Below, one piece after another: positions 1-64,000 of a stretch of DNA of 64,000 nucleotides. Origin of the DNA: Prevotella sp. (GTDB lineage Bacteria > Bacteroidota > Bacteroidia > Bacteroidales > Bacteroidaceae). Position numbers and translations under genes: made by a program. The stretch spans positions 1-64,000 of the forward strand of contig JAFZSI010000072.1 of the NCBI GenBank assembly GCA_017619445.1. The letters run 5' to 3'. The notes below the pieces were generated by a model that ran no database searches, had not been told where the DNA came from, and saw only the letters and a program-made list of their open reading frames with translations. The number at the start of each line of letters is the position of its first letter. Within the stretch, counting starts at the first letter, position 1.

Positions 1-7
1 TATAGTA

Positions 8-214
8 GTGAAGAAGGTTTCTAATGAGACGCAGAAAACGATTATTAGAAACAATTTCCCTCCGCAGATAGCAGAGAGGATGTGTTCTGCTATTGATAGG
101 CAAGAAAATACGGAGCATTTCATGCGGTTATTGAATGAGTATAACGAGTGGATGGTGCAGCAACAGCGGCAGCATGAGGCTGTGATAGAGTTTTTGAGGC
201 AGTATAGAAGCTGA
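8..214 (+). CDS. unknown small protein, possibly partial
   Basis: The first in-window start is GTG at position 8, but the frame is open to the left edge, so this may be the C-terminal end of a longer gene. The readable part is about 68 residues, hydrophilic and probably helical, with a Gln-rich stretch (residues 48-55 area) and no membrane segment or signal peptide. I recognise no family. It lies upstream of a decayed type III restriction gene, so it could belong to the same accessory island, but nothing in the sequence proves a link. Confidence 0.4.
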   Translation: MKKVSNETQKTIIRNNFPPQIAERMCSAIDRQENTEHFMRLLNEYNEWMVQQQRQHEAVIEFLRQYRS

Positions 215-330
215 ATGTGGTAATCATAACATCGGTCTAAGACCGTGGCTGGTTGTTGTTAAAGACAAAACATTTAATTACCGATGAGCAAAGCGAATGG
301 ATATATATGGAACCTGTGTGATTTACATGA

Positions 331-759
331 TTAAGCAGAAGCATCGGCTCTGAAAGGTCGCTAGGGTGTATGCACGCCTTGAAGTCGCACAAGTATCTCT
401 ACGACCTTGTGGTAGTTGACTCAAAAGGCATTGAGATGGACTTCGCTAATCAGTTGGAATCGCGTAATGAGGTTGCTGTCTATACGAAACTTCCCAATGG
501 CTTCTATATCAATACGCCTGTCGGTCACTATAATCATTACAGGACCGTGGTATTCCATGAGGGCAGCGACATCAAGTACATCTACTTGGTGGCTGAAACG
601 AAAGGCTACGACAAGGATAGTCTAAAAGACTACCGTCGAGCCGAAAGCGTGAAGATAGAATGCGCAAGTCGGCACTTCGCCACAATCTCAGATAGTCACG
701 TCACATACGATGTCGTAAAGAACTACGATGAGTTGTGGAATATAATCACAAAGCCATAA
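331..759 (+). pseudogene. type III restriction subunit (Res), C-terminal remnant
   Basis: The reading frame matches the C-terminal endonuclease region of type III restriction Res proteins: the pattern YLYDLVVVDS, then VYTKLPNGFYINTPVGHYN, then a YLVAETKG strand and a K-I-E-C-A helix. An intact Res protein is roughly 900-1000 residues; here only about 140 remain and stop codons at 319 and 328 close the frame upstream. The usual N-P-D-W after the GxYN strand reads N-H-Y-R, so the aspartate of the PD-(D/E)xK site is missing while the later ExK-like ETK survives. No methyltransferase (Mod) partner is present. I call it a non-functional remnant. Confidence 0.75.
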
Positions 760-786
760 GAATACAACTCAGTTCTGTAATATTAT

Positions 787-827
787 TTCGGGCGGAAACT
801 GCGATATTTTGCAAGTTTCCGCCCGAA
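787..827. terminator. 14-bp perfect hairpin, terminator-like
   Basis: Arms 787-800 and 814-827 are perfectly complementary (TTCGGGCGGAAACT and its reverse complement) around a 13-nt loop, followed by an AT-rich run. It stands between the Res remnant and the ATPase promoter, so it would end transcription from the left. The 760-1035 gap holds nothing else I can support. Confidence 0.7.
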
Positions 828-1035
828 TTATTATATATGGTTTTACCTGTTATAAAACTTCAATTATTATTCCATTGGTCTTGTGGAGTCGCAAATTTTA
901 TCGAATCCAACTTTCTTTTTCTCCAGTTATGCACATTTCGGTAAAATATAACATTTAACTGAACATAAAATCACATGCTAATATTGGATTTCGTTAATAA
1001 ATCAGCGGAATCTTTATTTTTTCTTATCTTTCCGC

Positions 1036-1065
1036 TTGTTTTCCCACGAAAAAGTATTATCTTTG
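1036..1065 (+). promoter_or_regulatory. Bacteroidetes promoter for the ATPase/RloC-like pair
   Basis: TTG at 1036-1038 and TATCTTTG at 1058-1065 are separated by 19 bp and fit the TTG/TAnnTTTG consensus. The TTG could be misread as a start codon of the ATPase gene; its role as -33 element argues for the ATG at 1093 instead. Confidence 0.7.
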
Positions 1066-1092
1066 TGGCGTAATTCAAAATTAAAGAATGTC

Positions 1093-2514
1093 ATGCTGAT
1101 TGGTCGAGAAAAAGAAAAACAAGTATTACAGAATGCTCTCAACGAAGAGTACTCTCAGTTTGTTGCAGTGTATGGAAGACGTCGTGTTGGCAAGACTTTT
1201 CTAATCAGAGAAACCTTTGAAAACCGATTCGACTTCCAATTTACCGGAGCTGCAAATTTGACTGCAAGAAAGCAGTTGGTACGTTTCCGTCGTGCCCTCA
1301 AAGAACAAGGGCAGAAAGATACTCCAGAACTAACCAACTGGGGCGATGCTTTCAGCGAACTCAAACGATTCATCACGAATCTGCCTGAGGGCAAAAAAGT
1401 TGTTTTCCTTGACGAATTGCCGTGGATGGATGCTCCACGCTCCGGATTTCTCTCAGAACTGGAATCGTTTTGGAATGGATGGGCTTCAGCACGAAAAGAT
1501 ATTGTCTTTGTGGTATGCGGAAGCAGTACCTCGTGGATGGTCAAGAGAATCATCAAGAATAAGGGCGGTCTGCACAATCGATTGAACCATCGTATATCAC
1601 TTAATCCTTTCCCTCTGGGGTTATGCGAGAAGTTAGCTCAGTCAAGAGGTCTTGTGTTGAACCGCAAACAGATGCTGGAGGCCTATATGATATTTGGCGG
1701 TGTCCCATATTATTGGAGCTTGTTGCAAAAAGGAATGAGCATTACATCCGAGATTGACAGACTGATTTTTTCGCCTGACGGAGAGCTGCATGACGAATTT
1801 GAGATGCTATATGCTTCTTTGTTCAAAAAGCCCGAGCCATACGTCCGTGTAATTGAGTTGTTGGCCAAGAAAAAGATGGGCATGACACGACAAGAGTTGT
1901 TGGCAGCAGGAAAATTTGAAGACAACGGAGCATTCTCTGACATTCTGAAAGATTTGGAGTGGTGTGGATTCATTAGAAGTTATACCATGATGGGGTATCG
2001 GACAAAATCGGACATCTTCCAGCTGATAGATCATTATACATTATTCTATTACGAATACATAGACGGAGTACGTCAAGGCTCAAACTATTGGAGATCCATG
2101 TTGGGAACACCAAAGTATAATACTTGGTGCGGCTTGGCATTTGAGCGTACTTGCCTATGGCACGTTGACCAGATTAAAAAGAAACTAGGCATCAGCGGAA
2201 TACTGACAAACGAATATGCATGGCGTAGCTTGCCGGATGAGAGTATCGGAAGGCCTGGAGTTCAGATAGACCTGCTTATAGACCGCAGTGATGGGATAAT
2301 TGATGTATGCGAAATGAAATACTCGAAGGAATCATACACCATCACTTCCGATTATGCAGGTGAACTTGCCCGTAAACGAAATGTATTTCAGACTGTAACA
2401 GGCACCAAGAAAGCCATTCACTCCATCATGGTTACCACTGATGGACTGACCCGTAATGAGTATTGGGGTGATGTTCAGGCCGAAATACAATTGGACGATT
2501 TGTACGAACTGTAA
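1093..2514 (+). CDS. AAA-type ATPase with C-terminal DUF234/PD-(D/E)xK-like domain
   Basis: The 473-residue protein begins MLIGREKEKQ, the usual start of this ATPase family, and has a Walker A motif GRRRVGKT at residues 28-35 and a Walker B region VVFLDELPW near residue 115. A winged-helix-like middle follows. The C-terminal part looks like DUF234: Q-I-D (D393) and E407-M-K409 resemble a restriction-type nuclease core. The family is common in Bacteroidetes and archaea and has no settled function; a role in defence or mobile-element biology is inference. It has its own promoter and is followed after 17 bp by the RloC-like gene, so the two are probably co-transcribed. No membrane segment or signal peptide is visible. 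Confidence 0.8.
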   Translation: MLIGREKEKQVLQNALNEEYSQFVAVYGRRRVGKTFLIRETFENRFDFQFTGAANLTARKQLVRFRRALKEQGQKDTPELTNWGDAFSELKRFITNLPEGKKVVFLDELPWMDAPRSGFLSELESFWNGWASARKDIVFVVCGSSTSWMVKRIIKNKGGLHNRLNHRISLNPFPLGLCEKLAQSRGLVLNRKQMLEAYMIFGGVPYYWSLLQKGMSITSEIDRLIFSPDGELHDEFEMLYASLFKKPEPYVRVIELLAKKKMGMTRQELLAAGKFEDNGAFSDILKDLEWCGFIRSYTMMGYRTKSDIFQLIDHYTLFYYEYIDGVRQGSNYWRSMLGTPKYNTWCGLAFERTCLWHVDQIKKKLGISGILTNEYAWRSLPDESIGRPGVQIDLLIDRSDGIIDVCEMKYSKESYTITSDYAGELARKRNVFQTVTGTKKAIHSIMVTTDGLTRNEYWGDVQAEIQLDDLYEL

Positions 2515-2531
2515 AAATTGATTAATTTGCT

Positions 2532-4919
2532 ATGTTCGAGGAATTTAAGAAGATAACAATAAAAGGAGGCTACTTTGAACAACCTACCGAGTTTAGTTTG
2601 TTCACCCCAAACCAAACTTTGAGCATCATATATGGACGAAATGGCAGTGGGAAAACATCTATTGCAAAAGCCATACGACAATTAGTAGGCAAGGATAGTA
2701 AGCAACCTGAGGAAGACGGAAACCTTCCATTTACCATTACTTCTGATGCTGTTATTCCAGAAGACAAAGAAACTTCTGTCTTTATCTTTGACGAGGAATT
2801 TGTCCAAGAGAATGTAAGGACAAAAGGCAAAGGGTTGGAAACCATTGTAATGATGGGTGAACAGGTGGATTTAGATACACAAATCACAACAAAAAAAGCA
2901 GAAGGGGCGGTCGTTGATAATAAGATTGTAGAACAAACAGCCTTGAAAGAAAAATACGAAAATGCAAGTGATACTTCATCTCCACAGTATTTTTTTAACA
3001 AAATCAGAGATGAACTGCGGAAAGATGGAGGTTGGGCAGATACTGACAGAGATGTAAAGGGTAACACTGTGAAAAGCCGTGTTACGGAAGATTTTGTAAA
3101 GAATTTGGCAGATAAAGAAGAACCGATAGAAACAGAAGATGTATTGCGACAACGGCTTAATGATGATTTTAGCCTATATACTCAAACCAATGAAGCCCAA
3201 GAAATTGTATGGGAATCAACGCCTTTAGAAATGCCTGCGGATTTGAGTACTGTAAATGCACTGCTAGAGAAAAAAGTCGAGAAACCTGAATTGAGTGACC
3301 GAGAACGAAGACTTCTGACTTTTCTCCAGGAACATTCAGGTCACTATTCTATAGATGCTACAAGGCAATTGACAGAAGAAAAGTGGCCTTTCTGTCCTTT
3401 ATGTCTTAGGGAGGCTGGAGAACAGGATTATGTGAACATTGGTGACACATTGAAGCAATTACTAAACAAAGAGTCTGAATTATATAATAAAGATTTAGAT
3501 ACAGCTATAGAGTTGTTCCCAGACATGGCAACAACTTTGCCTGCATTTCCTAATAATTTGAATTCAAAGGAAATTAAAGATGTTCAACTTGCAATCGAGC
3601 AGTTGAATAAAGACGTAACTACAATAAAGAATAGAATCAAAGTCAGGAAAAGGGACATTTATGGAACAATGGAGGCCCCCTTTAATGCAGAAGAGATGGA
3701 TAGTTATGTTACACATGTAGCAAATTATAAGGACACAATAGAAACTCTTAAAATGTGTGTTGCAACTTTTAATCGTTCAGTCAATGAACGAAAGAAACTA
3801 AAGGAAAAAGTGTTGCAAGAGAATGAGTTACTTGCAAGAAAACGTCTAAATACGTTATTGAATGGGTACAATAGTGCAAGCAAAGCCTATGAAGATTGTA
3901 CGAAGGTCCTATTGGAATTGAATGCAAAAAAGAAGAAAATAGAGAGTGATATAAAAGACTTAAAAGCGCAGATTGAGCGAACAGACATTGCATTGAACTA
4001 CATCAATGAGCAATTACAATACGTATTCTATAGCGACAAGAAGGCGAAACTAGTTGCTGGAGATGGATGCTACAAATTGAAAATTCGAGGAAAGGATGTG
4101 CCTCCTAAGAAAATTAGCGTAGGCGAGAGAAATGTTCTTGGCCTGTGTTACTTCTTCGCAAAACTATTCATCAACAAGAAAAAAGAGGATAAATACAAAG
4201 ACGAGATACTAATAGTAATAGATGATCCAATATCCAGTTTCGATGATGGTAATCGACTGGGGGTACTTTCTCTGTTGCGTTATCAATTTAGCAGCATAAA
4301 AAAGGGAAACTCAAATAGTCGAATTTTGGTCATGACCCATGACCTTCGTTCAGCGTTTGACTTGATAAAAGTACGTTCGGAACTAAATGGCGGCAACGGA
4401 AATGATAAAACATACTTGGAACTTGCCGATAAACAATTGACACAGCGCAAGATTTCCAATGAATATAAGAGACTATTGGAGGCTGTATATGAGTATGCAA
4501 AAAAAACAGATGATGTAGATGATCAAGAAGATAGTAGTATCGGAAATATCATGAGACGCGTTGTCGAAGCCTTTTCAAGTTTTTGCTATAATACAAGTTT
4601 TGAAACAATGATGTGTCGTGAAGGTGTACTAAATATCATACCTGAAGAAAAACGAGGATATTATGAAAACTTCATGTGCAGATTGGCCTTAAATGGGGAA
4701 AGCCATATGATGGAAAATGTGTATGCATTAGATACTATTACTCCTTATTTCACCAAACAAGAAAAAATACAAACAGCGAAGAGCTTATTGCTGTTTCTAA
4801 GCTACATAAATAAAGAACATCTATCATGTTATTTGGGCAAAGCTAAAGATGGGGACGAGGACAAAATTGCTGTAATAGAAAGTTGGATGCATGAAGAAGC
4901 AAATTGGATAAACATGTAA
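2532..4919 (+). CDS. RloC/PrrC-like AAA_13 ATPase, candidate anticodon nuclease
   Basis: A 795-residue SMC/Rad50-like ATPase of the AAA_13 group. Visible parts in order: Walker A GRNGSGKT (35-42); the FIFDEEFVQENVR segment typical of RloC and PrrC (about 85-97); long coiled coils; a zinc-hook C288-P-L-C291; a second coiled coil; the ABC signature S529-V-G-E-R; Walker B ending D564-D565 with the D-loop SSFD; and the H-loop MTH603D. The C-terminal domain has R675-R-V-V-E679 and S724-H725, which fits the Arg-x3-Glu...His triad described for PrrC/RloC tRNA anticodon nucleases. The family disables host tRNA-Lys or similar tRNAs on phage infection or DNA damage. The tRNA target cannot be read from the sequence. 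It follows the nuclease-like ATPase by 17 bp and is AT-richer than the housekeeping genes to the right, which suggests transfer. Confidence 0.8.
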   Translation: MFEEFKKITIKGGYFEQPTEFSLFTPNQTLSIIYGRNGSGKTSIAKAIRQLVGKDSKQPEEDGNLPFTITSDAVIPEDKETSVFIFDEEFVQENVRTKGKGLETIVMMGEQVDLDTQITTKKAEGAVVDNKIVEQTALKEKYENASDTSSPQYFFNKIRDELRKDGGWADTDRDVKGNTVKSRVTEDFVKNLADKEEPIETEDVLRQRLNDDFSLYTQTNEAQEIVWESTPLEMPADLSTVNALLEKKVEKPELSDRERRLLTFLQEHSGHYSIDATRQLTEEKWPFCPLCLREAGEQDYVNIGDTLKQLLNKESELYNKDLDTAIELFPDMATTLPAFPNNLNSKEIKDVQLAIEQLNKDVTTIKNRIKVRKRDIYGTMEAPFNAEEMDSYVTHVANYKDTIETLKMCVATFNRSVNERKKLKEKVLQENELLARKRLNTLLNGYNSASKAYEDCTKVLLELNAKKKKIESDIKDLKAQIERTDIALNYINEQLQYVFYSDKKAKLVAGDGCYKLKIRGKDVPPKKISVGERNVLGLCYFFAKLFINKKKEDKYKDEILIVIDDPISSFDDGNRLGVLSLLRYQFSSIKKGNSNSRILVMTHDLRSAFDLIKVRSELNGGNGNDKTYLELADKQLTQRKISNEYKRLLEAVYEYAKKTDDVDDQEDSSIGNIMRRVVEAFSSFCYNTSFETMMCREGVLNIIPEEKRGYYENFMCRLALNGESHMMENVYALDTITPYFTKQEKIQTAKSLLLFLSYINKEHLSCYLGKAKDGDEDKIAVIESWMHEEANWINM

Positions 4920-5309
4920 TATTTATAGCCGTATCTATACCCCTCATTGGTAAATATGCTAGTGTAGCAAATTTGTACCAAATTGAAGTTGTTATCCAAT
5001 GGTTCATTCTCTTGTATCATAGCAAAGGGATAGGCTAGTTGGACGTTACAATTCTTATGGTTGATGTAATTTCCTGTGCGTAATTAAAAGGCATTGTCAT
5101 CGTCTTTGAACTCTAAGGTAAAACTGCGACATTCTGTCGCAGTTTTACCTCACAATACAGAACTGTTCATAGATATTAACAGATCAAAAACTGCACATTT
5201 TTATATTTTTTGTGGTTTCGTAAAGTTAAAAGTGTTAAATCTTCGACTTTTTTATCACTCATAGAATCTATGGTTTCACTTTTCTACCGTTTAAAAGCAA
5301 AAGCACTGA
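4920..5309. other. intergenic, no gene seen
   Basis: No coding region of credible composition was found. The only structure is the strong hairpin at 5116-5150. The stretch separates the RloC-like cassette from a truncated LRR gene. Confidence 0.6.
5116..5150. terminator. 15-bp perfect hairpin downstream of the RloC-like gene
   Basis: Arms 5116-5130 and 5136-5150 are exact reverse complements (AGGTAAAACTGCGAC) with a 5-nt loop. It lies about 200 bp past the RloC-like stop. There is no run of T after it, so it may act as a transcript-end stabiliser or in both directions rather than as a classic terminator. Confidence 0.6.
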
Positions 5310-5312
5310 TAA

Positions 5313-5804
5313 ATAATTAGTTATAGATACAATGATTGTTCTGGAATTGCCTCTATGACCATTTCTGAAGGCATAACAAGCATAGGTGGTGCTGCCTTTT
5401 GGGGATGTGGTGGTCTTACATCTGTAACCATTCCAAACAGCGTGACAAGTATTGGTAATTGCGCTTTTTTAGGATGCCCCAATCTTACCTCTATCATCTC
5501 TTGGATAACCCCCCCATTTTCTATCTCTGGGATGCATGATTCTACCAGAACATTTGACAGTCGTATTTACGACAAAGCCACCTTATTTGTGCCTATAGGT
5601 ACGGTTGATCTTTACAAGAAGACGTATGGTTGGAAAGATTTTTGGTACATTGAGGAAATGAACAATACAGATGGCATAGAGAACAATAACCGTAAAACAA
5701 TAACCGCTAACCGTTATTTCTACCTGAACGGTCTACAGATGGAAGATGTGCCGACACAAAAGGGAATATATATAAGGAACGGGAAGAAGGTGCTGATGAA
5801 ATAG
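5313..5804 (+). pseudogene. BspA-like LRR_5 protein, N-terminally truncated
   Basis: From the ATG at 5355 the frame encodes about two LRR_5 repeats of the TSVTIPNSVTSIG type and then the short tail used by Prevotella BspA-like proteins, ending RNGKKVLMK. Upstream of that ATG the frame stays open to the stop at 5310-5312 and reads YNDCSGIASM, which is itself half of a repeat. So the gene has lost its signal peptide and most repeats. Full-length relatives at 11.0-14.1 kb carry the signal peptide and 8-17 repeats. A short secreted product is unlikely. Confidence 0.75.
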
Positions 5805-6135
5805 CGAAAGACCTTTTATGTAGTCCGGACATATAGGTATTATTGATGGTACGCATGTGTCCCATCTGCGGCAAAACGATAATGAGACACCCACGTACCA
5901 TTACCCAACGGGGACAGGGGGACAAAGGGACAGCAAAAAATGAATAACATGGCCTAACAACCATGGCGTTTTTTCACGGTTATTTTTTCGCTACGCTCAA
6001 CGGCAAGACTGTCACAAGCTGATTTTGAATGCAGCAGGTGGTAGGGTATAGAATAGGAACAGGAGGAAAACGGGGCGCTTCCTCCTGTTAATAGTTGGTG
6101 TGTGTTGGTAAATGAATGCTGACTTTGGGTGTTGT
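5805..6135. other. intergenic with an imperfect inverted repeat
   Basis: No gene seen. Arms 5846-5865 and 5882-5901 (ATGGTACG...CAT type) match at 16 of 20 positions and could fold into a hairpin; a G-rich run of GGGACAG-like units follows at about 5908-5935. The uxuB terminator-like hairpin lies at 6058-6089. Confidence 0.5.
6058..6089 (-). terminator. hairpin downstream of uxuB
   Basis: Ten-base arms AACAGGAGGA (6058-6067) and TCCTCCTGTT (6080-6089) pair perfectly around a GC-rich loop, 46 bp past the uxuB stop. The following minus-strand bases are pyrimidine-rich but not a pure T run. Confidence 0.55.
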
Positions 6136-7722
6136 TTATCTTGCCGCCACATATTTGTGCAGCGTCTGGCGAACGGCACCAGGTCCTGCATAGAGTTCGC
6201 GAACCATACCTTCGATTTGTTCTCCGAGTCCAGCCTCATAGAGGTTAACACCAAACACATCGGCGCGGCTGTAGAGCTGGCGCAGGGGACTCCAGTCTTG
6301 TTCGGGCTTGCCAATCTCAAGCGGTGCCACGATGGCCTGCAACTCGCTGAGCATGGGGTCGGGTGAAGGCTCGAAGGGGGTGCCATCGTCACGGATGCCT
6401 TTCAGGTAGCGTGCGTAGCCTGCCAGGGTGAGGGGTATGAGCACCAGGTTGCTCTTGTCAAGACCACGGGCAATGTATTTCTTGATGGTCTCGCCAAAGC
6501 GGATGGGCAGTTTCTGACTGGTATCCATGGCGATGCGCTGTGGTGCGTCAGGCATGAAGGGGTTGGGCAGTCGGCGGTTGATGACAGCTCCGATAAACTC
6601 GTAGGGATTGAGCACTCCCGGGTCAACCACTACGGGCATGGCTTCCATGTAGCCAATCTTCTGAATGAAGGGGCGCAGGTCTTCATCGGCCATCTCTGCC
6701 GAAATGAGTGTGTAGCCCAACATGCAACCGTAGATTGACATGGCCGTGTGCAGCGGATTCAGACAGGTGGTCACCTTCATGGTCTCCACCTTATCCACGG
6801 TCTCGCGGGTGGTGTAAAGAGCGCCGCCGAGGTCGAGTGGGGGACGTCCGTTGGTGTAGTTGTCCTCAATGACCAGATACTGCACTTCCTCGGCGTTGAC
6901 AAACGGGGCGGTGAAGGTGTGTTTCTCGGTCTCGATGTAGTTGTTGTCCTCAAAGCCGTCAGCAGCCAGCAACTCTTTCACCTTCTCATGCGGACGTGGT
7001 GTGATTTTATCAATCATCGACCAGGGGAAGGTCACCTTCTTCTCGTCCTTCAGGTAGTCGAGGAAGGCCGCAGGCACCAGCCCGTCATTCACCCAACGCT
7101 CAGCATAGGCGAAGACACCAGCTTTGACCTTGTCACCATTGTGCGAGCAGTTGTCCATGCTCTGAATGGTGAGGGGCAGCTGGCCTGCGTTGAAGCGTTC
7201 GAGCAACAATGCACACACCTTTCCCATGGCGAATACGGGGTTCAGTCCACGCTGAAGGTCGGCTTCGTTGTAGGTGTAGCCCTTCTCTGTGATGGTGAAG
7301 GAAATCATCTGCAGCGATGGGTTCTTGAATATCTCCACCAAACGCTGCCAGTCAGGGAACTGCGGGTCAGCCTTCAAGGCCTCGGTCACACTGGCAATCA
7401 CCTTCTTCTCGATAGAACCGTCAGAGCAAAGGTTGACACAGAGCGACAGGTTGCTATAAGGTGCATACGCCTTGTCAATGACCTCGAAGTCGAAGGTCTC
7501 AGCCACAATCACACCACGGTCATACTTGCCTGTGTTCAGTGCGTCATTCAAGATGGCTGCTGGGAAGGCACGGAAGATGTTACCACCCCCGAAGTGTACC
7601 CATGTAGGTTCGTCGTAGGTTTTCTTTGCCACAGCCTGCCTGTCAAACTTTGGAAGCTCATAGCCTTTGGCTTCCCATTCTGCGGGATTATACTGCCCGC
7701 TCACAATATCGTTCAGTTTCAT
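6136..7722 (-). CDS. uxuB: fructuronate reductase (D-mannonate oxidoreductase)
   Basis: This 528-residue protein belongs to the mannitol dehydrogenase family of long-chain NAD(P)-dependent dehydrogenases. It should interconvert D-fructuronate and D-mannonate in hexuronate breakdown. An N-terminal nucleotide-binding region carries VHFGGGNIFRAF (about 41-52), and the catalytic Lys-x5-Asn-x2-His pattern is present as K316, N322, H325. Mannitol dehydrogenase itself shares the fold, but the neighbour uxuA makes fructuronate reductase the better call. It lies 62 bp downstream of uxuA on the same strand and ends before a hairpin, so it is the last gene of a likely uxuA-uxuB unit. It is cytoplasmic. 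Confidence 0.9.
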   Translation of the reverse strand: MKLNDIVSGQYNPAEWEAKGYELPKFDRQAVAKKTYDEPTWVHFGGGNIFRAFPAAILNDALNTGKYDRGVIVAETFDFEVIDKAYAPYSNLSLCVNLCSDGSIEKKVIASVTEALKADPQFPDWQRLVEIFKNPSLQMISFTITEKGYTYNEADLQRGLNPVFAMGKVCALLLERFNAGQLPLTIQSMDNCSHNGDKVKAGVFAYAERWVNDGLVPAAFLDYLKDEKKVTFPWSMIDKITPRPHEKVKELLAADGFEDNNYIETEKHTFTAPFVNAEEVQYLVIEDNYTNGRPPLDLGGALYTTRETVDKVETMKVTTCLNPLHTAMSIYGCMLGYTLISAEMADEDLRPFIQKIGYMEAMPVVVDPGVLNPYEFIGAVINRRLPNPFMPDAPQRIAMDTSQKLPIRFGETIKKYIARGLDKSNLVLIPLTLAGYARYLKGIRDDGTPFEPSPDPMLSELQAIVAPLEIGKPEQDWSPLRQLYSRADVFGVNLYEAGLGEQIEGMVRELYAGPGAVRQTLHKYVAAR

Positions 7723-7784
7723 GTTTTTCTTCGTTATCTCGTTAATACGTTATGCCGTCATTCCGTTATTGTGTCAATTCTCAA

Positions 7785-9038
7785 TTAATCAAAGAATCCG
7801 GGTTGTTTGTATGCAATTCCTAACTCGCGGTCAACAGTGGCCAGTATGCCCTGCACCTGTCCGAGTGCGAACATGCGTCCGAGGAGTGTGTAACCAGCAT
7901 TGTGGCCGTGGCTGCTCTCATCCATGATGCCGCCGGGCTGGTCGGTGAATGTCATGCCGTGGTCCACACGCATGGGCAGTTCGGGGTTCTCCTGCTCAAA
8001 GATGCGGCACAGCTCAATGATGTCAGCCCTTCCGCCCAAGTGGCTTGCCTCGGTGAAGTCGCCATTGGGGAAGATGTGGCACGAGCGCAGATGTACAAAG
8101 TGAGTGCGCGAAGCAAACTTACGGGCCATCTCCACCACGTTGTTGTAGGCACCTGCCGAGAGGCTTCCTGCGCAGAATGTGAGTCCATTGTGTTTGTTGG
8201 GTACAGCGTTGAGGAACCACTCAATATCCTCCTCGGTACGCACAATGCGGGGCAGTCCAAGAATCTCAATGGGTGGGTCATCGGGGTGCACACACATGTT
8301 CATGTTGCACTCCTCGCAGGTGGGCATGATGGCCTCAAGGAAATATTTCATGTTCTCGCGCAACTGCTTCTTGTCTATGCCTTTATAGAGGTCGAGGAAG
8401 TCGCGGAATTTCTGTATGGGAGCCTCGTCGTTCTCGCTGAAGTTGCCACTGACGAATCCTTGTGTCTTGATGATGATGTTCTCCACCAGTTTATGGTCTT
8501 TCTCGGGTGTCATGGTCTTTGCCAGCTCGTCACATTCAGCCAGCACATTGCGTCCCTGGCCAACACCAGCAGGGAATTCAAACTTGCTCCACTCCTCGCG
8601 TGCACCCTCGCGTTTGAGCAGATAGATGTCGAAATAGGCAAACTCGGCATAGTTGAAATAAAGGTTTGTTGAGCCGTTGGGATTCTCGTGCAGCAAGTCT
8701 GTTCGTGCCCAGTCGAGCACGGGCATGAAGTTGTAGCAGATGCAATGGATTCCCTCTGCCGAGAGATTGCGCAGGCTCTGCTTATAGACCTCAATCTGTT
8801 CATCGCGGTCGGGCCCAGCATATTTGATAGTCTCCACCACGGGCAGGCTTTCCACCACACTCCAGCGCATGCCGTAGCTCTCAATGTACTCGCGCAGGTC
8901 ACGAATCTTCTCGCGTGTCCACACCTCGCCTAAAGGCACATCGTGCAGGGCGGTGACAATGCCTTCCACTCCGATTTGTTTTAGCATGGCAAGCGTAATC
9001 TTGTCTTTCTTGCCAAACCATCTCCATGTTCTTTCCAT
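7785..9038 (-). CDS. uxuA: mannonate dehydratase
   Basis: A 417-residue UxuA-type TIM-barrel enzyme that converts D-mannonate to 2-keto-3-deoxygluconate, using a divalent metal. The sequence has the family start (MERTWRWFGKKD), the segment NMCVHPDDPP with His and Asp metal-site candidates, the CAGSLSAG strand and a HLRSCHIFPNGDF segment near the C-terminus. Length fits the family (about 390-420). It sits 38 bp downstream of rlmH and 62 bp upstream of uxuB on the same strand. The uronate isomerase (uxaC) and the kdg kinase/aldolase needed for the rest of the pathway are not in this window. The nearby secreted GH115 alpha-glucuronidase would supply glucuronate. Confidence 0.93.
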   Translation of the reverse strand: MERTWRWFGKKDKITLAMLKQIGVEGIVTALHDVPLGEVWTREKIRDLREYIESYGMRWSVVESLPVVETIKYAGPDRDEQIEVYKQSLRNLSAEGIHCICYNFMPVLDWARTDLLHENPNGSTNLYFNYAEFAYFDIYLLKREGAREEWSKFEFPAGVGQGRNVLAECDELAKTMTPEKDHKLVENIIIKTQGFVSGNFSENDEAPIQKFRDFLDLYKGIDKKQLRENMKYFLEAIMPTCEECNMNMCVHPDDPPIEILGLPRIVRTEEDIEWFLNAVPNKHNGLTFCAGSLSAGAYNNVVEMARKFASRTHFVHLRSCHIFPNGDFTEASHLGGRADIIELCRIFEQENPELPMRVDHGMTFTDQPGGIMDESSHGHNAGYTLLGRMFALGQVQGILATVDRELGIAYKQPGFFD

Positions 9039-9076
9039 GTGTTTCTTTGTTTATAGTTGATGATGAGTAATATGTT

Positions 9077-9547
9077 TTATTCATGATGATAGGGTTCGCC
9101 CTTGATGATGGTGCAGGCACGGTAGAGCTGTTCGGTGAACACCAGACGTACCATCTGATGCGAGAAAGTGAGTTTCGAGAGCGACAGCTGCTCGTTGGCA
9201 CGTGCATACACCGCAGGTGAGAAACCGTATGGGCCACCAATGACAAACACCAGCCTACGCGCCACCTGCTGTTTCTTCTGTAGCCATGCCGCCAGCTCAA
9301 TGCTGCGCAGTTCCTTGCCGTGCTCATCGAGCAGCACCACCGTGTCCGACGGTTGCAGCAGGCGCAGAATCTGTTCACCCTCGCGCTCCTTCTGCTGTTC
9401 CTGGCTCATGCTCTTGGTGTTTTTCGCGTCAGGGATGGTCGTAATGCCGAAGGGCATGTAGCGGCCTATGCGCTCTGTATAGTCCCTGATGCCCGCCTCA
9501 AAATGCTTGTCAGCCGTCTTTCCCACCAAGATGAGTTCCGTCTTCAT
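9077..9547 (-). CDS. rlmH: 23S rRNA (pseudouridine1915-N3)-methyltransferase
   Basis: A 156-residue SPOUT-class methyltransferase, the normal length for RlmH. The SAM-binding trefoil knot motifs are clear: VFVIGGPYGF (about 100-109) and the C-terminal block KLTFSHQMVRLVF followed by EQLYRACTIIKGEPYHH, which ends almost at the stop codon as in other RlmH proteins. It modifies helix 69 of 23S rRNA in assembled ribosomes. It is upstream of uxuA by 38 bp and may be read into the uronate genes; a link in function is not expected. Confidence 0.95.
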   Translation of the reverse strand: MKTELILVGKTADKHFEAGIRDYTERIGRYMPFGITTIPDAKNTKSMSQEQQKEREGEQILRLLQPSDTVVLLDEHGKELRSIELAAWLQKKQQVARRLVFVIGGPYGFSPAVYARANEQLSLSKLTFSHQMVRLVFTEQLYRACTIIKGEPYHHE

Positions 9548-9566
9548 AACCCAGCGACATTTCGTG

Positions 9567-9612
9567 ATTTACTATTTACTATTTACTATTTACAGATTTA
9601 CTATTTACAATT
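9567..9612. repeat. 7-nt tandem repeat (TTTACTA)
   Basis: Several copies of a TTTACTA-like heptamer fill the gap between rlmH and the DUF4491 gene. Similar low-complexity spacers occur elsewhere in the window (for example 28719-28779 and 53640-53690). Confidence 0.6.
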
Positions 9613-9634
9613 TGAACACTTCTCCTTTTCTCCT

Positions 9635-9952
9635 TTACTCCTTCTTCTCCTTCTTATACTCCTCCTTCCGTTTAGGGTTCATGGGGAACCAGCCTTTCTC
9701 CACCCGTTTCTTCTGTGCGAACAGTTCGCCGATAGCCCACAGCAGCGAAGCACCCACCACGCCTAACAGCGCCGATGCTATCACGTTTTCAACAAGCATA
9801 GCCACGCATATCGTCACGATGCCCAACACCAAGAACACCCACCACGGGCGCGTGCCCCAGCGATACTCTGTCTTGATGACCACGGGATGGAAGAACCCAA
9901 TAATCAGAAAAGTGCATACGGCAATGATAATGCCTGTGAAGTGCAGATTCAT
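9635..9952 (-). CDS. DUF4491 family small membrane protein
   Basis: A 105-residue protein with three hydrophobic segments (about 4-24, 36-55 and 58-75) and a strongly charged Lys/Glu tail. The pattern of the N-terminal half, FTGIIIAV...GFFHPVVIKTEYRWGTRPWW, matches the DUF4491 family of Bacteroidetes and Firmicutes inner-membrane proteins as I know it. No function is established. It precedes rlmH by 87 bp and is probably the first gene of the minus-strand unit, with a promoter at 10020-10050. Confidence 0.75.
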   Translation of the reverse strand: MNLHFTGIIIAVCTFLIIGFFHPVVIKTEYRWGTRPWWVFLVLGIVTICVAMLVENVIASALLGVVGASLLWAIGELFAQKKRVEKGWFPMNPKRKEEYKKEKKE

Positions 9953-10019
9953 TTCAATAAATTACAGTTTGATGATTTCACAATTCTACAATCTCACGCC
10001 TCAACTCCCAAAAACCTTG

Positions 10020-10050
10020 CAAATTTACAAAGTTTTTTTTATCTGTGCAA
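10020..10050 (-). promoter_or_regulatory. promoter for the DUF4491-rlmH unit
   Basis: On the minus strand TAAATTTG (10020-10027) and TTG (10048-10050) are 20 bp apart, matching the Bacteroidetes consensus. The DUF4491 start is at 9952. Confidence 0.55.
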
Positions 10051-10086
10051 CGCCCCTCTGTTTTTTCTTCCAAAAGACACACAAAA

Positions 10087-10114
10087 AAAGAGACCCGACG
10101 AATCGAGTCTCTTT
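10087..10114 (-). terminator. rho-independent terminator of tRNA-Lys
   Basis: Read on the minus strand, AAAGAGACTCGA and TCGGGTCTCTTT pair around a TTCG tetraloop and are followed by a run of T. It starts two bases after the tRNA 3' end. This is a textbook intrinsic terminator. Confidence 0.9.
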
Positions 10115-10115
10115 G

Positions 10116-10188
10116 TACACCCGCAGGGGTTCGAACCCTGGACACCCTGATTAAGAGTCAGGTGCTCTACCAACTGAGCTACGGGTGC
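10116..10188 (-). tRNA. tRNA-Lys (anticodon CTT)
   Basis: The minus strand folds into a complete cloverleaf: acceptor GCACCCG with CGGGTGT (a G-U pair at 1-72), D-arm GCTCAGTTGGTAGAGC, anticodon stem CCTGA/TCAGG with loop CTCTTAA giving anticodon CTT, and T-arm with the TTCGAAC loop. The 3' CCA is not encoded. A promoter at 10267-10297 and the terminator at 10087-10114 frame it as a single-gene transcript. Confidence 0.97.
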
Positions 10189-10266
10189 ATCCTTTTTGGT
10201 TGCTTTTCGGTGCTCCAAGGGGCTTTGTTTTCACTTGCGTTCAACAATAATTCCGAATTGCGGGTG

Positions 10267-10297
10267 CAAAGGTATATCTTTTTGTCGGAACAGCCAA
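10267..10297 (-). promoter_or_regulatory. promoter for tRNA-Lys
   Basis: Minus-strand TACCTTTG (10267-10274) and TTG (10295-10297) with a 20-bp spacer. The tRNA begins about 80 bp downstream. Confidence 0.65.
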
Positions 10298-10379
10298 ATG
10301 TTTTTGTCTTTTTTTTCGCATTCACCACGAAAAAACTGTTTTTCGGGGCTCTGCCACCGCTTTTCATGCATCCTATTCC

Positions 10380-10700
10380 CTGCTCACGCAGATTAATGTT
10401 GCCTCACGCTGAGATTATTCTTTCCCACGCTGAGATTATTCTTTCCCACGCAGAGGCGCAGAGGAGATGTTTTTTCACGCAGAGGCTCAGAGGAGATGTT
10501 TTAGAGAGACGCTGAAAAGATATTTCACACAGAGGTTGGGGGGAAACAGAGTTTTTGTTTAACCTCTGCGCCTCAGCGTGAAAAATGAAGAACTCTTCGG
10601 AAACCTTAATTGATTTTGGGGAAATTCACACAGAGGTTGGGAGGAAACAGAGTTTTATTGTTTAAACTCAGCGCCTCAGCGTGAATAATGACAGAAAGAA
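10380..10700. repeat. dispersed repeat block A (copies A1 10525-10590, A2 10625-10690)
   Basis: The block starts with short CACGC(T/A)GAG units and contains two copies of a roughly 65-bp unit that begins CACAGAGGTTGG, continues GGAAACAGAG, and ends CTCTGCGCCTCAGCGTGA (A2 has a variant AAACTCAGCG start of that end). CAGAGGTT and AACCTCTG can pair as a stem. The same block occurs at 15610-15860. It lies in the 590-bp gene-free gap upstream of the tail remnant at 10778. Confidence 0.85.
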
Positions 10701-10777
10701 CTCCTCATCCCCTATGTGAGAGAATGAGGAGCTTCTGATACCATAAATTCTGAAGTTTCGGAACTCCCCTAAACTCC

Positions 10778-10936
10778 TTATTCAATTACCACCTTCTGTC
10801 CGTTCACCACATACACGCCGCGGGGCAGACCCTTCAGCGATGTAGTGTTTGTGCGAACCTTCTTGCCCGAAACGGTGTAAATGTCAGCGGGCTTTGACAA
10901 TGTGAGAGATGCGGCGTTTGTGTCAATTTGCAGAAA
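10778..10936 (-). pseudogene. C-terminal tail remnant of a secreted Prevotella protein
   Basis: On the minus strand an open frame of about 50 codons without a start ends at TAA (10778-10780) and reads YTVSGKKVRTNT, then SLKGLPRGVYVVNGQKVVIE. This is the ending common to many secreted proteins of Prevotella and Bacteroides, related to type IX-style tails. The rest of the gene is missing, and a stop lies directly upstream. It lies just downstream of the first BspA-like gene. Confidence 0.65.
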
Positions 10937-11008
10937 AAACCATTACGCATAAGACATATGCAATTAAGGCAAAATCAAGACCAAATGGCTTTTCATGCTT
11001 TCATCCTC

Positions 11009-12808
11009 CTATTTGATTAATACTTTTCTTGTTGTACCGTCTTCAGTCTTGATGATGTTGATACCTTTTTTCTCTGTCAAAGTTTTTGCTCCATCAAGAG
11101 TATAGCGACTTACAATACTATTCCTTGCTGACACTTGTGGTTCAATGCCTGCTGGGACTCCCTCCACGATTTTAAAATAACTCCACCCTTTGGTTGCCCT
11201 ATATTTCGCTGAAGAACCTATAGGTACATAAAGTGTACAACCTAAATGTTTATTGGGATCCCCAGTCTTTTTTTCCTGTTCACGACTATAATAGCAAAAC
11301 ACCGTTTTTTGTATCTCACATGGTTCATTCATAAGTGATACGACCTCATTTATTTTATAGCATCCATAGAATGCTTTATCTCCAATCTCTGTCACAGAGT
11401 TTCCGATGATTACGTTATTTAGTCCTTCGCAGTTACAAAATGCATATTCCCCGATACTTCTCACTGAATTAGGGATGACTACTTCGGTCACCTTTGAGCA
11501 ACCATAGAAAGCACTGTTTCCTATACTTGTCACACTATTGCCGATGGATAAGGAGGTCAGTCCAGTGCAAAAACTGAAAGCTTCTTCTCCAATAACAGTC
11601 ACTGAGTTGGGTATTGTGACTGATGTCAGGCTGCTGCAGCACCAGAAAGACCTCTTTCCGATGGTAGTCACTGAGTTGGGGATAGTGACGGAGGTCAAGC
11701 TGGTGCAATCCTTGAAAGCATATTCGCCGATGCTCGTCACGGAGTTTGGGATATAAACGGAAGTTAAGTTTATACAATTGGAGAAAACTGCGTCTTCAAT
11801 TCTAGTCACGGAATTGGGGATGGTAATGGAGGTCAGGCTGCTACAAGATTCGAAAGCAGAGCCTCCGATGCTGGTCACGGAATTGGGGATGGTGACAGAA
11901 GTAAGCCCATATTGTCTGAAAAAGGCACCACTGCCAATACTTACTACAGAGTTTCCTATATATATGGATGATAGATTTGATCCATAACAAAAATCTATGG
12001 GAATTCTTACCATAGGATTGTCATTGGGCGATTGTAAGTCATTAATTACTACATTCAAACCTTTACAGCCTGAAAAAATGGAACCTCCCCAATTTGAAAC
12101 AGAGTTACTAATGGTCACGTGAGTCAGACTACTACAGCCAGCAAAAGCACAGTTACCTATGTTAGTCACTGAGTTGGGGATGGAGACCGAGGTCAGGCTG
12201 GTGCATGACCTGAACGCATATTCATTGATGCTCGTCACGGAATTTGGGATGGTCACGGAGGTCAGGCCGTAGCAGTTCCAGAACGCATCATTTCCAATGC
12301 TCGTCACGGAGTTAGGGATGATGATGGATTTAAGGTGTGTGCAACCATTGAAAGTGCCTTTTCCAATGCTGGTCACGCCGTTTCCTATGGTTACGGAGGT
12401 CAGTTTAGTACAATCATAGAAAGCATCTTCTCCTATGCTTGTTACAGAGTTGGGGATTGTGACAGAGGTCACGGAGCAGCCAGAGAAAGTATAGCTTCCT
12501 ATGCTTGTTACAGAGTTGGGGATGGTGACGGAGGTTACGGAGCAGCCAGAAAAAGCACGGCTTCCTATGGCTGTCACTTTCCTTGTTGTCCTCATATAGG
12601 TAACAGTTTCTGGAATTCTTATGTCACCCTTATAATTATAATAATCATAACCTTGACGTACAACACAAAGTTCTTTGTTGTCATTTATTATATTGTAATA
12701 AATGGTTACACCATCTTCGTTTTTAATGTCCAAATCGTATGCCCACGCCTTTGCTCCAGCCATGCTCATGAGCACAGCGAGCATAAATGTAAATTTCATG
12801 TGTTTCAT
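11009..12808 (-). CDS. BspA-like leucine-rich repeat surface protein
   Basis: From the ATG at 12808 the protein has 599 residues: a signal peptide (MKHMKFTFMLAVLMSMAGAKAWA), then about 16-17 LRR_5 repeats of roughly 23 residues with the core SVTIPNSVTSIG and a following aromatic-x-C, and a short tail ending GTTRKVLIK. An upstream ATG would add 14 residues that spoil the signal peptide. BspA-type proteins of oral and gut Bacteroidetes are surface or secreted adhesins that bind host proteins; the ligand here is unknown. It follows a paralogue (12880-14103) by about 70 bp and shares signal peptide and tail with it, so the pair arose by tandem duplication. The near-identical repeats make it prone to recombination. 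Confidence 0.9.
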   Translation of the reverse strand: MKHMKFTFMLAVLMSMAGAKAWAYDLDIKNEDGVTIYYNIINDNKELCVVRQGYDYYNYKGDIRIPETVTYMRTTRKVTAIGSRAFSGCSVTSVTIPNSVTSIGSYTFSGCSVTSVTIPNSVTSIGEDAFYDCTKLTSVTIGNGVTSIGKGTFNGCTHLKSIIIPNSVTSIGNDAFWNCYGLTSVTIPNSVTSINEYAFRSCTSLTSVSIPNSVTNIGNCAFAGCSSLTHVTISNSVSNWGGSIFSGCKGLNVVINDLQSPNDNPMVRIPIDFCYGSNLSSIYIGNSVVSIGSGAFFRQYGLTSVTIPNSVTSIGGSAFESCSSLTSITIPNSVTRIEDAVFSNCINLTSVYIPNSVTSIGEYAFKDCTSLTSVTIPNSVTTIGKRSFWCCSSLTSVTIPNSVTVIGEEAFSFCTGLTSLSIGNSVTSIGNSAFYGCSKVTEVVIPNSVRSIGEYAFCNCEGLNNVIIGNSVTEIGDKAFYGCYKINEVVSLMNEPCEIQKTVFCYYSREQEKKTGDPNKHLGCTLYVPIGSSAKYRATKGWSYFKIVEGVPAGIEPQVSARNSIVSRYTLDGAKTLTEKKGINIIKTEDGTTRKVLIK

Positions 12809-12879
12809 TGTATCAAATTTATTAAAAGATTCTACTATCATAATATACAATCAAAACTACCACCTTTTTCCTGTAGTTT

Positions 12880-14103
12880 TTATTTGTTTATTAGTACTTT
12901 TTTTGTTGTACCATCAGACATCTTGATGATGTTGATTCCTTTTTTCTCCTTAATCAACAGCTGGCCGTCAACCGAATAAGCATTTGCTATTTGTTTTACA
13001 TCAATATTAGTTTCTATTCCCGCAGGAACACCCTCCTCTATAAATGTAAAATCCCAACCTTCGGTTGACTTGTATTTTTCAACTGTACCTTTTGGAACGT
13101 ATAAAGTTGCATTATACTTCACATCTTTAGCGAATGTATCAGAATCTATTTTAAAAGGCATTTCAATCAAAGAGACAACATCTGTGATATTAAAACAATC
13201 TTGGAAAGCTCGGTGTCCAATCTCTCTCACAGAGTTGCCGATGGTGACGGAAGTCAGGCTGGAGCATTCCCTGAAAGCAATACTTCCTATACTGGTCACG
13301 GAATTTGGTATGGTGATAGAGGTCAGACCGATGCAATGGTAGAAAGTAGAGCCTCCAATGCTGGTAACGGAATTGGGGATGGTGACGGAGTTCAGGCTCG
13401 TGCAGTATTGGAACGCAAAGCTTCCAATGCTTGTCACGGAGTTTCCGAAAGTGACGGAGGTCAGGCCATAGCAATATGAGAAAGCATACTCTCCGATGGT
13501 AGTCACGGAGTTGGGAATGATTAGCGAGGTTAGACTACTACAGCCAGAGAAAGATTGGTCTCCGATGCTTTTCACGGTGTTGGGGATAGTAACGGAGGTT
13601 AGGTTACTACAACCTTGAAAAGCTTTGTTTCCAATACTTGTCACGGAGTTGGGGATAACAAGGTCTTTCACTTCTTCCCCATCCACAAACAAATGATGAG
13701 CATAATGCAAAGGGGATGATGCATTTTTATCATATTCAATATTGCACCAGGATCCAATGTCCGAGATATGCACTTCTTTGAGGTTCTCAAACTTACCACC
13801 ACCAATACTTGTCACTGTGTATGGAATGAAAAGAATTGTGAGGTTAGACATTTGACTAAATGCACCTTTTGCAATCCTTGTCACTTTTCGTGTTCTGTTT
13901 TTGTAAACAACAGTTTCTGGAATCAAAACTCCTTTTACATTTTCTTTAACACCATAAACCTCTAATTCCCTTCCTTCATTAATATAGTTGTAATAGAGAG
14001 TGATTCCGTCTTCGTTCTCAACGGCAATGTCGTATGCCCATGCTTTTGCTCCAGCCATGCTCATGAGCACGGCGAGCAGAATAGTAAAATGTAAGTGTTT
14101 CAT
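12880..14103 (-). CDS. BspA-like leucine-rich repeat surface protein, paralogue
   Basis: A 407-residue relative of the neighbouring gene: signal peptide MKHLHFTILLAVLMSMAGAKAWA, a 100-residue N-terminal region (with YDIAVENEDGITLYYNYIN as in the neighbour), about 9 LRR_5 repeats and the tail SDGTTKKVLINK. A non-repeat stretch around residues 110-145 interrupts the array. The start codon overlaps the stop of the upstream membrane protein gene (ATGA), so the two are translationally coupled. It is expected at the cell surface or outside the cell; ligand unknown. Confidence 0.9.
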   Translation of the reverse strand: MKHLHFTILLAVLMSMAGAKAWAYDIAVENEDGITLYYNYINEGRELEVYGVKENVKGVLIPETVVYKNRTRKVTRIAKGAFSQMSNLTILFIPYTVTSIGGGKFENLKEVHISDIGSWCNIEYDKNASSPLHYAHHLFVDGEEVKDLVIPNSVTSIGNKAFQGCSNLTSVTIPNTVKSIGDQSFSGCSSLTSLIIPNSVTTIGEYAFSYCYGLTSVTFGNSVTSIGSFAFQYCTSLNSVTIPNSVTSIGGSTFYHCIGLTSITIPNSVTSIGSIAFRECSSLTSVTIGNSVREIGHRAFQDCFNITDVVSLIEMPFKIDSDTFAKDVKYNATLYVPKGTVEKYKSTEGWDFTFIEEGVPAGIETNIDVKQIANAYSVDGQLLIKEKKGINIIKMSDGTTKKVLINK

Positions 14104-14780
14104 TTTAATTCGTATTTCTTTAGATTGTTATATATTTCTTCGAGCAATGTTGCTATTTCCTTGATAATTGCTACATCTTTGTCGTCCAAATATGCTTTTC
14201 CGGGTTGTTGTACCCCTATAATCTTTATGTTTTCGGAAGAAAGAAAATCTATTTGCAACGCATCAGAAAGGCGTGAAATGCTTTTTGTGACGAGTTGAGC
14301 AGTCTTGCTTAAACGCTTTACATCCTCATTGTCCAAATATTCCACTTTTGACATGGGATATTGAATGAACATGTTTACATCCTTCACTGCTTGTAGAATA
14401 TACCTGCAATTCATCTGAGTCAGCTCATACGAACCGCAAGTCTCGTTTTTAGCATTTAACATAAATTCTTTTGCGTCTTTATAGCAAATGACATGTGACT
14501 TTTCGTCTAAACCTTCTTTCGCATATCTAATTTGCTGACACGAAAGGCCTAATACAGGCGGTAGTTTTTTAGACTTAGGAAGCAAGACAGAAAAAATGTA
14601 GAACAAATAGCCTGCAATAAAGCTCCCAGCGATGCTATTAAAGGCTTCTTTTATGAAAGAGTGCCATTCTATCTGGCAAAACAAGGATAGTTTCGCGTTG
14701 CATATTAGCATTACAAAAAGACATATAAAACAGATGAAGATTAAAATCCACTCTTTTAAAATTAGCCTAAACAGAAACAT
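14100..14780 (-). CDS. membrane protein of unknown function
   Basis: From the ATG at 14780 it is 226 residues, with two hydrophobic segments (about 12-30 and 50-72) and a cytoplasmic-looking, Lys/Glu-rich C-terminal half. An ATG at 14888 would add 36 residues that look like read-through of intergenic DNA, so I prefer the internal start. No family recognised. Its stop overlaps the start of the BspA-like gene by four bases, which implies one transcript; whether it helps that surface protein is not known. Confidence 0.65.
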   Translation of the reverse strand: MFLFRLILKEWILIFICFICLFVMLICNAKLSLFCQIEWHSFIKEAFNSIAGSFIAGYLFYIFSVLLPKSKKLPPVLGLSCQQIRYAKEGLDEKSHVICYKDAKEFMLNAKNETCGSYELTQMNCRYILQAVKDVNMFIQYPMSKVEYLDNEDVKRLSKTAQLVTKSISRLSDALQIDFLSSENIKIIGVQQPGKAYLDDKDVAIIKEIATLLEEIYNNLKKYELK

Positions 14781-15187
14781 TCCTTTACCTTTTGCGCCTA
14801 CCTGCTCTCCCTGCCTCGGCTGGTTAGTAATAGAAAAATATGGAAACAAAAAAGACGTGGGAGTAAACATCTGCCGCTTATCCCACACTCAGGCTCTCGC
14901 ATTGCCTATACCAAGGATAAGCAACTTAGCCAGCCCACGCCATCGGGTATTATATGGAATATGAGGCAAGTCACAAAAGGGGCTTGTACACATAGGGATA
15001 TAATACACCCTGCATGGACGCTTCGTTGCGTGTATCTTCTTGGTATAATCAGAGTTGCGAGATCTGAGTGTAGAAGATAACGTTAGAAAACGTCCTTTTG
15101 TGCTCTTTCCAAGGCACAGCATAGGCTACGGGAGCCCGATTGTGCGGTGTAGGGAAACACATTTCCACAAAAATAGTGACCCGCCAT

Positions 15188-15415
15188 CCCGAACCCCTCC
15201 AAACCTCCCCGAAGGGAAGGGGAAACTCCCGAGGGAGGGAGCATGGACTGGCTTGTCGGCTACAAAGATATGAAAAAGTATTGAAAGTCGTTACGTTTCA
15301 GCGCGTTTTTTTGAAAGCAGCGTTGCGAAAAATGATTCATAAACCGCTGTGTGCGCAGACAAGGAAGGAGGATGCCCCCTCCCTACCTCCCCCCGTAGGG
15401 GAGGTGATGATGAGA
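15188..15415. repeat. GGGAGG-type palindromes (two copies)
   Basis: At 15190-15240 the sequence has CCTCCCCGAAGGGAAGGGG followed by CTCCCGAGGGAGGG, and at 15386-15405 ACCTCCCC/GGGGAGGT form arms. They belong to the same family as the copies at 22770, 23143, 27471 and 47478. Confidence 0.7.
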
Positions 15416-15451
15416 GAAGGGGCAAGTTAGCTTTGTTTTGGGGGATATACA

Positions 15452-15550
15452 CATTACGAGCGTAAAGTGGTGCTTTGTGATTGTAAAGTGGCACTTTATG
15501 AGCGTAAAGTGATACTTTACGGATAAATTCTCTAGAAAATGTGAGTGAAA
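15452..15550. repeat. TCTAGA palindrome element, copy P1
   Basis: Three units of about 22 bp built on GTAAAGTGGCACTTTA precede the palindrome AAATTCTCTAGAAAAT (15525-15540). Compare copies at 32085, 46742 and 57677. Confidence 0.8.
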
Positions 15551-15609
15551 GGTGTGGGAATGCATTCGAGGTATGAGAGGAGGCGTCTGCATAGGGATGC
15601 TTTATGTAC

Positions 15610-15860
15610 TCCCTCACGCAGATTGTGGTTGTCTCACGCGGAGGCGCGGAGGATTTGTTTTAGAGAGACGCTGAGAAGATTTTTCACTCAGAGGTTGGGA
15701 GGAAACAGAGTTTTTTTGTTTAACCTCTGCGCCTCAGCGTGAAAAATGAAGGACTCCTCGGAAACCTTAATTGGTTTTTGGGGAAATTCACACAGAGGTT
15801 GGGGGGAAACAGAGTTTTTGTTTAACCTCTGCGCCTCAGCGTGAAAAATGAAGAACTCCT
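15610..15860. repeat. dispersed repeat block B (copies B1 15683-15750, B2 15786-15852)
   Basis: Two further copies of the unit seen at 10380-10700, with the same lead-in (TTTTAGAGAGACGCTGA) and the same spacer between the copies (GGAAACCTTAATTG). B2 and A1 are nearly identical over about 65 bp. Confidence 0.85.
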
Positions 15861-16027
15861 CGTAAACATTAATTGCCATGAATTGAACGTTAATTGTCTC
15901 ATTAATTGATTTTTGGGAAATTAATGAATAATTATATGGCAATTAATGTTCAGACATACGAAGCTGCGGAAATCATAAAGAATTGTAATAAAGCGGGGGA
16001 AGTATGCCGTAATTGTCTTTTTTTGAG

Positions 16028-16035
16028 TATATTTG
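16028..16035 (+). promoter_or_regulatory. -7 element for the acetyltransferase gene
   Basis: TATATTTG fits TAnnTTTG and lies 28 bp upstream of the ATG at 16064. No well-spaced TTG is seen. Confidence 0.45.
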
Positions 16036-16063
16036 CCAAGGGTTTGGGAGGGAAGGAATCATT

Positions 16064-16564
16064 ATGAGTAGGACAATCAGAGAGGCGAGGCTGTCGGACA
16101 TGGCGGCAATTATGCAGGTGATGGCGGCTGCAAGGGCGATTATGCGGCAGTCGGGCAACATGAACCAATGGGGAGCTGGCTACCCGTCGGAGGATGTCAT
16201 CTGTGCGGACATGGAGAAGAATGGCGCGTTTGTGGTTGAAGACGATGAGAAGGTTGTCGGTTATTTCGCGTTCCTTCCATCGCCGGAGCCTACGTATGCA
16301 AAGATATACGATGGTGAGTGGATGGACGACTCGCTTCCTTATCATGTGGTTCACCGCATTGCCAGTTACTCTGACGCTCACGGCATCTTCAGCAGCATCA
16401 TGGATTTCTGCTTCGCCCATGAGAGTAATATACGTATTGACACCCATAAGGACAACCGCATTATGCAGCACAACATCTTGAAGCATGGCTTCACCTATTG
16501 TGGCATCATCTTCCTGGCATCGGGTGATGAGCGGCTGGCTTATCAGAGGGTGGATAATGGATAG
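16064..16564 (+). CDS. GNAT family N-acetyltransferase
   Basis: A 166-residue protein starting MSRTIREARLSDMAAIMQV, the usual first strand and helix of the GNAT fold, with VVEDDEKVVGYFAF as strands 2-4 and a C-terminal N-x-(I/M)-x-x-x-N-I-L-x-x-x-G-F (about 135-150) matching the acetyl-CoA-binding end of the fold. The substrate cannot be told from sequence. A TTG at 16013 would lengthen it but overlaps the promoter element, so the ATG is preferred. The glycosidase gene starts 40 bp later on the same strand, so it may be read into that pair. Confidence 0.85.
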   Translation: MSRTIREARLSDMAAIMQVMAAARAIMRQSGNMNQWGAGYPSEDVICADMEKNGAFVVEDDEKVVGYFAFLPSPEPTYAKIYDGEWMDDSLPYHVVHRIASYSDAHGIFSSIMDFCFAHESNIRIDTHKDNRIMQHNILKHGFTYCGIIFLASGDERLAYQRVDNG

Positions 16565-16604
16565 TATAATCCCACACACTGAGAATAATTATAGAAAAGA
16601 ATAC

Positions 16605-18977
16605 ATGAAAAGAGTTTTAGCATTAGTATGTCTGGTTGCTGCTGTGGTGGCCGGCAACGCACAAGAAAAGTTGTATGCTGATGAGTTCGACCTCACAGAC
16701 GTATTCCTGTTGGACGGTCCGCTGAAGAAAGCGCGCGACCTGAACATCAAGACCTTGTTGCAATACGACTGCGACCGATTGCTGGCTCCCTACCGCAAGG
16801 AGGCAGGGCTGGAGCCGAAAGCCAAAACATATCCTAATTGGGACGGACTGGACGGTCATGTGGGCGGTCACTATCTGACCGCAATGGCCATCAATGCAGC
16901 CTCGGGCAATGCCGAGTGCCGCAAACGCATGGAATATATGATTGGTGAACTGCAGCTCTGTGCAGATGCCAACACCAGGAACCATCCCGAATGGGGCAAG
17001 GGTTATGTGGGCGGTATGCCCAACAGCGAACGCATCTGGAGCACGTTTAAGAAGGGCGACTTCAGGGTGTATTTCGGCTCATGGGCACCGTTCTATAATC
17101 TTCACAAGATGTACGCAGGACTGCGCGACGCGTGGCTCTACTGCAATAACGACCAGGCCAAGCAACTGTTTCTCGGCTTCTGCGACTGGGCCATCGACCT
17201 GACGGCAGGGCTTACGGATGAGCAGATGGAGCAGATGCTGGGCAATGAGCACGGCGGCATGAACGAGGTGCTGGTGGATGCATATGCCATTACCAAAGAG
17301 AAAAAGTACCTTGACGTGGCCAAACGTTTCTCACATCGCAGGCTACTCATTCCGATGTCACAACGCGTGGACAATCTTGACAATATGCACGCCAACACAC
17401 AGGTGCCCAAGGTGGTGGGCTTTGAGCGCATAGCGGAACTATCGGGCGACGAGAGTTTTCACAATGCCGCCGACTTTTTCTGGGATGTGGTGACAGGTGA
17501 GCGTTCATTAGCCTTCGGTGGCAATTCGCGCCGTGAGCACTTCCCCAGTAAGGAGGCTTGCACCGACTTCATCAATGACATCGACGGTCCGGAGAGCTGC
17601 AACACCAACAACATGCTGAAACTGACGGAGGACATGCACCGCCGCAATCCAGAGGCTCGCTATGCCGACTACTACGAGCTGGCAACATTCAACCACATCC
17701 TCTCGTCGCAGCATCCAGAGCACGGCGGCTATGTATATTTCACGCCAGCCCGTCCGCGCCACTACCGCAACTACTCTGCCCCCAACGAGGCCATGTGGTG
17801 CTGCGTGGGAACGGGTATGGAGAACCACGGCAAGTATGGCCAGTTCATCTATACGCATGTGGGTGATGCGCTTTATGTGAACCTCTTTGTTAGTTCCGAA
17901 CTGAACTGGCGCGAGAAAGGTATCACCCTGCGCCAGGAAACTACGTTCCCATACGGTGAGACGAGCCGCATCACCATTTCCAACGGCAAGGGAGAGTTCC
18001 CGCTATTGGTGCGCTATCCGGGTTGGGTGAAGCCTGGCCAGTTCTCTGTGAAGGTGAATGGACAGACGGTCAAAATCTACAGCGGCCCTTCATCGTATGT
18101 TGCCATCGACCGTAAATGGAAAAAAGGCGATGTCGTTGATATCACCTTCCCCATGCACAACAGCGTGAAATACCTGCCCAATGTGCCTCAATATATTGCC
18201 CTGATGCACGGTCCCATTCTGCTCGGCATGAAGACTGGCACCGAAGACTTGGCTCATCTCGTGGCCGACGACAGTCGCTTCGGACAGTATGCCAGCGGAA
18301 AGAAACTGCCCATCAACGAGGCACCTATTCTCATCAACAATAATATTGAGGACATTGCCAATCAGTTGACACCTGTAGAAGGCAAACCTTTGCACTTCGC
18401 CCTCAGCACGAAGATGGAAAACGAAATACGCAACGAGTTGCAGCCTTTCTTTGAGATTCACGACAGCCGCTACATGATATACTGGCTTGCCCTCTCTGAG
18501 GACAGCTACAAGGGCTATCTCGACGACCTTGCCAAAAAGGAGCAGGAGCGTCAGGAACTGGAGGCCCGTACCATAGACAAGGTGCAACCCGGTGAGCAGC
18601 AGCCCGAGACTGACCACAAGATGGAGACCGACCGCTCGAACATTGGCAACACCAATGATGTGTTCTGGCGCGATGCACGTGACGGTCACTACTTCAGCTA
18701 CCTGATGCAGACTGCAGGACGCACAGACCTACAGCTGCGGCTGAAGTTCTGGGGTGTGGGCGAGTGGAAAACCCACGAGTTTGACATCTTCATCGACGAC
18801 CAGCTGCTTACCTCTGTCAACAATACCGGTAAATATCGCATCTCGCAGTTCAAGTACGAAACGTTCGATATTCCTGCAGAGCTACTGAAAGGCAAATCAC
18901 AGGTGCGCGTGAAGTTTGTCGCCAAACCCCACAAGCAGATAGGCGAGATTTATGGTGTCAGACTTATCAAAAACTAA
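16605..18977 (+). CDS. GH127/GH146-type beta-L-arabinofuranosidase, secreted
   Basis: A 790-residue glycoside hydrolase with a signal peptide (MKRVLALVCLVAAVVAGNAQ). The zinc-thiolate active site of GH127/GH146 is visible as E330-S-C332 and the pair C399-C400 in MWCCVGTGMENH; one cysteine of that pair is the nucleophile in studied members. An alpha/alpha barrel occupies roughly residues 30-440, beta-sandwich domains follow, and a C-terminal domain (about 665-790) ends RLIKN. It should release beta-L-arabinofuranose from plant or arabinogalactan glycans; GH127 and GH146 cannot be separated here. The ATG at 16605 is chosen because it begins the signal peptide. The GH115 gene follows after only 3 bp, so they form an operon. 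No SusC/SusD pair is present. Confidence 0.88.
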   Translation: MKRVLALVCLVAAVVAGNAQEKLYADEFDLTDVFLLDGPLKKARDLNIKTLLQYDCDRLLAPYRKEAGLEPKAKTYPNWDGLDGHVGGHYLTAMAINAASGNAECRKRMEYMIGELQLCADANTRNHPEWGKGYVGGMPNSERIWSTFKKGDFRVYFGSWAPFYNLHKMYAGLRDAWLYCNNDQAKQLFLGFCDWAIDLTAGLTDEQMEQMLGNEHGGMNEVLVDAYAITKEKKYLDVAKRFSHRRLLIPMSQRVDNLDNMHANTQVPKVVGFERIAELSGDESFHNAADFFWDVVTGERSLAFGGNSRREHFPSKEACTDFINDIDGPESCNTNNMLKLTEDMHRRNPEARYADYYELATFNHILSSQHPEHGGYVYFTPARPRHYRNYSAPNEAMWCCVGTGMENHGKYGQFIYTHVGDALYVNLFVSSELNWREKGITLRQETTFPYGETSRITISNGKGEFPLLVRYPGWVKPGQFSVKVNGQTVKIYSGPSSYVAIDRKWKKGDVVDITFPMHNSVKYLPNVPQYIALMHGPILLGMKTGTEDLAHLVADDSRFGQYASGKKLPINEAPILINNNIEDIANQLTPVEGKPLHFALSTKMENEIRNELQPFFEIHDSRYMIYWLALSEDSYKGYLDDLAKKEQERQELEARTIDKVQPGEQQPETDHKMETDRSNIGNTNDVFWRDARDGHYFSYLMQTAGRTDLQLRLKFWGVGEWKTHEFDIFIDDQLLTSVNNTGKYRISQFKYETFDIPAELLKGKSQVRVKFVAKPHKQIGEIYGVRLIKN

Positions 18978-18980
18978 GAA

Positions 18981-21521
18981 ATGAAAAGATTCATGATTTC
19001 GATTATGCTCTGTACCACGATGATGGTAGCAGCACAGAGCCAGCCGTTCTGCATTGCCAAGAATGGCAAGACGGCCACCATAGTGGTTGATATTGATGAC
19101 TGGAAAGGTGTCATCCGTGCCGCGCGCGATTTGAGTGACGACGTCAGGAAGGTGACGGGTGTTTCTGCACAGGTAAATTTGCAATCAGCCCAATCAACTG
19201 GCTTGCTGCCACATGAGCGCAAGAATCTGAAAGCATCCATTCTCGTGGGCACCATCGGCAAAAGTCGTCTTATTGACCAACTCATCAAACAAAGAAAGAT
19301 AGATGTCAGCAAGGTGAGGAGTCAATGGGAGTCGTTCGTTATCGATGTCGTTGACGGTAATCTCGTGGTTGCCGGCAGCGATAAACGTGGCACCATCTAC
19401 GGCATCTATGAGATTAGTCAGCGCATCGGCGTGTCGCCCTGGTACTGGTTCTGTGACGTTCCCGTGAAGCATCAGGACGAGGTGTATTGGACTGCAGGAA
19501 GGTTTGTGCAATCTTCGCCGAAGGTGAAATATCGCGGCATCTTTATCAACGATGAGTGGCCTTCGTTTGGCGGCTGGTGTACGAATCAGTTTGGTGGGGT
19601 GAACTCGAAAGCCTACGCGCATATCTTCGAACTACTTTTGCGTCTGAAGGCCAACTACTTTTGGCCGGCCATGTGGGCAACAGATTTCAACGAGGATGAT
19701 CCTGAGAGTCCGCGACTGGCCGACGAGATGGGCATAGTGATGGGCACCTCGCACCACGAGCCGATGATGCGCTCACATCAGGAATATCTGCGGCGCAAAG
19801 AACAGGTTGGCCCCTGGGACTACGCTACGAACAAAGAGCGTGTGGACAAGTTCTTCCGCGAGGGAATGGAGCGCAACAAGGACTACGACAACCTGGTGAC
19901 CATCGGTATGCGCGGCGACGGTGATGTGGCGATGGGCAAAGGTGACGATACAGAGAACATCAAGACACTGGGCAGAGTGATTGAAGGCCAGCGGCAGATT
20001 ATCAAGGACATCTACGGCCGCCCCGATGCCGTTCCCCAGCTGTGGGCCATCTTTACGGAGGTGCAGCGCTACTATGATGCAGGCTTCACCGTGCCCGATG
20101 ATGTGACATTGCTTTTCTGTGACAACAATTGGGGCTACATCCGGCGTATGGGTCGCGACTTCGAGCGCAAGCGCAAGGGTGGACTGGGGCTCTATTATCA
20201 TATCGACATGAATGGCGGTCCCTGGAACGACCGTTGGGTGAACACAACCACCATTCCCAAACTGCGCGAGCAGCTGAACCTGGCCTACCAGAGTGGTATC
20301 GACCGCATTTGGATTATCAACGTGGGCGACCTAAAGCCCAAGGAGGTGCCCATCGACTTCATCATGCATTATGCCTGGAATCCGGAGGGCGTAAAGGCAG
20401 GCGACGAACAGACTTGGCTGGAAAACTTTGCAAAGGGTGTGTTTGGCGAAGCCGTTGCCGAAGAGGTTGCCAGCATTATTGCTGAGTATTCGAAACTGAA
20501 TCTCCTGCGCAAGCCAGAGGTGCAGGTGCCGGGTCTGTTCAACTACGAGGAAATGCTCCATCTGAACAACCGGTGGCAGTCGGTCGTTGTGCGCTGCGAA
20601 GCCTTGAAGGAACAGATTCCAGCCGAAGCACAAGACGCTTTCTATCAGCTGGTGTACTATCCTGCTGTGGCCAGCGCAGGTGTGGCGATGATGTACAACG
20701 CAGCCACTTTGGGCGACAGCCTCACCGTCTGCGACCTCATGGCGAAGGACCAACGGCTGACCGAGTATTACAACAAGAATCTTGCCGGCGGGAAATGGGA
20801 CGGAATAATGCGCGACAATCACATCGGCTATACGCAATGGAGCATCCCTGAGACGAACCGCCATCCGATGAGTATCGGCATCAGGGTTGACCACGACCTG
20901 AGTGCATCGAAGAATACCAACGAGTACTCCATTGCTGCCAATGATTATTCTCGTAAGACCGACGGAAAGAATGCCTCGTGGATATTCCTGCCCGGCCTGG
21001 GACGTGGTGAGGGTTGTATGGGCAGCAGCAATGTGCTTGCTCAGAATAGCGGTGCCAAGCTCGAATACGACCTATCACGCATCACCCATCACCTATCACC
21101 CAACACCTCTGACCCATCAGCTCTGACCTTCGCCATCGGTATCCTTCCCACACAGGATGTCTATCCAGCCCGTGGACTGCGTATAGGCGTTCAGATTGAC
21201 AACCAGCCGGTACAGGTGGTTGATGCCCGTCAGGGCCTGCACGACGAGTTCCATGAGTACACCCCGCAGAATCTTGCACAGTCGAAAGTGCTGAAACCGC
21301 TGCCGCCGCATAACAATCTCCTGCTGAGCGGCTGGTGGAACGGCAGGCGGCTACCCCGTCGCACAGAGGTGTTTGACAATATGCGCTGGTTGGAAGTGTC
21401 TCTGCAAAACGTCAATCCTGGTCGCCATACGCTCAAATTAATAATGATTGACCCGGAGATTGTAGTAGAGAGAATCGTAGTGAATCCTGACAACAACCAT
21501 TATAGTTATTTCGGAAGATGA
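18981..21521 (+). CDS. GH115 xylan alpha-1,2-glucuronidase, secreted
   Basis: An 846-residue enzyme with a signal peptide (first ~20 residues). It has the GH115 hallmarks: the N-terminal domain ending SDKRGTIYGIYEIS with GVSPWYWF, the barrel start YRGIFINDEWP (about 180), the segment LKANYFWPAMW, and GTSHHEPMMR. GH115 removes (4-O-methyl)-glucuronic acid from xylan. Length is normal for the family. Around residues 695-715 there is a Thr/His/Pro-rich insert (THHLSPNTSDPS) encoded by repeated ATCACCC units resembling the intergenic repeats at 23.1 kb. The gene is 3 bp behind the arabinofuranosidase. The product glucuronate feeds the pathway that includes uxuA and uxuB about 10 kb away. Confidence 0.9.
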   Translation: MKRFMISIMLCTTMMVAAQSQPFCIAKNGKTATIVVDIDDWKGVIRAARDLSDDVRKVTGVSAQVNLQSAQSTGLLPHERKNLKASILVGTIGKSRLIDQLIKQRKIDVSKVRSQWESFVIDVVDGNLVVAGSDKRGTIYGIYEISQRIGVSPWYWFCDVPVKHQDEVYWTAGRFVQSSPKVKYRGIFINDEWPSFGGWCTNQFGGVNSKAYAHIFELLLRLKANYFWPAMWATDFNEDDPESPRLADEMGIVMGTSHHEPMMRSHQEYLRRKEQVGPWDYATNKERVDKFFREGMERNKDYDNLVTIGMRGDGDVAMGKGDDTENIKTLGRVIEGQRQIIKDIYGRPDAVPQLWAIFTEVQRYYDAGFTVPDDVTLLFCDNNWGYIRRMGRDFERKRKGGLGLYYHIDMNGGPWNDRWVNTTTIPKLREQLNLAYQSGIDRIWIINVGDLKPKEVPIDFIMHYAWNPEGVKAGDEQTWLENFAKGVFGEAVAEEVASIIAEYSKLNLLRKPEVQVPGLFNYEEMLHLNNRWQSVVVRCEALKEQIPAEAQDAFYQLVYYPAVASAGVAMMYNAATLGDSLTVCDLMAKDQRLTEYYNKNLAGGKWDGIMRDNHIGYTQWSIPETNRHPMSIGIRVDHDLSASKNTNEYSIAANDYSRKTDGKNASWIFLPGLGRGEGCMGSSNVLAQNSGAKLEYDLSRITHHLSPNTSDPSALTFAIGILPTQDVYPARGLRIGVQIDNQPVQVVDARQGLHDEFHEYTPQNLAQSKVLKPLPPHNNLLLSGWWNGRRLPRRTEVFDNMRWLEVSLQNVNPGRHTLKLIMIDPEIVVERIVVNPDNNHYSYFGR

Positions 21522-21534
21522 AATGTTTTGTTGA

Positions 21535-21654
21535 AGTGAACCGCCCAGCCATTGGTATGCCTACGATCACCGCAACTCAATGGGCTCGTATGTCACCTAT
21601 ATCGAAGTCTCGAAGGAGATGTTTTCCAACGAAGACCAGGATATGTGGTTTTTA
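21535..21654 (+). pseudogene. possible gene fragment after GH115
   Basis: In a frame closed by TGA at 21532-21534, codons from 21535 read SEPPSHWYAYDHRNSMGSYV and on through an IEVSKEMF segment, which has the look of the end of a carbohydrate-active or similar enzyme rather than random DNA. It then runs into the antisense end of the nitroreductase gene. There is no start codon. I cannot name a family. Confidence 0.3.
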
Positions 21655-22263
21655 TTACTTGATATACTTTACCTTAGATGCGTCGCGGGGCTTGGCATCG
21701 GGCTTCTCGTCGGGATAGCCAATGGCGATGATGTAGTTTAGCTTGTAGTCATCGGGTATGTCGAGGCGTTCGAGGAAAAACTTGCACTTCTCATTAGACA
21801 ACAGGAAGCGGACTGGACCGCCCAGGCAGCAGGTGCCAAGACCTAAAGACTGTGCCGCCAGCATCATGTTTTCGCCAAGCAGACCTGCATCCAGTTCGCC
21901 GCCACCATTGGCAGGGGTACAGACACAGATGAGATTCGGCGCGTTGCGGAACATATTCTTGAAGTCCTTGTCGCGCTTCACCTGCTCAGCGTTTTCCTGT
22001 TTGTAAATCTCCGTCACGTCTGCTATCAGTTGCTGGTCTTCCACCACTCGGACAATCCATGGCTGACGGTTCATGCCGCTTGGCGCATTGATACCCGCAC
22101 GGACCACCACCACCAGCTTCTCGTGCTCCACAGGCTTGTCAAGGTACTTGCGGACGGAGCGTCGTGCCATGATGGTGTTTATTACTTCGTTGTCATACTC
22201 ACTTTGTGCAGAAAGTGTCAGCACACTTACCATTGCCATTAGGCATAAAATCAGTTTTTTCAT
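21655..22263 (-). CDS. nitroreductase family protein with signal peptide
   Basis: A 202-residue FMN-type nitroreductase fold protein: ARRSVRKYLDKPVE at the start of the fold (about 33-46), the APSGMNRQPW motif (about 60-70) that contacts FMN, and GLGTCCLGG plus AIGYPDEKP at the C-terminal half. Unusually it begins with a clear signal peptide (MKKLILCLMAMVSVLTLSAQ), so the mature enzyme should be outside the cytoplasm. Substrate unknown. It is transcribed toward the GH115 gene and its neighbour upstream is the SpoU methyltransferase on the same strand, 28 bp away. Confidence 0.85.
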   Translation of the reverse strand: MKKLILCLMAMVSVLTLSAQSEYDNEVINTIMARRSVRKYLDKPVEHEKLVVVVRAGINAPSGMNRQPWIVRVVEDQQLIADVTEIYKQENAEQVKRDKDFKNMFRNAPNLICVCTPANGGGELDAGLLGENMMLAAQSLGLGTCCLGGPVRFLLSNEKCKFFLERLDIPDDYKLNYIIAIGYPDEKPDAKPRDASKVKYIK

Positions 22264-22291
22264 ATTCGTATAGTTTTTGTGGGTTGCTTAT

Positions 22292-23125
22292 TCAAAATCT
22301 TCGTCTGAACTCAGCGCAGGTGATGGCGGTGGCTATGGCAACATTGAGGCTGTCGGGACCTCCTGAGGTGAGGGACGTGCCAGGTATGGAGTAATGAGGG
22401 ATGAGTAACCGCCGGTTGATGCGTTGGGCTACGGGTGCGCTGATGCCGTTGCCTTCGTTGCCCATGACAATGATGCCGCTGGGGGAGAGCTTCTCGCGAA
22501 AGATGTCATTGCCGTCGAGGAAGGTTCCATAGACGGGGATGGAGTCGGGTAGCGCGTCGAGAATGTCGGGCAGATTGGAATAGTATAAATGAACGCGCGC
22601 GAGACTTCCCATGGTAGCCTGCACTACTTTTGGGTTGTAGGCATCAGCGGTATCGGTGCTACATAGGATGGTCTTGATGCCAAACCAGTCGGCGATGCGT
22701 ATAATGGTTCCCAGGTTGCCTGGGTCTTGTATGCCGTCGAGGGCAAGCATGAGTGGGCAACTGTTGGAACCCACCCCAGCCCTCCCAAAGGGAGGGTGTT
22801 GGGTGTTGGGTGATTGGTGTTGGGTGATTGGTGTTGGGTGTTGGTCGGGCAGTTCGAACACGGCAAGTACCTGCTGTGGATGTTGCAGGAAACTGATGCG
22901 GCGCAGCTCATCGTCAGTTACAATGTGGAGCTGTGCGTCAGGATGCTGACAATGAACAGAGTGAATTTGGTAGTACTGGTTTGTTGCAACGATGTGGCGT
23001 GGGTTGAAGGTAGCCATGAGTTCGTTTACTACCTTCGGGCCTTCTGCCACAAAGAGCCTTTCGCGCTGCCGTGCTTTCTTTTGCTCAAGTTGTCTTATGG
23101 TTTTCAGTAGGTTCTTGCTAATCAT
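22292..23125 (-). CDS. TrmH/SpoU family RNA methyltransferase with in-frame repeat insert
   Basis: From the ATG at 23125 it has 277 residues. The N-terminal substrate-binding domain begins KNLLKTIRQLEQKKARQRE, and the SPOUT domain shows LALDGIQDPGNLGTIIR, GSLARV, IVMGNEGNGIS and SLNVAIATAI, the three SpoU motifs. It likely 2'-O-methylates rRNA or tRNA. Between the domains (about residues 96-124) lies a Pro/His/Thr/Gln-rich stretch encoded by a GCCCTCCC/GGGAGGG palindrome (22770-22797) plus GGTGTTGGGT repeats. A longer frame to 23269 is only another copy of the same repeat read through, so I reject that start. It is divergent from tamL, an arrangement often seen in Bacteroidetes. Confidence 0.88.
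   Translation of the reverse strand: MISKNLLKTIRQLEQKKARQRERLFVAEGPKVVNELMATFNPRHIVATNQYYQIHSVHCQHPDAQLHIVTDDELRRISFLQHPQQVLAVFELPDQHPTPITQHQSPNTQHPPFGRAGVGSNSCPLMLALDGIQDPGNLGTIIRIADWFGIKTILCSTDTADAYNPKVVQATMGSLARVHLYYSNLPDILDALPDSIPVYGTFLDGNDIFREKLSPSGIIVMGNEGNGISAPVAQRINRRLLIPHYSIPGTSLTSGGPDSLNVAIATAITCAEFRRRF
22770..22850. repeat. GCCCTCCC-AAA-GGGAGGG repeat plus GGTGTTGGGT repeats inside a gene
   Basis: The palindrome copy (22770-22797) with its CCCACCCCA lead and a GTTGGGTGATTGGT array lies inside the SpoU methyltransferase gene without breaking the frame. Confidence 0.85.
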
Positions 23126-23225
23126 GGGTGTTGGGTGTTGGAACCCACCCCAGCCCTCCCCAAGGGAGGGGGTAGTGGTGATGGGTGTTGGGTGTTGGAT
23201 GATGGGTGTTGGGTGATTGTTATTT
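23126..23225. repeat. GCCCTCCC/GGGAGGG repeat in the trmH-tamL promoter gap
   Basis: A second copy (23143-23172) flanked on both sides by GGGTGTTGGGT units. It occupies the gap just upstream of the SpoU gene start and 55 bp from the tamL -7 element. Confidence 0.85.
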
Positions 23226-23255
23226 GAACATTGTTTGAATGTTTCTGGTAATTGA

Positions 23256-23287
23256 TTGCAAAGATACAAAAAAAAACGTTACCTTTG
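23256..23287 (+). promoter_or_regulatory. promoter for tamL
   Basis: TTG (23256-23258) and TACCTTTG (23280-23287), spacer 21 bp. The tamL ATG is 18 bp further on. Confidence 0.65.
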
Positions 23288-23305
23288 CAGTCTGGTAAGG
23301 AAAAG

Positions 23306-25525
23306 ATGAAGAAAAAGCGTTTTGCGTTGTTCTTTTCGTTGCCCGTTATGTTGGCATTGGTGTTGCTTGCTTCGGGTTGTTCCTCCACTAAATTTGTGGA
23401 GGATGGCAGCTATTTGCTTGAGAAGGTGGTGATTAAGTCAGACTCAAAGCAGGTGGACGGTTCGCAGTTGATGCCTTACGTGAGGCAGAACACCAACTCA
23501 AAATGGTTCTCACTGCTGAAAATTCCCTTGGGCACTTATTCGATGGCAGGAAGCGACAGCACAAAGTGGATTAACCGTGCGCTGAAGAAAATCGGTGAGG
23601 AACCGGTAATCTATGACTCGCTGCTGGCTCGCGAAACCTGCGACGACCTGCGCACCGCATTGGCCAACATGGGATATATGAATGCCGACGTGACCGTGAC
23701 AGAAAAGACAAACGGCAAGAAGTTGACAGCCATCTACACGCTGCATCCCGGCAACCCATTCTTTATCAGCGAGGTGAACTACGACATTCAGGACGAGGAC
23801 ATTGCACGTTTGCTTGATAACGACGAGGAGCGCGGACGGAGGCTCAAGAGTGGCAGCATGTTTACTGTGCCCGCCCTCGATGCAGAACGTAAACGACTGA
23901 CGGCACAGCTTTTAGACAGCGGTTACTACCGCTTTAATAAAGATTATATCCGTTATACTGCCGACACCGTGGCAGGGAAGCGCGACGTTGCCTTAACGTT
24001 ACATTTGTTGAAGTATCGCGCAAACAACGACATGCCTGAGACATTGCATCCGCGCTATACAATAGGCAAGCTGACATTCTCCAGCGGCGACTCAGACTCG
24101 CTGATACACCTGCGCGAGAAAGTGCTGCGCGATAATACACTGATAGAGGAGGGCAAGCCTTTCAGTGCCTCTGACCTGCAGAAAACATACAATAATTTCG
24201 GAAGGTTGCAGGCCGTGCGTTACACAAACATACGTTTGGCTGAGGCTACCGACACGCTTCAACTGGATTGTAACGTGCAGATTAGCACCAACAAGCCAAG
24301 CACCGTGAGTTTTCTGCCCGAGGGCACCAACACAGCAGGAAACCTTGGGGCTGCCGCTGCGCTGACCTACGAGAACCGCAACATTTTTCAGGGTTCCGAA
24401 ACGTTCAGCGTACAGTTGCGCGGAGCGTTTGAGGCCATCACAAAACTCGAAGGCTACACCAACCACAACTACAAAGAGTACAGCATAGAAACGAAACTGA
24501 GCTTCCCGCGGTTTGTGGCACCCTTCCTGTCCAGTTCATTGAGGCGCAAGTCGGGAGCAAGCTCCGAATTCTCGCTCGCCTTCGACATGCAAAACAGGCC
24601 CGAGTTCCACCGAAGAGTGTTCTCAGCCGGTTGGCGTTACCGCTGGAGCCTGCAAAACATTACCTACAAACTGGATTTCTTAGACATGAACTATGTGTAT
24701 ATGCCCTGGATTTCACCAACGTTCAAGACCGACTATTTGGACAACGTGAATAGCCGAAATGCCATTCTACGCTACAACTACGAGGATTTGTTTATTGTGA
24801 AGTTTGGCTTTGGTTTCTCCTATACCGACAACAACGACGCGCTGAGAATGAATGTGGAGTCGGCCGGAAATATGCTTAACGCAGCCATGGCCGCCATGCG
24901 AAAGGGCACCAACGAGGACGGACAATACACCCTGTTTAACATTGCCTTCGCACAATACGCCAAGTTTGACTTTGACTATGCCCACTTCTTTGAGTTCGAC
25001 AGAAACAACTCGTTGGCACTCCATGCCGCATTCGGCATAGCCTATCCCTATGGCAATAGCCGAGTGTTGCCCTTTGAGAAACGCTATTTCTCGGGAGGTG
25101 CCAACTCGGTGCGCGGATGGAATGTGCGTTCGTTGGGTCCAGGCAAATTCAAGGGCGACAAGGGTGCCATTGACTTCATCAATCAGACTGGTGACATGAA
25201 ACTCGACATGAATGTGGAATACCGCACCTGGTTGTTCTGGAAATTCAGTGGTGCATTCTTTGTGGATGCGGGTAATATCTGGACACTGCGCAACTACAAG
25301 GAACAGCCTGGCGGACAATTTAAACTCGATGAGTTTTTTAAACAGATTGCTGTTTCTTATGGCATGGGACTCCGACTGAATTTTGGCTATTTCATTCTTC
25401 GTTTCGACATGGGTATGAAAGCGGTGAATCCTGCCTACGAGAATTCACACGAGCATTGGGCATTGCTTCACCCGAAATTCAGTCGCGACTTTGCCTTTCA
25501 CTTCGCGGTAGGCCTTCCATTCTGA
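23306..25525 (+). CDS. tamL: TamL-like lipidated BamA/TamA-family outer membrane protein
   Basis: A 739-residue Omp85-family protein. It begins with a lipoprotein signal whose lipobox is LASG-C25, followed by POTRA-like domains (about 30-330) and a 16-strand-type beta barrel with the Omp85 hallmark region FSGGANSVRGWNVRSLGPG (about 595-615; the V/L-R-G-(Y/W/F) motif). It ends HFAVGLPF with the terminal Phe typical of barrels. TamL is the lipid-anchored TamA of Bacteroidetes and works with TamB; no tamB follows here. The ATG at 23306 is chosen because it begins the signal peptide. The 3' end overlaps the opposite lipoprotein gene by 47 bp. Confidence 0.85.
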   Translation: MKKKRFALFFSLPVMLALVLLASGCSSTKFVEDGSYLLEKVVIKSDSKQVDGSQLMPYVRQNTNSKWFSLLKIPLGTYSMAGSDSTKWINRALKKIGEEPVIYDSLLARETCDDLRTALANMGYMNADVTVTEKTNGKKLTAIYTLHPGNPFFISEVNYDIQDEDIARLLDNDEERGRRLKSGSMFTVPALDAERKRLTAQLLDSGYYRFNKDYIRYTADTVAGKRDVALTLHLLKYRANNDMPETLHPRYTIGKLTFSSGDSDSLIHLREKVLRDNTLIEEGKPFSASDLQKTYNNFGRLQAVRYTNIRLAEATDTLQLDCNVQISTNKPSTVSFLPEGTNTAGNLGAAAALTYENRNIFQGSETFSVQLRGAFEAITKLEGYTNHNYKEYSIETKLSFPRFVAPFLSSSLRRKSGASSEFSLAFDMQNRPEFHRRVFSAGWRYRWSLQNITYKLDFLDMNYVYMPWISPTFKTDYLDNVNSRNAILRYNYEDLFIVKFGFGFSYTDNNDALRMNVESAGNMLNAAMAAMRKGTNEDGQYTLFNIAFAQYAKFDFDYAHFFEFDRNNSLALHAAFGIAYPYGNSRVLPFEKRYFSGGANSVRGWNVRSLGPGKFKGDKGAIDFINQTGDMKLDMNVEYRTWLFWKFSGAFFVDAGNIWTLRNYKEQPGGQFKLDEFFKQIAVSYGMGLRLNFGYFILRFDMGMKAVNPAYENSHEHWALLHPKFSRDFAFHFAVGLPF

Positions 25526-25946
25526 TTTTCCATTGTCTGTCGGCATAGATGGCGGGCAGCACAAAGCGGGCATGGCGCATCATATGGCCTTGTGTACCAA
25601 TAGTGTCCATGCAGAGAAAGTTGCTCACGCTGATGTACACCGTGGCCGTGGAGTCGCCGTCGTCTATGCTGATGCGCTCAATCTCAATGCCTGCACCTTC
25701 GCTCAATGTTTTTAAAACATCCACGTCGGCCTGATGCACATTGCTTGCCGCATATTTAAGCCATTGTTCAGACTCGGGAGTGCAGAAGCGGCGCGCCGCC
25801 TCGAACTGGTAATTGAAATAGTGGGTGGCAAAACTGTCGGCACATGCCTCAAGCCTGCCCTCGCGGCCAGAGAAGCCATCGGTGCACGACACACAGAACA
25901 GAGTGGCAATGAAAAGGACGGATTTTGTCAAAAAATTAATTTTCAT
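25479..25946 (-). CDS. small lipoprotein, possible NTF2-like fold
   Basis: 155 residues with a lipoprotein signal (lipobox about FCVS-C21). The body has helices followed by strands (TATVYISVSNFL, RHARFVLPAIYADRQWKI), a layout seen in DUF4878/NTF2-like lipoproteins of Bacteroidetes, but the match is weak. It is transcribed against tamL and overlaps its last 47 bp. Its promoter (25968-25975) is back to back with that of the metallo-hydrolase gene. Function unknown; location should be the inner face of the outer membrane or the periplasm. Confidence 0.75.
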   Translation of the reverse strand: MKINFLTKSVLFIATLFCVSCTDGFSGREGRLEACADSFATHYFNYQFEAARRFCTPESEQWLKYAASNVHQADVDVLKTLSEGAGIEIERISIDDGDSTATVYISVSNFLCMDTIGTQGHMMRHARFVLPAIYADRQWKIRMEGLPRSERQSRD

Positions 25947-25967
25947 ATATAAAGATTAAATTTTGGG

Positions 25968-26005
25968 CAAAGGTAACGGTTTTCTCTGAGTTTTTCGTAA
26001 TTTTG
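25968..26005. promoter_or_regulatory. divergent -7 elements
   Basis: Minus-strand TACCTTTG (25968-25975) serves the lipoprotein gene; plus-strand TAATTTTG (25998-26005) lies 85 bp before the metallo-hydrolase ATG. Confidence 0.55.
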
Positions 26006-26089
26006 CATCAAAAATCTGAGCATGAGAGTGCAAAGAGGATCTGTTTTCTTTGCCAGGCATGAAGATTTTGTTATATAAAACCACAGATA

Positions 26090-26893
26090 ATGTTGAATTT
26101 CATTTCCTTTGGAAGTGGTAGTAGTGGCAACTGCTATTATCTCTACACCGAAAAGGATGGCTTGTTGATAGACATAGGAGTAGGACTGCGCTCACTGAAA
26201 AAGCACTTTCATGACTTTGGACTCAAACCGGTTCAGGTCAGGAATGTGCTTGTAACGCACGACCATGCGGACCACGTGAAGTCGGTGGGCAGTTTCAGCT
26301 GCGACTTCGATGTGCCTGTCTATGCTAGCCTGAAGGTGCACGAGGGCATTGTGGCCAACTACTGTGTAAGGCGCAAAGTGAGCCAGCAGAATGTCAGAAT
26401 CATCAACAAAGGCGACACATTCCGTTTGGGCGACTTTACCGTCACGTCCTTTGATGTTCCCCATGACAGCAGCGACAACCTGGGATTTAATATTCAGTGC
26501 CAGGGTATCAACTTTTGTATCATGACCGATGCCGGCCATGTGAACGACATCATGCGCCAGTATATCGCCGAGGCCGACTATTTGGTCATTGAGGCGAACC
26601 ACGACGAGGAAATGCTCCGCCAGGGGCCATATCCCCAGTATCTCAAAGAACGCATCATGGGAACGAAGGGCCATCTGAGCAACCACGACTGTGCGGAGGC
26701 CATTGCGCAGAATGCTACGCCCAAGCTCAGGCATGTTTGGCTCTGTCACCTTAGTGAGGAGAACAACCATCCAGAACTGGCGCGCAAAACGGTCCAGATG
26801 ATCTTGCAGAGCTATGGCATTGTTCCTGGAAAAGATTTTCTGCTGGATGTGCTGAAGCGCAAAATGCCCAGTGGTGTATTTGAATTGAAGTAA
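26090..26893 (+). CDS. metallo-beta-lactamase fold hydrolase, YycJ/WalJ-like
   Basis: 267 residues, starting FISFGSGSSGNCYYL as YycJ-type proteins do. The metal site T-H-D-H-A-D-H is at about residues 59-65, a further DVPHDSSDN at about 124 and TDAGH at about 145 supply later ligands. YycJ-like enzymes are predicted nucleases (5'-3' exonuclease activity has been described for relatives) and are near-universal in Bacteroidetes. It has its own promoter and no partner gene on the same strand. Cytoplasmic. Confidence 0.85.
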   Translation: MLNFISFGSGSSGNCYYLYTEKDGLLIDIGVGLRSLKKHFHDFGLKPVQVRNVLVTHDHADHVKSVGSFSCDFDVPVYASLKVHEGIVANYCVRRKVSQQNVRIINKGDTFRLGDFTVTSFDVPHDSSDNLGFNIQCQGINFCIMTDAGHVNDIMRQYIAEADYLVIEANHDEEMLRQGPYPQYLKERIMGTKGHLSNHDCAEAIAQNATPKLRHVWLCHLSEENNHPELARKTVQMILQSYGIVPGKDFLLDVLKRKMPSGVFELK

Positions 26894-26923
26894 CAATTTA
26901 TGACGGCTGGCAGCAAAGCATCG

Positions 26924-27844
26924 TTATAACGAAAGATAATATCCGAGTCGATAGAAATTGAAAACCTTGAGCGATGGGTTATTGGAGCACAGGTGGCTGC
27001 GCAGCACAGGACACAATAGCTTGTAGAGCCACTTGACAGGCTGACGCAGAATGCCCAACTTGCGGACAACAGGAATAAGGCGCGAATAGTCTTCAAGCTG
27101 TGTGCTGAACTGCTTGAGGGTGCGCAGACCTTCCTCGGTCTTGCTGACAAACGAGGAGTTGTCCTCAAAATCCTCAAAGCTCACGGGGTTGTCAATATGA
27201 TGGATGGGTATATGATTCTGCTGTAATGTCTTGCCCCACAGCACGTCCTCGTAGCCATAGTGGCGGAAGCGCTCATCTAAGGGATGGCGTAGCATCACAT
27301 CTCGGGAAACCATGAAATTGGAGGTGTGGAAATCTTTGTACGGGGCTTTCCGTCGGTTTTCTGCGCTGTGGTTTCCCTCGCATCGTTTCTCGTATCGGTA
27401 GCGCAGGTTGCCTTGTCGGTCTGCGTTAACGCCAATGGTGATGGAGTAACCACCATAGACAACTTCAAATCCCTCCAGACCTCCCCAAAGGGGAGGAGAG
27501 GAGAGAGGAGAGAGTGTTTCAAGGTAACGGCCAAGAAATTGGTCGTTGCGAATCTTCATGTCGCCGTCGATGAACAACAGCCAGGGATAGCTTGCGTTTT
27601 GAGCCAGGAAGTTACGAATGAAAGACCTGCCTTTATTTTGTTCGTTGCGCAGGTAGGTACAATGGGAGAGTGCGCCAATGGTGGCATTGTTGTTCACTAC
27701 GTTCATGTCCGTTGAACCATCATCTGCAATCAATATCTCGTATTCGAGGCCGCTGATGTGTTCGGCCTGCTGTTGCAACGAGGCTGCCAACTGTCGGCAG
27801 TCATCGTTGTAGGTGGGAATGAGTATGGAGACGGCTTGCTTCAT
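26924..27844 (-). CDS. glycosyltransferase family 2 with in-frame repeat insert
   Basis: 306 residues from the ATG at 27844. GT-A fold with VSILIPTYNDD at the start, IADDGSTD (about 42-49), NKGRSFIRN and the FIDGDMK (D-x-D type) motif (about 89-95). Directly after, residues about 110-124 read SPLSSPPLWGGLEGF, encoded by a GGGAGG-type palindrome (27471-27500), which looks like an inserted repeat that kept the frame. It likely adds a sugar in capsule, LPS or glycoprotein synthesis; the donor is unknown. A TATTTTTG element at 27852-27859 is very close to the start, so the message may be nearly leaderless. Confidence 0.85.
   Translation of the reverse strand: MKQAVSILIPTYNDDCRQLAASLQQQAEHISGLEYEILIADDGSTDMNVVNNNATIGALSHCTYLRNEQNKGRSFIRNFLAQNASYPWLLFIDGDMKIRNDQFLGRYLETLSPLSSPPLWGGLEGFEVVYGGYSITIGVNADRQGNLRYRYEKRCEGNHSAENRRKAPYKDFHTSNFMVSRDVMLRHPLDERFRHYGYEDVLWGKTLQQNHIPIHHIDNPVSFEDFEDNSSFVSKTEEGLRTLKQFSTQLEDYSRLIPVVRKLGILRQPVKWLYKLLCPVLRSHLCSNNPSLKVFNFYRLGYYLSL
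27471..27500. repeat. GGGAGG-type palindrome inside a glycosyltransferase gene
   Basis: CTCCCC-AAA-GGGGAG with flanking CCCTCCAGA; same family as copies in and near the SpoU gene. It stays in frame. Confidence 0.75.
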
Positions 27845-27977
27845 GCGAATGCAAAAATACAAAAAGTAGTGGAGAGAGGAGAGCGGAGAGGGGAGTTTTT
27901 TGTGTTCTGTTGCTTAAAAAAAGTTAATGATTAAGAGATAACTCCATACTACTAATCCCTAACTCCCGAATTTTCAG

Positions 27978-27985
27978 TAATTTTG
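27978..27985 (+). promoter_or_regulatory. -7 element for rpsP
   Basis: TAATTTTG matches TAnnTTTG, 72 bp before the rpsP ATG, leaving an A/T-rich leader of the kind used by highly expressed Bacteroidetes genes. Confidence 0.6.
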
Positions 27986-28056
27986 CAGCCGCTATTACGA
28001 GATAGTAGCATGAAATTCAAATTAATCAATAACATTAACATTAAATTTTTCAAGAA

Positions 28057-28584
28057 ATGGCAACAAAAATCAGATTGCAGCGTGGCGGTCGCAAGGGTTA
28101 TGCGGTTTATCGCATTGTTATCGCCGACGCAAGAGCACCACGTGATGGTAAATTTACTGAGAAGATTGGTACATACAACCCCAACACCAATCCTGCCACA
28201 GTAGATTTGAATTTCGAGCGTGCACTTTATTGGGTAGAAGTAGGTGCTCAGCCAACCGACACCGTTCGTAACATTCTCAGCCGTGAGGGTGTCTATTTGA
28301 TGAAACACCTGAAGACTGGCGTGAAGAAGGGCGCATTCGACGAGGCTACAGCCCAGAAGAAGTTCGATGCTTGGAAGGCAGACAAACAGAATGGCCTGAA
28401 CAAGATTGCAGCCGACGATGTTAAGGCAAAGAAGGATGCTGAGAAACAGGCTCTGGATGCTGAGAAGAAAGTGAACGAGGCTATTGCCCAGAAAGTAGCT
28501 GAGAAAAAGGCTGCCGCTGCAGCCGCTAAGGCTGAGGCCGCTGCTGCCGAGGCTCCCGCCGAGGAAGCTCCCGCCGAGGCATAA
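28057..28584 (+). CDS. rpsP: 30S ribosomal protein bS16 with long C-terminal extension
   Basis: Residues 1-80 are a standard bS16 ([50 protein letters not shown]). The protein is 175 residues, twice the E. coli length (82): the extra part is a Lys/Ala/Glu-rich helix ending in repeated [17 protein letters not shown]. Long bS16 tails are common in Bacteroidetes. It binds 16S rRNA and helps 30S assembly. In many bacteria it sits with rimM, trmD and rplS; here it stands alone with its own promoter and terminator. Confidence 0.97.
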
Positions 28585-28616
28585 ATGTAAAGTCAGCATT
28601 GTTTTGCAAAAAACGT

Positions 28617-28641
28617 AGGGGTGGATTAATCCGCCCCTTTT
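28617..28641 (+). terminator. rho-independent terminator of rpsP
   Basis: GGGGTGGA and TCCGCCCC pair around TTAA and are followed by TTTTCTGTTTTCT. It lies about 30 bp past the rpsP stop. Confidence 0.9.
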
Positions 28642-28647
28642 CTGTTT

Positions 28648-28701
28648 TCTGACATAGTAACTGAGTTTTAGACATAGTAACTGGGTTTTAGACATAGTAA
28701 C
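28648..28701. repeat. 23-bp tandem repeat, three copies
   Basis: GACATAGTAACTGAGTTTTA and two more near-identical copies follow each other directly, the last one cut short. They lie between the rpsP terminator and a heptamer array. Confidence 0.8.
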
Positions 28702-28718
28702 ATACTAACATATTTAAT

Positions 28719-28779
28719 CCTAACTCCTAACTCTTAACTCTTAACTCTAAACTCCTAACTCCAAACTCCAAACTCCTAA
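28719..28779. repeat. 7-nt tandem repeat (CTAACTC) upstream of a glycosyltransferase
   Basis: About eight imperfect heptamers (CTAACTC/TTAACTC/CAAACTC) end only four bases before the start codon of the GT4 gene at 28783. Confidence 0.8.
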
Positions 28780-28782
28780 GAC

Positions 28783-29946
28783 ATGCATATACTTGAGATT
28801 CCATCATTCTTTCCCCCTTACGGCGGCTTGTTTTGTTTGGACCAGGCAAAATCCTTAGCGGCATTAGGCCAAGAGGTGCGCATTCTGAGCAATGTACAGC
28901 TTGGCATCAGCATGGGGTTGAAAGAATATATTCGTCTGCCTTATAGCTGTTATGAGCACCAGATGGATGGAATCACGGTTGTGCAGCATTATCAGCGCGG
29001 TCTGCCACGTGCTGTCCGTTGGAATGTCAGGCGATGGGTAAGAAAAGTGCAGAGGATGTTTGATGCGTATGTTCGGAAATACGGTAAGCCTGATATCCTG
29101 CATGCACATTGTGCAAAGTGGGCAGGCTACGCGGCGATGCTCATCAGCCGTAAGTACGGCATACCATACGTTGTAACAGAACATCTGCCGTTATTGCTGC
29201 TTGAGGATGAGTTTGGAAAGGCTCCCAGTGATGCTTGGCAGATACCGTTGTTAAAAGAAACCTACGAAAAGGCTGACATGGTGATTCCTGTTTCTGAGGA
29301 ATTGGTCGATGATATTGCCTGCTATTATGGAAAGGATTACCGTTGGCAGTGGGTTTCCAATACTATTGACACCAATTTCTTTAGCTATCGGGAACGTACA
29401 ATTCGCGAAGGCCGTCCTTTCCGATTCTGTTGTCTGGCAGATTACTATTATCGCAAAGGGTATGATGTATTGTTTGCTGCCTACAAACAGTTGCAAGAGC
29501 ACGGTTGCGAAATGGAATTGCATGTTGCAGGACTAAACACCGATGGTGCGGATTGCCAGAAGGAGATTGAGAAAATGCAACTCAGGGGCGTGAAAACGTA
29601 TGGACGGATAGATAAGAAACGGGTACGCGAGTTGCTCTGGGAGTGTGATGCCTTGGTGTTGGCAAGCCGCAGCGAAGTGCAGCCGTTGGTGTTGCTTGAG
29701 GCCATGAGCACAGGCATTCCTGTCATTTCGACAGAGTGCGTGCCACAATGTCTGCGCATAGAGGGAGGCTGCACAATAGTTCCTATTGGCGACTCAGATG
29801 CATTTGCCCGTGCGATGTTTGAACTACAGGAAAAGCCCTTTGCCGAAGGCAGGGAATTATCGATTAAGGTGAATGCAATGGCTTCACCCGAAGTGGTGGG
29901 CAAAAAGATAGAATCTATATTTAGCGAAATACTTTCTTCACGCTGA
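28783..29946 (+). CDS. glycosyltransferase family 4
   Basis: 387 residues with two Rossmann halves (GT-B). The N-terminal half starts MHILEIPSFFPPYGG; HAHCAKWAGYAA (about 109-120) and VSEELVDDIACYYG (about 170) follow. The C-terminal half has the acceptor-side GRIDKKRVRELLWECDALVLAS and the E-x7-E motif in SEVQPLVLLEAMSTGIPVIST (about 293-313), which binds the nucleotide sugar. Likely role: retaining transfer in capsule or O-antigen synthesis. Its last 26 bp overlap the opposite GT2 gene. The start codon directly follows a heptamer repeat array. Confidence 0.88.
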   Translation: MHILEIPSFFPPYGGLFCLDQAKSLAALGQEVRILSNVQLGISMGLKEYIRLPYSCYEHQMDGITVVQHYQRGLPRAVRWNVRRWVRKVQRMFDAYVRKYGKPDILHAHCAKWAGYAAMLISRKYGIPYVVTEHLPLLLLEDEFGKAPSDAWQIPLLKETYEKADMVIPVSEELVDDIACYYGKDYRWQWVSNTIDTNFFSYRERTIREGRPFRFCCLADYYYRKGYDVLFAAYKQLQEHGCEMELHVAGLNTDGADCQKEIEKMQLRGVKTYGRIDKKRVRELLWECDALVLASRSEVQPLVLLEAMSTGIPVISTECVPQCLRIEGGCTIVPIGDSDAFARAMFELQEKPFAEGRELSIKVNAMASPEVVGKKIESIFSEILSSR

Positions 29947-30925
29947 CAATAATCTTGCGCACTTGCAATGCCAGCGACCAGAGCCAGGGGTGACTCATGA
30001 CCATCATAACCCCCTTTACAGCGGCAGTCCCATTGGGCTGCCATTTTTTTATGCACTCAACTGCTTCTTCCCGCAGCTGAGTGTCGTGAGCACGGAATGC
30101 GTGCATGGCAAGTGCAAATAGTCTGCGAGAGAGGTATGGTTTGAGAACGTCGTTGCTGATGCCGTATTTGTCAGCCAGATAGCAACTCAGCGAGGTGACA
30201 TCCTTCACGAAATGGAACTGACGACGGGCATCGGGTTGTGTTGATACCGATGCGTGGCCGATGCTGTAATGCAGGGTGATGTCGGGCAACCACGCCACGG
30301 TGCCTGCGTTGGCCAAAGCGGCTGCTATCTGCAGGTCTTCGCACCCGAAATCCTTGTTGCGGAACATGAACGTGTCTTCGTGATAGGCGTGAAGAATGGT
30401 CTCAGCGCGCATTAATGCGGTGCACAGGTGAATCACAGGGCGTTGCGTCTGTGTGACGATGGCGGGGAGCATCTGTTTTCCTTCGGTGAACGGGGCCGTG
30501 AAAGGTGTGGGCGGGGGAGTGCTGGTGGTTGAGTTGTGCTCGTCGAAATACAGCCAGTCGGTGTGAACGATGGTCACCTCGGGATGGTTTTCCAGTACGT
30601 CAAGTTCCTTCTCCAATTTGTTCTTGTCCACCCAAAAATCGTCGCCAGCGCAGTCAGCAATATAATTTCCCTTACATTGAATCAAACAATCGAAGTAATT
30701 ATCAGTCAGTCCTTTATTCTTTTCGTTGCAAAATAGTCTTATTATGTCGGGATGCTTCGCGGCATACTGCTGGCAGATGGCACGGGTGTCGTCGGTTGAG
30801 CAGTCCTCGCCAAGGATAATCTCAATGGGCCACCTGCATTGCTGGCTGAGCACAGAGTCCAGCGCACGGGCAATGGTTTGTCCGTGGTTGTAGGTGGTCA
30901 TAATGACAGAAATTTTATTTTCCAT
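29921..30925 (-). CDS. glycosyltransferase family 2
   Basis: 334 residues from the ATG at 30925 (MENKISVIMTTYNHGQTI). GT-A motifs: ILGEDCSTDDT (about 36-46), NKGLTDNYFDCL and CAGDDFWVDKNKLE with the D-D metal site (about 92-105). A Thr/Pro-rich stretch (STTSTPPPTPFTAPFTEG, about 133-150) is probably a loop or another small repeat insert. The start overlaps the end of the upstream GT2 gene by 11 bp, so they are coupled. Convergent with the GT4 gene, overlapping by 26 bp. Sugar donor unknown. Confidence 0.87.
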   Translation of the reverse strand: MENKISVIMTTYNHGQTIARALDSVLSQQCRWPIEIILGEDCSTDDTRAICQQYAAKHPDIIRLFCNEKNKGLTDNYFDCLIQCKGNYIADCAGDDFWVDKNKLEKELDVLENHPEVTIVHTDWLYFDEHNSTTSTPPPTPFTAPFTEGKQMLPAIVTQTQRPVIHLCTALMRAETILHAYHEDTFMFRNKDFGCEDLQIAAALANAGTVAWLPDITLHYSIGHASVSTQPDARRQFHFVKDVTSLSCYLADKYGISNDVLKPYLSRRLFALAMHAFRAHDTQLREEAVECIKKWQPNGTAAVKGVMMVMSHPWLWSLALQVRKIIVSVKKVFR

Positions 30926-31895
30926 GTTGTTGGCTGCGCTTAAGTGCTGCGACAAGCATTCGCCGCGAGAGTTTGTTCATTGTCATGCGGCGGAACCACG
31001 TGTATTTTTTTGTGTAATTCTTGTCGGGAAGCGGAAACAGGCCTGCATCTTTGAGCTTTGCCACGCGTTTTTCCAGTTCGCCGACCGAACCCGTGAGCAT
31101 GATGGTGTTATAGAGGTAGTCCATGGTCAGCTGGTGCACGCGTCTTTGCATGGCAAACTTGTCTGCGGCAGGCATACGGTCGGCCATGGTGTTGAGGCGC
31201 ATGATGACGGCCTCCTGGTCGGCCAGTCGTTTTTCCAAGTGGCTGCTCTCGGTGTTTCTCGTGATTGAGTTTTCGCGTTTTCGGTAGAAGTAGGCAACGG
31301 CATTGGTGTGGATTACCTTGTCGGCACGCAACACCAACTGCGGTGTAAACTCCTCGTCCTCGTGCAAAATGCCTCGTGTGAAACGCAGCTGTCCGGCCAT
31401 GGCGCGGCGAAACACATAACCACATGCCGAACCGTGCAGGTTGTGGTGGCGCATGTATTCAGCACCGCTCTCTGGTTGGTCATCCGCGAAACCATTGACA
31501 GCTACGGGCGAATCAGTAGCCTCGAAAATCACCATGTCAATCTGTTTTTCATTCTGCAGAATGTCCAGGCAATGGGCGTAAGCCTCAGTGAGCAACATGT
31601 CGTCGCCATCTACAAACTGCACATACTGACCCCGGCAGATGTTCAGTCCCGTGTTTCGCGCTCCGCTCAGTCCTTGGTTTGCCTGGCGCAGGTAGATAAT
31701 TTGGTCGCGGTAGTTGCTCAGGCTGTCAAGCTGGCATTGGTCCGAGCCGTCATCAACAACTATCACCTCTCGCTGGCTATCTTCGAGCGTCAAGGCAAAT
31801 ATGCTGTCGAGACACTCCACAAGTAGCTGTTGCGGAAGGTTGTAACAGGGAATGACGAAACTGACAAATGGCTGTGTTTGCGTGTTTGTTGTCAT
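30915..31895 (-). CDS. glycosyltransferase family 2
   Basis: 326 residues starting with PFVSFVIPCYNLPQQLLVECLDS. GT-A motifs: VIVVDDGSD (about 44-52), QANQGLSGARNTGLNICRG and VQFVDGDDML (about 92-101). Typical of enzymes that build surface polysaccharides. It is the first gene of a two-gene minus-strand unit and has a TAATTTTG element at 31919-31926, 24 bp upstream. The flippase gene is divergent from it. Donor and acceptor unknown. Confidence 0.88.
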   Translation of the reverse strand: MTTNTQTQPFVSFVIPCYNLPQQLLVECLDSIFALTLEDSQREVIVVDDGSDQCQLDSLSNYRDQIIYLRQANQGLSGARNTGLNICRGQYVQFVDGDDMLLTEAYAHCLDILQNEKQIDMVIFEATDSPVAVNGFADDQPESGAEYMRHHNLHGSACGYVFRRAMAGQLRFTRGILHEDEEFTPQLVLRADKVIHTNAVAYFYRKRENSITRNTESSHLEKRLADQEAVIMRLNTMADRMPAADKFAMQRRVHQLTMDYLYNTIMLTGSVGELEKRVAKLKDAGLFPLPDKNYTKKYTWFRRMTMNKLSRRMLVAALKRSQQHGK

Positions 31896-31918
31896 GCAGA
31901 TAATTGATGATTACGCTG

Positions 31919-31926
31919 CAAAATTA
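31919..31926 (-). promoter_or_regulatory. -7 element for the two GT2 genes
   Basis: Minus-strand TAATTTTG fits TAnnTTTG and sits 24 bp before the start at 31895. Confidence 0.5.
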
Positions 31927-32084
31927 ATAAAATAAATCAAAATAGTGCCAACGATTTGTTTTTTGTTTTCAGAAAAAAGCGTTTCGCGCGATTATACAGG
32001 CTTTTTAGCGGAAGTTATGGTGGATAATAGGGCCGAATGGTTGAGTGGATTATTATAAATTTCGCTTAATACATCGAGTTGTTC

Positions 32085-32192
32085 TCGTAAAGTGCCACTT
32101 TGTTTTCGTAAAGTAATGCTTTGTACTCGTAAAGTGGCAAGTTATGAAAACAAAGCGTATGTTTATGACTAAATTTTCTAGAAAATTTGCGT
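32085..32192. repeat. TCTAGA palindrome element, copy P2
   Basis: Three TCGTAAAGTG units (about 21 bp each) precede the perfect 18-bp palindrome AAATTTTCTAGAAAATTT at 32171-32188. It fills most of the 396-bp gap between the GT2 gene and the flippase gene, where no other gene is seen. Confidence 0.85.
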
Positions 32193-32291
32193 ATAACGTT
32201 TGGCGTTGTTTTTGTCGGCTTGGTTGTGGGCATTCTAAAACAAGGGTCTGAACGTAATATTTTGCGTTTTTTTGCGTTTTAAAGTTTGAAT

Positions 32292-33767
32292 ATGGAAAAA
32301 AACAGTTACTCACATATTCTAAAATACACCGGATTGTTCGGCGGTGTTCAGGGGCTGAACATTCTGGTGGGAATTCTGCGCAATAAACTCGTAGCCGTCA
32401 TCTTGGGACCTGACGGTATGGGACTTGTCTCGCTGTTCAACTCCACGATAAACCTTGTGGGCAATGCCACCAACTTGGGCATCTCAACGAGCGGCGTGAA
32501 GAATATTTCAGAGGCGTTTGAGCAGGGCGACCAGGAACGCTTAGAGCAGAGCATTGCGATGGTGCGCACGTGGGTAATGCTGACGGCTGTGTTGGGAACG
32601 GTGGTCTGTGCGCTGCTGAGTCCTTTCTTCCATCATTTCACTTTTACCTGGGGTGATCACTCGCTTCACTTCCTGTTGCTATCGCCCGTGGTGGGTCTGC
32701 TTACGTTGACGGGTGGCGAGCTGGCTGTGCTGAAAGGCACACGAGAGTTGCGCCGGTTGGCCGTAGTGTCGTTTTATGGTGCTGTGGCTACGTTGATTAT
32801 CAGCGTTCCCATCTACTATTTCTTCAACCAAAGCGGTATTGTGCCGTCGCTGATTCTCACAGCCTTGGCCCAAATGCTGCTGACCATTGCCTTTTCCTAT
32901 AAGCTTCATCCGCTGAAGTTCATCCGCCAAAGAAAAGTGCTGGGGCAGGGGATGAGCATGGTGCGCTTAGGCGTGGCCTTTGTGCTGGCAGGCGTTTTTG
33001 GCAGCCTTGCCGAACTTGTGATACGCTCGTACCTGAACGTGACGGCTTCGCTCGACATGGTGGGATTCTACAATGCTGGCTACATGATGACCATGATGTA
33101 TGCGGGCGTAGTGTTCTCTGCCATGGAAACAGATTTCTATCCCCGTTTGTCGGCTGTGAACACCGACACGGAGGCTTGCAACCTGACCATCAACCGCCAG
33201 ATTGAGGTGTCGCTGCTGTTGGTGTCGCCCCTGCTCGTGGCCTTTATGATAGGAATGCCCGTGCTGCTGCCCATGCTCTACAGCAAGAGTTTCTTGCCCG
33301 TGTTGGGCATGGTGCAGATTACCATCTTTGCCATTTATTTCCGTGCTGTGAAATTGCCGGTTGCCTATCTGCCCTTAGCCAAGGGCGATTCGTTCTCGTT
33401 CCTGCTGTTGGAGACCATCTATTTTGTGATTCTGGTGATTCTGGTGGTGTGGGGATTCCGCACATACGGTCTTACGGGCGCGGGTATTGCCATAACGGTC
33501 ACGGGTGTGTTGGAATGGTTGTGGATTTGGGGCTATTGTATGCTGAAGTACAAGTATCGTCCCACGTTGCCCATATTCAAGTACATGCTGATGCAGTTAG
33601 CGGTGGGCGTACTCGCCTTTGTGGTTACTCAGCAGACAGACGGTTGGGTTTATTGGCTTTCAGGAACAGCTCTGTTTGTGGTGAGCCTGGCCATTTCGCT
33701 GAGCATCCTTCACAGCAAAACATCGTTGTGGAAGAAACTGAGACAAAAATTGAGGTTTGATAATTGA
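32292..33767 (+). CDS. polysaccharide flippase, Wzx-like (MOP superfamily)
   Basis: 491 residues, almost wholly hydrophobic, with about 12-14 predicted membrane segments and the typical N-terminal FGGVQGLNILVGILRNKLVAVILGP region in which a moving loop precedes helix 2. It should flip undecaprenyl-linked oligosaccharides across the inner membrane. A TTG six bases earlier (32286) is a weaker start. The two GT2 genes are divergent, the GT4 lies beyond them, so the four together look like a small surface-glycan cluster; no polymerase (Wzy) is seen. Confidence 0.85.
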   Translation: MEKNSYSHILKYTGLFGGVQGLNILVGILRNKLVAVILGPDGMGLVSLFNSTINLVGNATNLGISTSGVKNISEAFEQGDQERLEQSIAMVRTWVMLTAVLGTVVCALLSPFFHHFTFTWGDHSLHFLLLSPVVGLLTLTGGELAVLKGTRELRRLAVVSFYGAVATLIISVPIYYFFNQSGIVPSLILTALAQMLLTIAFSYKLHPLKFIRQRKVLGQGMSMVRLGVAFVLAGVFGSLAELVIRSYLNVTASLDMVGFYNAGYMMTMMYAGVVFSAMETDFYPRLSAVNTDTEACNLTINRQIEVSLLLVSPLLVAFMIGMPVLLPMLYSKSFLPVLGMVQITIFAIYFRAVKLPVAYLPLAKGDSFSFLLLETIYFVILVILVVWGFRTYGLTGAGIAITVTGVLEWLWIWGYCMLKYKYRPTLPIFKYMLMQLAVGVLAFVVTQQTDGWVYWLSGTALFVVSLAISLSILHSKTSLWKKLRQKLRFDN

Positions 33768-33812
33768 CAATTTTCCATTTTTCATTTTTCATTTAGAAAA
33801 TACTTGATTTCT

Positions 33813-33843
33813 TTGCACAAATAGATAGTTTTTATTAACTTTG
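33813..33843 (+). promoter_or_regulatory. promoter for the antiporter gene
   Basis: TTG (33813-33815) and TAACTTTG (33836-33843), spacer 20 bp; the ATG is 12 bp further on. Confidence 0.65.
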
Positions 33844-33854
33844 CAAATGGATTT

Positions 33855-35255
33855 ATGACCCTCATCATCGTAGCCATAATAATAATAGGTTATGTGCTGA
33901 TAGCCACCGGCAACATAACCAATGTGAACAAAGCAGCCGTAGCTATGTTCGTGGGTACGGTGGGCTGGGTGCTCTACATCTGTTTTGGCACCGACTTTGT
34001 GATGAGTCAGCACCCGGGCGATTATACGAGCTGGCTATCGGGTGCCGTGCCCAACAGCACAGCCGTGAAGCATTTCATTGCCGAAAACATCTTCATCATG
34101 TACGTTGGCCGCGCAGCCGAGGTGGTGCTGTTTCTGTTGGCAACAATGACCATTGTGGAGATTCTTGACAACAACGGCTGCTTCGACTTCATCTCGCCCT
34201 TCATCCGTACGCGCAACAGCCGCAAATACTTGTGGCTCATCACACTCATTACCTTTGTCATTTCAGCCAACCTCGATAACATCACAACCACAACGATGAT
34301 GCTTGTGGTGATGCATCAGATGGTGCCCAACCGTCGGTTGCGAATGCTCTATGGCTGTGCCATTGTGGTGGCAGCCAACTGTGGTGGCGCGCTAACGGTC
34401 ATTGGCTCGCCCGAAGGACTGGTGCTGTGGAACAACGGTGCCATCACGGCCACCAATTTCAGCATGTCGCTGATGATTCCCTGCCTCTTAGCGTGGGTTG
34501 TGCCTACGTGGTGGCTGGGCCGCAGCTTGCCTGAGCGCATCGACATGGAACTGCCGGCAATGCCTTATCGAGGCGACGACACCAACCTGAATGGTTGGCA
34601 GCGAGTGCTCATGCTCTTCGTGGGCATCGGCGGCCTGTGGTTCATTCCCACTTTCCACAACATCACGAAAATGAGCCCGTTTGTAGGCGCATTGTGTGTG
34701 TTGTCGCTGTTGTGGATTGTCAACGAGATTTTCAACCACAAGCTGATGAACGCCGACCAGATGATACTGCGCCGTATGCCCCGTGTGTTGCAGTATGGCG
34801 TCATTCAGCTCATGCTCTTCGTAATGGGCATCATGCTCGCAGTAGCCGTGATGCAGGAGATAGGTGCGTGGGCCTGGCTGGCGCAATGGCTCGACACCAA
34901 GGTGCACAACATCTGGATAGTAGGCCTGATTACAGGTGCCGTGAGCAGCGTGCTCGACAATTTTGCAACCTGCATGAGCTTTGTGTCCATCTATTCCACA
35001 GTAGATGGCAGCCTTGCCGGGCAGATAGCAGATAACGCCTATCTGAGCCAGTTTGCACAAAACGGACTCTACTGGAAGGTCATCGCATTCTGCTCTGCCG
35101 TAGGCGGCAACATCTTCCTCATCGGTTCAACAAGTGGCCTTTCGCTGATGAAACTCGAGCGAGTGAAAGTAGGATGGTACATCCGCAACGTGGGCATACT
35201 GTCGCTTGTCAGCCTGCTCATAGGACTGCTCGTCATCTTCGTTCAGTCGTTATAA
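33855..35255 (+). CDS. NhaD/ArsB-type ion transporter, probable Na+/H+ antiporter
   Basis: 466 residues with about 12 membrane segments. Two inverted halves carry matching Asn/Asp motifs: ISANLDNITTTTMML (about 135-149) and SSVLDNFATCMSF (about 360), plus GGALTVIGSPEGLVLW (about 175) and GGNIFLIGSTSGLSLM (about 420), as in the NhaD/SLC13/ArsB superfamily. Bacteroidales proteins like this are usually annotated as NhaD sodium:proton antiporters; substrate is inference. It is monocistronic, with a promoter upstream and a hairpin at 35284-35305 before the atp operon. Confidence 0.78.
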   Translation: MTLIIVAIIIIGYVLIATGNITNVNKAAVAMFVGTVGWVLYICFGTDFVMSQHPGDYTSWLSGAVPNSTAVKHFIAENIFIMYVGRAAEVVLFLLATMTIVEILDNNGCFDFISPFIRTRNSRKYLWLITLITFVISANLDNITTTTMMLVVMHQMVPNRRLRMLYGCAIVVAANCGGALTVIGSPEGLVLWNNGAITATNFSMSLMIPCLLAWVVPTWWLGRSLPERIDMELPAMPYRGDDTNLNGWQRVLMLFVGIGGLWFIPTFHNITKMSPFVGALCVLSLLWIVNEIFNHKLMNADQMILRRMPRVLQYGVIQLMLFVMGIMLAVAVMQEIGAWAWLAQWLDTKVHNIWIVGLITGAVSSVLDNFATCMSFVSIYSTVDGSLAGQIADNAYLSQFAQNGLYWKVIAFCSAVGGNIFLIGSTSGLSLMKLERVKVGWYIRNVGILSLVSLLIGLLVIFVQSL

Positions 35256-35283
35256 TCATTATCATTTATGTTTCCTTTATTCT

Positions 35284-35305
35284 CCCCAAAACGTTGTTTT
35301 TGGGG
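35284..35305 (+). terminator. terminator between the antiporter and atpD
   Basis: CCCCAAAA pairs with TTTTGGGG around a short loop, followed by a T-rich stretch (TTGCTTTTGTATTTT). Confidence 0.8.
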
Positions 35306-35432
35306 TTGCTTTTGTATTTTCGCTGGCAAATGAAAAGGTAAAGACGGGCGGAAGAGAATGGATTTGAGAGAGAATTTGTGCGAAAATAGCGAAAAATAGT
35401 CAGTATTTTTAATAAAAAGTTTTTGCTTTGCA

Positions 35433-35460
35433 GATTTTTTTTTATCTTTGCAGAAATCTT
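35433..35460 (+). promoter_or_regulatory. promoter of the atp operon
   Basis: TTG (35433-35435) and TATCTTTG (35453-35460), spacer 17 bp, with a 46-bp A-rich leader to the atpD ATG at 35507. Confidence 0.7.
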
Positions 35461-35488
35461 TGTGAAACATGTAAAAATACACGATTAA

Positions 35489-37033
<1,545 letters not shown>

Positions 37034-37138
37034 TACATTTGACAATTAGACGATTTCACGATTTGACCATTGCTGCGGTATAATCGTTGAATAGAATAAT
37101 TGTAAAATAGTTGAATAGTATAATCGTAAAATGAAATT

Positions 37139-37387
37139 ATGCTTAAACTCAAGATTGTTTCACCCGAGAAGGTGGAGTTCGACGGCGACGTGCAGAGCGT
37201 TTTTGTTCCCGGTACAAGTGGCAACTTTGAGATTTTGACCGGACATGCTCCCATCATCTCCTCGCTTGAGAAAGGTCTTGTGGAATATGTGAAGACCGAC
37301 GGCGAGAAAGTGCAGCTGGAAATAGGCGGCGGATTTGTCGAAGTGCAGAAGAATGCGGTAAGCGTGTGCGTGGAACTGGAATTGTAG
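37139..37387 (+). CDS. atpC: F1 ATP synthase subunit epsilon (short form)
   Basis: 82 residues, covering only the N-terminal beta-sandwich (LKLKIVSPEKVEFDGDVQSV ... GFVEVQKNAVSV). The C-terminal helical hairpin that inhibits ATP hydrolysis in E. coli epsilon (139 residues) is absent, as is common in Bacteroidetes. It is 105 bp behind atpD; that gap is filled with low-complexity GTAAAATAGTTGAATAG-like units. Confidence 0.93.
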   Translation: MLKLKIVSPEKVEFDGDVQSVFVPGTSGNFEILTGHAPIISSLEKGLVEYVKTDGEKVQLEIGGGFVEVQKNAVSVCVELEL

Positions 37388-37397
37388 ATTTTAAGCC

Positions 37398-37799
37398 ATG
37401 AACATTCAGAATATTGACAAACTGAGCAAGCAATACATCAGACAGGAACTTTTGATTACTGCAGGCCTCTCCCTCATTGGATTTTTGGCCATGCGTGTGT
37501 GGTTTCTTGACAGTCTGCTTGTGCCCATCATTGTTAGTGCGGTGTTCACGCTTGTTGTGAGCTATGCCTGTGGGCTGATATGGCGCAGGGTGGCCAAGAA
37601 ATCTCCCAGTAGCCTGCCAACCTACTACACGGCTTCATCGGGTTTCCGCATGTTGCTTGCGCTGGCTGTAATGTTTGTCTATTATCTGATTTACGGACGC
37701 GACTCCATGCTGGTATTCGTGCTTGTGTTTATGACTTTCTATCTTATTTCGTTGGCACACCATTCGATATTCTTTGCACGAGTGTCCAATCGGTCGTGA
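37398..37799 (+). CDS. small membrane protein of the atp operon
   Basis: 133 residues with four predicted membrane helices. Its place, just before atpB, is that of AtpI/Atp1-type assembly factors in other bacteria, but sequence similarity to AtpI is not evident to me. It starts 10 bp after atpC, so co-expression with the synthase is certain in layout. A role in c-ring or stator assembly is inference from position. Confidence 0.75.
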   Translation: MNIQNIDKLSKQYIRQELLITAGLSLIGFLAMRVWFLDSLLVPIIVSAVFTLVVSYACGLIWRRVAKKSPSSLPTYYTASSGFRMLLALAVMFVYYLIYGRDSMLVFVLVFMTFYLISLAHHSIFFARVSNRS

Positions 37800-37837
37800 A
37801 AACAGATGAGTGTTTACACATTATTATTTATTGATTC

Positions 37838-38923
37838 ATGAAAAAACTAAAGACAATAATTCTCCTGATGATGGTGACTATGTTGCCCGCTGTGGCATTG
37901 GCCGACGAACCTGTGGAGGCAAGTGCCGACAACGGAACGGAGGCTAAAGCATCTGGCGAGGAACTGGACATACCGGAGATAGTGCTCGAGCACTTGTCGG
38001 ATGCTTATGAATGGCATATCGCCAGCTACAAAGGCAAGCACCTGAGCATTCCGCTGCCCATCATCATTCGAAGCGGGAATACGGGGAAATGGCATTTCTG
38101 CACCGCTCATAGTTTGCCCGAAGGCTTCTATTTCGACAAGGAGCACCACGGCAAGATTTATGAGAGGATGGCCGACGGCAGCGTGAAGCGCCCGATTGAC
38201 CTGAGCATCACAAAGTCTGTGCTGCAGATTTGGATTGTGGTGGCGGTGCTGATTGTGGTATTCCTCTCTTGTGCCCGATGGTACAAGCGTCACGACGAGA
38301 AGAGCGAGGCACCGAAAGGCTTCGTGGGAATGATGGAGATGTTTGTGATGATGGTTCACGACGACCTCATCAAATCGTCGATAGGGGAGAAGCACTACAA
38401 GAAGTATGCCCCTTATCTGCTAACGGTGTTCTTCTTCATTTTCACCACCAACATGATTGGCCTGCTCCCCATCTTCCCCGGTGGCGCCAATGTGACGGGC
38501 AACATCAACATTACATTCTTCCTTGCCTTGTGCACCATGTTGGCCATCAACATCTTTGCCAACAAGGAGTACTGGAAGGAGATTTTCTGGCCCGATGTGC
38601 CCTTGTTCCTCAAGGCATATCCTGCCCCTGTAATGCCCATCATCGAGCTTTTCGGCGTGTTCACCAAGCCATTCGCGCTGATGATTCGTCTTTTTGCGAA
38701 CATGATGGCGGGACATGCCGTGATACTGAGTTTCACCTGTGTCATCTTCCTCGGCTGGACTATGGGAGTCGGCTTTGGACTTGGTTTGAACGCGTTTAGC
38801 ATCATTATGTTGCTGTTTATGTATCTGCTGGAGGTGCTGGTGGCATTTGTTCAGGCCTATGTGTTCACCATGCTCAGCGCTGTGTTCATTGGCTTGGCGC
38901 ATAAGGAACACCACGAGGAGTAA
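37838..38923 (+). CDS. atpB: F0 ATP synthase subunit a
   Basis: 361 residues, against 271 in E. coli. The first ~22 residues are a signal-like segment and are followed by a 100-residue extracytoplasmic domain, a Bacteroidetes feature. The proton-channel helix is clear: FALMIRLFANMMAGH contains the essential arginine (about residue 286). C-terminal helices AFVQAYVFTMLSAVFI end at HKEHHEE. It forms the proton path with the c-ring. Confidence 0.95.
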   Translation: MKKLKTIILLMMVTMLPAVALADEPVEASADNGTEAKASGEELDIPEIVLEHLSDAYEWHIASYKGKHLSIPLPIIIRSGNTGKWHFCTAHSLPEGFYFDKEHHGKIYERMADGSVKRPIDLSITKSVLQIWIVVAVLIVVFLSCARWYKRHDEKSEAPKGFVGMMEMFVMMVHDDLIKSSIGEKHYKKYAPYLLTVFFFIFTTNMIGLLPIFPGGANVTGNINITFFLALCTMLAINIFANKEYWKEIFWPDVPLFLKAYPAPVMPIIELFGVFTKPFALMIRLFANMMAGHAVILSFTCVIFLGWTMGVGFGLGLNAFSIIMLLFMYLLEVLVAFVQAYVFTMLSAVFIGLAHKEHHEE

Positions 38924-39010
38924 TTAATTATTGACTATTTTTAATTGACAAATTACAGTTGAAAAACAAGAATTAAATTTATAATATTAATCAAACAACA
39001 AAAACATTAA

Positions 39011-39259
<249 letters not shown>

Positions 39260-39320
39260 GCATTTTGACCTGCCCGAAAAAAGCTGATTTATTTATTGTT
39301 CTCTGAAGTAATTATAGCTA

Positions 39321-39836
39321 ATGGATTTCAGTAAATTGCCATCAATCCTCACGCCTGATCTCGGACTGTTGTTCTGGATGCTCCTGGCGTTTCTGGTGGT
39401 CTTCTTCGTGCTTGCAAAATATGGATTCCCCGCCATCGTGAATATGGTGGAGGACCGCAAAAAATACATTGACGATAGTTTGCAGAAAGCACACGAGGCA
39501 TCAGAACGGCTTGAGAACATCAAACAAGAGAGCGAGGCCATCCTTCAGGAAGCACGTGCCCAGCAGGCACAAATCTTGAAAGAGGCTGCCGACACGCGTG
39601 AAGCCATCGTGCAGAAGGCTCAGGAAACAGCAAGGGGCGAGGGAGCCCGCTTGCTGGCTGAGGCACGCGCTGAGATAGAAGGCGAAAAGCAACAGGCCAT
39701 TCGTGACATACGTGCGCAGGTTGCAGAGCTTTCTGTTCAGGTAGCCGAGAAAGTGCTGAAGCAAAGACTTTCCACCGATGCCGAGCAGATGAAGTTGATT
39801 GACAGATTGCTGGATGACGTGACTGCCGTAAATTAA
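39321..39836 (+). CDS. atpF: F0 ATP synthase subunit b
   Basis: 171 residues: one N-terminal membrane helix (about 12-34), then a long charged helix rich in Ala, Glu and Gln, and the C-terminal ELSVQVAEKVLKQRL typical of b subunits. It forms the peripheral stalk with delta. atpH begins 7 bp later. Confidence 0.97.
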   Translation: MDFSKLPSILTPDLGLLFWMLLAFLVVFFVLAKYGFPAIVNMVEDRKKYIDDSLQKAHEASERLENIKQESEAILQEARAQQAQILKEAADTREAIVQKAQETARGEGARLLAEARAEIEGEKQQAIRDIRAQVAELSVQVAEKVLKQRLSTDAEQMKLIDRLLDDVTAVN

Positions 39837-39843
39837 TTAGGTT

Positions 39844-40380
39844 ATGGATATAGGAGTAATATCGGTACGTTATGCCCGTGCACTTCTCAAGAGTGCCACT
39901 GAGCAGAAGCTCGATGCTGCCGTCTATCAGGATATGCAGACATTGGCAGAAAGCTACGTCCGTGTGCCTCAGCTGAGGACTACGATAGACAATCCTATGC
40001 TCGCCAAGGACACCAAGGCCAAGCTGCTGCTCGCGGCTTGCGGCGCAAAGCCCTCGCCATTGACAGAGCGGTTCGTGCAACTGGTTCTGAAAGAAGACCG
40101 GGAGAGCATGATGCAATTCATGGCCAATTCGTATATCACTCTTTACAGGCAACAGAAGAACGTCATCCGCGGGCGACTCATCACCGCCACAGCCGTAACG
40201 CCTGCCACCGAGCAGAAAATGCGGCAGATGGTGGAGAGCAGAACTAATGGAACAGTAGAGTTTGCCACCGAGGTGAATCCCGACATCATTGGCGGGTTCA
40301 TACTCGAGTACGACACCTTCCGCATGGACGCAAGTGTCAAAGCTAAACTCAACTCCATACTCAATTCTCTCAAGAAGTAA
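39844..40380 (+). CDS. atpH: F1 ATP synthase subunit delta
   Basis: 178 residues. Starts with the helical N-terminal domain (ISVRYARALLKSATEQ) and ends with the strand region ATEVNPDIIGGFILEYD characteristic of delta/OSCP. It ties the b stalk to the top of F1. A 76-bp spacer with AAGGAGTAAAGGAGTA-like repeats separates it from atpA. Confidence 0.96.
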   Translation: MDIGVISVRYARALLKSATEQKLDAAVYQDMQTLAESYVRVPQLRTTIDNPMLAKDTKAKLLLAACGAKPSPLTERFVQLVLKEDRESMMQFMANSYITLYRQQKNVIRGRLITATAVTPATEQKMRQMVESRTNGTVEFATEVNPDIIGGFILEYDTFRMDASVKAKLNSILNSLKK

Positions 40381-40456
40381 TAGAGATTCAAAGGAGTAAA
40401 GGAGTATCAGTAATATAGAAGTTAATCCGTAAATCGTAAATCCGAAAATTGCATTT

Positions 40457-42040
40457 ATGTCAGATAAAGTAAAACCAAGCGAAGTATCAGAAGTGCTGCT
40501 CCAGCAATTGCGTGATATTAGCAACGGCGAGAGCTTTGAAGAGGTGGGCACCGTGCTCCAGGTGAGCGATGGTGTGGCCCGCATCTACGGTCTGCGCAAT
40601 GCCGAAGCCAACGAGTTGCTTGAGTTTGAGAATGGCACAATGGCTATCGTGATGAACCTCGAGGAGGACAACGTTGGTTGCGTGCTGCTCGGCACCACGT
40701 CGGGCATCAAGGAGGGTATGGTGGTGAAGCGCACAAAGCGCATTGCCTCCATCCGCGTCAACGACAACATGCTCGGGCGTGTCATCAATCCGCTGGGACA
40801 GGCTATCGACGGAAAAGGCGAGATAGACCTTTCCAACGCCTTTGAGATGCCGCTCGACCGCAAGGCTCCTGGTGTGATTTATCGCCAGCCCGTGAAAGAG
40901 CCGCTGCAGACAGGTCTGAAAGCTATCGACTCAATGATTCCCATTGGACGCGGACAGCGTGAGCTCATTATCGGTGACCGCCAGACGGGAAAAACCGCCA
41001 TTGCCGTTGACACCATCATCAACCAGAAGAGTTTCTACGAGGCTGGCAAGCCGGTCTATTGTATTTATGTGGCCATCGGCCAGAAAGCATCTACCGTGGC
41101 TACGTTGGTGCAGACGCTGAAGGAATATGGCGCCATGCCATATACTATAGTCGTGGCCGCTACAGCTGCTGACCCTGCCGCCATGCAGTATTATGCACCT
41201 TTTGCAGGCGCAGCCATCGGCGAGTATTTCCGCGACCGTGGTCTGCCCGCCCTCGTTGTCTATGACGACCTGTCGAAGCAGGCTGTGGCTTACCGCGAAG
41301 TGTCGCTCATCCTTCGTCGTCCTTCTGGACGTGAGGCATATCCGGGCGACGTGTTCTATCTGCACAGCCGTCTGTTGGAGCGTGCTGCTAAGATGAATGA
41401 ACAGCAGGAGGTGGCCGAGTCTATGAACGACCTACCCGAGTGCATGAAAGGCCATGTCAAGGGAGGCGGTTCGCTGACAGCTCTTCCCATCATCGAGACC
41501 CAGGCTGGCGACGTGTCGGCCTACATCCCCACCAATGTGATTTCTATCACCGACGGACAGATATTCCTTGAGAGCGACCTGTTCAACCAAGGTTTCCGTC
41601 CTGCCATCAATGTGGGTATCTCCGTGTCGCGTGTGGGAGGTTCCGCACAGATTAAGTCGATGAAGAAGGTTGCCGGTACGCTTAAAATCGATCAGGCTCA
41701 GTATCGTGAGCTCGAGGCTTTCTCAAAGTTCTCCAGCGATATGGATGCTGTCACCGCAATGACGCTCGACCGCGGACGCAAGAACAACCAGCTGCTCATT
41801 CAGCCGCAATACAGTCCCATGCCCGTTGGCGAGCAAGTGGCCATCCTCTATTGCGGTGTGCACGGTTTGATGCGCGATGTTCCTATCGACAAGGTGCGCG
41901 AATGCCAGGTGCAGTTCCTCGACAAGCTGCGTTCTGCCGCTCCCGAGGTTATCGAAACCCTTGCCGCTGGAAAAATCGACGACGCCACCACCGAGCGCAT
42001 CGAAGCCATCATGGCCGACATTGCCGGTACGTATAAATAA
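40457..42040 (+). CDS. atpA: F1 ATP synthase subunit alpha
   Basis: 527 residues. Non-catalytic nucleotide-binding P-loop GDRQTGKT at 173-180; [18 protein letters not shown] near the N-terminus; [12 protein letters not shown]-type motif as [14 protein letters not shown] (about 363); arginine finger region [16 protein letters not shown] (about 392). Length and layout are standard (E. coli 513). Confidence 0.98.
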
Positions 42041-42156
42041 TTGACAATTTGACTATTTCACAATTTGACTATTGGCCTCCGTGCTGATAGCAATTGTGAG
42101 ATGGTAAAATTAGAAAATTGACAAAATGTCAAATAGTCAATTGTCAAATAGTCAAA
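42039..42156. repeat. inverted AT-rich repeats between atpA and atpG
   Basis: The left part (42039-42073) has TTGACAATTTGACTATTTC and the right part (42125-42156) has GTCAAATAGTCAATTGTCAA; they can pair across about 50 bp. They fill the 123-bp spacer inside the operon. Confidence 0.65.
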
Positions 42157-42163
42157 AAAAATT

Positions 42164-43138
42164 ATGCCCTCATTAAAAGAAATCAAAGGCCGCATTGCAT
42201 CGGTCAAGAGTACGCGCAAGATTACTTCTGCCATGAAGATGGTGGCAAGCTCCAAGCTCCATCACGCGCAGATAGCCATTCAGAATATGCTCCCATATGA
42301 AACCATGCTCGAGCATATCCTAAAGGCATTTCTGGCAGCCGAAGCAGAGGCACAGAGTGTATATGACAATGTGCGTCCCGTCAAGCGGGTGGCTTTAGTA
42401 GTCTATTCGTCAAACTCGTCGCTTTGCGGAGGCTTCAATGCCAATGTCATACGCCTGATGCAACAAACCGTCAAGGCCTACACCGACAAGCTTGGTGAAG
42501 GAAGTATTGACGTTTACCCCATTGGGCGAAAGGTCTTCGAAAAGTCGCAGAAATTGGGTTACAACGTGCTGGGAGAGTTTTCCGACATGGCCGACAAGCC
42601 CAACGTGCAGCAGTGCATAGATCTGGCAATGGATTTGGGAAGAAGGTTCCGCGAGGGCGAGGTTGACCGTGTAGAGCTTATCTACCACCACTTCAAGAGC
42701 GCCGGCTCGCAGATTCTCACCCGCAAGACTTTCCTGCCCATTGACCTCGAGGAAGAACTCGACCGCGACCACGAGCGCGACCTTACCTCTATGGTGGCTA
42801 CAAAGGAGAGTCAGGAGTATCTCAAGAAACGCGAGGAGGAACGCCATGAGGAGCACAAGCACGAAGAGGTGAAGCCGCTCAACGACAACTTCATTGTTGA
42901 GCCTGACATGGACACCGTGCTCAGCCGTCTCATTCCCAAGATGCTGCACCTTATGGTCTATACAGCCCTGCTCGACAGCAACGCATCCGAACATGCCGCG
43001 CGCATGGTTGCCATGCAGACGGCTACAGACAATGCTGACGAACTGTTGCGTGAGCTCAACTTGCAGTACAACAAGAGCCGCCAGCAGGCTATTACCAGCG
43101 AGCTGCTCGACATTGTAGGCGGAAGCGTGAACAACTAA
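42164..43138 (+). CDS. atpG: F1 ATP synthase subunit gamma
   Basis: 324 residues, about 35 longer than E. coli gamma. The N-terminal helix (IKGRIASVKSTRKITSAMKMVA) and the C-terminal helix (ASEHAARMVAMQTATDNADELL) that form the central shaft are intact. The extra length is a very acidic/basic stretch at about 205-235 (LKKREEERHEEHKHEEVKP). Last gene of the operon, followed by the terminator at 43207-43250. Confidence 0.97.
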   Translation: MPSLKEIKGRIASVKSTRKITSAMKMVASSKLHHAQIAIQNMLPYETMLEHILKAFLAAEAEAQSVYDNVRPVKRVALVVYSSNSSLCGGFNANVIRLMQQTVKAYTDKLGEGSIDVYPIGRKVFEKSQKLGYNVLGEFSDMADKPNVQQCIDLAMDLGRRFREGEVDRVELIYHHFKSAGSQILTRKTFLPIDLEEELDRDHERDLTSMVATKESQEYLKKREEERHEEHKHEEVKPLNDNFIVEPDMDTVLSRLIPKMLHLMVYTALLDSNASEHAARMVAMQTATDNADELLRELNLQYNKSRQQAITSELLDIVGGSVNN

Positions 43139-43146
43139 CCCTTGGC

Positions 43147-43250
43147 GTTAACGTTGCGTTGACGTTAACCTGAGCGACAACGAGAAGAAGTTGTTCTCAG
43201 AATAGAGAATGAGCCGCTTTGTGAAATCCACGAAGCGACTCGTTCTTTTT
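43147..43250 (+). terminator. hairpin and rho-independent terminator after the atp operon
   Basis: A small palindrome GTTAACGT/ACGTTAAC (43147-43169) is followed by a 17-bp stem (43207-43223 with 43229-43245, three G-U pairs) and TTTTTCTTTTC. The latter is a strong intrinsic terminator. Confidence 0.9.
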
Positions 43251-43300
43251 CTTTTCATGTCCATCTCCTTCTCTCCACATCTCCTTCTTTTCTCAACCCC

Positions 43301-44197
43301 TCACACATTCCCCAAATATACGTGGCGGATGCCTTGTTGGAGGGCTATTTCTTTGGCCATTTCCAGCGTTTTGCGTGGAGTGGGAGGGATGTCTTTCATT
43401 TTGTACTGTGGGAAGAAACGGCTGAAGTGTAGCGGCGTTTCGCTCAGGTTGTTGTCCACCATCCATTGACACATTCTGCGGATGTCGTCCATATTGTCGT
43501 TCACGCCTGGGATGACAAGGTTGGTCAGCTCTACCCACACGCCAGCATCGCGCATGGTGAGGATAGTTTCGAGCACAGTCTGCAAATGGCCTCCGCTCAC
43601 TCGGCGGTAGATTTCGTCGCTAAACGATTTCAGGTCGATATTGGCGGCGTCAAGATAAGGCAGCAGGTCCATGAGCGGTTCCTTGCACACGTAGCCGGCA
43701 CTCACAAGTATGTTCCAGAGCCCCTTCTCGTGTGCTATTCGTGCCGTGTCGATGACATATTCAATGTATGTCAGCGGCTCTGTATAAGTATAGGCTATGC
43801 CAGGACAATTGTGCTCCTGACAGAGTGCCACAATCTCTTCGGGCGTGAGATGGTAGCTGGCCACCTGACTGGGTTCCGCCTGCGAGATGTCGTGGTTCTG
43901 ACAGTTCAGACAACGGAAATTGCAGCCCGTGCAGGCAAGGCTCAGACACTTGGTGCCTGGATGAAAATGATAGAGCGGCTTCTTCTCTATCGGGTCGATG
44001 GCGAGCGCACAAGGTCGTCCATAGACTTCGCTAATCAGCCTGCCTTCGATGTTTCTGCGGCTGCGGCACAAGCCTGTCTTGCCATTGGGAATGCGACAAT
44101 GGTGCGGACAAAGCAGACAGCGCACAACACCATCGTCAATGCGCTCATAATAAGAGCATTCCATGCTTCCGTTCAATAGTTTGTCCCGCGCGTCCAT
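43301..44197 (-). CDS. amrS: AmmeMemoRadiSam system radical SAM enzyme
   Basis: 298 residues. The radical SAM cluster motif C-x3-C-x2-C reads TGCNFRCLNCQNHDIS (about 90-105), and a second Cys set in the N-terminal part (CLLCPHHC, then GLCRSRRN) is typical of AmrS. The barrel continues with AYTYTEPLTYIEYV and NIDLKSFSDE. The start is fixed by a one-base overlap with the upstream stop (TAATG). AmrS is found with MEMO and AMMECR1 proteins across bacteria and archaea; the reaction is not known, and a radical-based modification linked to those partners is inference. Last gene of a three-gene unit, ending against the atp operon terminator. Confidence 0.92.
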   Translation of the reverse strand: MDARDKLLNGSMECSYYERIDDGVVRCLLCPHHCRIPNGKTGLCRSRRNIEGRLISEVYGRPCALAIDPIEKKPLYHFHPGTKCLSLACTGCNFRCLNCQNHDISQAEPSQVASYHLTPEEIVALCQEHNCPGIAYTYTEPLTYIEYVIDTARIAHEKGLWNILVSAGYVCKEPLMDLLPYLDAANIDLKSFSDEIYRRVSGGHLQTVLETILTMRDAGVWVELTNLVIPGVNDNMDDIRRMCQWMVDNNLSETPLHFSRFFPQYKMKDIPPTPRKTLEMAKEIALQQGIRHVYLGNV

Positions 44198-45723
44198 TAG
44201 AATACGATTGCTTCATAGACATACAACTCAGCATCGCGCCATCCGTCCCATCCAAGTCCGGCTTTGTCGCGCGAGCAATGGCCCAGAAACTCCTCCTTGG
44301 ACCAGTCCACCTCGTCGGCCACCTGTGGCAGGAATGTGCCGCTACGGCGCCCTTTCTTGATGTAGATGCCGTGGCGGTGCAGTTGGAACTCTTCGATGCT
44401 GTTGATGCGTCTCATCGGCGTGATGACAGAAATCTCGATGTCCGTCACGTCCATCTCCTCGCGGCGCAGTTGGTTGAAGCGTGGGTCCTCGAAAGCTGCC
44501 GCCCTTGCCATCTCGTAAATCGTTTCATACAGCGGCAGCGAGCCACTTAGCAGGCCTATGCATCCGCGCAGCTGTCCGTGCTGGTTCAACGTGACAAAGG
44601 CGCCGCATTTTTGTTTGAGCGTGGGGTGATGCTGGCAGAGCGTAGCGGGGTCGAAAGTTTGCTTGTCGAATGCCGTTGCGATGCTCTTGCGGGCAATCTG
44701 CTTCAGCAGCTGTTTCTCCTCGTCCGTGAGAACGAATCCAATGCCTGCCTGTTGCTTACCGCTATTGGCATTTCGGAGGACGGCAAACGCATGATAGCCC
44801 ACCACGCGCCGGCGGTCGTGGTTGTCAATGTCGCCCGAGTTCTGGTAGAGCAGGTGCTTCATCTCGTAGTTGTCGTTGAGCATCAGCATGAGCGTGATGA
44901 TGGGAAACTCTCCGCAGGCCGTTGTTTCCAGGCGTGGTGTCCCGCTCAATGCGTTGTCCTCGATGGCTGCGATGAAGCGCTGCACGTCGCCGCTCATGAT
45001 GGCCTCCTTGGTCTTTGCGTCCACCTTGCAAGCGTCCTCGTAGGCGGGGTAGTGTGAGAAGTCGCTGCTGATGACAAACAGGTTCTCGTCGTTGAAATAG
45101 GGTTTCAGCACCTCTGCCATCTTCTTCAGTTTCTGGTAGTCGTTGGTGGAGATGATGATGGGAACAATAGGTGGCACGTTCTTCATCCTGCGCTGCAGGA
45201 ATGGCAGCTGCACCTCCAGGCAATGTTCGCGGTCGTGCGCTTTCTCATGGTATGTGAACACCGTGTCTGCGCCAATCAGCTGCAGGGCTGTCTCGCGGTC
45301 CACGCTCACCGTTCCCAACGGCGTGGCATAACCGTCAGCCTCGCTGTTTACTGACGCCCCGTCGAGCCATTCGTAGTGGCTGGGACCAATCATAAAGATG
45401 CGTTTGTAATGCTTCTCTGGACTGATGGCCATGTATGCCGCCGCAGCCACGTTGCCCGAGAAATAATGTCCGGCATGTGGCACGATGAGTGCTGCCACGT
45501 TTGTGTAGTTGCTGTCGTTGGCGTGTCTGTCCAGCAGACTGTCCACCTGGTGGCTCAGCACTTTCGGGTTGCTCTCGTAGAAGCGTCCTGCCTGCGTTGC
45601 CCGTCTCACGAGCAGCGCCTGTGTCTGTTTGTCGTTGCTTTTCATGTCTATCATGTTTAAGGTAAGAGCCGCAAAAAGCCAGCTCGCTGGTAATAACACC
45701 TGAAAAAGAATCCGATGCGTCAT
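44197..45723 (-). CDS. MEMO1-AMMECR1 fusion (AmmeMemoRadiSam proteins B and A)
   Basis: 508 residues with two domains. Residues about 38-318 are a MEMO1 domain with the metal ligands of human MEMO1 conserved: H83 (VPHAGHYFSG), H116 (GPSHYEWLDG) and C270 (TACGEFPI). Residues about 325-508 are AMMECR1 with its signature LRGCIG. The two are often separate genes (amrB, amrA); here they are one polypeptide. The first 26 residues are hydrophobic and could be a signal peptide or a misplaced start; a Met at residue 27 begins a plain soluble form. The start overlaps the stop of the upstream secreted-protein gene (ATGA), and the stop overlaps amrS, so all three are coupled. Function of the system is unknown; MEMO proteins bind iron or copper. 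Confidence 0.92.
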   Translation of the reverse strand: MTHRILFQVLLPASWLFAALTLNMIDMKSNDKQTQALLVRRATQAGRFYESNPKVLSHQVDSLLDRHANDSNYTNVAALIVPHAGHYFSGNVAAAAYMAISPEKHYKRIFMIGPSHYEWLDGASVNSEADGYATPLGTVSVDRETALQLIGADTVFTYHEKAHDREHCLEVQLPFLQRRMKNVPPIVPIIISTNDYQKLKKMAEVLKPYFNDENLFVISSDFSHYPAYEDACKVDAKTKEAIMSGDVQRFIAAIEDNALSGTPRLETTACGEFPIITLMLMLNDNYEMKHLLYQNSGDIDNHDRRRVVGYHAFAVLRNANSGKQQAGIGFVLTDEEKQLLKQIARKSIATAFDKQTFDPATLCQHHPTLKQKCGAFVTLNQHGQLRGCIGLLSGSLPLYETIYEMARAAAFEDPRFNQLRREEMDVTDIEISVITPMRRINSIEEFQLHRHGIYIKKGRRSGTFLPQVADEVDWSKEEFLGHCSRDKAGLGWDGWRDAELYVYEAIVF

Positions 45724-46517
45724 TTCCTCCTCACATTTCTTTTGGCTGTGGTTTTCTTCGCTGGCTCAGGTTTGTCGCTCACCCTGAAGCTGAACAGATT
45801 ATCGTTGTAGTCCACCGCATAGAGCATCTTGTGCCCGTTCACCTCTTCAAGTTCCATGTACTCCACCTTATACACCATCGGCAGTTTGCTGTAAGTCTTT
45901 CCTGTCTTCTTGTCAAGCAGGTAGAGGAATTTCTTCTCGCTGGTGAACCCGTAGGAGCAATAAACATACTTGTCGTCAAGGATAAAGATGTCGTTGCTCA
46001 CCAGATAGCCCGTCTCCCACACCATTCGCTTCTTTCCCGGGTCATAGCAGTACAGCTTGCTTCCCTTGCCGTCAATCATGTCGGCGTAGCTCGGACACGC
46101 CATGTTGAACAGCAGCCAATGATTGTCGGCATCCCAGCGCACGTCCTGCACCTCACAATACCGGTTGTTCGTGATGTCGCATAGGTTAATCACGTCCGTA
46201 GGCTGCTTGTCCTCGTCATACAACACCACCACGAAGTCGTAGTCGTCGCTGCTTGTGGGCAGGCGGTAGAAACCCAGCCATCCGTTGTCCGTCGGCTCAG
46301 AGATATACAGTTCCAGACCCTCTGTGGCCTGTACCTGCGGCAGGTCCGTGCTTTGCTTGTCAACGCGCATGCGATACATGAAACCATTGGGCTTGTTCTT
46401 CATGGAGAGCATCTCCTGACCCCATTTGGTTCCGAAGCGCTGCTGAAGAATCAACCGCTGTGCACCTGCCGAACAAACCGCCATCATCGCTATAAGGCAA
46501 AACAAATACTTTTTCAT
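45720..46517 (-). CDS. secreted protein of unknown function coupled to the AmmeMemoRadiSam genes
   Basis: 265 residues with a signal peptide (MKKYLFCLIAMMAVCSAGAQ). The body has repeated Asp/Trp/Tyr-rich beta strands (for example DVRWDADNHWLLFN, SNDIFILDDKYVYCSYGF) that suggest a beta-propeller-like fold, and a basic tail (KKTTAKRNVRRK). No family recognised. It is the first gene of the unit, with a TATATTTG element at 46604-46611, and its stop overlaps the start of the MEMO-AMMECR1 gene by four bases. Confidence 0.75.
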   Translation of the reverse strand: MKKYLFCLIAMMAVCSAGAQRLILQQRFGTKWGQEMLSMKNKPNGFMYRMRVDKQSTDLPQVQATEGLELYISEPTDNGWLGFYRLPTSSDDYDFVVVLYDEDKQPTDVINLCDITNNRYCEVQDVRWDADNHWLLFNMACPSYADMIDGKGSKLYCYDPGKKRMVWETGYLVSNDIFILDDKYVYCSYGFTSEKKFLYLLDKKTGKTYSKLPMVYKVEYMELEEVNGHKMLYAVDYNDNLFSFRVSDKPEPAKKTTAKRNVRRK

Positions 46518-46603
46518 GTTTTATTCTTTGGTTTATAGTTTTATTGTTTTCTGATTACCGTTAACCATTAGTTGTTTTGAAACCAATTTACCGGTTCTGA
46601 ATG

Positions 46604-46611
46604 CAAATATA
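46604..46611 (-). promoter_or_regulatory. -7 element for the AmmeMemoRadiSam operon
   Basis: Minus-strand TATATTTG, about 87 bp upstream of the first gene of the unit. Confidence 0.45.
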
Positions 46612-46741
46612 ATTGTTTTTTTCGATAATCTTAATCCATTTTCGAAATAATTTAGCGAAATGTCAGTTTACATCCTTATCTACTCTTGGTGTTATTTCTC
46701 CATATCTTCAAATCACTAAACTATCTTTTGGTGATATGTTC

Positions 46742-46759
46742 AAATTCTCTAGAAAATTT
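46742..46759. repeat. TCTAGA palindrome, copy P3
   Basis: AAATTCTCTAGAAAATTT, identical to the centre of P1 where they overlap; the GTAAAGTG units are not recognisable here. Confidence 0.65.
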
Positions 46760-46882
46760 GTGTTTATCTCTCTGCTTTATTCTTGTATCTCTTGGTATGT
46801 TTTTAACAGCGTCGTGGAATAGTTTTGTAAAGCAATGTATTAGGGAATAATCTCACGACGATACGGGCAAATTGTTTCGACA

Positions 46883-47161
46883 TTACTCCCGACTCTCAGA
46901 CAAAGAGAACAGAGGGAAAAACATCTCGATTGCCTCTACAAGATGAGAAAACAGAGTCTTTCCGACATAAAAAAGGCCTATCAAATGCCCCATCTGACCG
47001 CACAATTCATAGTATTTGTTATCACAATACATGAATTTAACATTAGTTAAATGGGCGGCAAGTGCGGGAATTACCATAGGAATAAGCGTCTCACGCATGT
47101 CTTTTGAGGCCTGTGAGAGGAGTAATTTACATGATTCGGTGCCTTTTGCAGGCTTCGGCAT
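46883..47161 (-). pseudogene. possible remnant of a Bacteroidales mobile-element DUF3987-like ATPase
   Basis: An open frame of 92 residues contains AALAAHLTNV-like text: PALAAHLTNVKFMYCDN, then GLFYVGKTLFSHLVEAIE. It recalls the N-terminal part of DUF3987/VirE-associated proteins of Bacteroidales mobile elements, where a segment on cell-surface-like 'heading toward xGKS' follows a D-N motif. Only a short part remains and the P-loop is incomplete. The assignment is from memory and weak. Confidence 0.3.
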
Positions 47162-47233
47162 TACTGGTGCCTTACTACTAAAATGTTGTATCTCATTGAT
47201 ATATAGTATTTTAAGTTATTATTATGCTATTGC

Positions 47234-47401
47234 TAAGCGTCTCCGTCTCAGCGTCTCAATCGTTTTTTAAGACCCCACCCAACTCTCTTCTTTATTATAT
47301 ATATTATTGATAATCAATTAGTTGTAAGTATTATAACAGGAGGCTGGGACGTTGGAAAGTGTCTTTTTTTTGTATGAGACGCTGAGACGTTGAGACGCTC
47401 A
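47234..47401. repeat. large inverted repeat of GAGACGCT units
   Basis: Arms 47234-47260 (GCGTCTCCGTCTCAGCGTCTC) and 47374-47401 (GAGACGCTGAGACGTTGAG) are imperfect reverse complements about 115 bp apart. Each arm itself repeats GAGACG. Confidence 0.65.
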
Positions 47402-47477
47402 CTCAGTTTCTCACTCTACGAGGCCCGTTAATGCCTTTCTCAGTTCGTTGCACACGGCGATGGCATAGCCTCCCTGA

Positions 47478-47506
47478 ACCCACCCCAGCCCTCCCAAAGG
47501 GAGGGG
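47478..47506. repeat. GCCCTCCC-AAA-GGGAGGG repeat, intergenic copy
   Basis: Matches the copies at 22770-22797 and 23143-23172 over the CCCACCCCA lead and the palindrome. Confidence 0.85.
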
Positions 47507-47599
47507 GCTGTGAGGTGTTGGTTGTGAGCAAAATCAAAAAAAGAGGCGTGATGAACGTTTTTTTTTGTGTGAAATGCGATTTAATTCAAAAACTTTTTG

Positions 47600-47607
47600 T
47601 ATGTTTG
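47600..47607 (+). promoter_or_regulatory. -7 element for the DUF6261 gene
   Basis: TATGTTTG fits TAnnTTTG and lies 90 bp upstream of the ATG at 47697. Confidence 0.5.
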
Positions 47608-47696
47608 CAACATAATTCTTGCATTTGAATGTATTTTTCATGTTGCATGGCCTGAGATTATTTGTATGTTTTTTAATATAGGACTTCGTTTGGCTT

Positions 47697-48365
47697 ATGG
47701 CAATTCAGACTCTCGACCTTTCAAGGTTTACGAACAACGAGCATTTCACGGTGATTGAGCTGGTGCTCCATACCGTTTCTGCGGCCACTCTGAGCAACCG
47801 GATGGCTGCGCGGCGCATTGGTGGCCTGAGAAAGGCTTTCAACGCTGAGGGTGATGCGTTTAAGGCGTTGCACAAGAAGTTTGACAAGAACGATTTGAAC
47901 GAAATCGACCGCCAGCTGTGCGACAAGAGTGAATATAGCCTGCAGATGGAAAAGCTGTTCCGCATGTGTGCCGATGAGGCGCTGCTGGAGGCTGTTGAGC
48001 AGTCGCGTGCCGTGCGTGCTGCCACAGATAGTGCTTACCGTCAGGTGGTTGAGATTCTGAACGCGCTGCTCGTGGTAAGTCCTAACGACGAGCTGAAGCA
48101 CGTGGAGACGCAGCTGAACCAGCAGGCGGAGTATGTGGAATATACTTACCAGGGCGGCAAGCATGCAAAGAAGGGTTCGGGAACTGCTCCCGGCAACCTC
48201 TCGCTGGCTTCGCAGGAGGATGACCAGGAGGGCGGTAAGCTGCCTTTCGAAAGAAACTCTTTCGAGCAAAAGCTGGAACGGCCTGCCGAGGTGAAAGCAG
48301 ATGAGAGCGAGGCTCAGGTGAGGCTGATGACTATCCCGCTGAGCCAGAAGCTGAAGGAGGGATAG
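47697..48365 (+). CDS. DUF6261 family protein
   Basis: 222 residues, mostly helical, without signal peptide or membrane segment. The pattern LDLSRFTNNEHFTVIELVL at the start and the helical body up to about residue 155 fit DUF6261 proteins of Bacteroidetes, which often begin with an L-R-N-x-x-H-F motif. The last third is Glu/Gln/Lys-rich and likely disordered. Function unknown. The FAD reductase gene starts 4 bp later with a TTG, so the two genes are probably translated together. Confidence 0.6.
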   Translation: MAIQTLDLSRFTNNEHFTVIELVLHTVSAATLSNRMAARRIGGLRKAFNAEGDAFKALHKKFDKNDLNEIDRQLCDKSEYSLQMEKLFRMCADEALLEAVEQSRAVRAATDSAYRQVVEILNALLVVSPNDELKHVETQLNQQAEYVEYTYQGGKHAKKGSGTAPGNLSLASQEDDQEGGKLPFERNSFEQKLERPAEVKADESEAQVRLMTIPLSQKLKEG

Positions 48366-48369
48366 GAGT

Positions 48370-49410
48370 TTGAAAGAGCGTTTTGATACAATAATCATAG
48401 GTGCAGGTCCTGCGGGCACGGCATGTGGCTTTCTGCTGAAGAAACGGGGTGTGGACTGCGTGGTGATAGACCGCGCTGTTTTTCCGCGTGACAAGATTTG
48501 CGGAGGCGGACTAACGCCGCGATGCTACTGGCTCTTGAATGAGATTTTCCCTGAGCTTGCATACGAATACAATGCGGTGAACCGCATCAAACTGTATATC
48601 AACGGTCGGCAAAGGCTCGACTTTGAAGCTGAGAAGGAAATTCGTATCACCCAGCGCAAATTGTTCGACAAGTGTCTGCTTGACGAGTATTTGCGCATTG
48701 GCGGTGTCTTTGTAAACGATGCGCTGAACGGTATTGAGGATACTGCAGACGGGGTGGTGGTGAAGCTTCGCTCGGGCCGTCAGATGACGTGCAACCACTT
48801 GGTGGGTGCTGACGGTGCCAACAGCCGTGTGAGAAAATATCTGGCAGGCACGCCCAAGTTGCGCATGCTGTGTGTGGAGAAATATCTGCCGCGCACTTCG
48901 GAGAACTCAATCGTGGGAAGCATAGCCAACCACTACGGCGTGGGCTATTTCTATGTGTTTCCCAACAAGGACTACAATGTGGTGGGCTATGGCAACCTGG
49001 ACGCCAGCAAGGTTGACCTGGACAAGGTGACGGCCGAGATGCAGGCGGCAGGAGTGAACATCACACCAAGCGATGCAAGGCTGAAAGGTGCCTACATTCC
49101 CATTGACACGAACTACCCGCTGAACGACCGCATTCTGCTCATTGGCGACGCGGGCGGCTTTCCCAACAAGGTTTCGTGCGAGGGCATTTATTTTGCATTG
49201 CTCACGGCCCGCAACGCTGCTCATGCTATTGCCGACGGCATTCCATTCAGCAAGACGAACGCCGACGTGTTCAGAAAGAAAAAGATGGAGGAGCGTGTCC
49301 TACGAGTGTTCTACAGCCGTTTCGGGCTGTGGTTGCTCACGGTGGGGTGCCGATGGTTCCCGAAGCTGATAACTCGCGTTTTTAATAAGCAGGTGACAGG
49401 ATGTTTTTAA
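48370..49410 (+). CDS. FAD-dependent oxidoreductase, geranylgeranyl reductase family
   Basis: 346 residues. Starts with a dinucleotide fold (FDTIIIGAGPAGTACGFLL, about 5-23) and keeps the family motifs FPRDKICGGGLTPRCYWLL (about 42-60) and ILLIGDAGGFPN (about 255) for FAD. These enzymes reduce isoprenoid chains or similar hydrophobic substrates, but some act elsewhere; the substrate is unknown. The start is TTG at 48370, four bases after the DUF6261 stop; no ATG gives a better N-terminus. It is followed by a 9-nt repeat array and the GDP-fucose genes. Confidence 0.85.
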   Translation: MKERFDTIIIGAGPAGTACGFLLKKRGVDCVVIDRAVFPRDKICGGGLTPRCYWLLNEIFPELAYEYNAVNRIKLYINGRQRLDFEAEKEIRITQRKLFDKCLLDEYLRIGGVFVNDALNGIEDTADGVVVKLRSGRQMTCNHLVGADGANSRVRKYLAGTPKLRMLCVEKYLPRTSENSIVGSIANHYGVGYFYVFPNKDYNVVGYGNLDASKVDLDKVTAEMQAAGVNITPSDARLKGAYIPIDTNYPLNDRILLIGDAGGFPNKVSCEGIYFALLTARNAAHAIADGIPFSKTNADVFRKKKMEERVLRVFYSRFGLWLLTVGCRWFPKLITRVFNKQVTGCF

Positions 49411-49438
49411 GTATAAGGATTAGAGGAGAAAAGAAGTA

Positions 49439-49477
49439 AAGGAGTAGAGGAGTAGAGGAGTAGAGGAGTAGGGAAGT
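49439..49477. repeat. 9-nt tandem repeat (GGAGTAGAG)
   Basis: Four to five copies of GGAGTAGAG lie between the FAD reductase gene and manC, 55 bp before the manC start. Confidence 0.85.
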
Positions 49478-49531
49478 ATATCTCGAACCTGCGTACCCCC
49501 GAAATAAGAAGAAATCTCAAAGTTGAAAGAT

Positions 49532-50596
49532 ATGGCTCAAAAACAAAATCATTTAGTGATAATGGCGGGTGGCGTAGGAAGTCGGTTCTGGCCGATGAGC
49601 ACTACCGAGCGCCCTAAGCAATTCATTGATGTGCTGGGTGTTGGCCGCTCTTTGCTGCAGCTTACCTTTGACCGTTTTCAGGGTATTGTAGATGCTGAGA
49701 ACGTTTGGGTGGTGACCAATCAGAAGTATGCTGACATGGTGCGCGAGCAGCTGCCTGAGGTGCCTTTTGGCAACGTGCTGCTGGAGCCTTGCAGGCGCAA
49801 CACCGCTCCGTGCATCGCATACGTCAGCTGGCGCATCAAGTCGCAGGATCCCAAGGCCAACATCGTGGTGTCGCCAAGCGACCATATTGTTGCCAACGAG
49901 ACCGAATTCCGCAGGGTGATTGAGCAATGCCTGAAGTTTACTGCCACCAGCGACGCTGTGGTAACGCTGGGCATGAGACCCACGCGCCCCGAAACGGGAT
50001 ACGGGTATATTCAGGCCGATTTGTCGAGCAGCAGTCCGCGCAACAAAGAGATTTTCCGCGTTGATTCGTTCCGCGAGAAGCCCGACATGGATACGGCGCT
50101 GAAGTACATTCAGCAGAAAAGCTACTTCTGGAATGCCGGCATTTTCATCTGGAATGTCAGCACCATTGTGAATGCCTTCCGTGTTTATCAGCCCACCATG
50201 AGCAAGATATTCGAGCAGCTGCTGCCTTACTACGGCACTCCCGAGGAGCAGGCGTTGATAGACAAATGGTTTCCCGAGTGCGAGAGCATTTCGGTGGACT
50301 ATGCCATCATGGAAAAGGCCGAGGAGATTTTCGTCTGTCCTGCCGATTTCGGCTGGAGCGACCTCGGTACGTGGGGCAGCCTGCTGATGCAGTCGAAACG
50401 CGACCTTTATGGCAACTGCGCCATTGGCCAGGACATCACCATTGTGGATTCGCACAACTGCATTGTGCATGCCACAGACGAAAGGAGAGTGGTTGTGCAG
50501 GGTCTGGACGGCTATATAGTGGCAGAAAAAGACGGCACCCTGCTCGTGTGCAAAATCTCTGAGGAACAACGCATCAGACAGTTTGCTGAGGGATGA
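49532..50596 (+). CDS. manC: mannose-1-phosphate guanylyltransferase
   Basis: 354 residues from the ATG at 49532; a TTG nine bases earlier is less likely. The pyrophosphorylase signature GGVGSRFWPMSTTERPKQF is at about 13-31, with SPSDHIV (about 114) and FREKPD (about 182) for sugar-nucleotide binding. It makes GDP-mannose from mannose-1-phosphate and GTP. The single-domain length shows that the phosphomannose isomerase domain found in longer ManC proteins is absent. First of three genes leading to GDP-L-fucose. Confidence 0.95.
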   Translation: MAQKQNHLVIMAGGVGSRFWPMSTTERPKQFIDVLGVGRSLLQLTFDRFQGIVDAENVWVVTNQKYADMVREQLPEVPFGNVLLEPCRRNTAPCIAYVSWRIKSQDPKANIVVSPSDHIVANETEFRRVIEQCLKFTATSDAVVTLGMRPTRPETGYGYIQADLSSSSPRNKEIFRVDSFREKPDMDTALKYIQQKSYFWNAGIFIWNVSTIVNAFRVYQPTMSKIFEQLLPYYGTPEEQALIDKWFPECESISVDYAIMEKAEEIFVCPADFGWSDLGTWGSLLMQSKRDLYGNCAIGQDITIVDSHNCIVHATDERRVVVQGLDGYIVAEKDGTLLVCKISEEQRIRQFAEG

Positions 50597-50643
50597 GGAA
50601 GTAGAGGAGGTACTCCTTGAACGAAGTGAAAAATGAAGAAGAA

Positions 50644-51729
50644 ATGGCAAAGAAAACTGCTTTAATAACTGGAATTACTGGCCAGGATGGTTCATATCTG
50701 GCTGAGTTTCTGATTGAAAAAGGCTACGAGGTGCACGGACTGTTGCGCCGCAGCAGCTCGTTCAATACCGGACGCATAGAGCACCTTTATCTTGACGAGT
50801 GGGTGCGCGACATGAAAAAGGCGCGCCTTGTGAATCTCCATTGGGCTGACATGACCGACTCGTCGTCGCTCATCCGCATCATCGGTGAGGTGAGACCTAC
50901 TGAAATCTACAATCTGGCTGCACAAAGCCATGTGAAGGTATCTTTTGACGTACCTGAATATACGGCTGACACCGATGCCGTGGGTGTGCTTCGTCTGCTC
51001 GAGGCTGTCCGTATCTGTGGTTTGGAAAAGCAATGTCGCATCTATCAGGCATCAACATCCGAGCTGTATGGCAAGGTGCAGGAGGTTCCGCAGAAGGAAA
51101 CAACACCCTTCTATCCGCGTTCGCCCTATTCGGTGGCCAAGCTTTATGGTTTCTGGATTATGAAGAACTACCGCGAGTCATATGGCATGTACTGCTGCAA
51201 CGGCATCTTGTTTAACCACGAGAGCGAACGGCGTGGCGAGACCTTTGTCACCCGCAAAATCACCATTGCCGCATCGCGCATTGCCCAAGGTTTCCAGGAC
51301 AAACTTTATCTTGGAAACCTGAATGCGCTGCGCGACTGGGGGTATGCCAAGGATTATGTGGAGTGCATGTGGCTGATTCTTCAGCAACCCGAACCCGACG
51401 ACTTTGTTATTGCTACGGGCGAATATCATAGCGTGCGCGAGTTTGCCACGCTTGCCTTCCACCATGTGGGCATCGAACTTGAATGGCAGGGCGAGGGTGT
51501 TGACGAGAAAGGCATCGACAAGGCAACCGGTCGCGTGCTGGTTGAGGTTGACCCGAAGTATTTCCGTCCCGCCGAGGTGGACCAGTTGCTTGGCGACCCG
51601 ACAAAAGCCAAGGAAACACTCGGATGGAACCCGCGCAAAACATCGTTTGAGCAGTTGGTGAAACTGATGATTGACCACGACATGCGCTTCGTGAGAAAGT
51701 TGTACCTTAAATCACAGATGAAAGACTGA
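50644..51729 (+). CDS. gmd: GDP-mannose 4,6-dehydratase
   Basis: 361 residues from the ATG at 50644. Extended short-chain dehydrogenase with NADP-binding [16 protein letters not shown] (about 9-24) and [13 protein letters not shown], the catalytic Thr/Ser-Tyr-x3-Lys as STSELYG and SPYSVAK (about 145-170), and FNHESERRG, a Gmd hallmark. It turns GDP-mannose into GDP-4-keto-6-deoxymannose. Its stop shares one base with the fcl start (TGATG). Confidence 0.96.
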
Positions 51730-52922
51730 TGCTTAGCAAATCAAGCAAAATCTATGTGGCGGGCCATCGTGGACTTGTGGGCTCTGCCATCTGGAACAAC
51801 CTGCTTTCAAGGGGATATACCAATCTTGTGGGACGCACGCACGCTGAGCTCGACCTGACCGACCAGGTGGCTGTCAAAGCCTTTTTCGACCAGGAACGTC
51901 CCGACGCTGTGGTGTTGGCGGCTGCTTTCGTTGGCGGCATCATGGCCAATTCGCTCTATCGTGCCGACTTCATCATGATGAACATGAAGATTCAATGCAA
52001 CGTCATCAGCGAAGCCTACGCGCATGGCGTGAAGAAACTGCTGTTTCTCGGTTCCACTTGCATCTACCCTAAGAATGCGCCGCAACCCATGCGAGAGGAT
52101 GCGCTGCTCACTTCGCCCCTTGAATACACCAACGAGGAATATGCCATTGCCAAGATTGCCGGGCTGAAGATGTGCGAGTCGTACAACCTGCAATACGGCA
52201 CCAACTACATTGCCGTTATGCCTACGAATCTTTATGGCCCTAACGACAATTTCCATCTTGAGAATTCCCACGTCATGCCTGCCATGATGCGCAAGATTTA
52301 TTTGGCAAAGCTGCTACACGACAACGACTGGAATTCCATCCGACGCGACCTTAAAAAGCGCCCCGTACAGTATCGACAGAGCGACAAGAAACTGACAGCC
52401 AACGGCACATCATCTGAAGGCGAAATCAGCGAAGCGTTGGCCTCTTACGGCATATATAATAATAAGGTGGTGCTTTGGGGAACCGGACGGCCTCTGCGCG
52501 AGTTCCTCTGGAGCGAGGATATGGCCGACGCCAGCGTTCACGTGTTGCTCAACGTGAATTTCAGCGATATCATCGGCATTGAGAAGTATTCCAGCGTGTT
52601 CTATGGCACGCAAACCGACGGCAGCGTTGACCGCAACAGTAGCGAAGGCCGTGGGGGTGCCATTCCCGCGTTAGGAGAGATTCGCAACTGTCACATCAAC
52701 GTTGGTACAGGCAAAGAACTCACCATTCGTGAACTATCCGAACTTGTGGTTAAGGCGGTAGGCTTTGTGGGTGAAGTGGCGTTTGACAGCACAAAGCCCG
52801 ACGGCACCATGCGTAAACTTATTGACGTGAGTAAGCTCCATTCTCTTGGCTGGACGCACAAAGTGGAAATCGAAGAAGGTGTCCGCCTGCTGTTCGAATG
52901 GTACAAGCGGAGCCTGGAATAA
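51729..52922 (+). CDS. fcl: GDP-L-fucose synthase
   Basis: 397 residues, longer than E. coli WcaG (321) by insertions around 195-245 and 285-315, as in other Bacteroidales. NADP motif GHRGLVGSAI (about 12-21), SSTCIYP-type motif as GSTCIYPKNAPQPM (about 107) and the active-site Y-x3-K in YAIAKIAG (about 138). It performs the epimerase and reductase steps to GDP-L-fucose, used for fucosylated surface glycans. Overlaps gmd by one base. Confidence 0.96.
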   Translation: MLSKSSKIYVAGHRGLVGSAIWNNLLSRGYTNLVGRTHAELDLTDQVAVKAFFDQERPDAVVLAAAFVGGIMANSLYRADFIMMNMKIQCNVISEAYAHGVKKLLFLGSTCIYPKNAPQPMREDALLTSPLEYTNEEYAIAKIAGLKMCESYNLQYGTNYIAVMPTNLYGPNDNFHLENSHVMPAMMRKIYLAKLLHDNDWNSIRRDLKKRPVQYRQSDKKLTANGTSSEGEISEALASYGIYNNKVVLWGTGRPLREFLWSEDMADASVHVLLNVNFSDIIGIEKYSSVFYGTQTDGSVDRNSSEGRGGAIPALGEIRNCHINVGTGKELTIRELSELVVKAVGFVGEVAFDSTKPDGTMRKLIDVSKLHSLGWTHKVEIEEGVRLLFEWYKRSLE

Positions 52923-52941
52923 TGTTCAAAACAAAACGAAT

Positions 52942-53005
52942 AAAGCTATAGAATGCTGTAGATGCGACAAATGTTCTGAGACTACAGATTCTATAGCTTT
53001 TTTGT
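52942..53005. terminator. bidirectional terminator between fcl and the DedA gene
   Basis: AAAGCTATAGAA (from 52942) and CTGTAG pair with CTACAG and TTCTATAGCTTT (to 53000), with a loop of about 25 nt and a TTTTTTG tail on the plus strand. It separates two convergent genes. Confidence 0.9.
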
Positions 53006-53634
53006 TATTTCCCGTTTTTCTTTTTCAGATAGTATTTCACCCCGAAATAGAGGGCAACGAGCAGCACGATGGCGATGATGCCCCATTTGATGTAATCGCC
53101 ATATTCCACAATCTTGTCGGTCAACTGGTTTTCAGGAACGAAACTGTGGAACCACCAGCCCATAGCAGCGAGAATGCAGTTCCAAACGCCTGCGCCGAGG
53201 GTGGTGTAGAGCAAGAATTTCCAGTAGTTCATCTTTGCCAGACCAGCAGGAATGGAAATGAGGTGGCGAATGCCTGGAATGAGTCTGCCTGTAATAGTTG
53301 CCACCATGCCGTGGTCGTCGAAATAGCGTTCGCTTTTTTCTACTTTCTGCTGGTTGAGCAGACACATCTTTCCCCATTTCGAGTTGGCGAACTTGTAGAT
53401 GATGGGACGGCCGAGGTAGTAGCCTGCCACGTAGTTGATGCTTGCGCCGAGGTCGGCACCAATGGTGGCGAAAAGAATGACGAGCACGATATTGAGGTTG
53501 CCGCCTGCCGCATGATAGGCCGCAGGTGCAACGACAAGCTCAGAAGGTACGGGAATGACGGTGCTTTCGAGCAACATCAGAAAGAGGATGGTGCCGTAGT
53601 TCAAGTTTCCCAATAGTGTTGTTATCCAGTTCAT
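53005..53634 (-). CDS. DedA family membrane protein
   Basis: 209 residues with the VTT/DedA fold: the re-entrant helix motif ESTVIPVPSELVV (about 22-34), the central GRLIPGIRHLISIPAGLA (about 112-129; the F/Y-x-R-x-x-P-x-x-R signature), and three to four hydrophobic segments. DedA proteins take part in lipid-carrier recycling across the inner membrane; undecaprenyl phosphate flipping has been shown for some members. It is convergent with fcl and shares the terminator. Confidence 0.9.
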   Translation of the reverse strand: MNWITTLLGNLNYGTILFLMLLESTVIPVPSELVVAPAAYHAAGGNLNIVLVILFATIGADLGASINYVAGYYLGRPIIYKFANSKWGKMCLLNQQKVEKSERYFDDHGMVATITGRLIPGIRHLISIPAGLAKMNYWKFLLYTTLGAGVWNCILAAMGWWFHSFVPENQLTDKIVEYGDYIKWGIIAIVLLVALYFGVKYYLKKKNGK

Positions 53635-53693
53635 GAAGATATTTACAATTTACGGATTTACAATTTTCTATTTACAGTTTCTCGTTTTTCTAT
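53635..53693. repeat. 7-nt TTTACAA/TTTACGG low-complexity spacer
   Basis: Heptamer-like AT-rich repeats fill the gap between the TPR gene stop and the DedA gene start. Confidence 0.55.
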
Positions 53694-55096
53694 TCAATTT
53701 AATTCTGCGTTCAGATAATACTCTTCTGGCGGCATTTCAGGCGGGAAAAGTTCACCAACAACAGTTCTTGCCTCAGCTGGATTGGTTGTGCAAGCCTTTT
53801 GCAGCCATTTCTTGTATTCGTCTTGTTTTCCGAGGTCCTTGCAGCATAATGCCATGTAGGAAAAGCCCTCGTTCCAATGTTCGTCAACGGCTTTGAAGAG
53901 GATGTTGAACATTTTATAGGCCAAACGTATGTAGCCGTTGTCGTAAACCGAAATGGCGATGCGCAGATAGACGTGAGGCGACGCGCCTGAGTCTTTCACG
54001 GCTGTGGAGAAACACAGCTGCGCCTGCTCGTAATAACCGTTCTCAAGCATTACATGACCTCTGAGCACCATCAGTTCGTTGGCATCGCACATATTCGTGT
54101 CGGTCTTGTCGATATACGCCAATGCTTCGTCCATGCGGTGCAGGCGACTGAGCGTGAAAGCCAGCTCCTGACAAATCTCAGCATGGTTAGGCGACTTGCC
54201 GTCTGACATTTGCTCGGCTTTGGTCAGGTGTTCAACGGCCTCCTCCAGTCGGTTTACGCTCAGCAAAGTAATGCCCTGATACATCTCGCCGGTGTCCTCG
54301 TCGGGCCTGAGCGCGGTGAAACGTTTGTAGTATTCCAGCGCATCTTCGTAGTTGCCAAGATTGAACAGCGCGTTGGCTTTGTTGAGCACCGCCTCGTCGT
54401 CGTCGGGATTGATGGCAATGCTGTATTCGCTGCTGGTGATGGCATCCTGAATGTGGTTGTTCAGCAGTTGCGATGATGCCAGGCAGTTCCAGTAATGGTT
54501 GGAGTAGGGGTCTTGGTCGAGAAGCTCATTAAAGAGCCGTTCGCTCTCGGTGTAGCGTCCTTTACCCATGAGAATGCGCCCCATGAGTTCCTTGTAGTCG
54601 AGCGTATCGGTTTCCTCTGCGCGTTGCAGCCACGCGTCTGCTTGTTCCGAAAGCTCATAGTCGCAGAACAGCGTCACCACGTCGAGCACAAAATCCTCGC
54701 GTTCGGCGTCGTCAATGTCATTGTATTTCTCGTTCAGGTATTCGTCTGCTTCTTCCACGCGGTTGTCGGCAATCATGATTTCCGCCATGATGTAAATGTA
54801 CTCAAGGTCGGTCTTGTCGGAAATAGACTCCGCAATCTGCTCTGCCAGTCTCACGTTGTCTTGCTTGAACAATGCCATCCTGGCCTTGAACACGAGCGGC
54901 GCGGTGGCATCCGGGTAGATGCTGAGCGCATAGTCCACCACGTCGCAGGCACGTGCTGTCTCGCCCTTGCCTTGATAGTATTCCGCAATGTCGGTAAATT
55001 CGTCAGAGTCTAAAAAGACGGGAGTTCCCGTCTTCTCAGATTCCTCGTATTGGTTCAGAATACGCTTGAACCGTTTGCTGTTGAAATAGTTGTCGG

Positions 55097-55100
<4 letters not shown>
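53694..55100 (-). CDS. tetratricopeptide repeat protein
   Basis: 468 residues composed of about ten helix-turn-helix repeats of the TPR type, for example ALFNLGNYEDALEYYKRFTA. Very acidic, no signal peptide or membrane helix, so likely cytoplasmic scaffolding. Its start overlaps the end of glnS by four bases (ATGA), so it is made together with glutaminyl-tRNA synthetase; the reason is unknown. Widespread in Bacteroidales but without a named function. Confidence 0.85.
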
Positions 55101-56860
<1,760 letters not shown>

Positions 56861-56890
56861 ATATAAATAATGTATAGTGGTTTTGTGGTG

Positions 56891-56898
56891 CAAAGTTA
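56891..56898 (-). promoter_or_regulatory. -7 element of the glnS unit
   Basis: Minus-strand TAACTTTG matches TAnnTTTG; 31 bp upstream of the glnS ATG. Confidence 0.55.
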
Positions 56899-57013
56899 CA
56901 TATAAAAGCTGAAAGAAGAAAGCCGTAGGACAGAAAAAGTGTGGTGATTTGATGTTTTGGAAGAGATTTTTCGCTTTTTCCATAAACTTGTTCTAAAAAA
57001 CATGCAAATAAAT

Positions 57014-57044
57014 TTGACGGTTTACTAAAAAAACGCTACCTTTG
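57014..57044 (+). promoter_or_regulatory. promoter for a candidate small RNA
   Basis: TTG (57014-57016) and TACCTTTG (57037-57044) with a 20-bp spacer, pointing away from glnS. No ORF follows. Confidence 0.75.
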
Positions 57045-57050
57045 CACGCG

Positions 57051-57145
57051 TTATCCTGAATACAATCTTTTTACCTTAAAAAAAAGCTAGTACCTATTGA
57101 GATTAAATGCCCGGCTCTGTGAAGCGCCGGGCATTTCACTTTTCC
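57051..57145 (+). ncRNA. candidate small RNA, Bacteroidales-1-like
   Basis: A complete small transcription unit of about 95 nt: consensus promoter (57014-57044), a body that includes TACAATCTTTTTACCTTA and TAGTACCTATTGA, and an intrinsic terminator (57107-57134 plus T-rich tail). There is no start codon with a sensible frame. As I remember it, the Bacteroidales-1 RNA motif has the same layout (Bacteroidetes promoter, short body, terminator) and similar bases, and is of unknown function. Identity needs a covariance-model match. Confidence 0.6.
57107..57145 (+). terminator. intrinsic terminator of the small RNA
   Basis: ATGCCCGGC (57107-57115) pairs with GCCGGGCAT (57126-57134) around a 10-nt loop, followed by TTCACTTTTCC. 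Confidence 0.8.
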
Positions 57146-57155
57146 TGCAAACTCA

Positions 57156-57336
57156 GCTTCCTGAAATGTTAAAATCGGAAATTCTGTGCACAAATCGTGC
57201 ACAAAAGTCCGCCACCCATGCTTCTTGAAATGTTAAATCCAGAAATTCTGTGCACAAATTGTGCACAAAATTACGCCACCCATGCTTCTTGTAATGTTAA
57301 AACCGGAAATTCTGTGCACAAATTGTGCACAAAACT
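57156..57336. repeat. 64-bp tandem repeat, 2.8 copies, with paired TGTGCACA sites
   Basis: Units start at 57156, 57220 and 57284. Each holds GAAATGTTAAA, then GAAATTCTGTGCACAAAT and (C/T)GTGCACAAAA, so two GTGCAC palindromes sit 11 bp apart in every unit. The region codes for nothing I recognise. Confidence 0.85.
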
Positions 57337-57366
57337 TTTTTAGTGCTTTGTTTTTTATCTATTAAT

Positions 57367-57559
57367 GACGCTGAAAGCGTCGCCGCTCAGTAACCCGGGG
57401 TGCGAAGTACCCCCGGACAGTGACGCAATGAAACACCGACCCTGACGGGGTCGCCTTTCTGCACATTGGGGCACTCCTTCAGAGTGCTGTTTGCTGATGC
57501 CTGTATTCCGCAGGTCCTTCGGACACTGCGGTTACTGATAGGAGATGCTTTCAGCATCT
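57367..57559. repeat. array of six short hairpins of different sequence
   Basis: Stem-loops at 57367-57381, 57395-57416, 57437-57453, 57471-57487, 57508-57531 and 57543-57559. Stems differ (GACGCT, CCGGGGT, CGACCC, GCACTC, CCGCAG+GTCC, AGATGCT) but loops are short (GAA, TTC or similar), and spacers are similar. This is not a tRNA or CRISPR array. Confidence 0.8.
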
Positions 57560-57676
57560 GTAGGGCATCGTTGCTTGTTGAACGAGCCATTTCTTTGTTT
57601 TTCTTGCATCCTTCGTGTGTGGAGTTGCGAGGCTAAAGCAATGCTTTGTTTGTGTATATTTTCAGCCCATAAAAAC

Positions 57677-57832
57677 AACTCATGGCTTTACGGCCAAATT
57701 TTCTAGAGAATTTGAGCGTAAAGCCATGAGTTATGATTGTAAAGTGCAGCGTTATTTTCGTAAACCTATGAGTTATGATTGAAAAGTGTAGCGTTATTCT
57801 CGTAAACCTATGAGTTATGATTGCAACTCGTG
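57677..57832. repeat. TCTAGA palindrome element, copy P4, with long perfect arms
   Basis: AACTCATGGCTTTACG (57677-57692) and its exact reverse complement (57717-57732) flank AAATTTTCTAGAGAATTT (57696-57713). Two direct copies of a unit of about 52 bp (GTAAACCTATGAGTTATGAT plus GTGTAGCGTTATT) follow up to about 57832. Confidence 0.85.
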
Positions 57833-57871
57833 CTGTTTTTTTTCTCAACCTTAGGGAGCAGGGGGATATAC

Positions 57872-58897
57872 TTACTTGATGCCCCGTTCGTTGAGCGCCT
57901 TGGAGTATTTCTCGGCGTTCTTCAGGTGGTCGGCATAGGTGACGGCGAAGTTATGAGTGCCGCTGAAGTCTTCTTTTGCGCACATATAGAGATAGTCGTG
58001 GTGCACATAGTCGAGCACGGCGTTGATGCCAGCCGCCGAAGGCACGCGTATGGGCCCTGGGGGCAGACCTACGTTCATGTAGGTGTTATAGGGGCTGTTC
58101 ACATGCAGCATGTTCGACCAGATGCGCCGCAGGTCCCATCGCTTGAGTGCGAATTTTACGGTGGGGTCGGCCTGCAGGGGCATTCCAATCTTCAGTCTGT
58201 TGAAGTACATGCCTGCAATCATGGGCTTCTCTGCGTCGTCGGCGGTTTCCTCGTCTATGATGCTTGCCATGGTTACCACCTCGTTGGGCGTGAGCCCCAT
58301 CATGCGGGCCTTGGCCGTACGGTCGGCGTTCCAGAAGTTGTCGTGCTCTCTCTTCAGGCGGTCGAGGAACTTGTCAAGACTGATGTTCCAGTACATGTCG
58401 TAGGTGTTGGGAATGAAAAAGCAGGCAATGGACGTGGAGTCGAAGCCGTATTTCTTCATCACGGCGGGGTCGTTGAGAGCCTGCATCACCTCAGCGCTGT
58501 CTATCATCAGCTTACGGCCTACTGTAGAAGCAATGCGGTCGATGGAACGCACGGAGGGGATAGTCAGGTTGACGGGTGTCTGAATGCCGTTCTTCAGATG
58601 GCGGAACACGGTGAATGCTCCTTCGCCCGGTTTCACGGCATAGCGGCCCGTGCGTATGTGGTCGGCGTAGCTGGTGTGGCGCACCATCGTCTTGTAACCT
58701 GTGAGTGAATGTTGCTTTGCGATGGGTTCGAGCTTCGCAAACACGGAGTCAATGTTGTCGTCGCGGTCGATGCAGACGTACTGGGTTTCTTTCTTCGACG
58801 AGAAGCTGGCGAAGAAATAATAGTAGAACAAACCGGCAATGGCCAACAGGCAGATGATTGTCGGAACCACGTAGCGGTAGTTGAGTTTCTTTTTCAT
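57872..58897 (-). CDS. mltG: endolytic transglycosylase MltG
   Basis: 341 residues: one N-terminal membrane helix (about 9-29), a LysM-like region, and the YceG/MltG catalytic domain with the catalytic glutamate in ASIIDEETADDAEKPMIAGMYFNRL (about 212-236) and DPTVKFAL, NTYMNVGLPPGPI. It cuts nascent peptidoglycan glycan strands at the membrane. Minus-strand TAACTTTG (58926-58933) lies 29 bp upstream. Divergent from the glucanotransferase gene. Confidence 0.93.
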   Translation of the reverse strand: MKKKLNYRYVVPTIICLLAIAGLFYYYFFASFSSKKETQYVCIDRDDNIDSVFAKLEPIAKQHSLTGYKTMVRHTSYADHIRTGRYAVKPGEGAFTVFRHLKNGIQTPVNLTIPSVRSIDRIASTVGRKLMIDSAEVMQALNDPAVMKKYGFDSTSIACFFIPNTYDMYWNISLDKFLDRLKREHDNFWNADRTAKARMMGLTPNEVVTMASIIDEETADDAEKPMIAGMYFNRLKIGMPLQADPTVKFALKRWDLRRIWSNMLHVNSPYNTYMNVGLPPGPIRVPSAAGINAVLDYVHHDYLYMCAKEDFSGTHNFAVTYADHLKNAEKYSKALNERGIK

Positions 58898-58925
58898 GAT
58901 GATGGTTGTTTTCTTCTATGGAGTG

Positions 58926-59016
58926 CAAAGTTAAGCATAAAACCTGAAAGTGAGTGCCCAAAGACGAAAAAACTTTCATAAAGCGGCGCGCTTTTCAGAA
59001 AATTCATGTATATTTG
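58926..59016. promoter_or_regulatory. divergent -7 elements of mltG and malQ
   Basis: Minus-strand TAACTTTG (58926-58933) for mltG; plus-strand TATATTTG (59009-59016) 28 bp before the malQ ATG. Confidence 0.55.
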
Positions 59017-59043
59017 CACATACAAAACCTTTGTTCAGTACTT

Positions 59044-61734
59044 ATGAAACTCAAGTTCAGCATCAATTACAACACCATCTGGGGGCAGAGCCTTCATGTG
59101 GTCATTATTTATACTGGCACCGACAGCCGCGAGAAGCGGCAGAACCTGCCTATGCTGACGCAGGACGGCTGTTGCTGGACTGCCGAGACGGCACTGATGG
59201 AGTCGCGCCGCAATCCTATTACCTCGTTCAGCTATTATTATCAGGTGGAGGACGGCGACGGCCATGTGGTGCGCCGCGAGTGGAACCTGGTGAGCCGTGT
59301 CTATGCCTTCGACAGCACAAAAGACTATATTTTTCCTGACCAATGGCGCGACATTCCTTTGCAAATGCATCTTTATTCCGACGCTTATCTCACCACCACG
59401 CGCCGCCAGCGACCTCAGCCTGTGTCGGCGCATCGTCTGCCGCTCTACCGCAAGACTGTGGTCTTTCGTGTGTCGGCCCCGCAGCTGAAAGAAGGTGAGT
59501 CGTTGGCCATTTGTGGCAACCATCCCGCCATTGGCAACTGGAATCCCGTGCGTTTCCTGCCCATGACTCCCGTGGGCGACTACGAATGGATGCTCTCGGT
59601 GAACGTGGATGGTATGCCGCTGCCCTTGGAGTATAAGTATGTGATTGTGGATGATGCAACCCGCACGCTGAAAGCATGGGAAGAAGGCGACAACCGCACA
59701 TCGGACGACCATCAGGTGCGCGACGGCGAGGTGTTGGTGCTCTACGGCGAGAGCCTGCGTGTAAAGGAGGAGACGTGGCGCGCTGCAGGAGTGGTGATAC
59801 CCGTGTTCTCGTTGCGCAGCGAGCACAGCTTTGGCGTGGGCGACTTCGGCGACCTGCGCCGCATGGTTGACTGGGCGGTGGCCACAGGCATGAAGGTGGT
59901 TCAGGTGCTGCCTGTGAACGACACCACCAGCACCCACTCGTGGACAGATGCGCACCCTTACAACGCCATCTCTGCCTTCGCCCTCCATCCGCACTACCTG
60001 GAACTTGCACAAATTGGCGAGCCTGCCGACGCTGCGGCCATGACAGCCTTCAAACGGCAGCGGCGCGAGCTGAACAGCTATGCCTACTGCGACTACATGG
60101 CTGTTGACCGGGTCAAGAGTGAGTATGTGGACATGGTTTTCCAACAAGAAGGCGCAAAAACGTTGCAGTCGGCTGAGTATCGCACGTTTTTCGAGGCCAA
60201 CAAGTGGTGGCTGGTGCCCTATGCTGCGTTCTGCGTGTTGCGCGACAAGTACAACACCTCGCGGTTTACAGACTGGAAGGAGCACGCCACCTTCAACCGG
60301 AAGGCTGTTGAGGAGTTCTTTGCCCAAACGGACGAAGTACAGAGAATATGCTTCGTTCAATACCACCTGCACAAGCAACTCAAGGCTGCAGCCGACTATG
60401 CACGACGGCAAGGTGTGGCGCTGAAGGGAGATCTCGCCGTGGGCGTTGCTCACGACAGCGTTGAAACGTGGGTCTATCCGCAGTTCTTCAACGCCGACAG
60501 CCAGACGGGAACGCCTCCCGACAGGTATTCGCCCAACGGACAGAACTGGGCGTTCCCCACATGGAGATGGGAGGCCGGCAAGGAACTGTTTGAATGGTTC
60601 CACCGGCGTTTTGCCCACATGGAGCAGTTTTTCGACGCGTTCCGCATTGACCATGTGGTGGGCTATTTCCGCACCTGGGAAATACCTTCGCAGTATGTCT
60701 ATGCCACTTGCGGCCACTTCTCTCCGGCTTTGCCCATGAGCGAGGCCGAGATTGGGCAGGCCGGACTGCCGTTCCGCCGCGAGCTGATGACACGCCCATT
60801 CGTCAACGACCGTCTGCTGCATAAGATTTTCGGATTGCATGCGCCATACGTGCGCGAGCATTTCCTCACAGCCAAGGCCTACGGACTCTATGATATAAAG
60901 CCCGATTACGATACCCAGGTCAAGGTGTGCCGGCATTTCGAGGGGCGCAACGATGAGAATAGCCTGTGGATAAAAGAGGGTTTGCTGAGGCTGTTGCAGA
61001 ATGTGCTGTTTGTGGAAGACCCGCGCCACGCGGAGATGTATCATCCACGCTTCGGAGCACAGACAGACTCGGTGTATGAGGTGCTGACGACCGAGGAAAA
61101 GGATGCGTTTGCACGGCTTTACAACAATTATTTCTACCAACGCCACAATGATTTTTGGGGCTATGACGCCTTCAAGAGGCTCAGCAGACTGCTGGCAGAC
61201 ACACGTATGCTTGTTTGTGCCGAGGATTTGGGCATGTTGCCCGCTTGTGTGGAGCCAACCCTCGATGCGCTGCGCATACTTTCGCTCGAGGTGCAGGACA
61301 TGCCTAAGACCGACACTTTCGAGTTTGCCCATCTTGATGCTTATCCTTACCGCAGCGTGGCCACCTTCGCAACACACGACATGGCACCCATGCGCCTTTG
61401 GTGGGAAGAGAATCCTGGACGTGCGCAGCGTTACTACGCAACCATGATGCAAAAGCAGGGTCGCGCACCAGAGAAGATGCCCGCACAGGTGGCCGAGGAA
61501 ATCATTGCCCGCCATTTGTATTGCTCGTCCATGCTTTGCATGCTCTCGCTGCAAGACTGGTTGGCCATGGACAACACACTGCGCAGCCGCAATGTGCGCG
61601 ATGAGCGCATTAACCAGCCGTTTGACAGTTTCAATCCTTGGCGGTATCGCATGCACGTCAGCATTGAACAGCTGCTGAAAGCATCGCAGTTCAACGCAAA
61701 ACTCAAAACAATGATTTCACGGAGTAAACGGTGA
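59044..61734 (+). CDS. malQ: 4-alpha-glucanotransferase with two N-terminal CBM20 domains (DPE2-like)
   Basis: 896 residues from the ATG at 59044. Residues about 1-120 and 130-240 are two starch-binding CBM20 domains (the second reads VFRVSAPQLKEGESLAICGN...GNWNP). A GH77 barrel follows, interrupted by a long insert, with nucleophile D536 in FRIDHV, acid/base E727 in AEDLG and D779 in THD. Plain MalQ is 500-700 residues; the CBM20 pair plus insert is the plant DPE2-type layout, which acts on maltose and glycogen-like glucans. No signal peptide, so cytoplasmic glycogen or maltose metabolism. A HAD phosphatase gene follows after 57 bp. Confidence 0.93.
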   Translation: MKLKFSINYNTIWGQSLHVVIIYTGTDSREKRQNLPMLTQDGCCWTAETALMESRRNPITSFSYYYQVEDGDGHVVRREWNLVSRVYAFDSTKDYIFPDQWRDIPLQMHLYSDAYLTTTRRQRPQPVSAHRLPLYRKTVVFRVSAPQLKEGESLAICGNHPAIGNWNPVRFLPMTPVGDYEWMLSVNVDGMPLPLEYKYVIVDDATRTLKAWEEGDNRTSDDHQVRDGEVLVLYGESLRVKEETWRAAGVVIPVFSLRSEHSFGVGDFGDLRRMVDWAVATGMKVVQVLPVNDTTSTHSWTDAHPYNAISAFALHPHYLELAQIGEPADAAAMTAFKRQRRELNSYAYCDYMAVDRVKSEYVDMVFQQEGAKTLQSAEYRTFFEANKWWLVPYAAFCVLRDKYNTSRFTDWKEHATFNRKAVEEFFAQTDEVQRICFVQYHLHKQLKAAADYARRQGVALKGDLAVGVAHDSVETWVYPQFFNADSQTGTPPDRYSPNGQNWAFPTWRWEAGKELFEWFHRRFAHMEQFFDAFRIDHVVGYFRTWEIPSQYVYATCGHFSPALPMSEAEIGQAGLPFRRELMTRPFVNDRLLHKIFGLHAPYVREHFLTAKAYGLYDIKPDYDTQVKVCRHFEGRNDENSLWIKEGLLRLLQNVLFVEDPRHAEMYHPRFGAQTDSVYEVLTTEEKDAFARLYNNYFYQRHNDFWGYDAFKRLSRLLADTRMLVCAEDLGMLPACVEPTLDALRILSLEVQDMPKTDTFEFAHLDAYPYRSVATFATHDMAPMRLWWEENPGRAQRYYATMMQKQGRAPEKMPAQVAEEIIARHLYCSSMLCMLSLQDWLAMDNTLRSRNVRDERINQPFDSFNPWRYRMHVSIEQLLKASQFNAKLKTMISRSKR

Positions 61735-61791
61735 GGTGTTGATAATTGAGAATTGAAAATAGAGAATTGACAATTTCGCTTTTGATTCATA

Positions 61792-62451
61792 ATGAAAGAG
61801 TACGAAACATATATCTTCGACCTTGACGGCACACTGCTTGCAACGCTCGAAGACCTTGCGGCAAGTACAAACATCGCGCTGCGTGCCTATCAGCTGCCCG
61901 AACGGACATTGAACGAAGTTCGCATGTTTGTGGGCAATGGGGTGTGCAGACTCATCGAGCTGGCTGTGCCTGGCGGAGTGCAACATCCGCTGTTTGAAGA
62001 CGTATTAGACACTTTCAGAAAACACTACATGGAACACTGTGAGGACAACACGCGTCCTTACGACGGTATTATGGAGATGCTGCAACAACTGCGACAGCAA
62101 GGCAAGCGCGTGGCCGTGGTCAGCAACAAATTCTATGATGCCACGGTAGCACTGTGCGAACACTATTTCGGAAATCTTGTGGAGGTAGCGATAGGTGAGC
62201 GCGAGGGAATCCGCAAAAAACCAGCACCCGACACAGTGCTGGAGGCCCTGCGTCAGTTGGGAGTGAGTAAAGAAGGAGCGGTGTATGTGGGTGACAGTGA
62301 TGTTGACCTGGCCACGGCGCGAAATAGTGGTCTGCCGTGCATCAGCGTGTTGTGGGGCTTCCGCGACCGTGAGTTTCTGATGGCACATGGTGCCAACACC
62401 TTCATCAGCCGCCCCGAGGAAATATATAAAAAAATGAGCCGCCAGGTCTGA
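61792..62451 (+). CDS. HAD-family phosphatase, Gph-like
   Basis: 219 residues with all four HAD motifs: IFDLDGTLL (about 8-16, nucleophile Asp), VVSNK (about 108), K-P-A-P (about 143), and VYVGDSDVDLATA (about 163). The helical cap and length fit phosphoglycolate phosphatase (Gph); close relatives also remove phosphate from other small sugars and nucleotides. It follows the glucanotransferase on the same strand. Its stop codon lies in the loop of the terminator hairpin. Confidence 0.88.
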   Translation: MKEYETYIFDLDGTLLATLEDLAASTNIALRAYQLPERTLNEVRMFVGNGVCRLIELAVPGGVQHPLFEDVLDTFRKHYMEHCEDNTRPYDGIMEMLQQLRQQGKRVAVVSNKFYDATVALCEHYFGNLVEVAIGEREGIRKKPAPDTVLEALRQLGVSKEGAVYVGDSDVDLATARNSGLPCISVLWGFRDREFLMAHGANTFISRPEEIYKKMSRQV

Positions 62452-62468
62452 GACCTGACGGCTGTTTT
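62437..62468 (+). terminator. terminator overlapping the end of the HAD gene
   Basis: AGCCGCCAGGTC (62437-62448) pairs with GACCTGACGGCT (62452-62463) with one mismatch; the loop is the TGA stop itself, and GTTTTCTCTC follows. Confidence 0.9.
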
Positions 62469-62491
62469 CTCTCTCTTTTTCGAGTAGCTAA

Positions 62492-62671
62492 TTACTGAAC
62501 AGCGGCGGTGTCAACAGCAGCGGTGTCAGCAGCAGCCTCTACGGTGTCAACAGCAACAGTGTCAACAGCTGCGGTGTCAGCCTCAGGAGCAGGAGCTGCG
62601 GCCTTCTGGTCTGTACAAGATGCGAAAGAGATAGCTGCGATAGCTACGAACATTAAAACTAATTTTTTCAT
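62492..62671 (-). CDS. tiny Ala/Asp/Thr-repeat lipoprotein
   Basis: 59 residues (ATG at 62671, TAA at 62492). It has a lipoprotein signal with the lipobox FAS-C19, a short TDQKAAAPAPE linker, and then repeats of AADTAAVDT/VAVDTVEA to the end. A consensus promoter is present on the minus strand at 62723-62751. Short acidic Ala-rich lipoproteins of this kind occur in Prevotella and Bacteroides; no function is known to me. It is convergent with the HAD phosphatase gene. Confidence 0.85.
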   Translation of the reverse strand: MKKLVLMFVAIAAISFASCTDQKAAAPAPEADTAAVDTVAVDTVEAAADTAAVDTAAVQ

Positions 62672-62722
62672 TTTCTTTGCTTTTTAAATCTGTAAAACAA
62701 TCATTTGTTTATTAAAACGTTG

Positions 62723-62751
62723 CAAAGGTAAGTATTTTTTTGATACGGCAA
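62723..62751 (-). promoter_or_regulatory. promoter of the tiny lipoprotein gene
   Basis: Minus-strand TACCTTTG (62723-62730) and TTG (62749-62751), spacer 18 bp. Confidence 0.7.
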
Positions 62752-62898
62752 TCATTTTTTTAGAACTTTTTTTATGCTCTTTTTGTAACTTTTTTGCAAC
62801 GTACTGAAAATGAATGCTTTACAAATGATAAAATAATGTTAAAATTCTGTAGAGTGCAAAATTTTGCTATAAAAGTGGCTTTTTTGATAGATTATTTG

Positions 62899-62906
62899 TA
62901 CCTTTG
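62899..62906 (+). promoter_or_regulatory. -7 element for mtaB
   Basis: TACCTTTG matches TAnnTTTG and lies 35 bp before the mtaB ATG. Confidence 0.6.
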
Positions 62907-62941
62907 TGGGCGATAACAACACACCTTTATTATATATATAG

Positions 62942-64000
62942 ATGATAAACTCCGCGGCTTTTCAAGGTAAGACGGCTGCATACTTCACATTGGGGTGCAA
63001 ACTGAACTTTTCCGAGACTTCCACCTTTGGTGAGATGCTTCGGCAGATGGGTGTGCGCACCGTGCAGAAGGGTGAGGAGGCGGACATCTGTCTGATTAAC
63101 ACTTGTTCGGTGACCGATGTTGCCGACCACAAGTGCCGTCAGGCTATCCACCGCATGGTGCGCGAGCATCCTGGCGCATTTGTGGTAGTGACGGGTTGCT
63201 ATGCGCAGTTAGAGCCAGTTGCCGTGAGCCGCATCCCAGGCGTGAGTCTTGTGCTGGGCTCAAACGAGAAGGCAAGCCTTGTGCAGTTTCTTTCGGATGC
63301 CTGGAGCCGCAGGGAAAAACAGAAACCGGATAATGAAGAAGCGCAGAACAGGGAAGAGGGCGCAGAGTATCATGTGGTGAAGACAAAGGAGATAAAGTCC
63401 TTTGCGCCGTCGTGCTCACGCGGCAACCGCACACGCTTTTTCCTGAAGGTACAGGACGGATGCAACTATTATTGCACGTATTGCACCATTCCCTTTGCCC
63501 GTGGCGTCTCGCGCAACCCAAGCATTGCGTCGTTGGTGGCTCAAGCCGAACAGGCCGCGAAGGATGGGGGCAAGGAGGTAGTGCTGACGGGCGTGAATAT
63601 CGGTGATTTTGGCCGTTCTACTGGCGAGCGTTTCATTGACCTTGTGAAAGCACTCGACCACGTGGAGGGCATCAGCAGGTTTCGCATCAGCAGCCTTGAA
63701 CCCGATTTGCTTGACGATGAGCTGATAGACTTCTGCGCGCAGAGCCGTGCTTTCATGCCACACTTCCATATACCCCTACAGTGTGGCAGCAACGAGGTGT
63801 TGCGGCTGATGCACCGACGCTATACCACGGAGTTGTTTGCTCACAAGATAGAGCTTATCAAGCAACGTATGCCCCATGCATTCATTGGTGTTGACGTCAT
63901 GGTAGGCACGCGCGGAGAACGGCCAGAGATGTTTGATGAGTGCTATGCATTTCTGAAATCACTCGACATCACCCAACTGCATGTGTTCCCATACTCGGAG
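62942..64000 (+). CDS. mtaB: tRNA t6A37 methylthiotransferase MtaB (partial, runs off the window)
   Basis: From the ATG at 62942 the frame is open to the right edge, giving at least 353 residues. UPF0004 domain cysteines C19 (TLGCKLN), C55 (INTCSV) and C86 (TGCYAQ) and the radical SAM triad C174-x3-C178-x2-C181 (QDGCNYYCTYC) are all present, as are VLTGVNIGDF and HFHIPLQCGS. MtaB adds a methylthio group to N6-threonylcarbamoyladenosine in tRNAs that read ANN codons. The TRAM-like C-terminal end lies outside the window. The related MiaB and RimO are less likely because the start TLGCKLN and lack of their specific motifs fit MtaB. Confidence 0.93.
   Translation, partial: MINSAAFQGKTAAYFTLGCKLNFSETSTFGEMLRQMGVRTVQKGEEADICLINTCSVTDVADHKCRQAIHRMVREHPGAFVVVTGCYAQLEPVAVSRIPGVSLVLGSNEKASLVQFLSDAWSRREKQKPDNEEAQNREEGAEYHVVKTKEIKSFAPSCSRGNRTRFFLKVQDGCNYYCTYCTIPFARGVSRNPSIASLVAQAEQAAKDGGKEVVLTGVNIGDFGRSTGERFIDLVKALDHVEGISRFRISSLEPDLLDDELIDFCAQSRAFMPHFHIPLQCGSNEVLRLMHRRYTTELFAHKIELIKQRMPHAFIGVDVMVGTRGERPEMFDECYAFLKSLDITQLHVFPYSE

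Follow-up and report, generated by a model that had tools for sequence, protein, structure and literature searches.

The window, i.e. the whole stretch of 64,000 nucleotides of Prevotella sp. DNA analysed here, forms the start of contig C7 in its own assembly. It carries two genes on the + strand, referred to as A and B, which are separated by only 17 bp (stop codon of A at 2514, ATG of B at 2532). The ORF coordinates thus bear out the two-gene arrangement and spacing of the original prediction, and its description of the cassette as intact holds for the window copy, where both genes are whole. The features of the locus are given below; L and G numbers designate the loci and genomes used for comparison.

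370..759, + strand: C-terminal relic of a type III restriction endonuclease (RE_endonuc, Pfam PF19778, 8.2e-28), upstream neighbour
780..834, no strand: palindrome GGGCGGAAACT...AGTTTCCGCCC between the relic and gene A (self-match with the other strand 82%), present in L009 too
989..1057, + strand: left end of a block common to several gene A copies (similarity to L009, L110, L111, L112 and L113 begins at 989-991); it contains the imperfect palindrome AGCGGAA...TTTCCGCT (palindrome score 7)
1058..1065, + strand: Bacteroidales-type -7 box TATCTTTG, read from the sequence
1093..2514, + strand: gene A, 473-aa ATPase_2 and PD-(D/E)xK-like protein of the PDC-S27 family (PADLOC, Pfam, motifs)
2532..4919, + strand: gene B, 795-aa putative RloC-type ABC ATPase/anticodon-nuclease homologue (Pfam, PADLOC, motifs)
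2634..2657, + strand: Walker A of B, GRNGSGKT, residues 35-42 (N37, G40 and K41 in 19/19 aligned proteins)
3393..3404, + strand: predicted zinc-hook motif of B, CPLC, residues 288-291 (both cysteines 19/19)
4116..4130, + strand: ABC signature of B, SVGER, residues 529-533 (motif reading, alignment)
4338..4340, + strand: H-loop histidine of B, H603 (19/19)
4554..4568, + strand: part of the nuclease triad of B, R675-x3-E679 (19/19)
4701..4706, + strand: part of the nuclease triad of B, S724-H725 (S 19/19, H 16/19)
5116..5150, + strand: terminator-like perfect inverted repeat after B, read from the sequence and common to L009 by alignment

Gene A had been predicted to start with the TTG at position 1036. 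The sequence TATCTTTG at 1058-1065, which we take to be a promoter box from the Bacteroidales consensus TAnnTTTG, comes after this TTG, and the match to the PDC-S27 profile begins at residue 2 when counted from the ATG at 1093. The latter is therefore the likely start of gene A. Gene B probably shares the promoter of gene A, and we infer from the sequence that both genes are co-transcribed. Upstream of gene A, the palindromic region of the window (789-832) matches L009 at 93%, and downstream of gene B an LRR_5 gene was detected with Pfam. The RE_endonuc domain of the relic gave a single match in the assembly of the window, which is 85% complete. The genome might have held a further, complete type III system at another site, in parallel to the hsdR relic of G. 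kaustophilus; this was considered and discarded, as no further match to the relic domain was obtained in this 85% complete assembly. Relative to L010, the PDWA stretch of the relic is altered (HYRT).

Analysis of gene A confirmed the proposed fusion of an ATPase with a nuclease-like domain. The protein matches Pfam ATPase_2 (4.3e-16), its C-terminus is PD-(D/E)xK-like, and the PADLOC profile PDLC04984 aligns over its full length (A residues 2-471, profile positions 4-473 of 474, 7.4e-194), which places it in the PDC-S27 family, a phage-defence candidate of PADLOC. Besides the motifs GRRRVGKT and DE107-108, the residues D393, E407 and K409 were found at the predicted positions when numbering runs from ATG 1093; they are present in all 61 aligned rows, corresponding to 60 distinct loci with the window included and to the window again as reference. 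The DUF234 identity given to gene A was ruled out, since Pfam lists no such match at E<=0.1. PDC-S27 was described as the fusion of an ATPase with a PD-(D/E)xK domain, most such candidates still awaiting validation (PMC12988326). No difference between gene A and this family was seen, except for the rloC-type gene behind it in its own lineage. Matches to gene A (E<=0.001) occur in 47 of the genomes of 100 relatives, with up to 17 in a single genome, fragments and distant matches (~25% identity) being counted.

The HMM search proposed for the second protein returned Pfam AAA_13 (1.4e-55) and, among the PADLOC profiles, PDC-S06 (5.5e-39) and PrrC (7.1e-12). All motifs predicted for gene B, namely GRNGSGKT (35-42), CPLC (288-291), SVGER (529-533), H603 and R675/E679/H725, were located at the expected residues. 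The motifs are not due to chance: across an alignment of 19 RloC-type proteins, C288, C291, H603, R675 and E679 are invariant and H725 is present in 16, D564 and D565 being likewise invariant. This alignment comprised the window, L003, L011 and L041, the plasmid-borne L089, L090 and L091, and 12 proteins from the order; the last represent 12 of the 19 AAA_13 rows, after omission of L078 (the window again), L076 (interrupted by stop codons), L079, L085, L086, L087 and L088. The hallmarks reported for RloC are a hook insert with CX2C, ABC motifs, the pattern R-X3-E-X36-52-H often with a serine before the histidine, and a size of 658-897 aa (PMC2610378). With 795 aa, the ABC ATPase motifs (Walker A, signature, Walker B/D-loop, H-loop), a predicted zinc-hook insert with CxxC that divides the ATPase domain and the triad R675-x3-E679-x45-S724-H725, gene B falls within all of these. 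It resembles the RloC proteins of Geobacillus kaustophilus and Acinetobacter baylyi, where a Rad50-like ABC ATPase is split by a CxxC insert, as well as in the C-terminal triad, the serine before the histidine, the size, and the restriction relic upstream as in G. kaustophilus, whose rloC was reported alongside an hsdR relic (PMC2610378). It differs from them in its SVGE signature and in the preceding PDC-S27 gene, and the relic of the window is of type III, not type I. The SVGE form characterizes the clade of gene B, whereas SEGE or SEGD is found in most other aligned RloC-type proteins.

The nuclease homology of the C-terminus was traced by comparing profiles of the region behind the H-loop. 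The clade of the window (n=6) matched the 13 other RloC-type proteins with 97.3% probability (E 2.5e-11), and these 13 in turn matched six PrrC proteins with 74.8% (E 2.6e-5), the triad being aligned in both cases. When compared directly with PrrC, the window clade gave a weak match (11.7%, E 0.0025, 24 columns), with R-x3-E aligned. The PrrC profile was built from six of the eight PrrC loci; L097 and L099, whose frames are incomplete, were omitted. The nuclease domain of RloC and PrrC has been assigned to HEPN (PMC3710099). Sequence searches against the PDB returned weak matches alone, the best of which carry unrelated names; B residues 649-755, for example, gave a weak profile match to orotidine decarboxylase chains (E 0.003) that is probably due to chance. 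Scans of viral contigs with the alignment of B, its plasmid relative L089 and gene A confirmed no relative, the single-protein scans reaching close relatives only.

The original prediction had left the choice between RloC and PrrC open, and only the former stood. Gene B shares with PrrC the ABC ATPase and the C-terminal R-x3-E...SH triad, but it is about twice as long and carries the CxxC insert. For PrrC, an invariable linkage to type Ic restriction-modification genes and a size of 341-416 aa without hook insert were reported (PMC2610378). In the window, where the contig starts, the neighbours of B are the type III relic, gene A and the LRR gene, and no type I genes were seen alongside. In contrast, the PrrC loci inspected in Bacteroidales are surrounded by frames resembling hsdS, hsdM or hsdR, as named by reading their sequences. 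On size, hook and neighbourhood, gene B was thus excluded as a PrrC. Taken together, family, motifs and profiles support the assignment of gene B as a putative RloC-type ABC-ATPase/HEPN anticodon-nuclease homologue. RloC is already known as a defence enzyme, and a clean member in Bacteroidales is useful and unsurprising.

Genes of type B are rare. At E<=0.001 they were detected in 7 of 149 relatives, and at 1e-10 in 5 of 398 genomes of the genus, in both cases with a strong match only in the window's own genome and G010. Across the order, 26 of 393 genomes gave a match, which was strong in the own genome and in G476 alone. Compared with L009, gene B has changed mostly at synonymous sites: dN/dS is 0.12 for B residues 1-662 and 0.075 for its C-terminal piece, next to 0.046 for gene A. 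The comparison with L010 yielded 3 non-synonymous and 0 synonymous differences in gene B, too few for judging selection.

The question whether A and B belong together was addressed through their flanks. With the RloC profile, B was found beside 2 of 60 distinct full-length A loci, the window and L010, in flanks of up to 1.5 kb. The sequence available behind the match amounted to at least 300 bp in 57 of these loci and to at least 1200 bp in 36, the flanks of L120-L139 being about 500 bp; many A matches of the survey of 100 relatives lie outside this set. Conversely, gene A was not found in the available flanks, mostly up to 1.5 kb, of 27 other AAA_13 loci. These are what remains of 29 loci after removal of L078 (the window) and L103 (L003 again); one gene is split over L087 and L088, and several loci end at contig edges. 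The two positive loci are nearly identical, so the neighbourhood of A and B, for which a survey of other genomes had been proposed, was not repeated outside one lineage, and no co-occurrence was found in diverged genomes. No B was present within 1.5 kb of the close A copies L012, L107, L108, L109 and L110 (93-96% identical protein). Linkage of the two genes is not obligate, each being found without the other.

The nearest loci found, L009 and L010, are located on Bacteroidales MAG contigs from deer; the contig of L010 is 98.6% identical to the window over 4.9 kb, and the L009 block is 85.8% identical to it at the DNA level. Including L013, four A-B junctions were available, and both genes are whole in the window only. 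In L009 the pair is doubly damaged, with a one-base gap around codon 13 of A and an in-frame TAG before the nuclease domain of B. A 26-base gap deletes the start codon of A in L010, where B is whole, and L013 has a whole A with B cut down to 18 codons. Errors in the MAG assemblies could explain some of these lesions. The L009 cassette is closely followed, on the opposite strand, by another PDC-S27-like gene, which is fragmented (L009 6296-7247). A B relative with 51% identity was found in a Muribaculaceae MAG (L011, 4123-8361), 52 bp behind AbiLi/AbiLii-like genes. When ten window proteins were compared with PADLOC, AbiLii was absent among the matches listed, and the AbiLi match of B reached only 1.4e-5. 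B relatives thus stand behind different genes, and the pairing of A with B looks like a one-lineage event. Gene A itself appears to be a common neighbour that spreads on its own, and not a partner dedicated to B.

We consider it likely that gene B encodes a self-switched, tRNA-cutting abortive-infection enzyme of the RloC family, and that gene A is a separate, dispersed gene whose linkage to B is confined to one lineage and is loosening. The protein would combine a Rad50-like ABC ATPase, carrying a zinc-hook insert, with an RNase of the HEPN type at its C-terminus, and would most likely be kept silent by its own ATPase/hook switch. Activation of GkaRloC requires linear DNA and ATP hydrolysis. 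RloC reportedly responds to DNA breaks also when cells are deficient in restriction, and it was proposed that, owing to its internal switch, it can do without an external silencer (PMC3874168). By analogy with these characterised enzymes, broken or phage-damaged DNA would switch gene B on and the activated protein would cut tRNA anticodon loops; by homology, gene B would thus disable translation upon DNA damage, and the infection would abort. Genes A and B probably travelled together in one Bacteroidales lineage and are now coming apart.

The original prediction had instead seen in A and B an abortive-infection unit of two genes, with A as the silencer or activator of B. The common strand, the short gap and the presence of the pair or its trace at four loci (window, L010, L009 and L013) would fit with such a unit, and a whole A with a remnant of B, as in L013, is what would be expected if a silencer alone is harmless. 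However, the flank counts (2/60 and 0/27) speak against gene A as dedicated silencer or activator, as does the whole B in L010 despite the lost start codon of A; the B relative in L011 (51% identity) lies behind AbiL genes, and characterised RloC was proposed to be self-switched (PMC3874168). We therefore regard the two-gene unit as quite unlikely. As main reading, gene A as an antitoxin was rejected on the co-occurrence counts. It also appears unlikely that the HEPN domain of an RloC-fold gene B cuts RNA other than the tRNA anticodon loop. HEPN RNases have varied targets (PMC3710099), and the weak direct similarity of the C-terminal domain of the window clade to PrrC would leave room for another substrate; on the other side, the full triad of B and its spacing match the tRNA-cutting members. 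Finally, a two-stage relay was considered, in which the nuclease of A cuts invading DNA and the resulting breaks switch on B. The strict retention of D393, E407 and K409 in gene A and the need of GkaRloC for linear DNA (PMC3874168) are consistent with such a relay, but DNA cutting by A is hypothetical and the A-B linkage is not conserved; we regard the relay as highly improbable.

A side result on PDC-S27, worth following, may be more interesting than the question of A and B. Close copies of gene A recur in different genomes as sharply delimited blocks. Nine copies of gene A from other genomes (L012, L013 and L107-L113; 79-96% protein identity) were compared with the window as DNA. The similarity starts at window positions 918-998 in eight of them, while L108 starts at its own contig edge, and it ends at 2484-2520, around the stop codon of A at 2514, again in eight, the ninth being L013 with its remnant of B. 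L111 and L112, from two genomes, have 1552 bp in common at 95%; nothing else matched between the 7.4 and 6.5 kb that were compared, and visual inspection of the ends of this block revealed no target-site duplication. An empty-site comparison of G079 with G080 for one A insertion showed one conserved flank, the other flank being without match.

Upstream of A, a palindrome with a score of at least 12 was found in 29 of 53 copies, versus none of 36 control genes (Fisher p 4e-9) and 1 of 265 random sequences generated with the dinucleotide transitions of the respective upstream region. When near-duplicates were removed, 27 of 46 copies had such a palindrome. The 53-copy set excludes duplicates, the distinct copy L014, L108 (upstream too short), L009 (A frameshifted) and partial copies; the control genes are mechanically called ORFs of at least 150 aa from the window and six loci. 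The copy in the window, with its score of 7, is no better than the control genes. The palindrome sequences differ from one A copy to another. Downstream of A the signal is weak, with 16 of 53 copies scoring at least 12 and a median of 8 versus 7 for the control upstreams, and part of it could stem from ordinary terminators; a word of at least 10 bases from the same arm recurs downstream in 8 of the 53 copies. The literature on PDC-S27 covered here, to which the original description of the PADLOC candidates does not belong, describes no palindrome, inverted repeat or hairpin for this family.

Palindromes and block pattern are suggestive of a bounded mobile cassette or of a self-control operator. 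A tentative reading, which we hold to be possible rather than probable, is that PDC-S27 is a palindrome-bounded mobile single-gene cassette of Bacteroidales, whose ATPase/PD-(D/E)xK protein recognises the palindrome of its own copy for movement or self-control, RloC in the window being a passenger caught between gene A and a right border that is now lost. Equally tentatively, the palindrome of such a cassette would typically be located just upstream of the promoter, and on both sides in some clades. If PDC-S27 copies were indeed palindrome-bounded and mobile, their co-localisation with defence genes would partly reflect movement, and the palindrome would offer a direct handle for biochemistry. 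In L109 (2956-3049), the palindrome-promoter segment of gene A is repeated right behind the gene. One palindrome was searched in 18 genomes and gave 12 occurrences in 7 of them, all located 32-46 bp from a matched A stretch, as five bracketing pairs and two single sites; in G034, with 17 A matches, it was found at one copy only.
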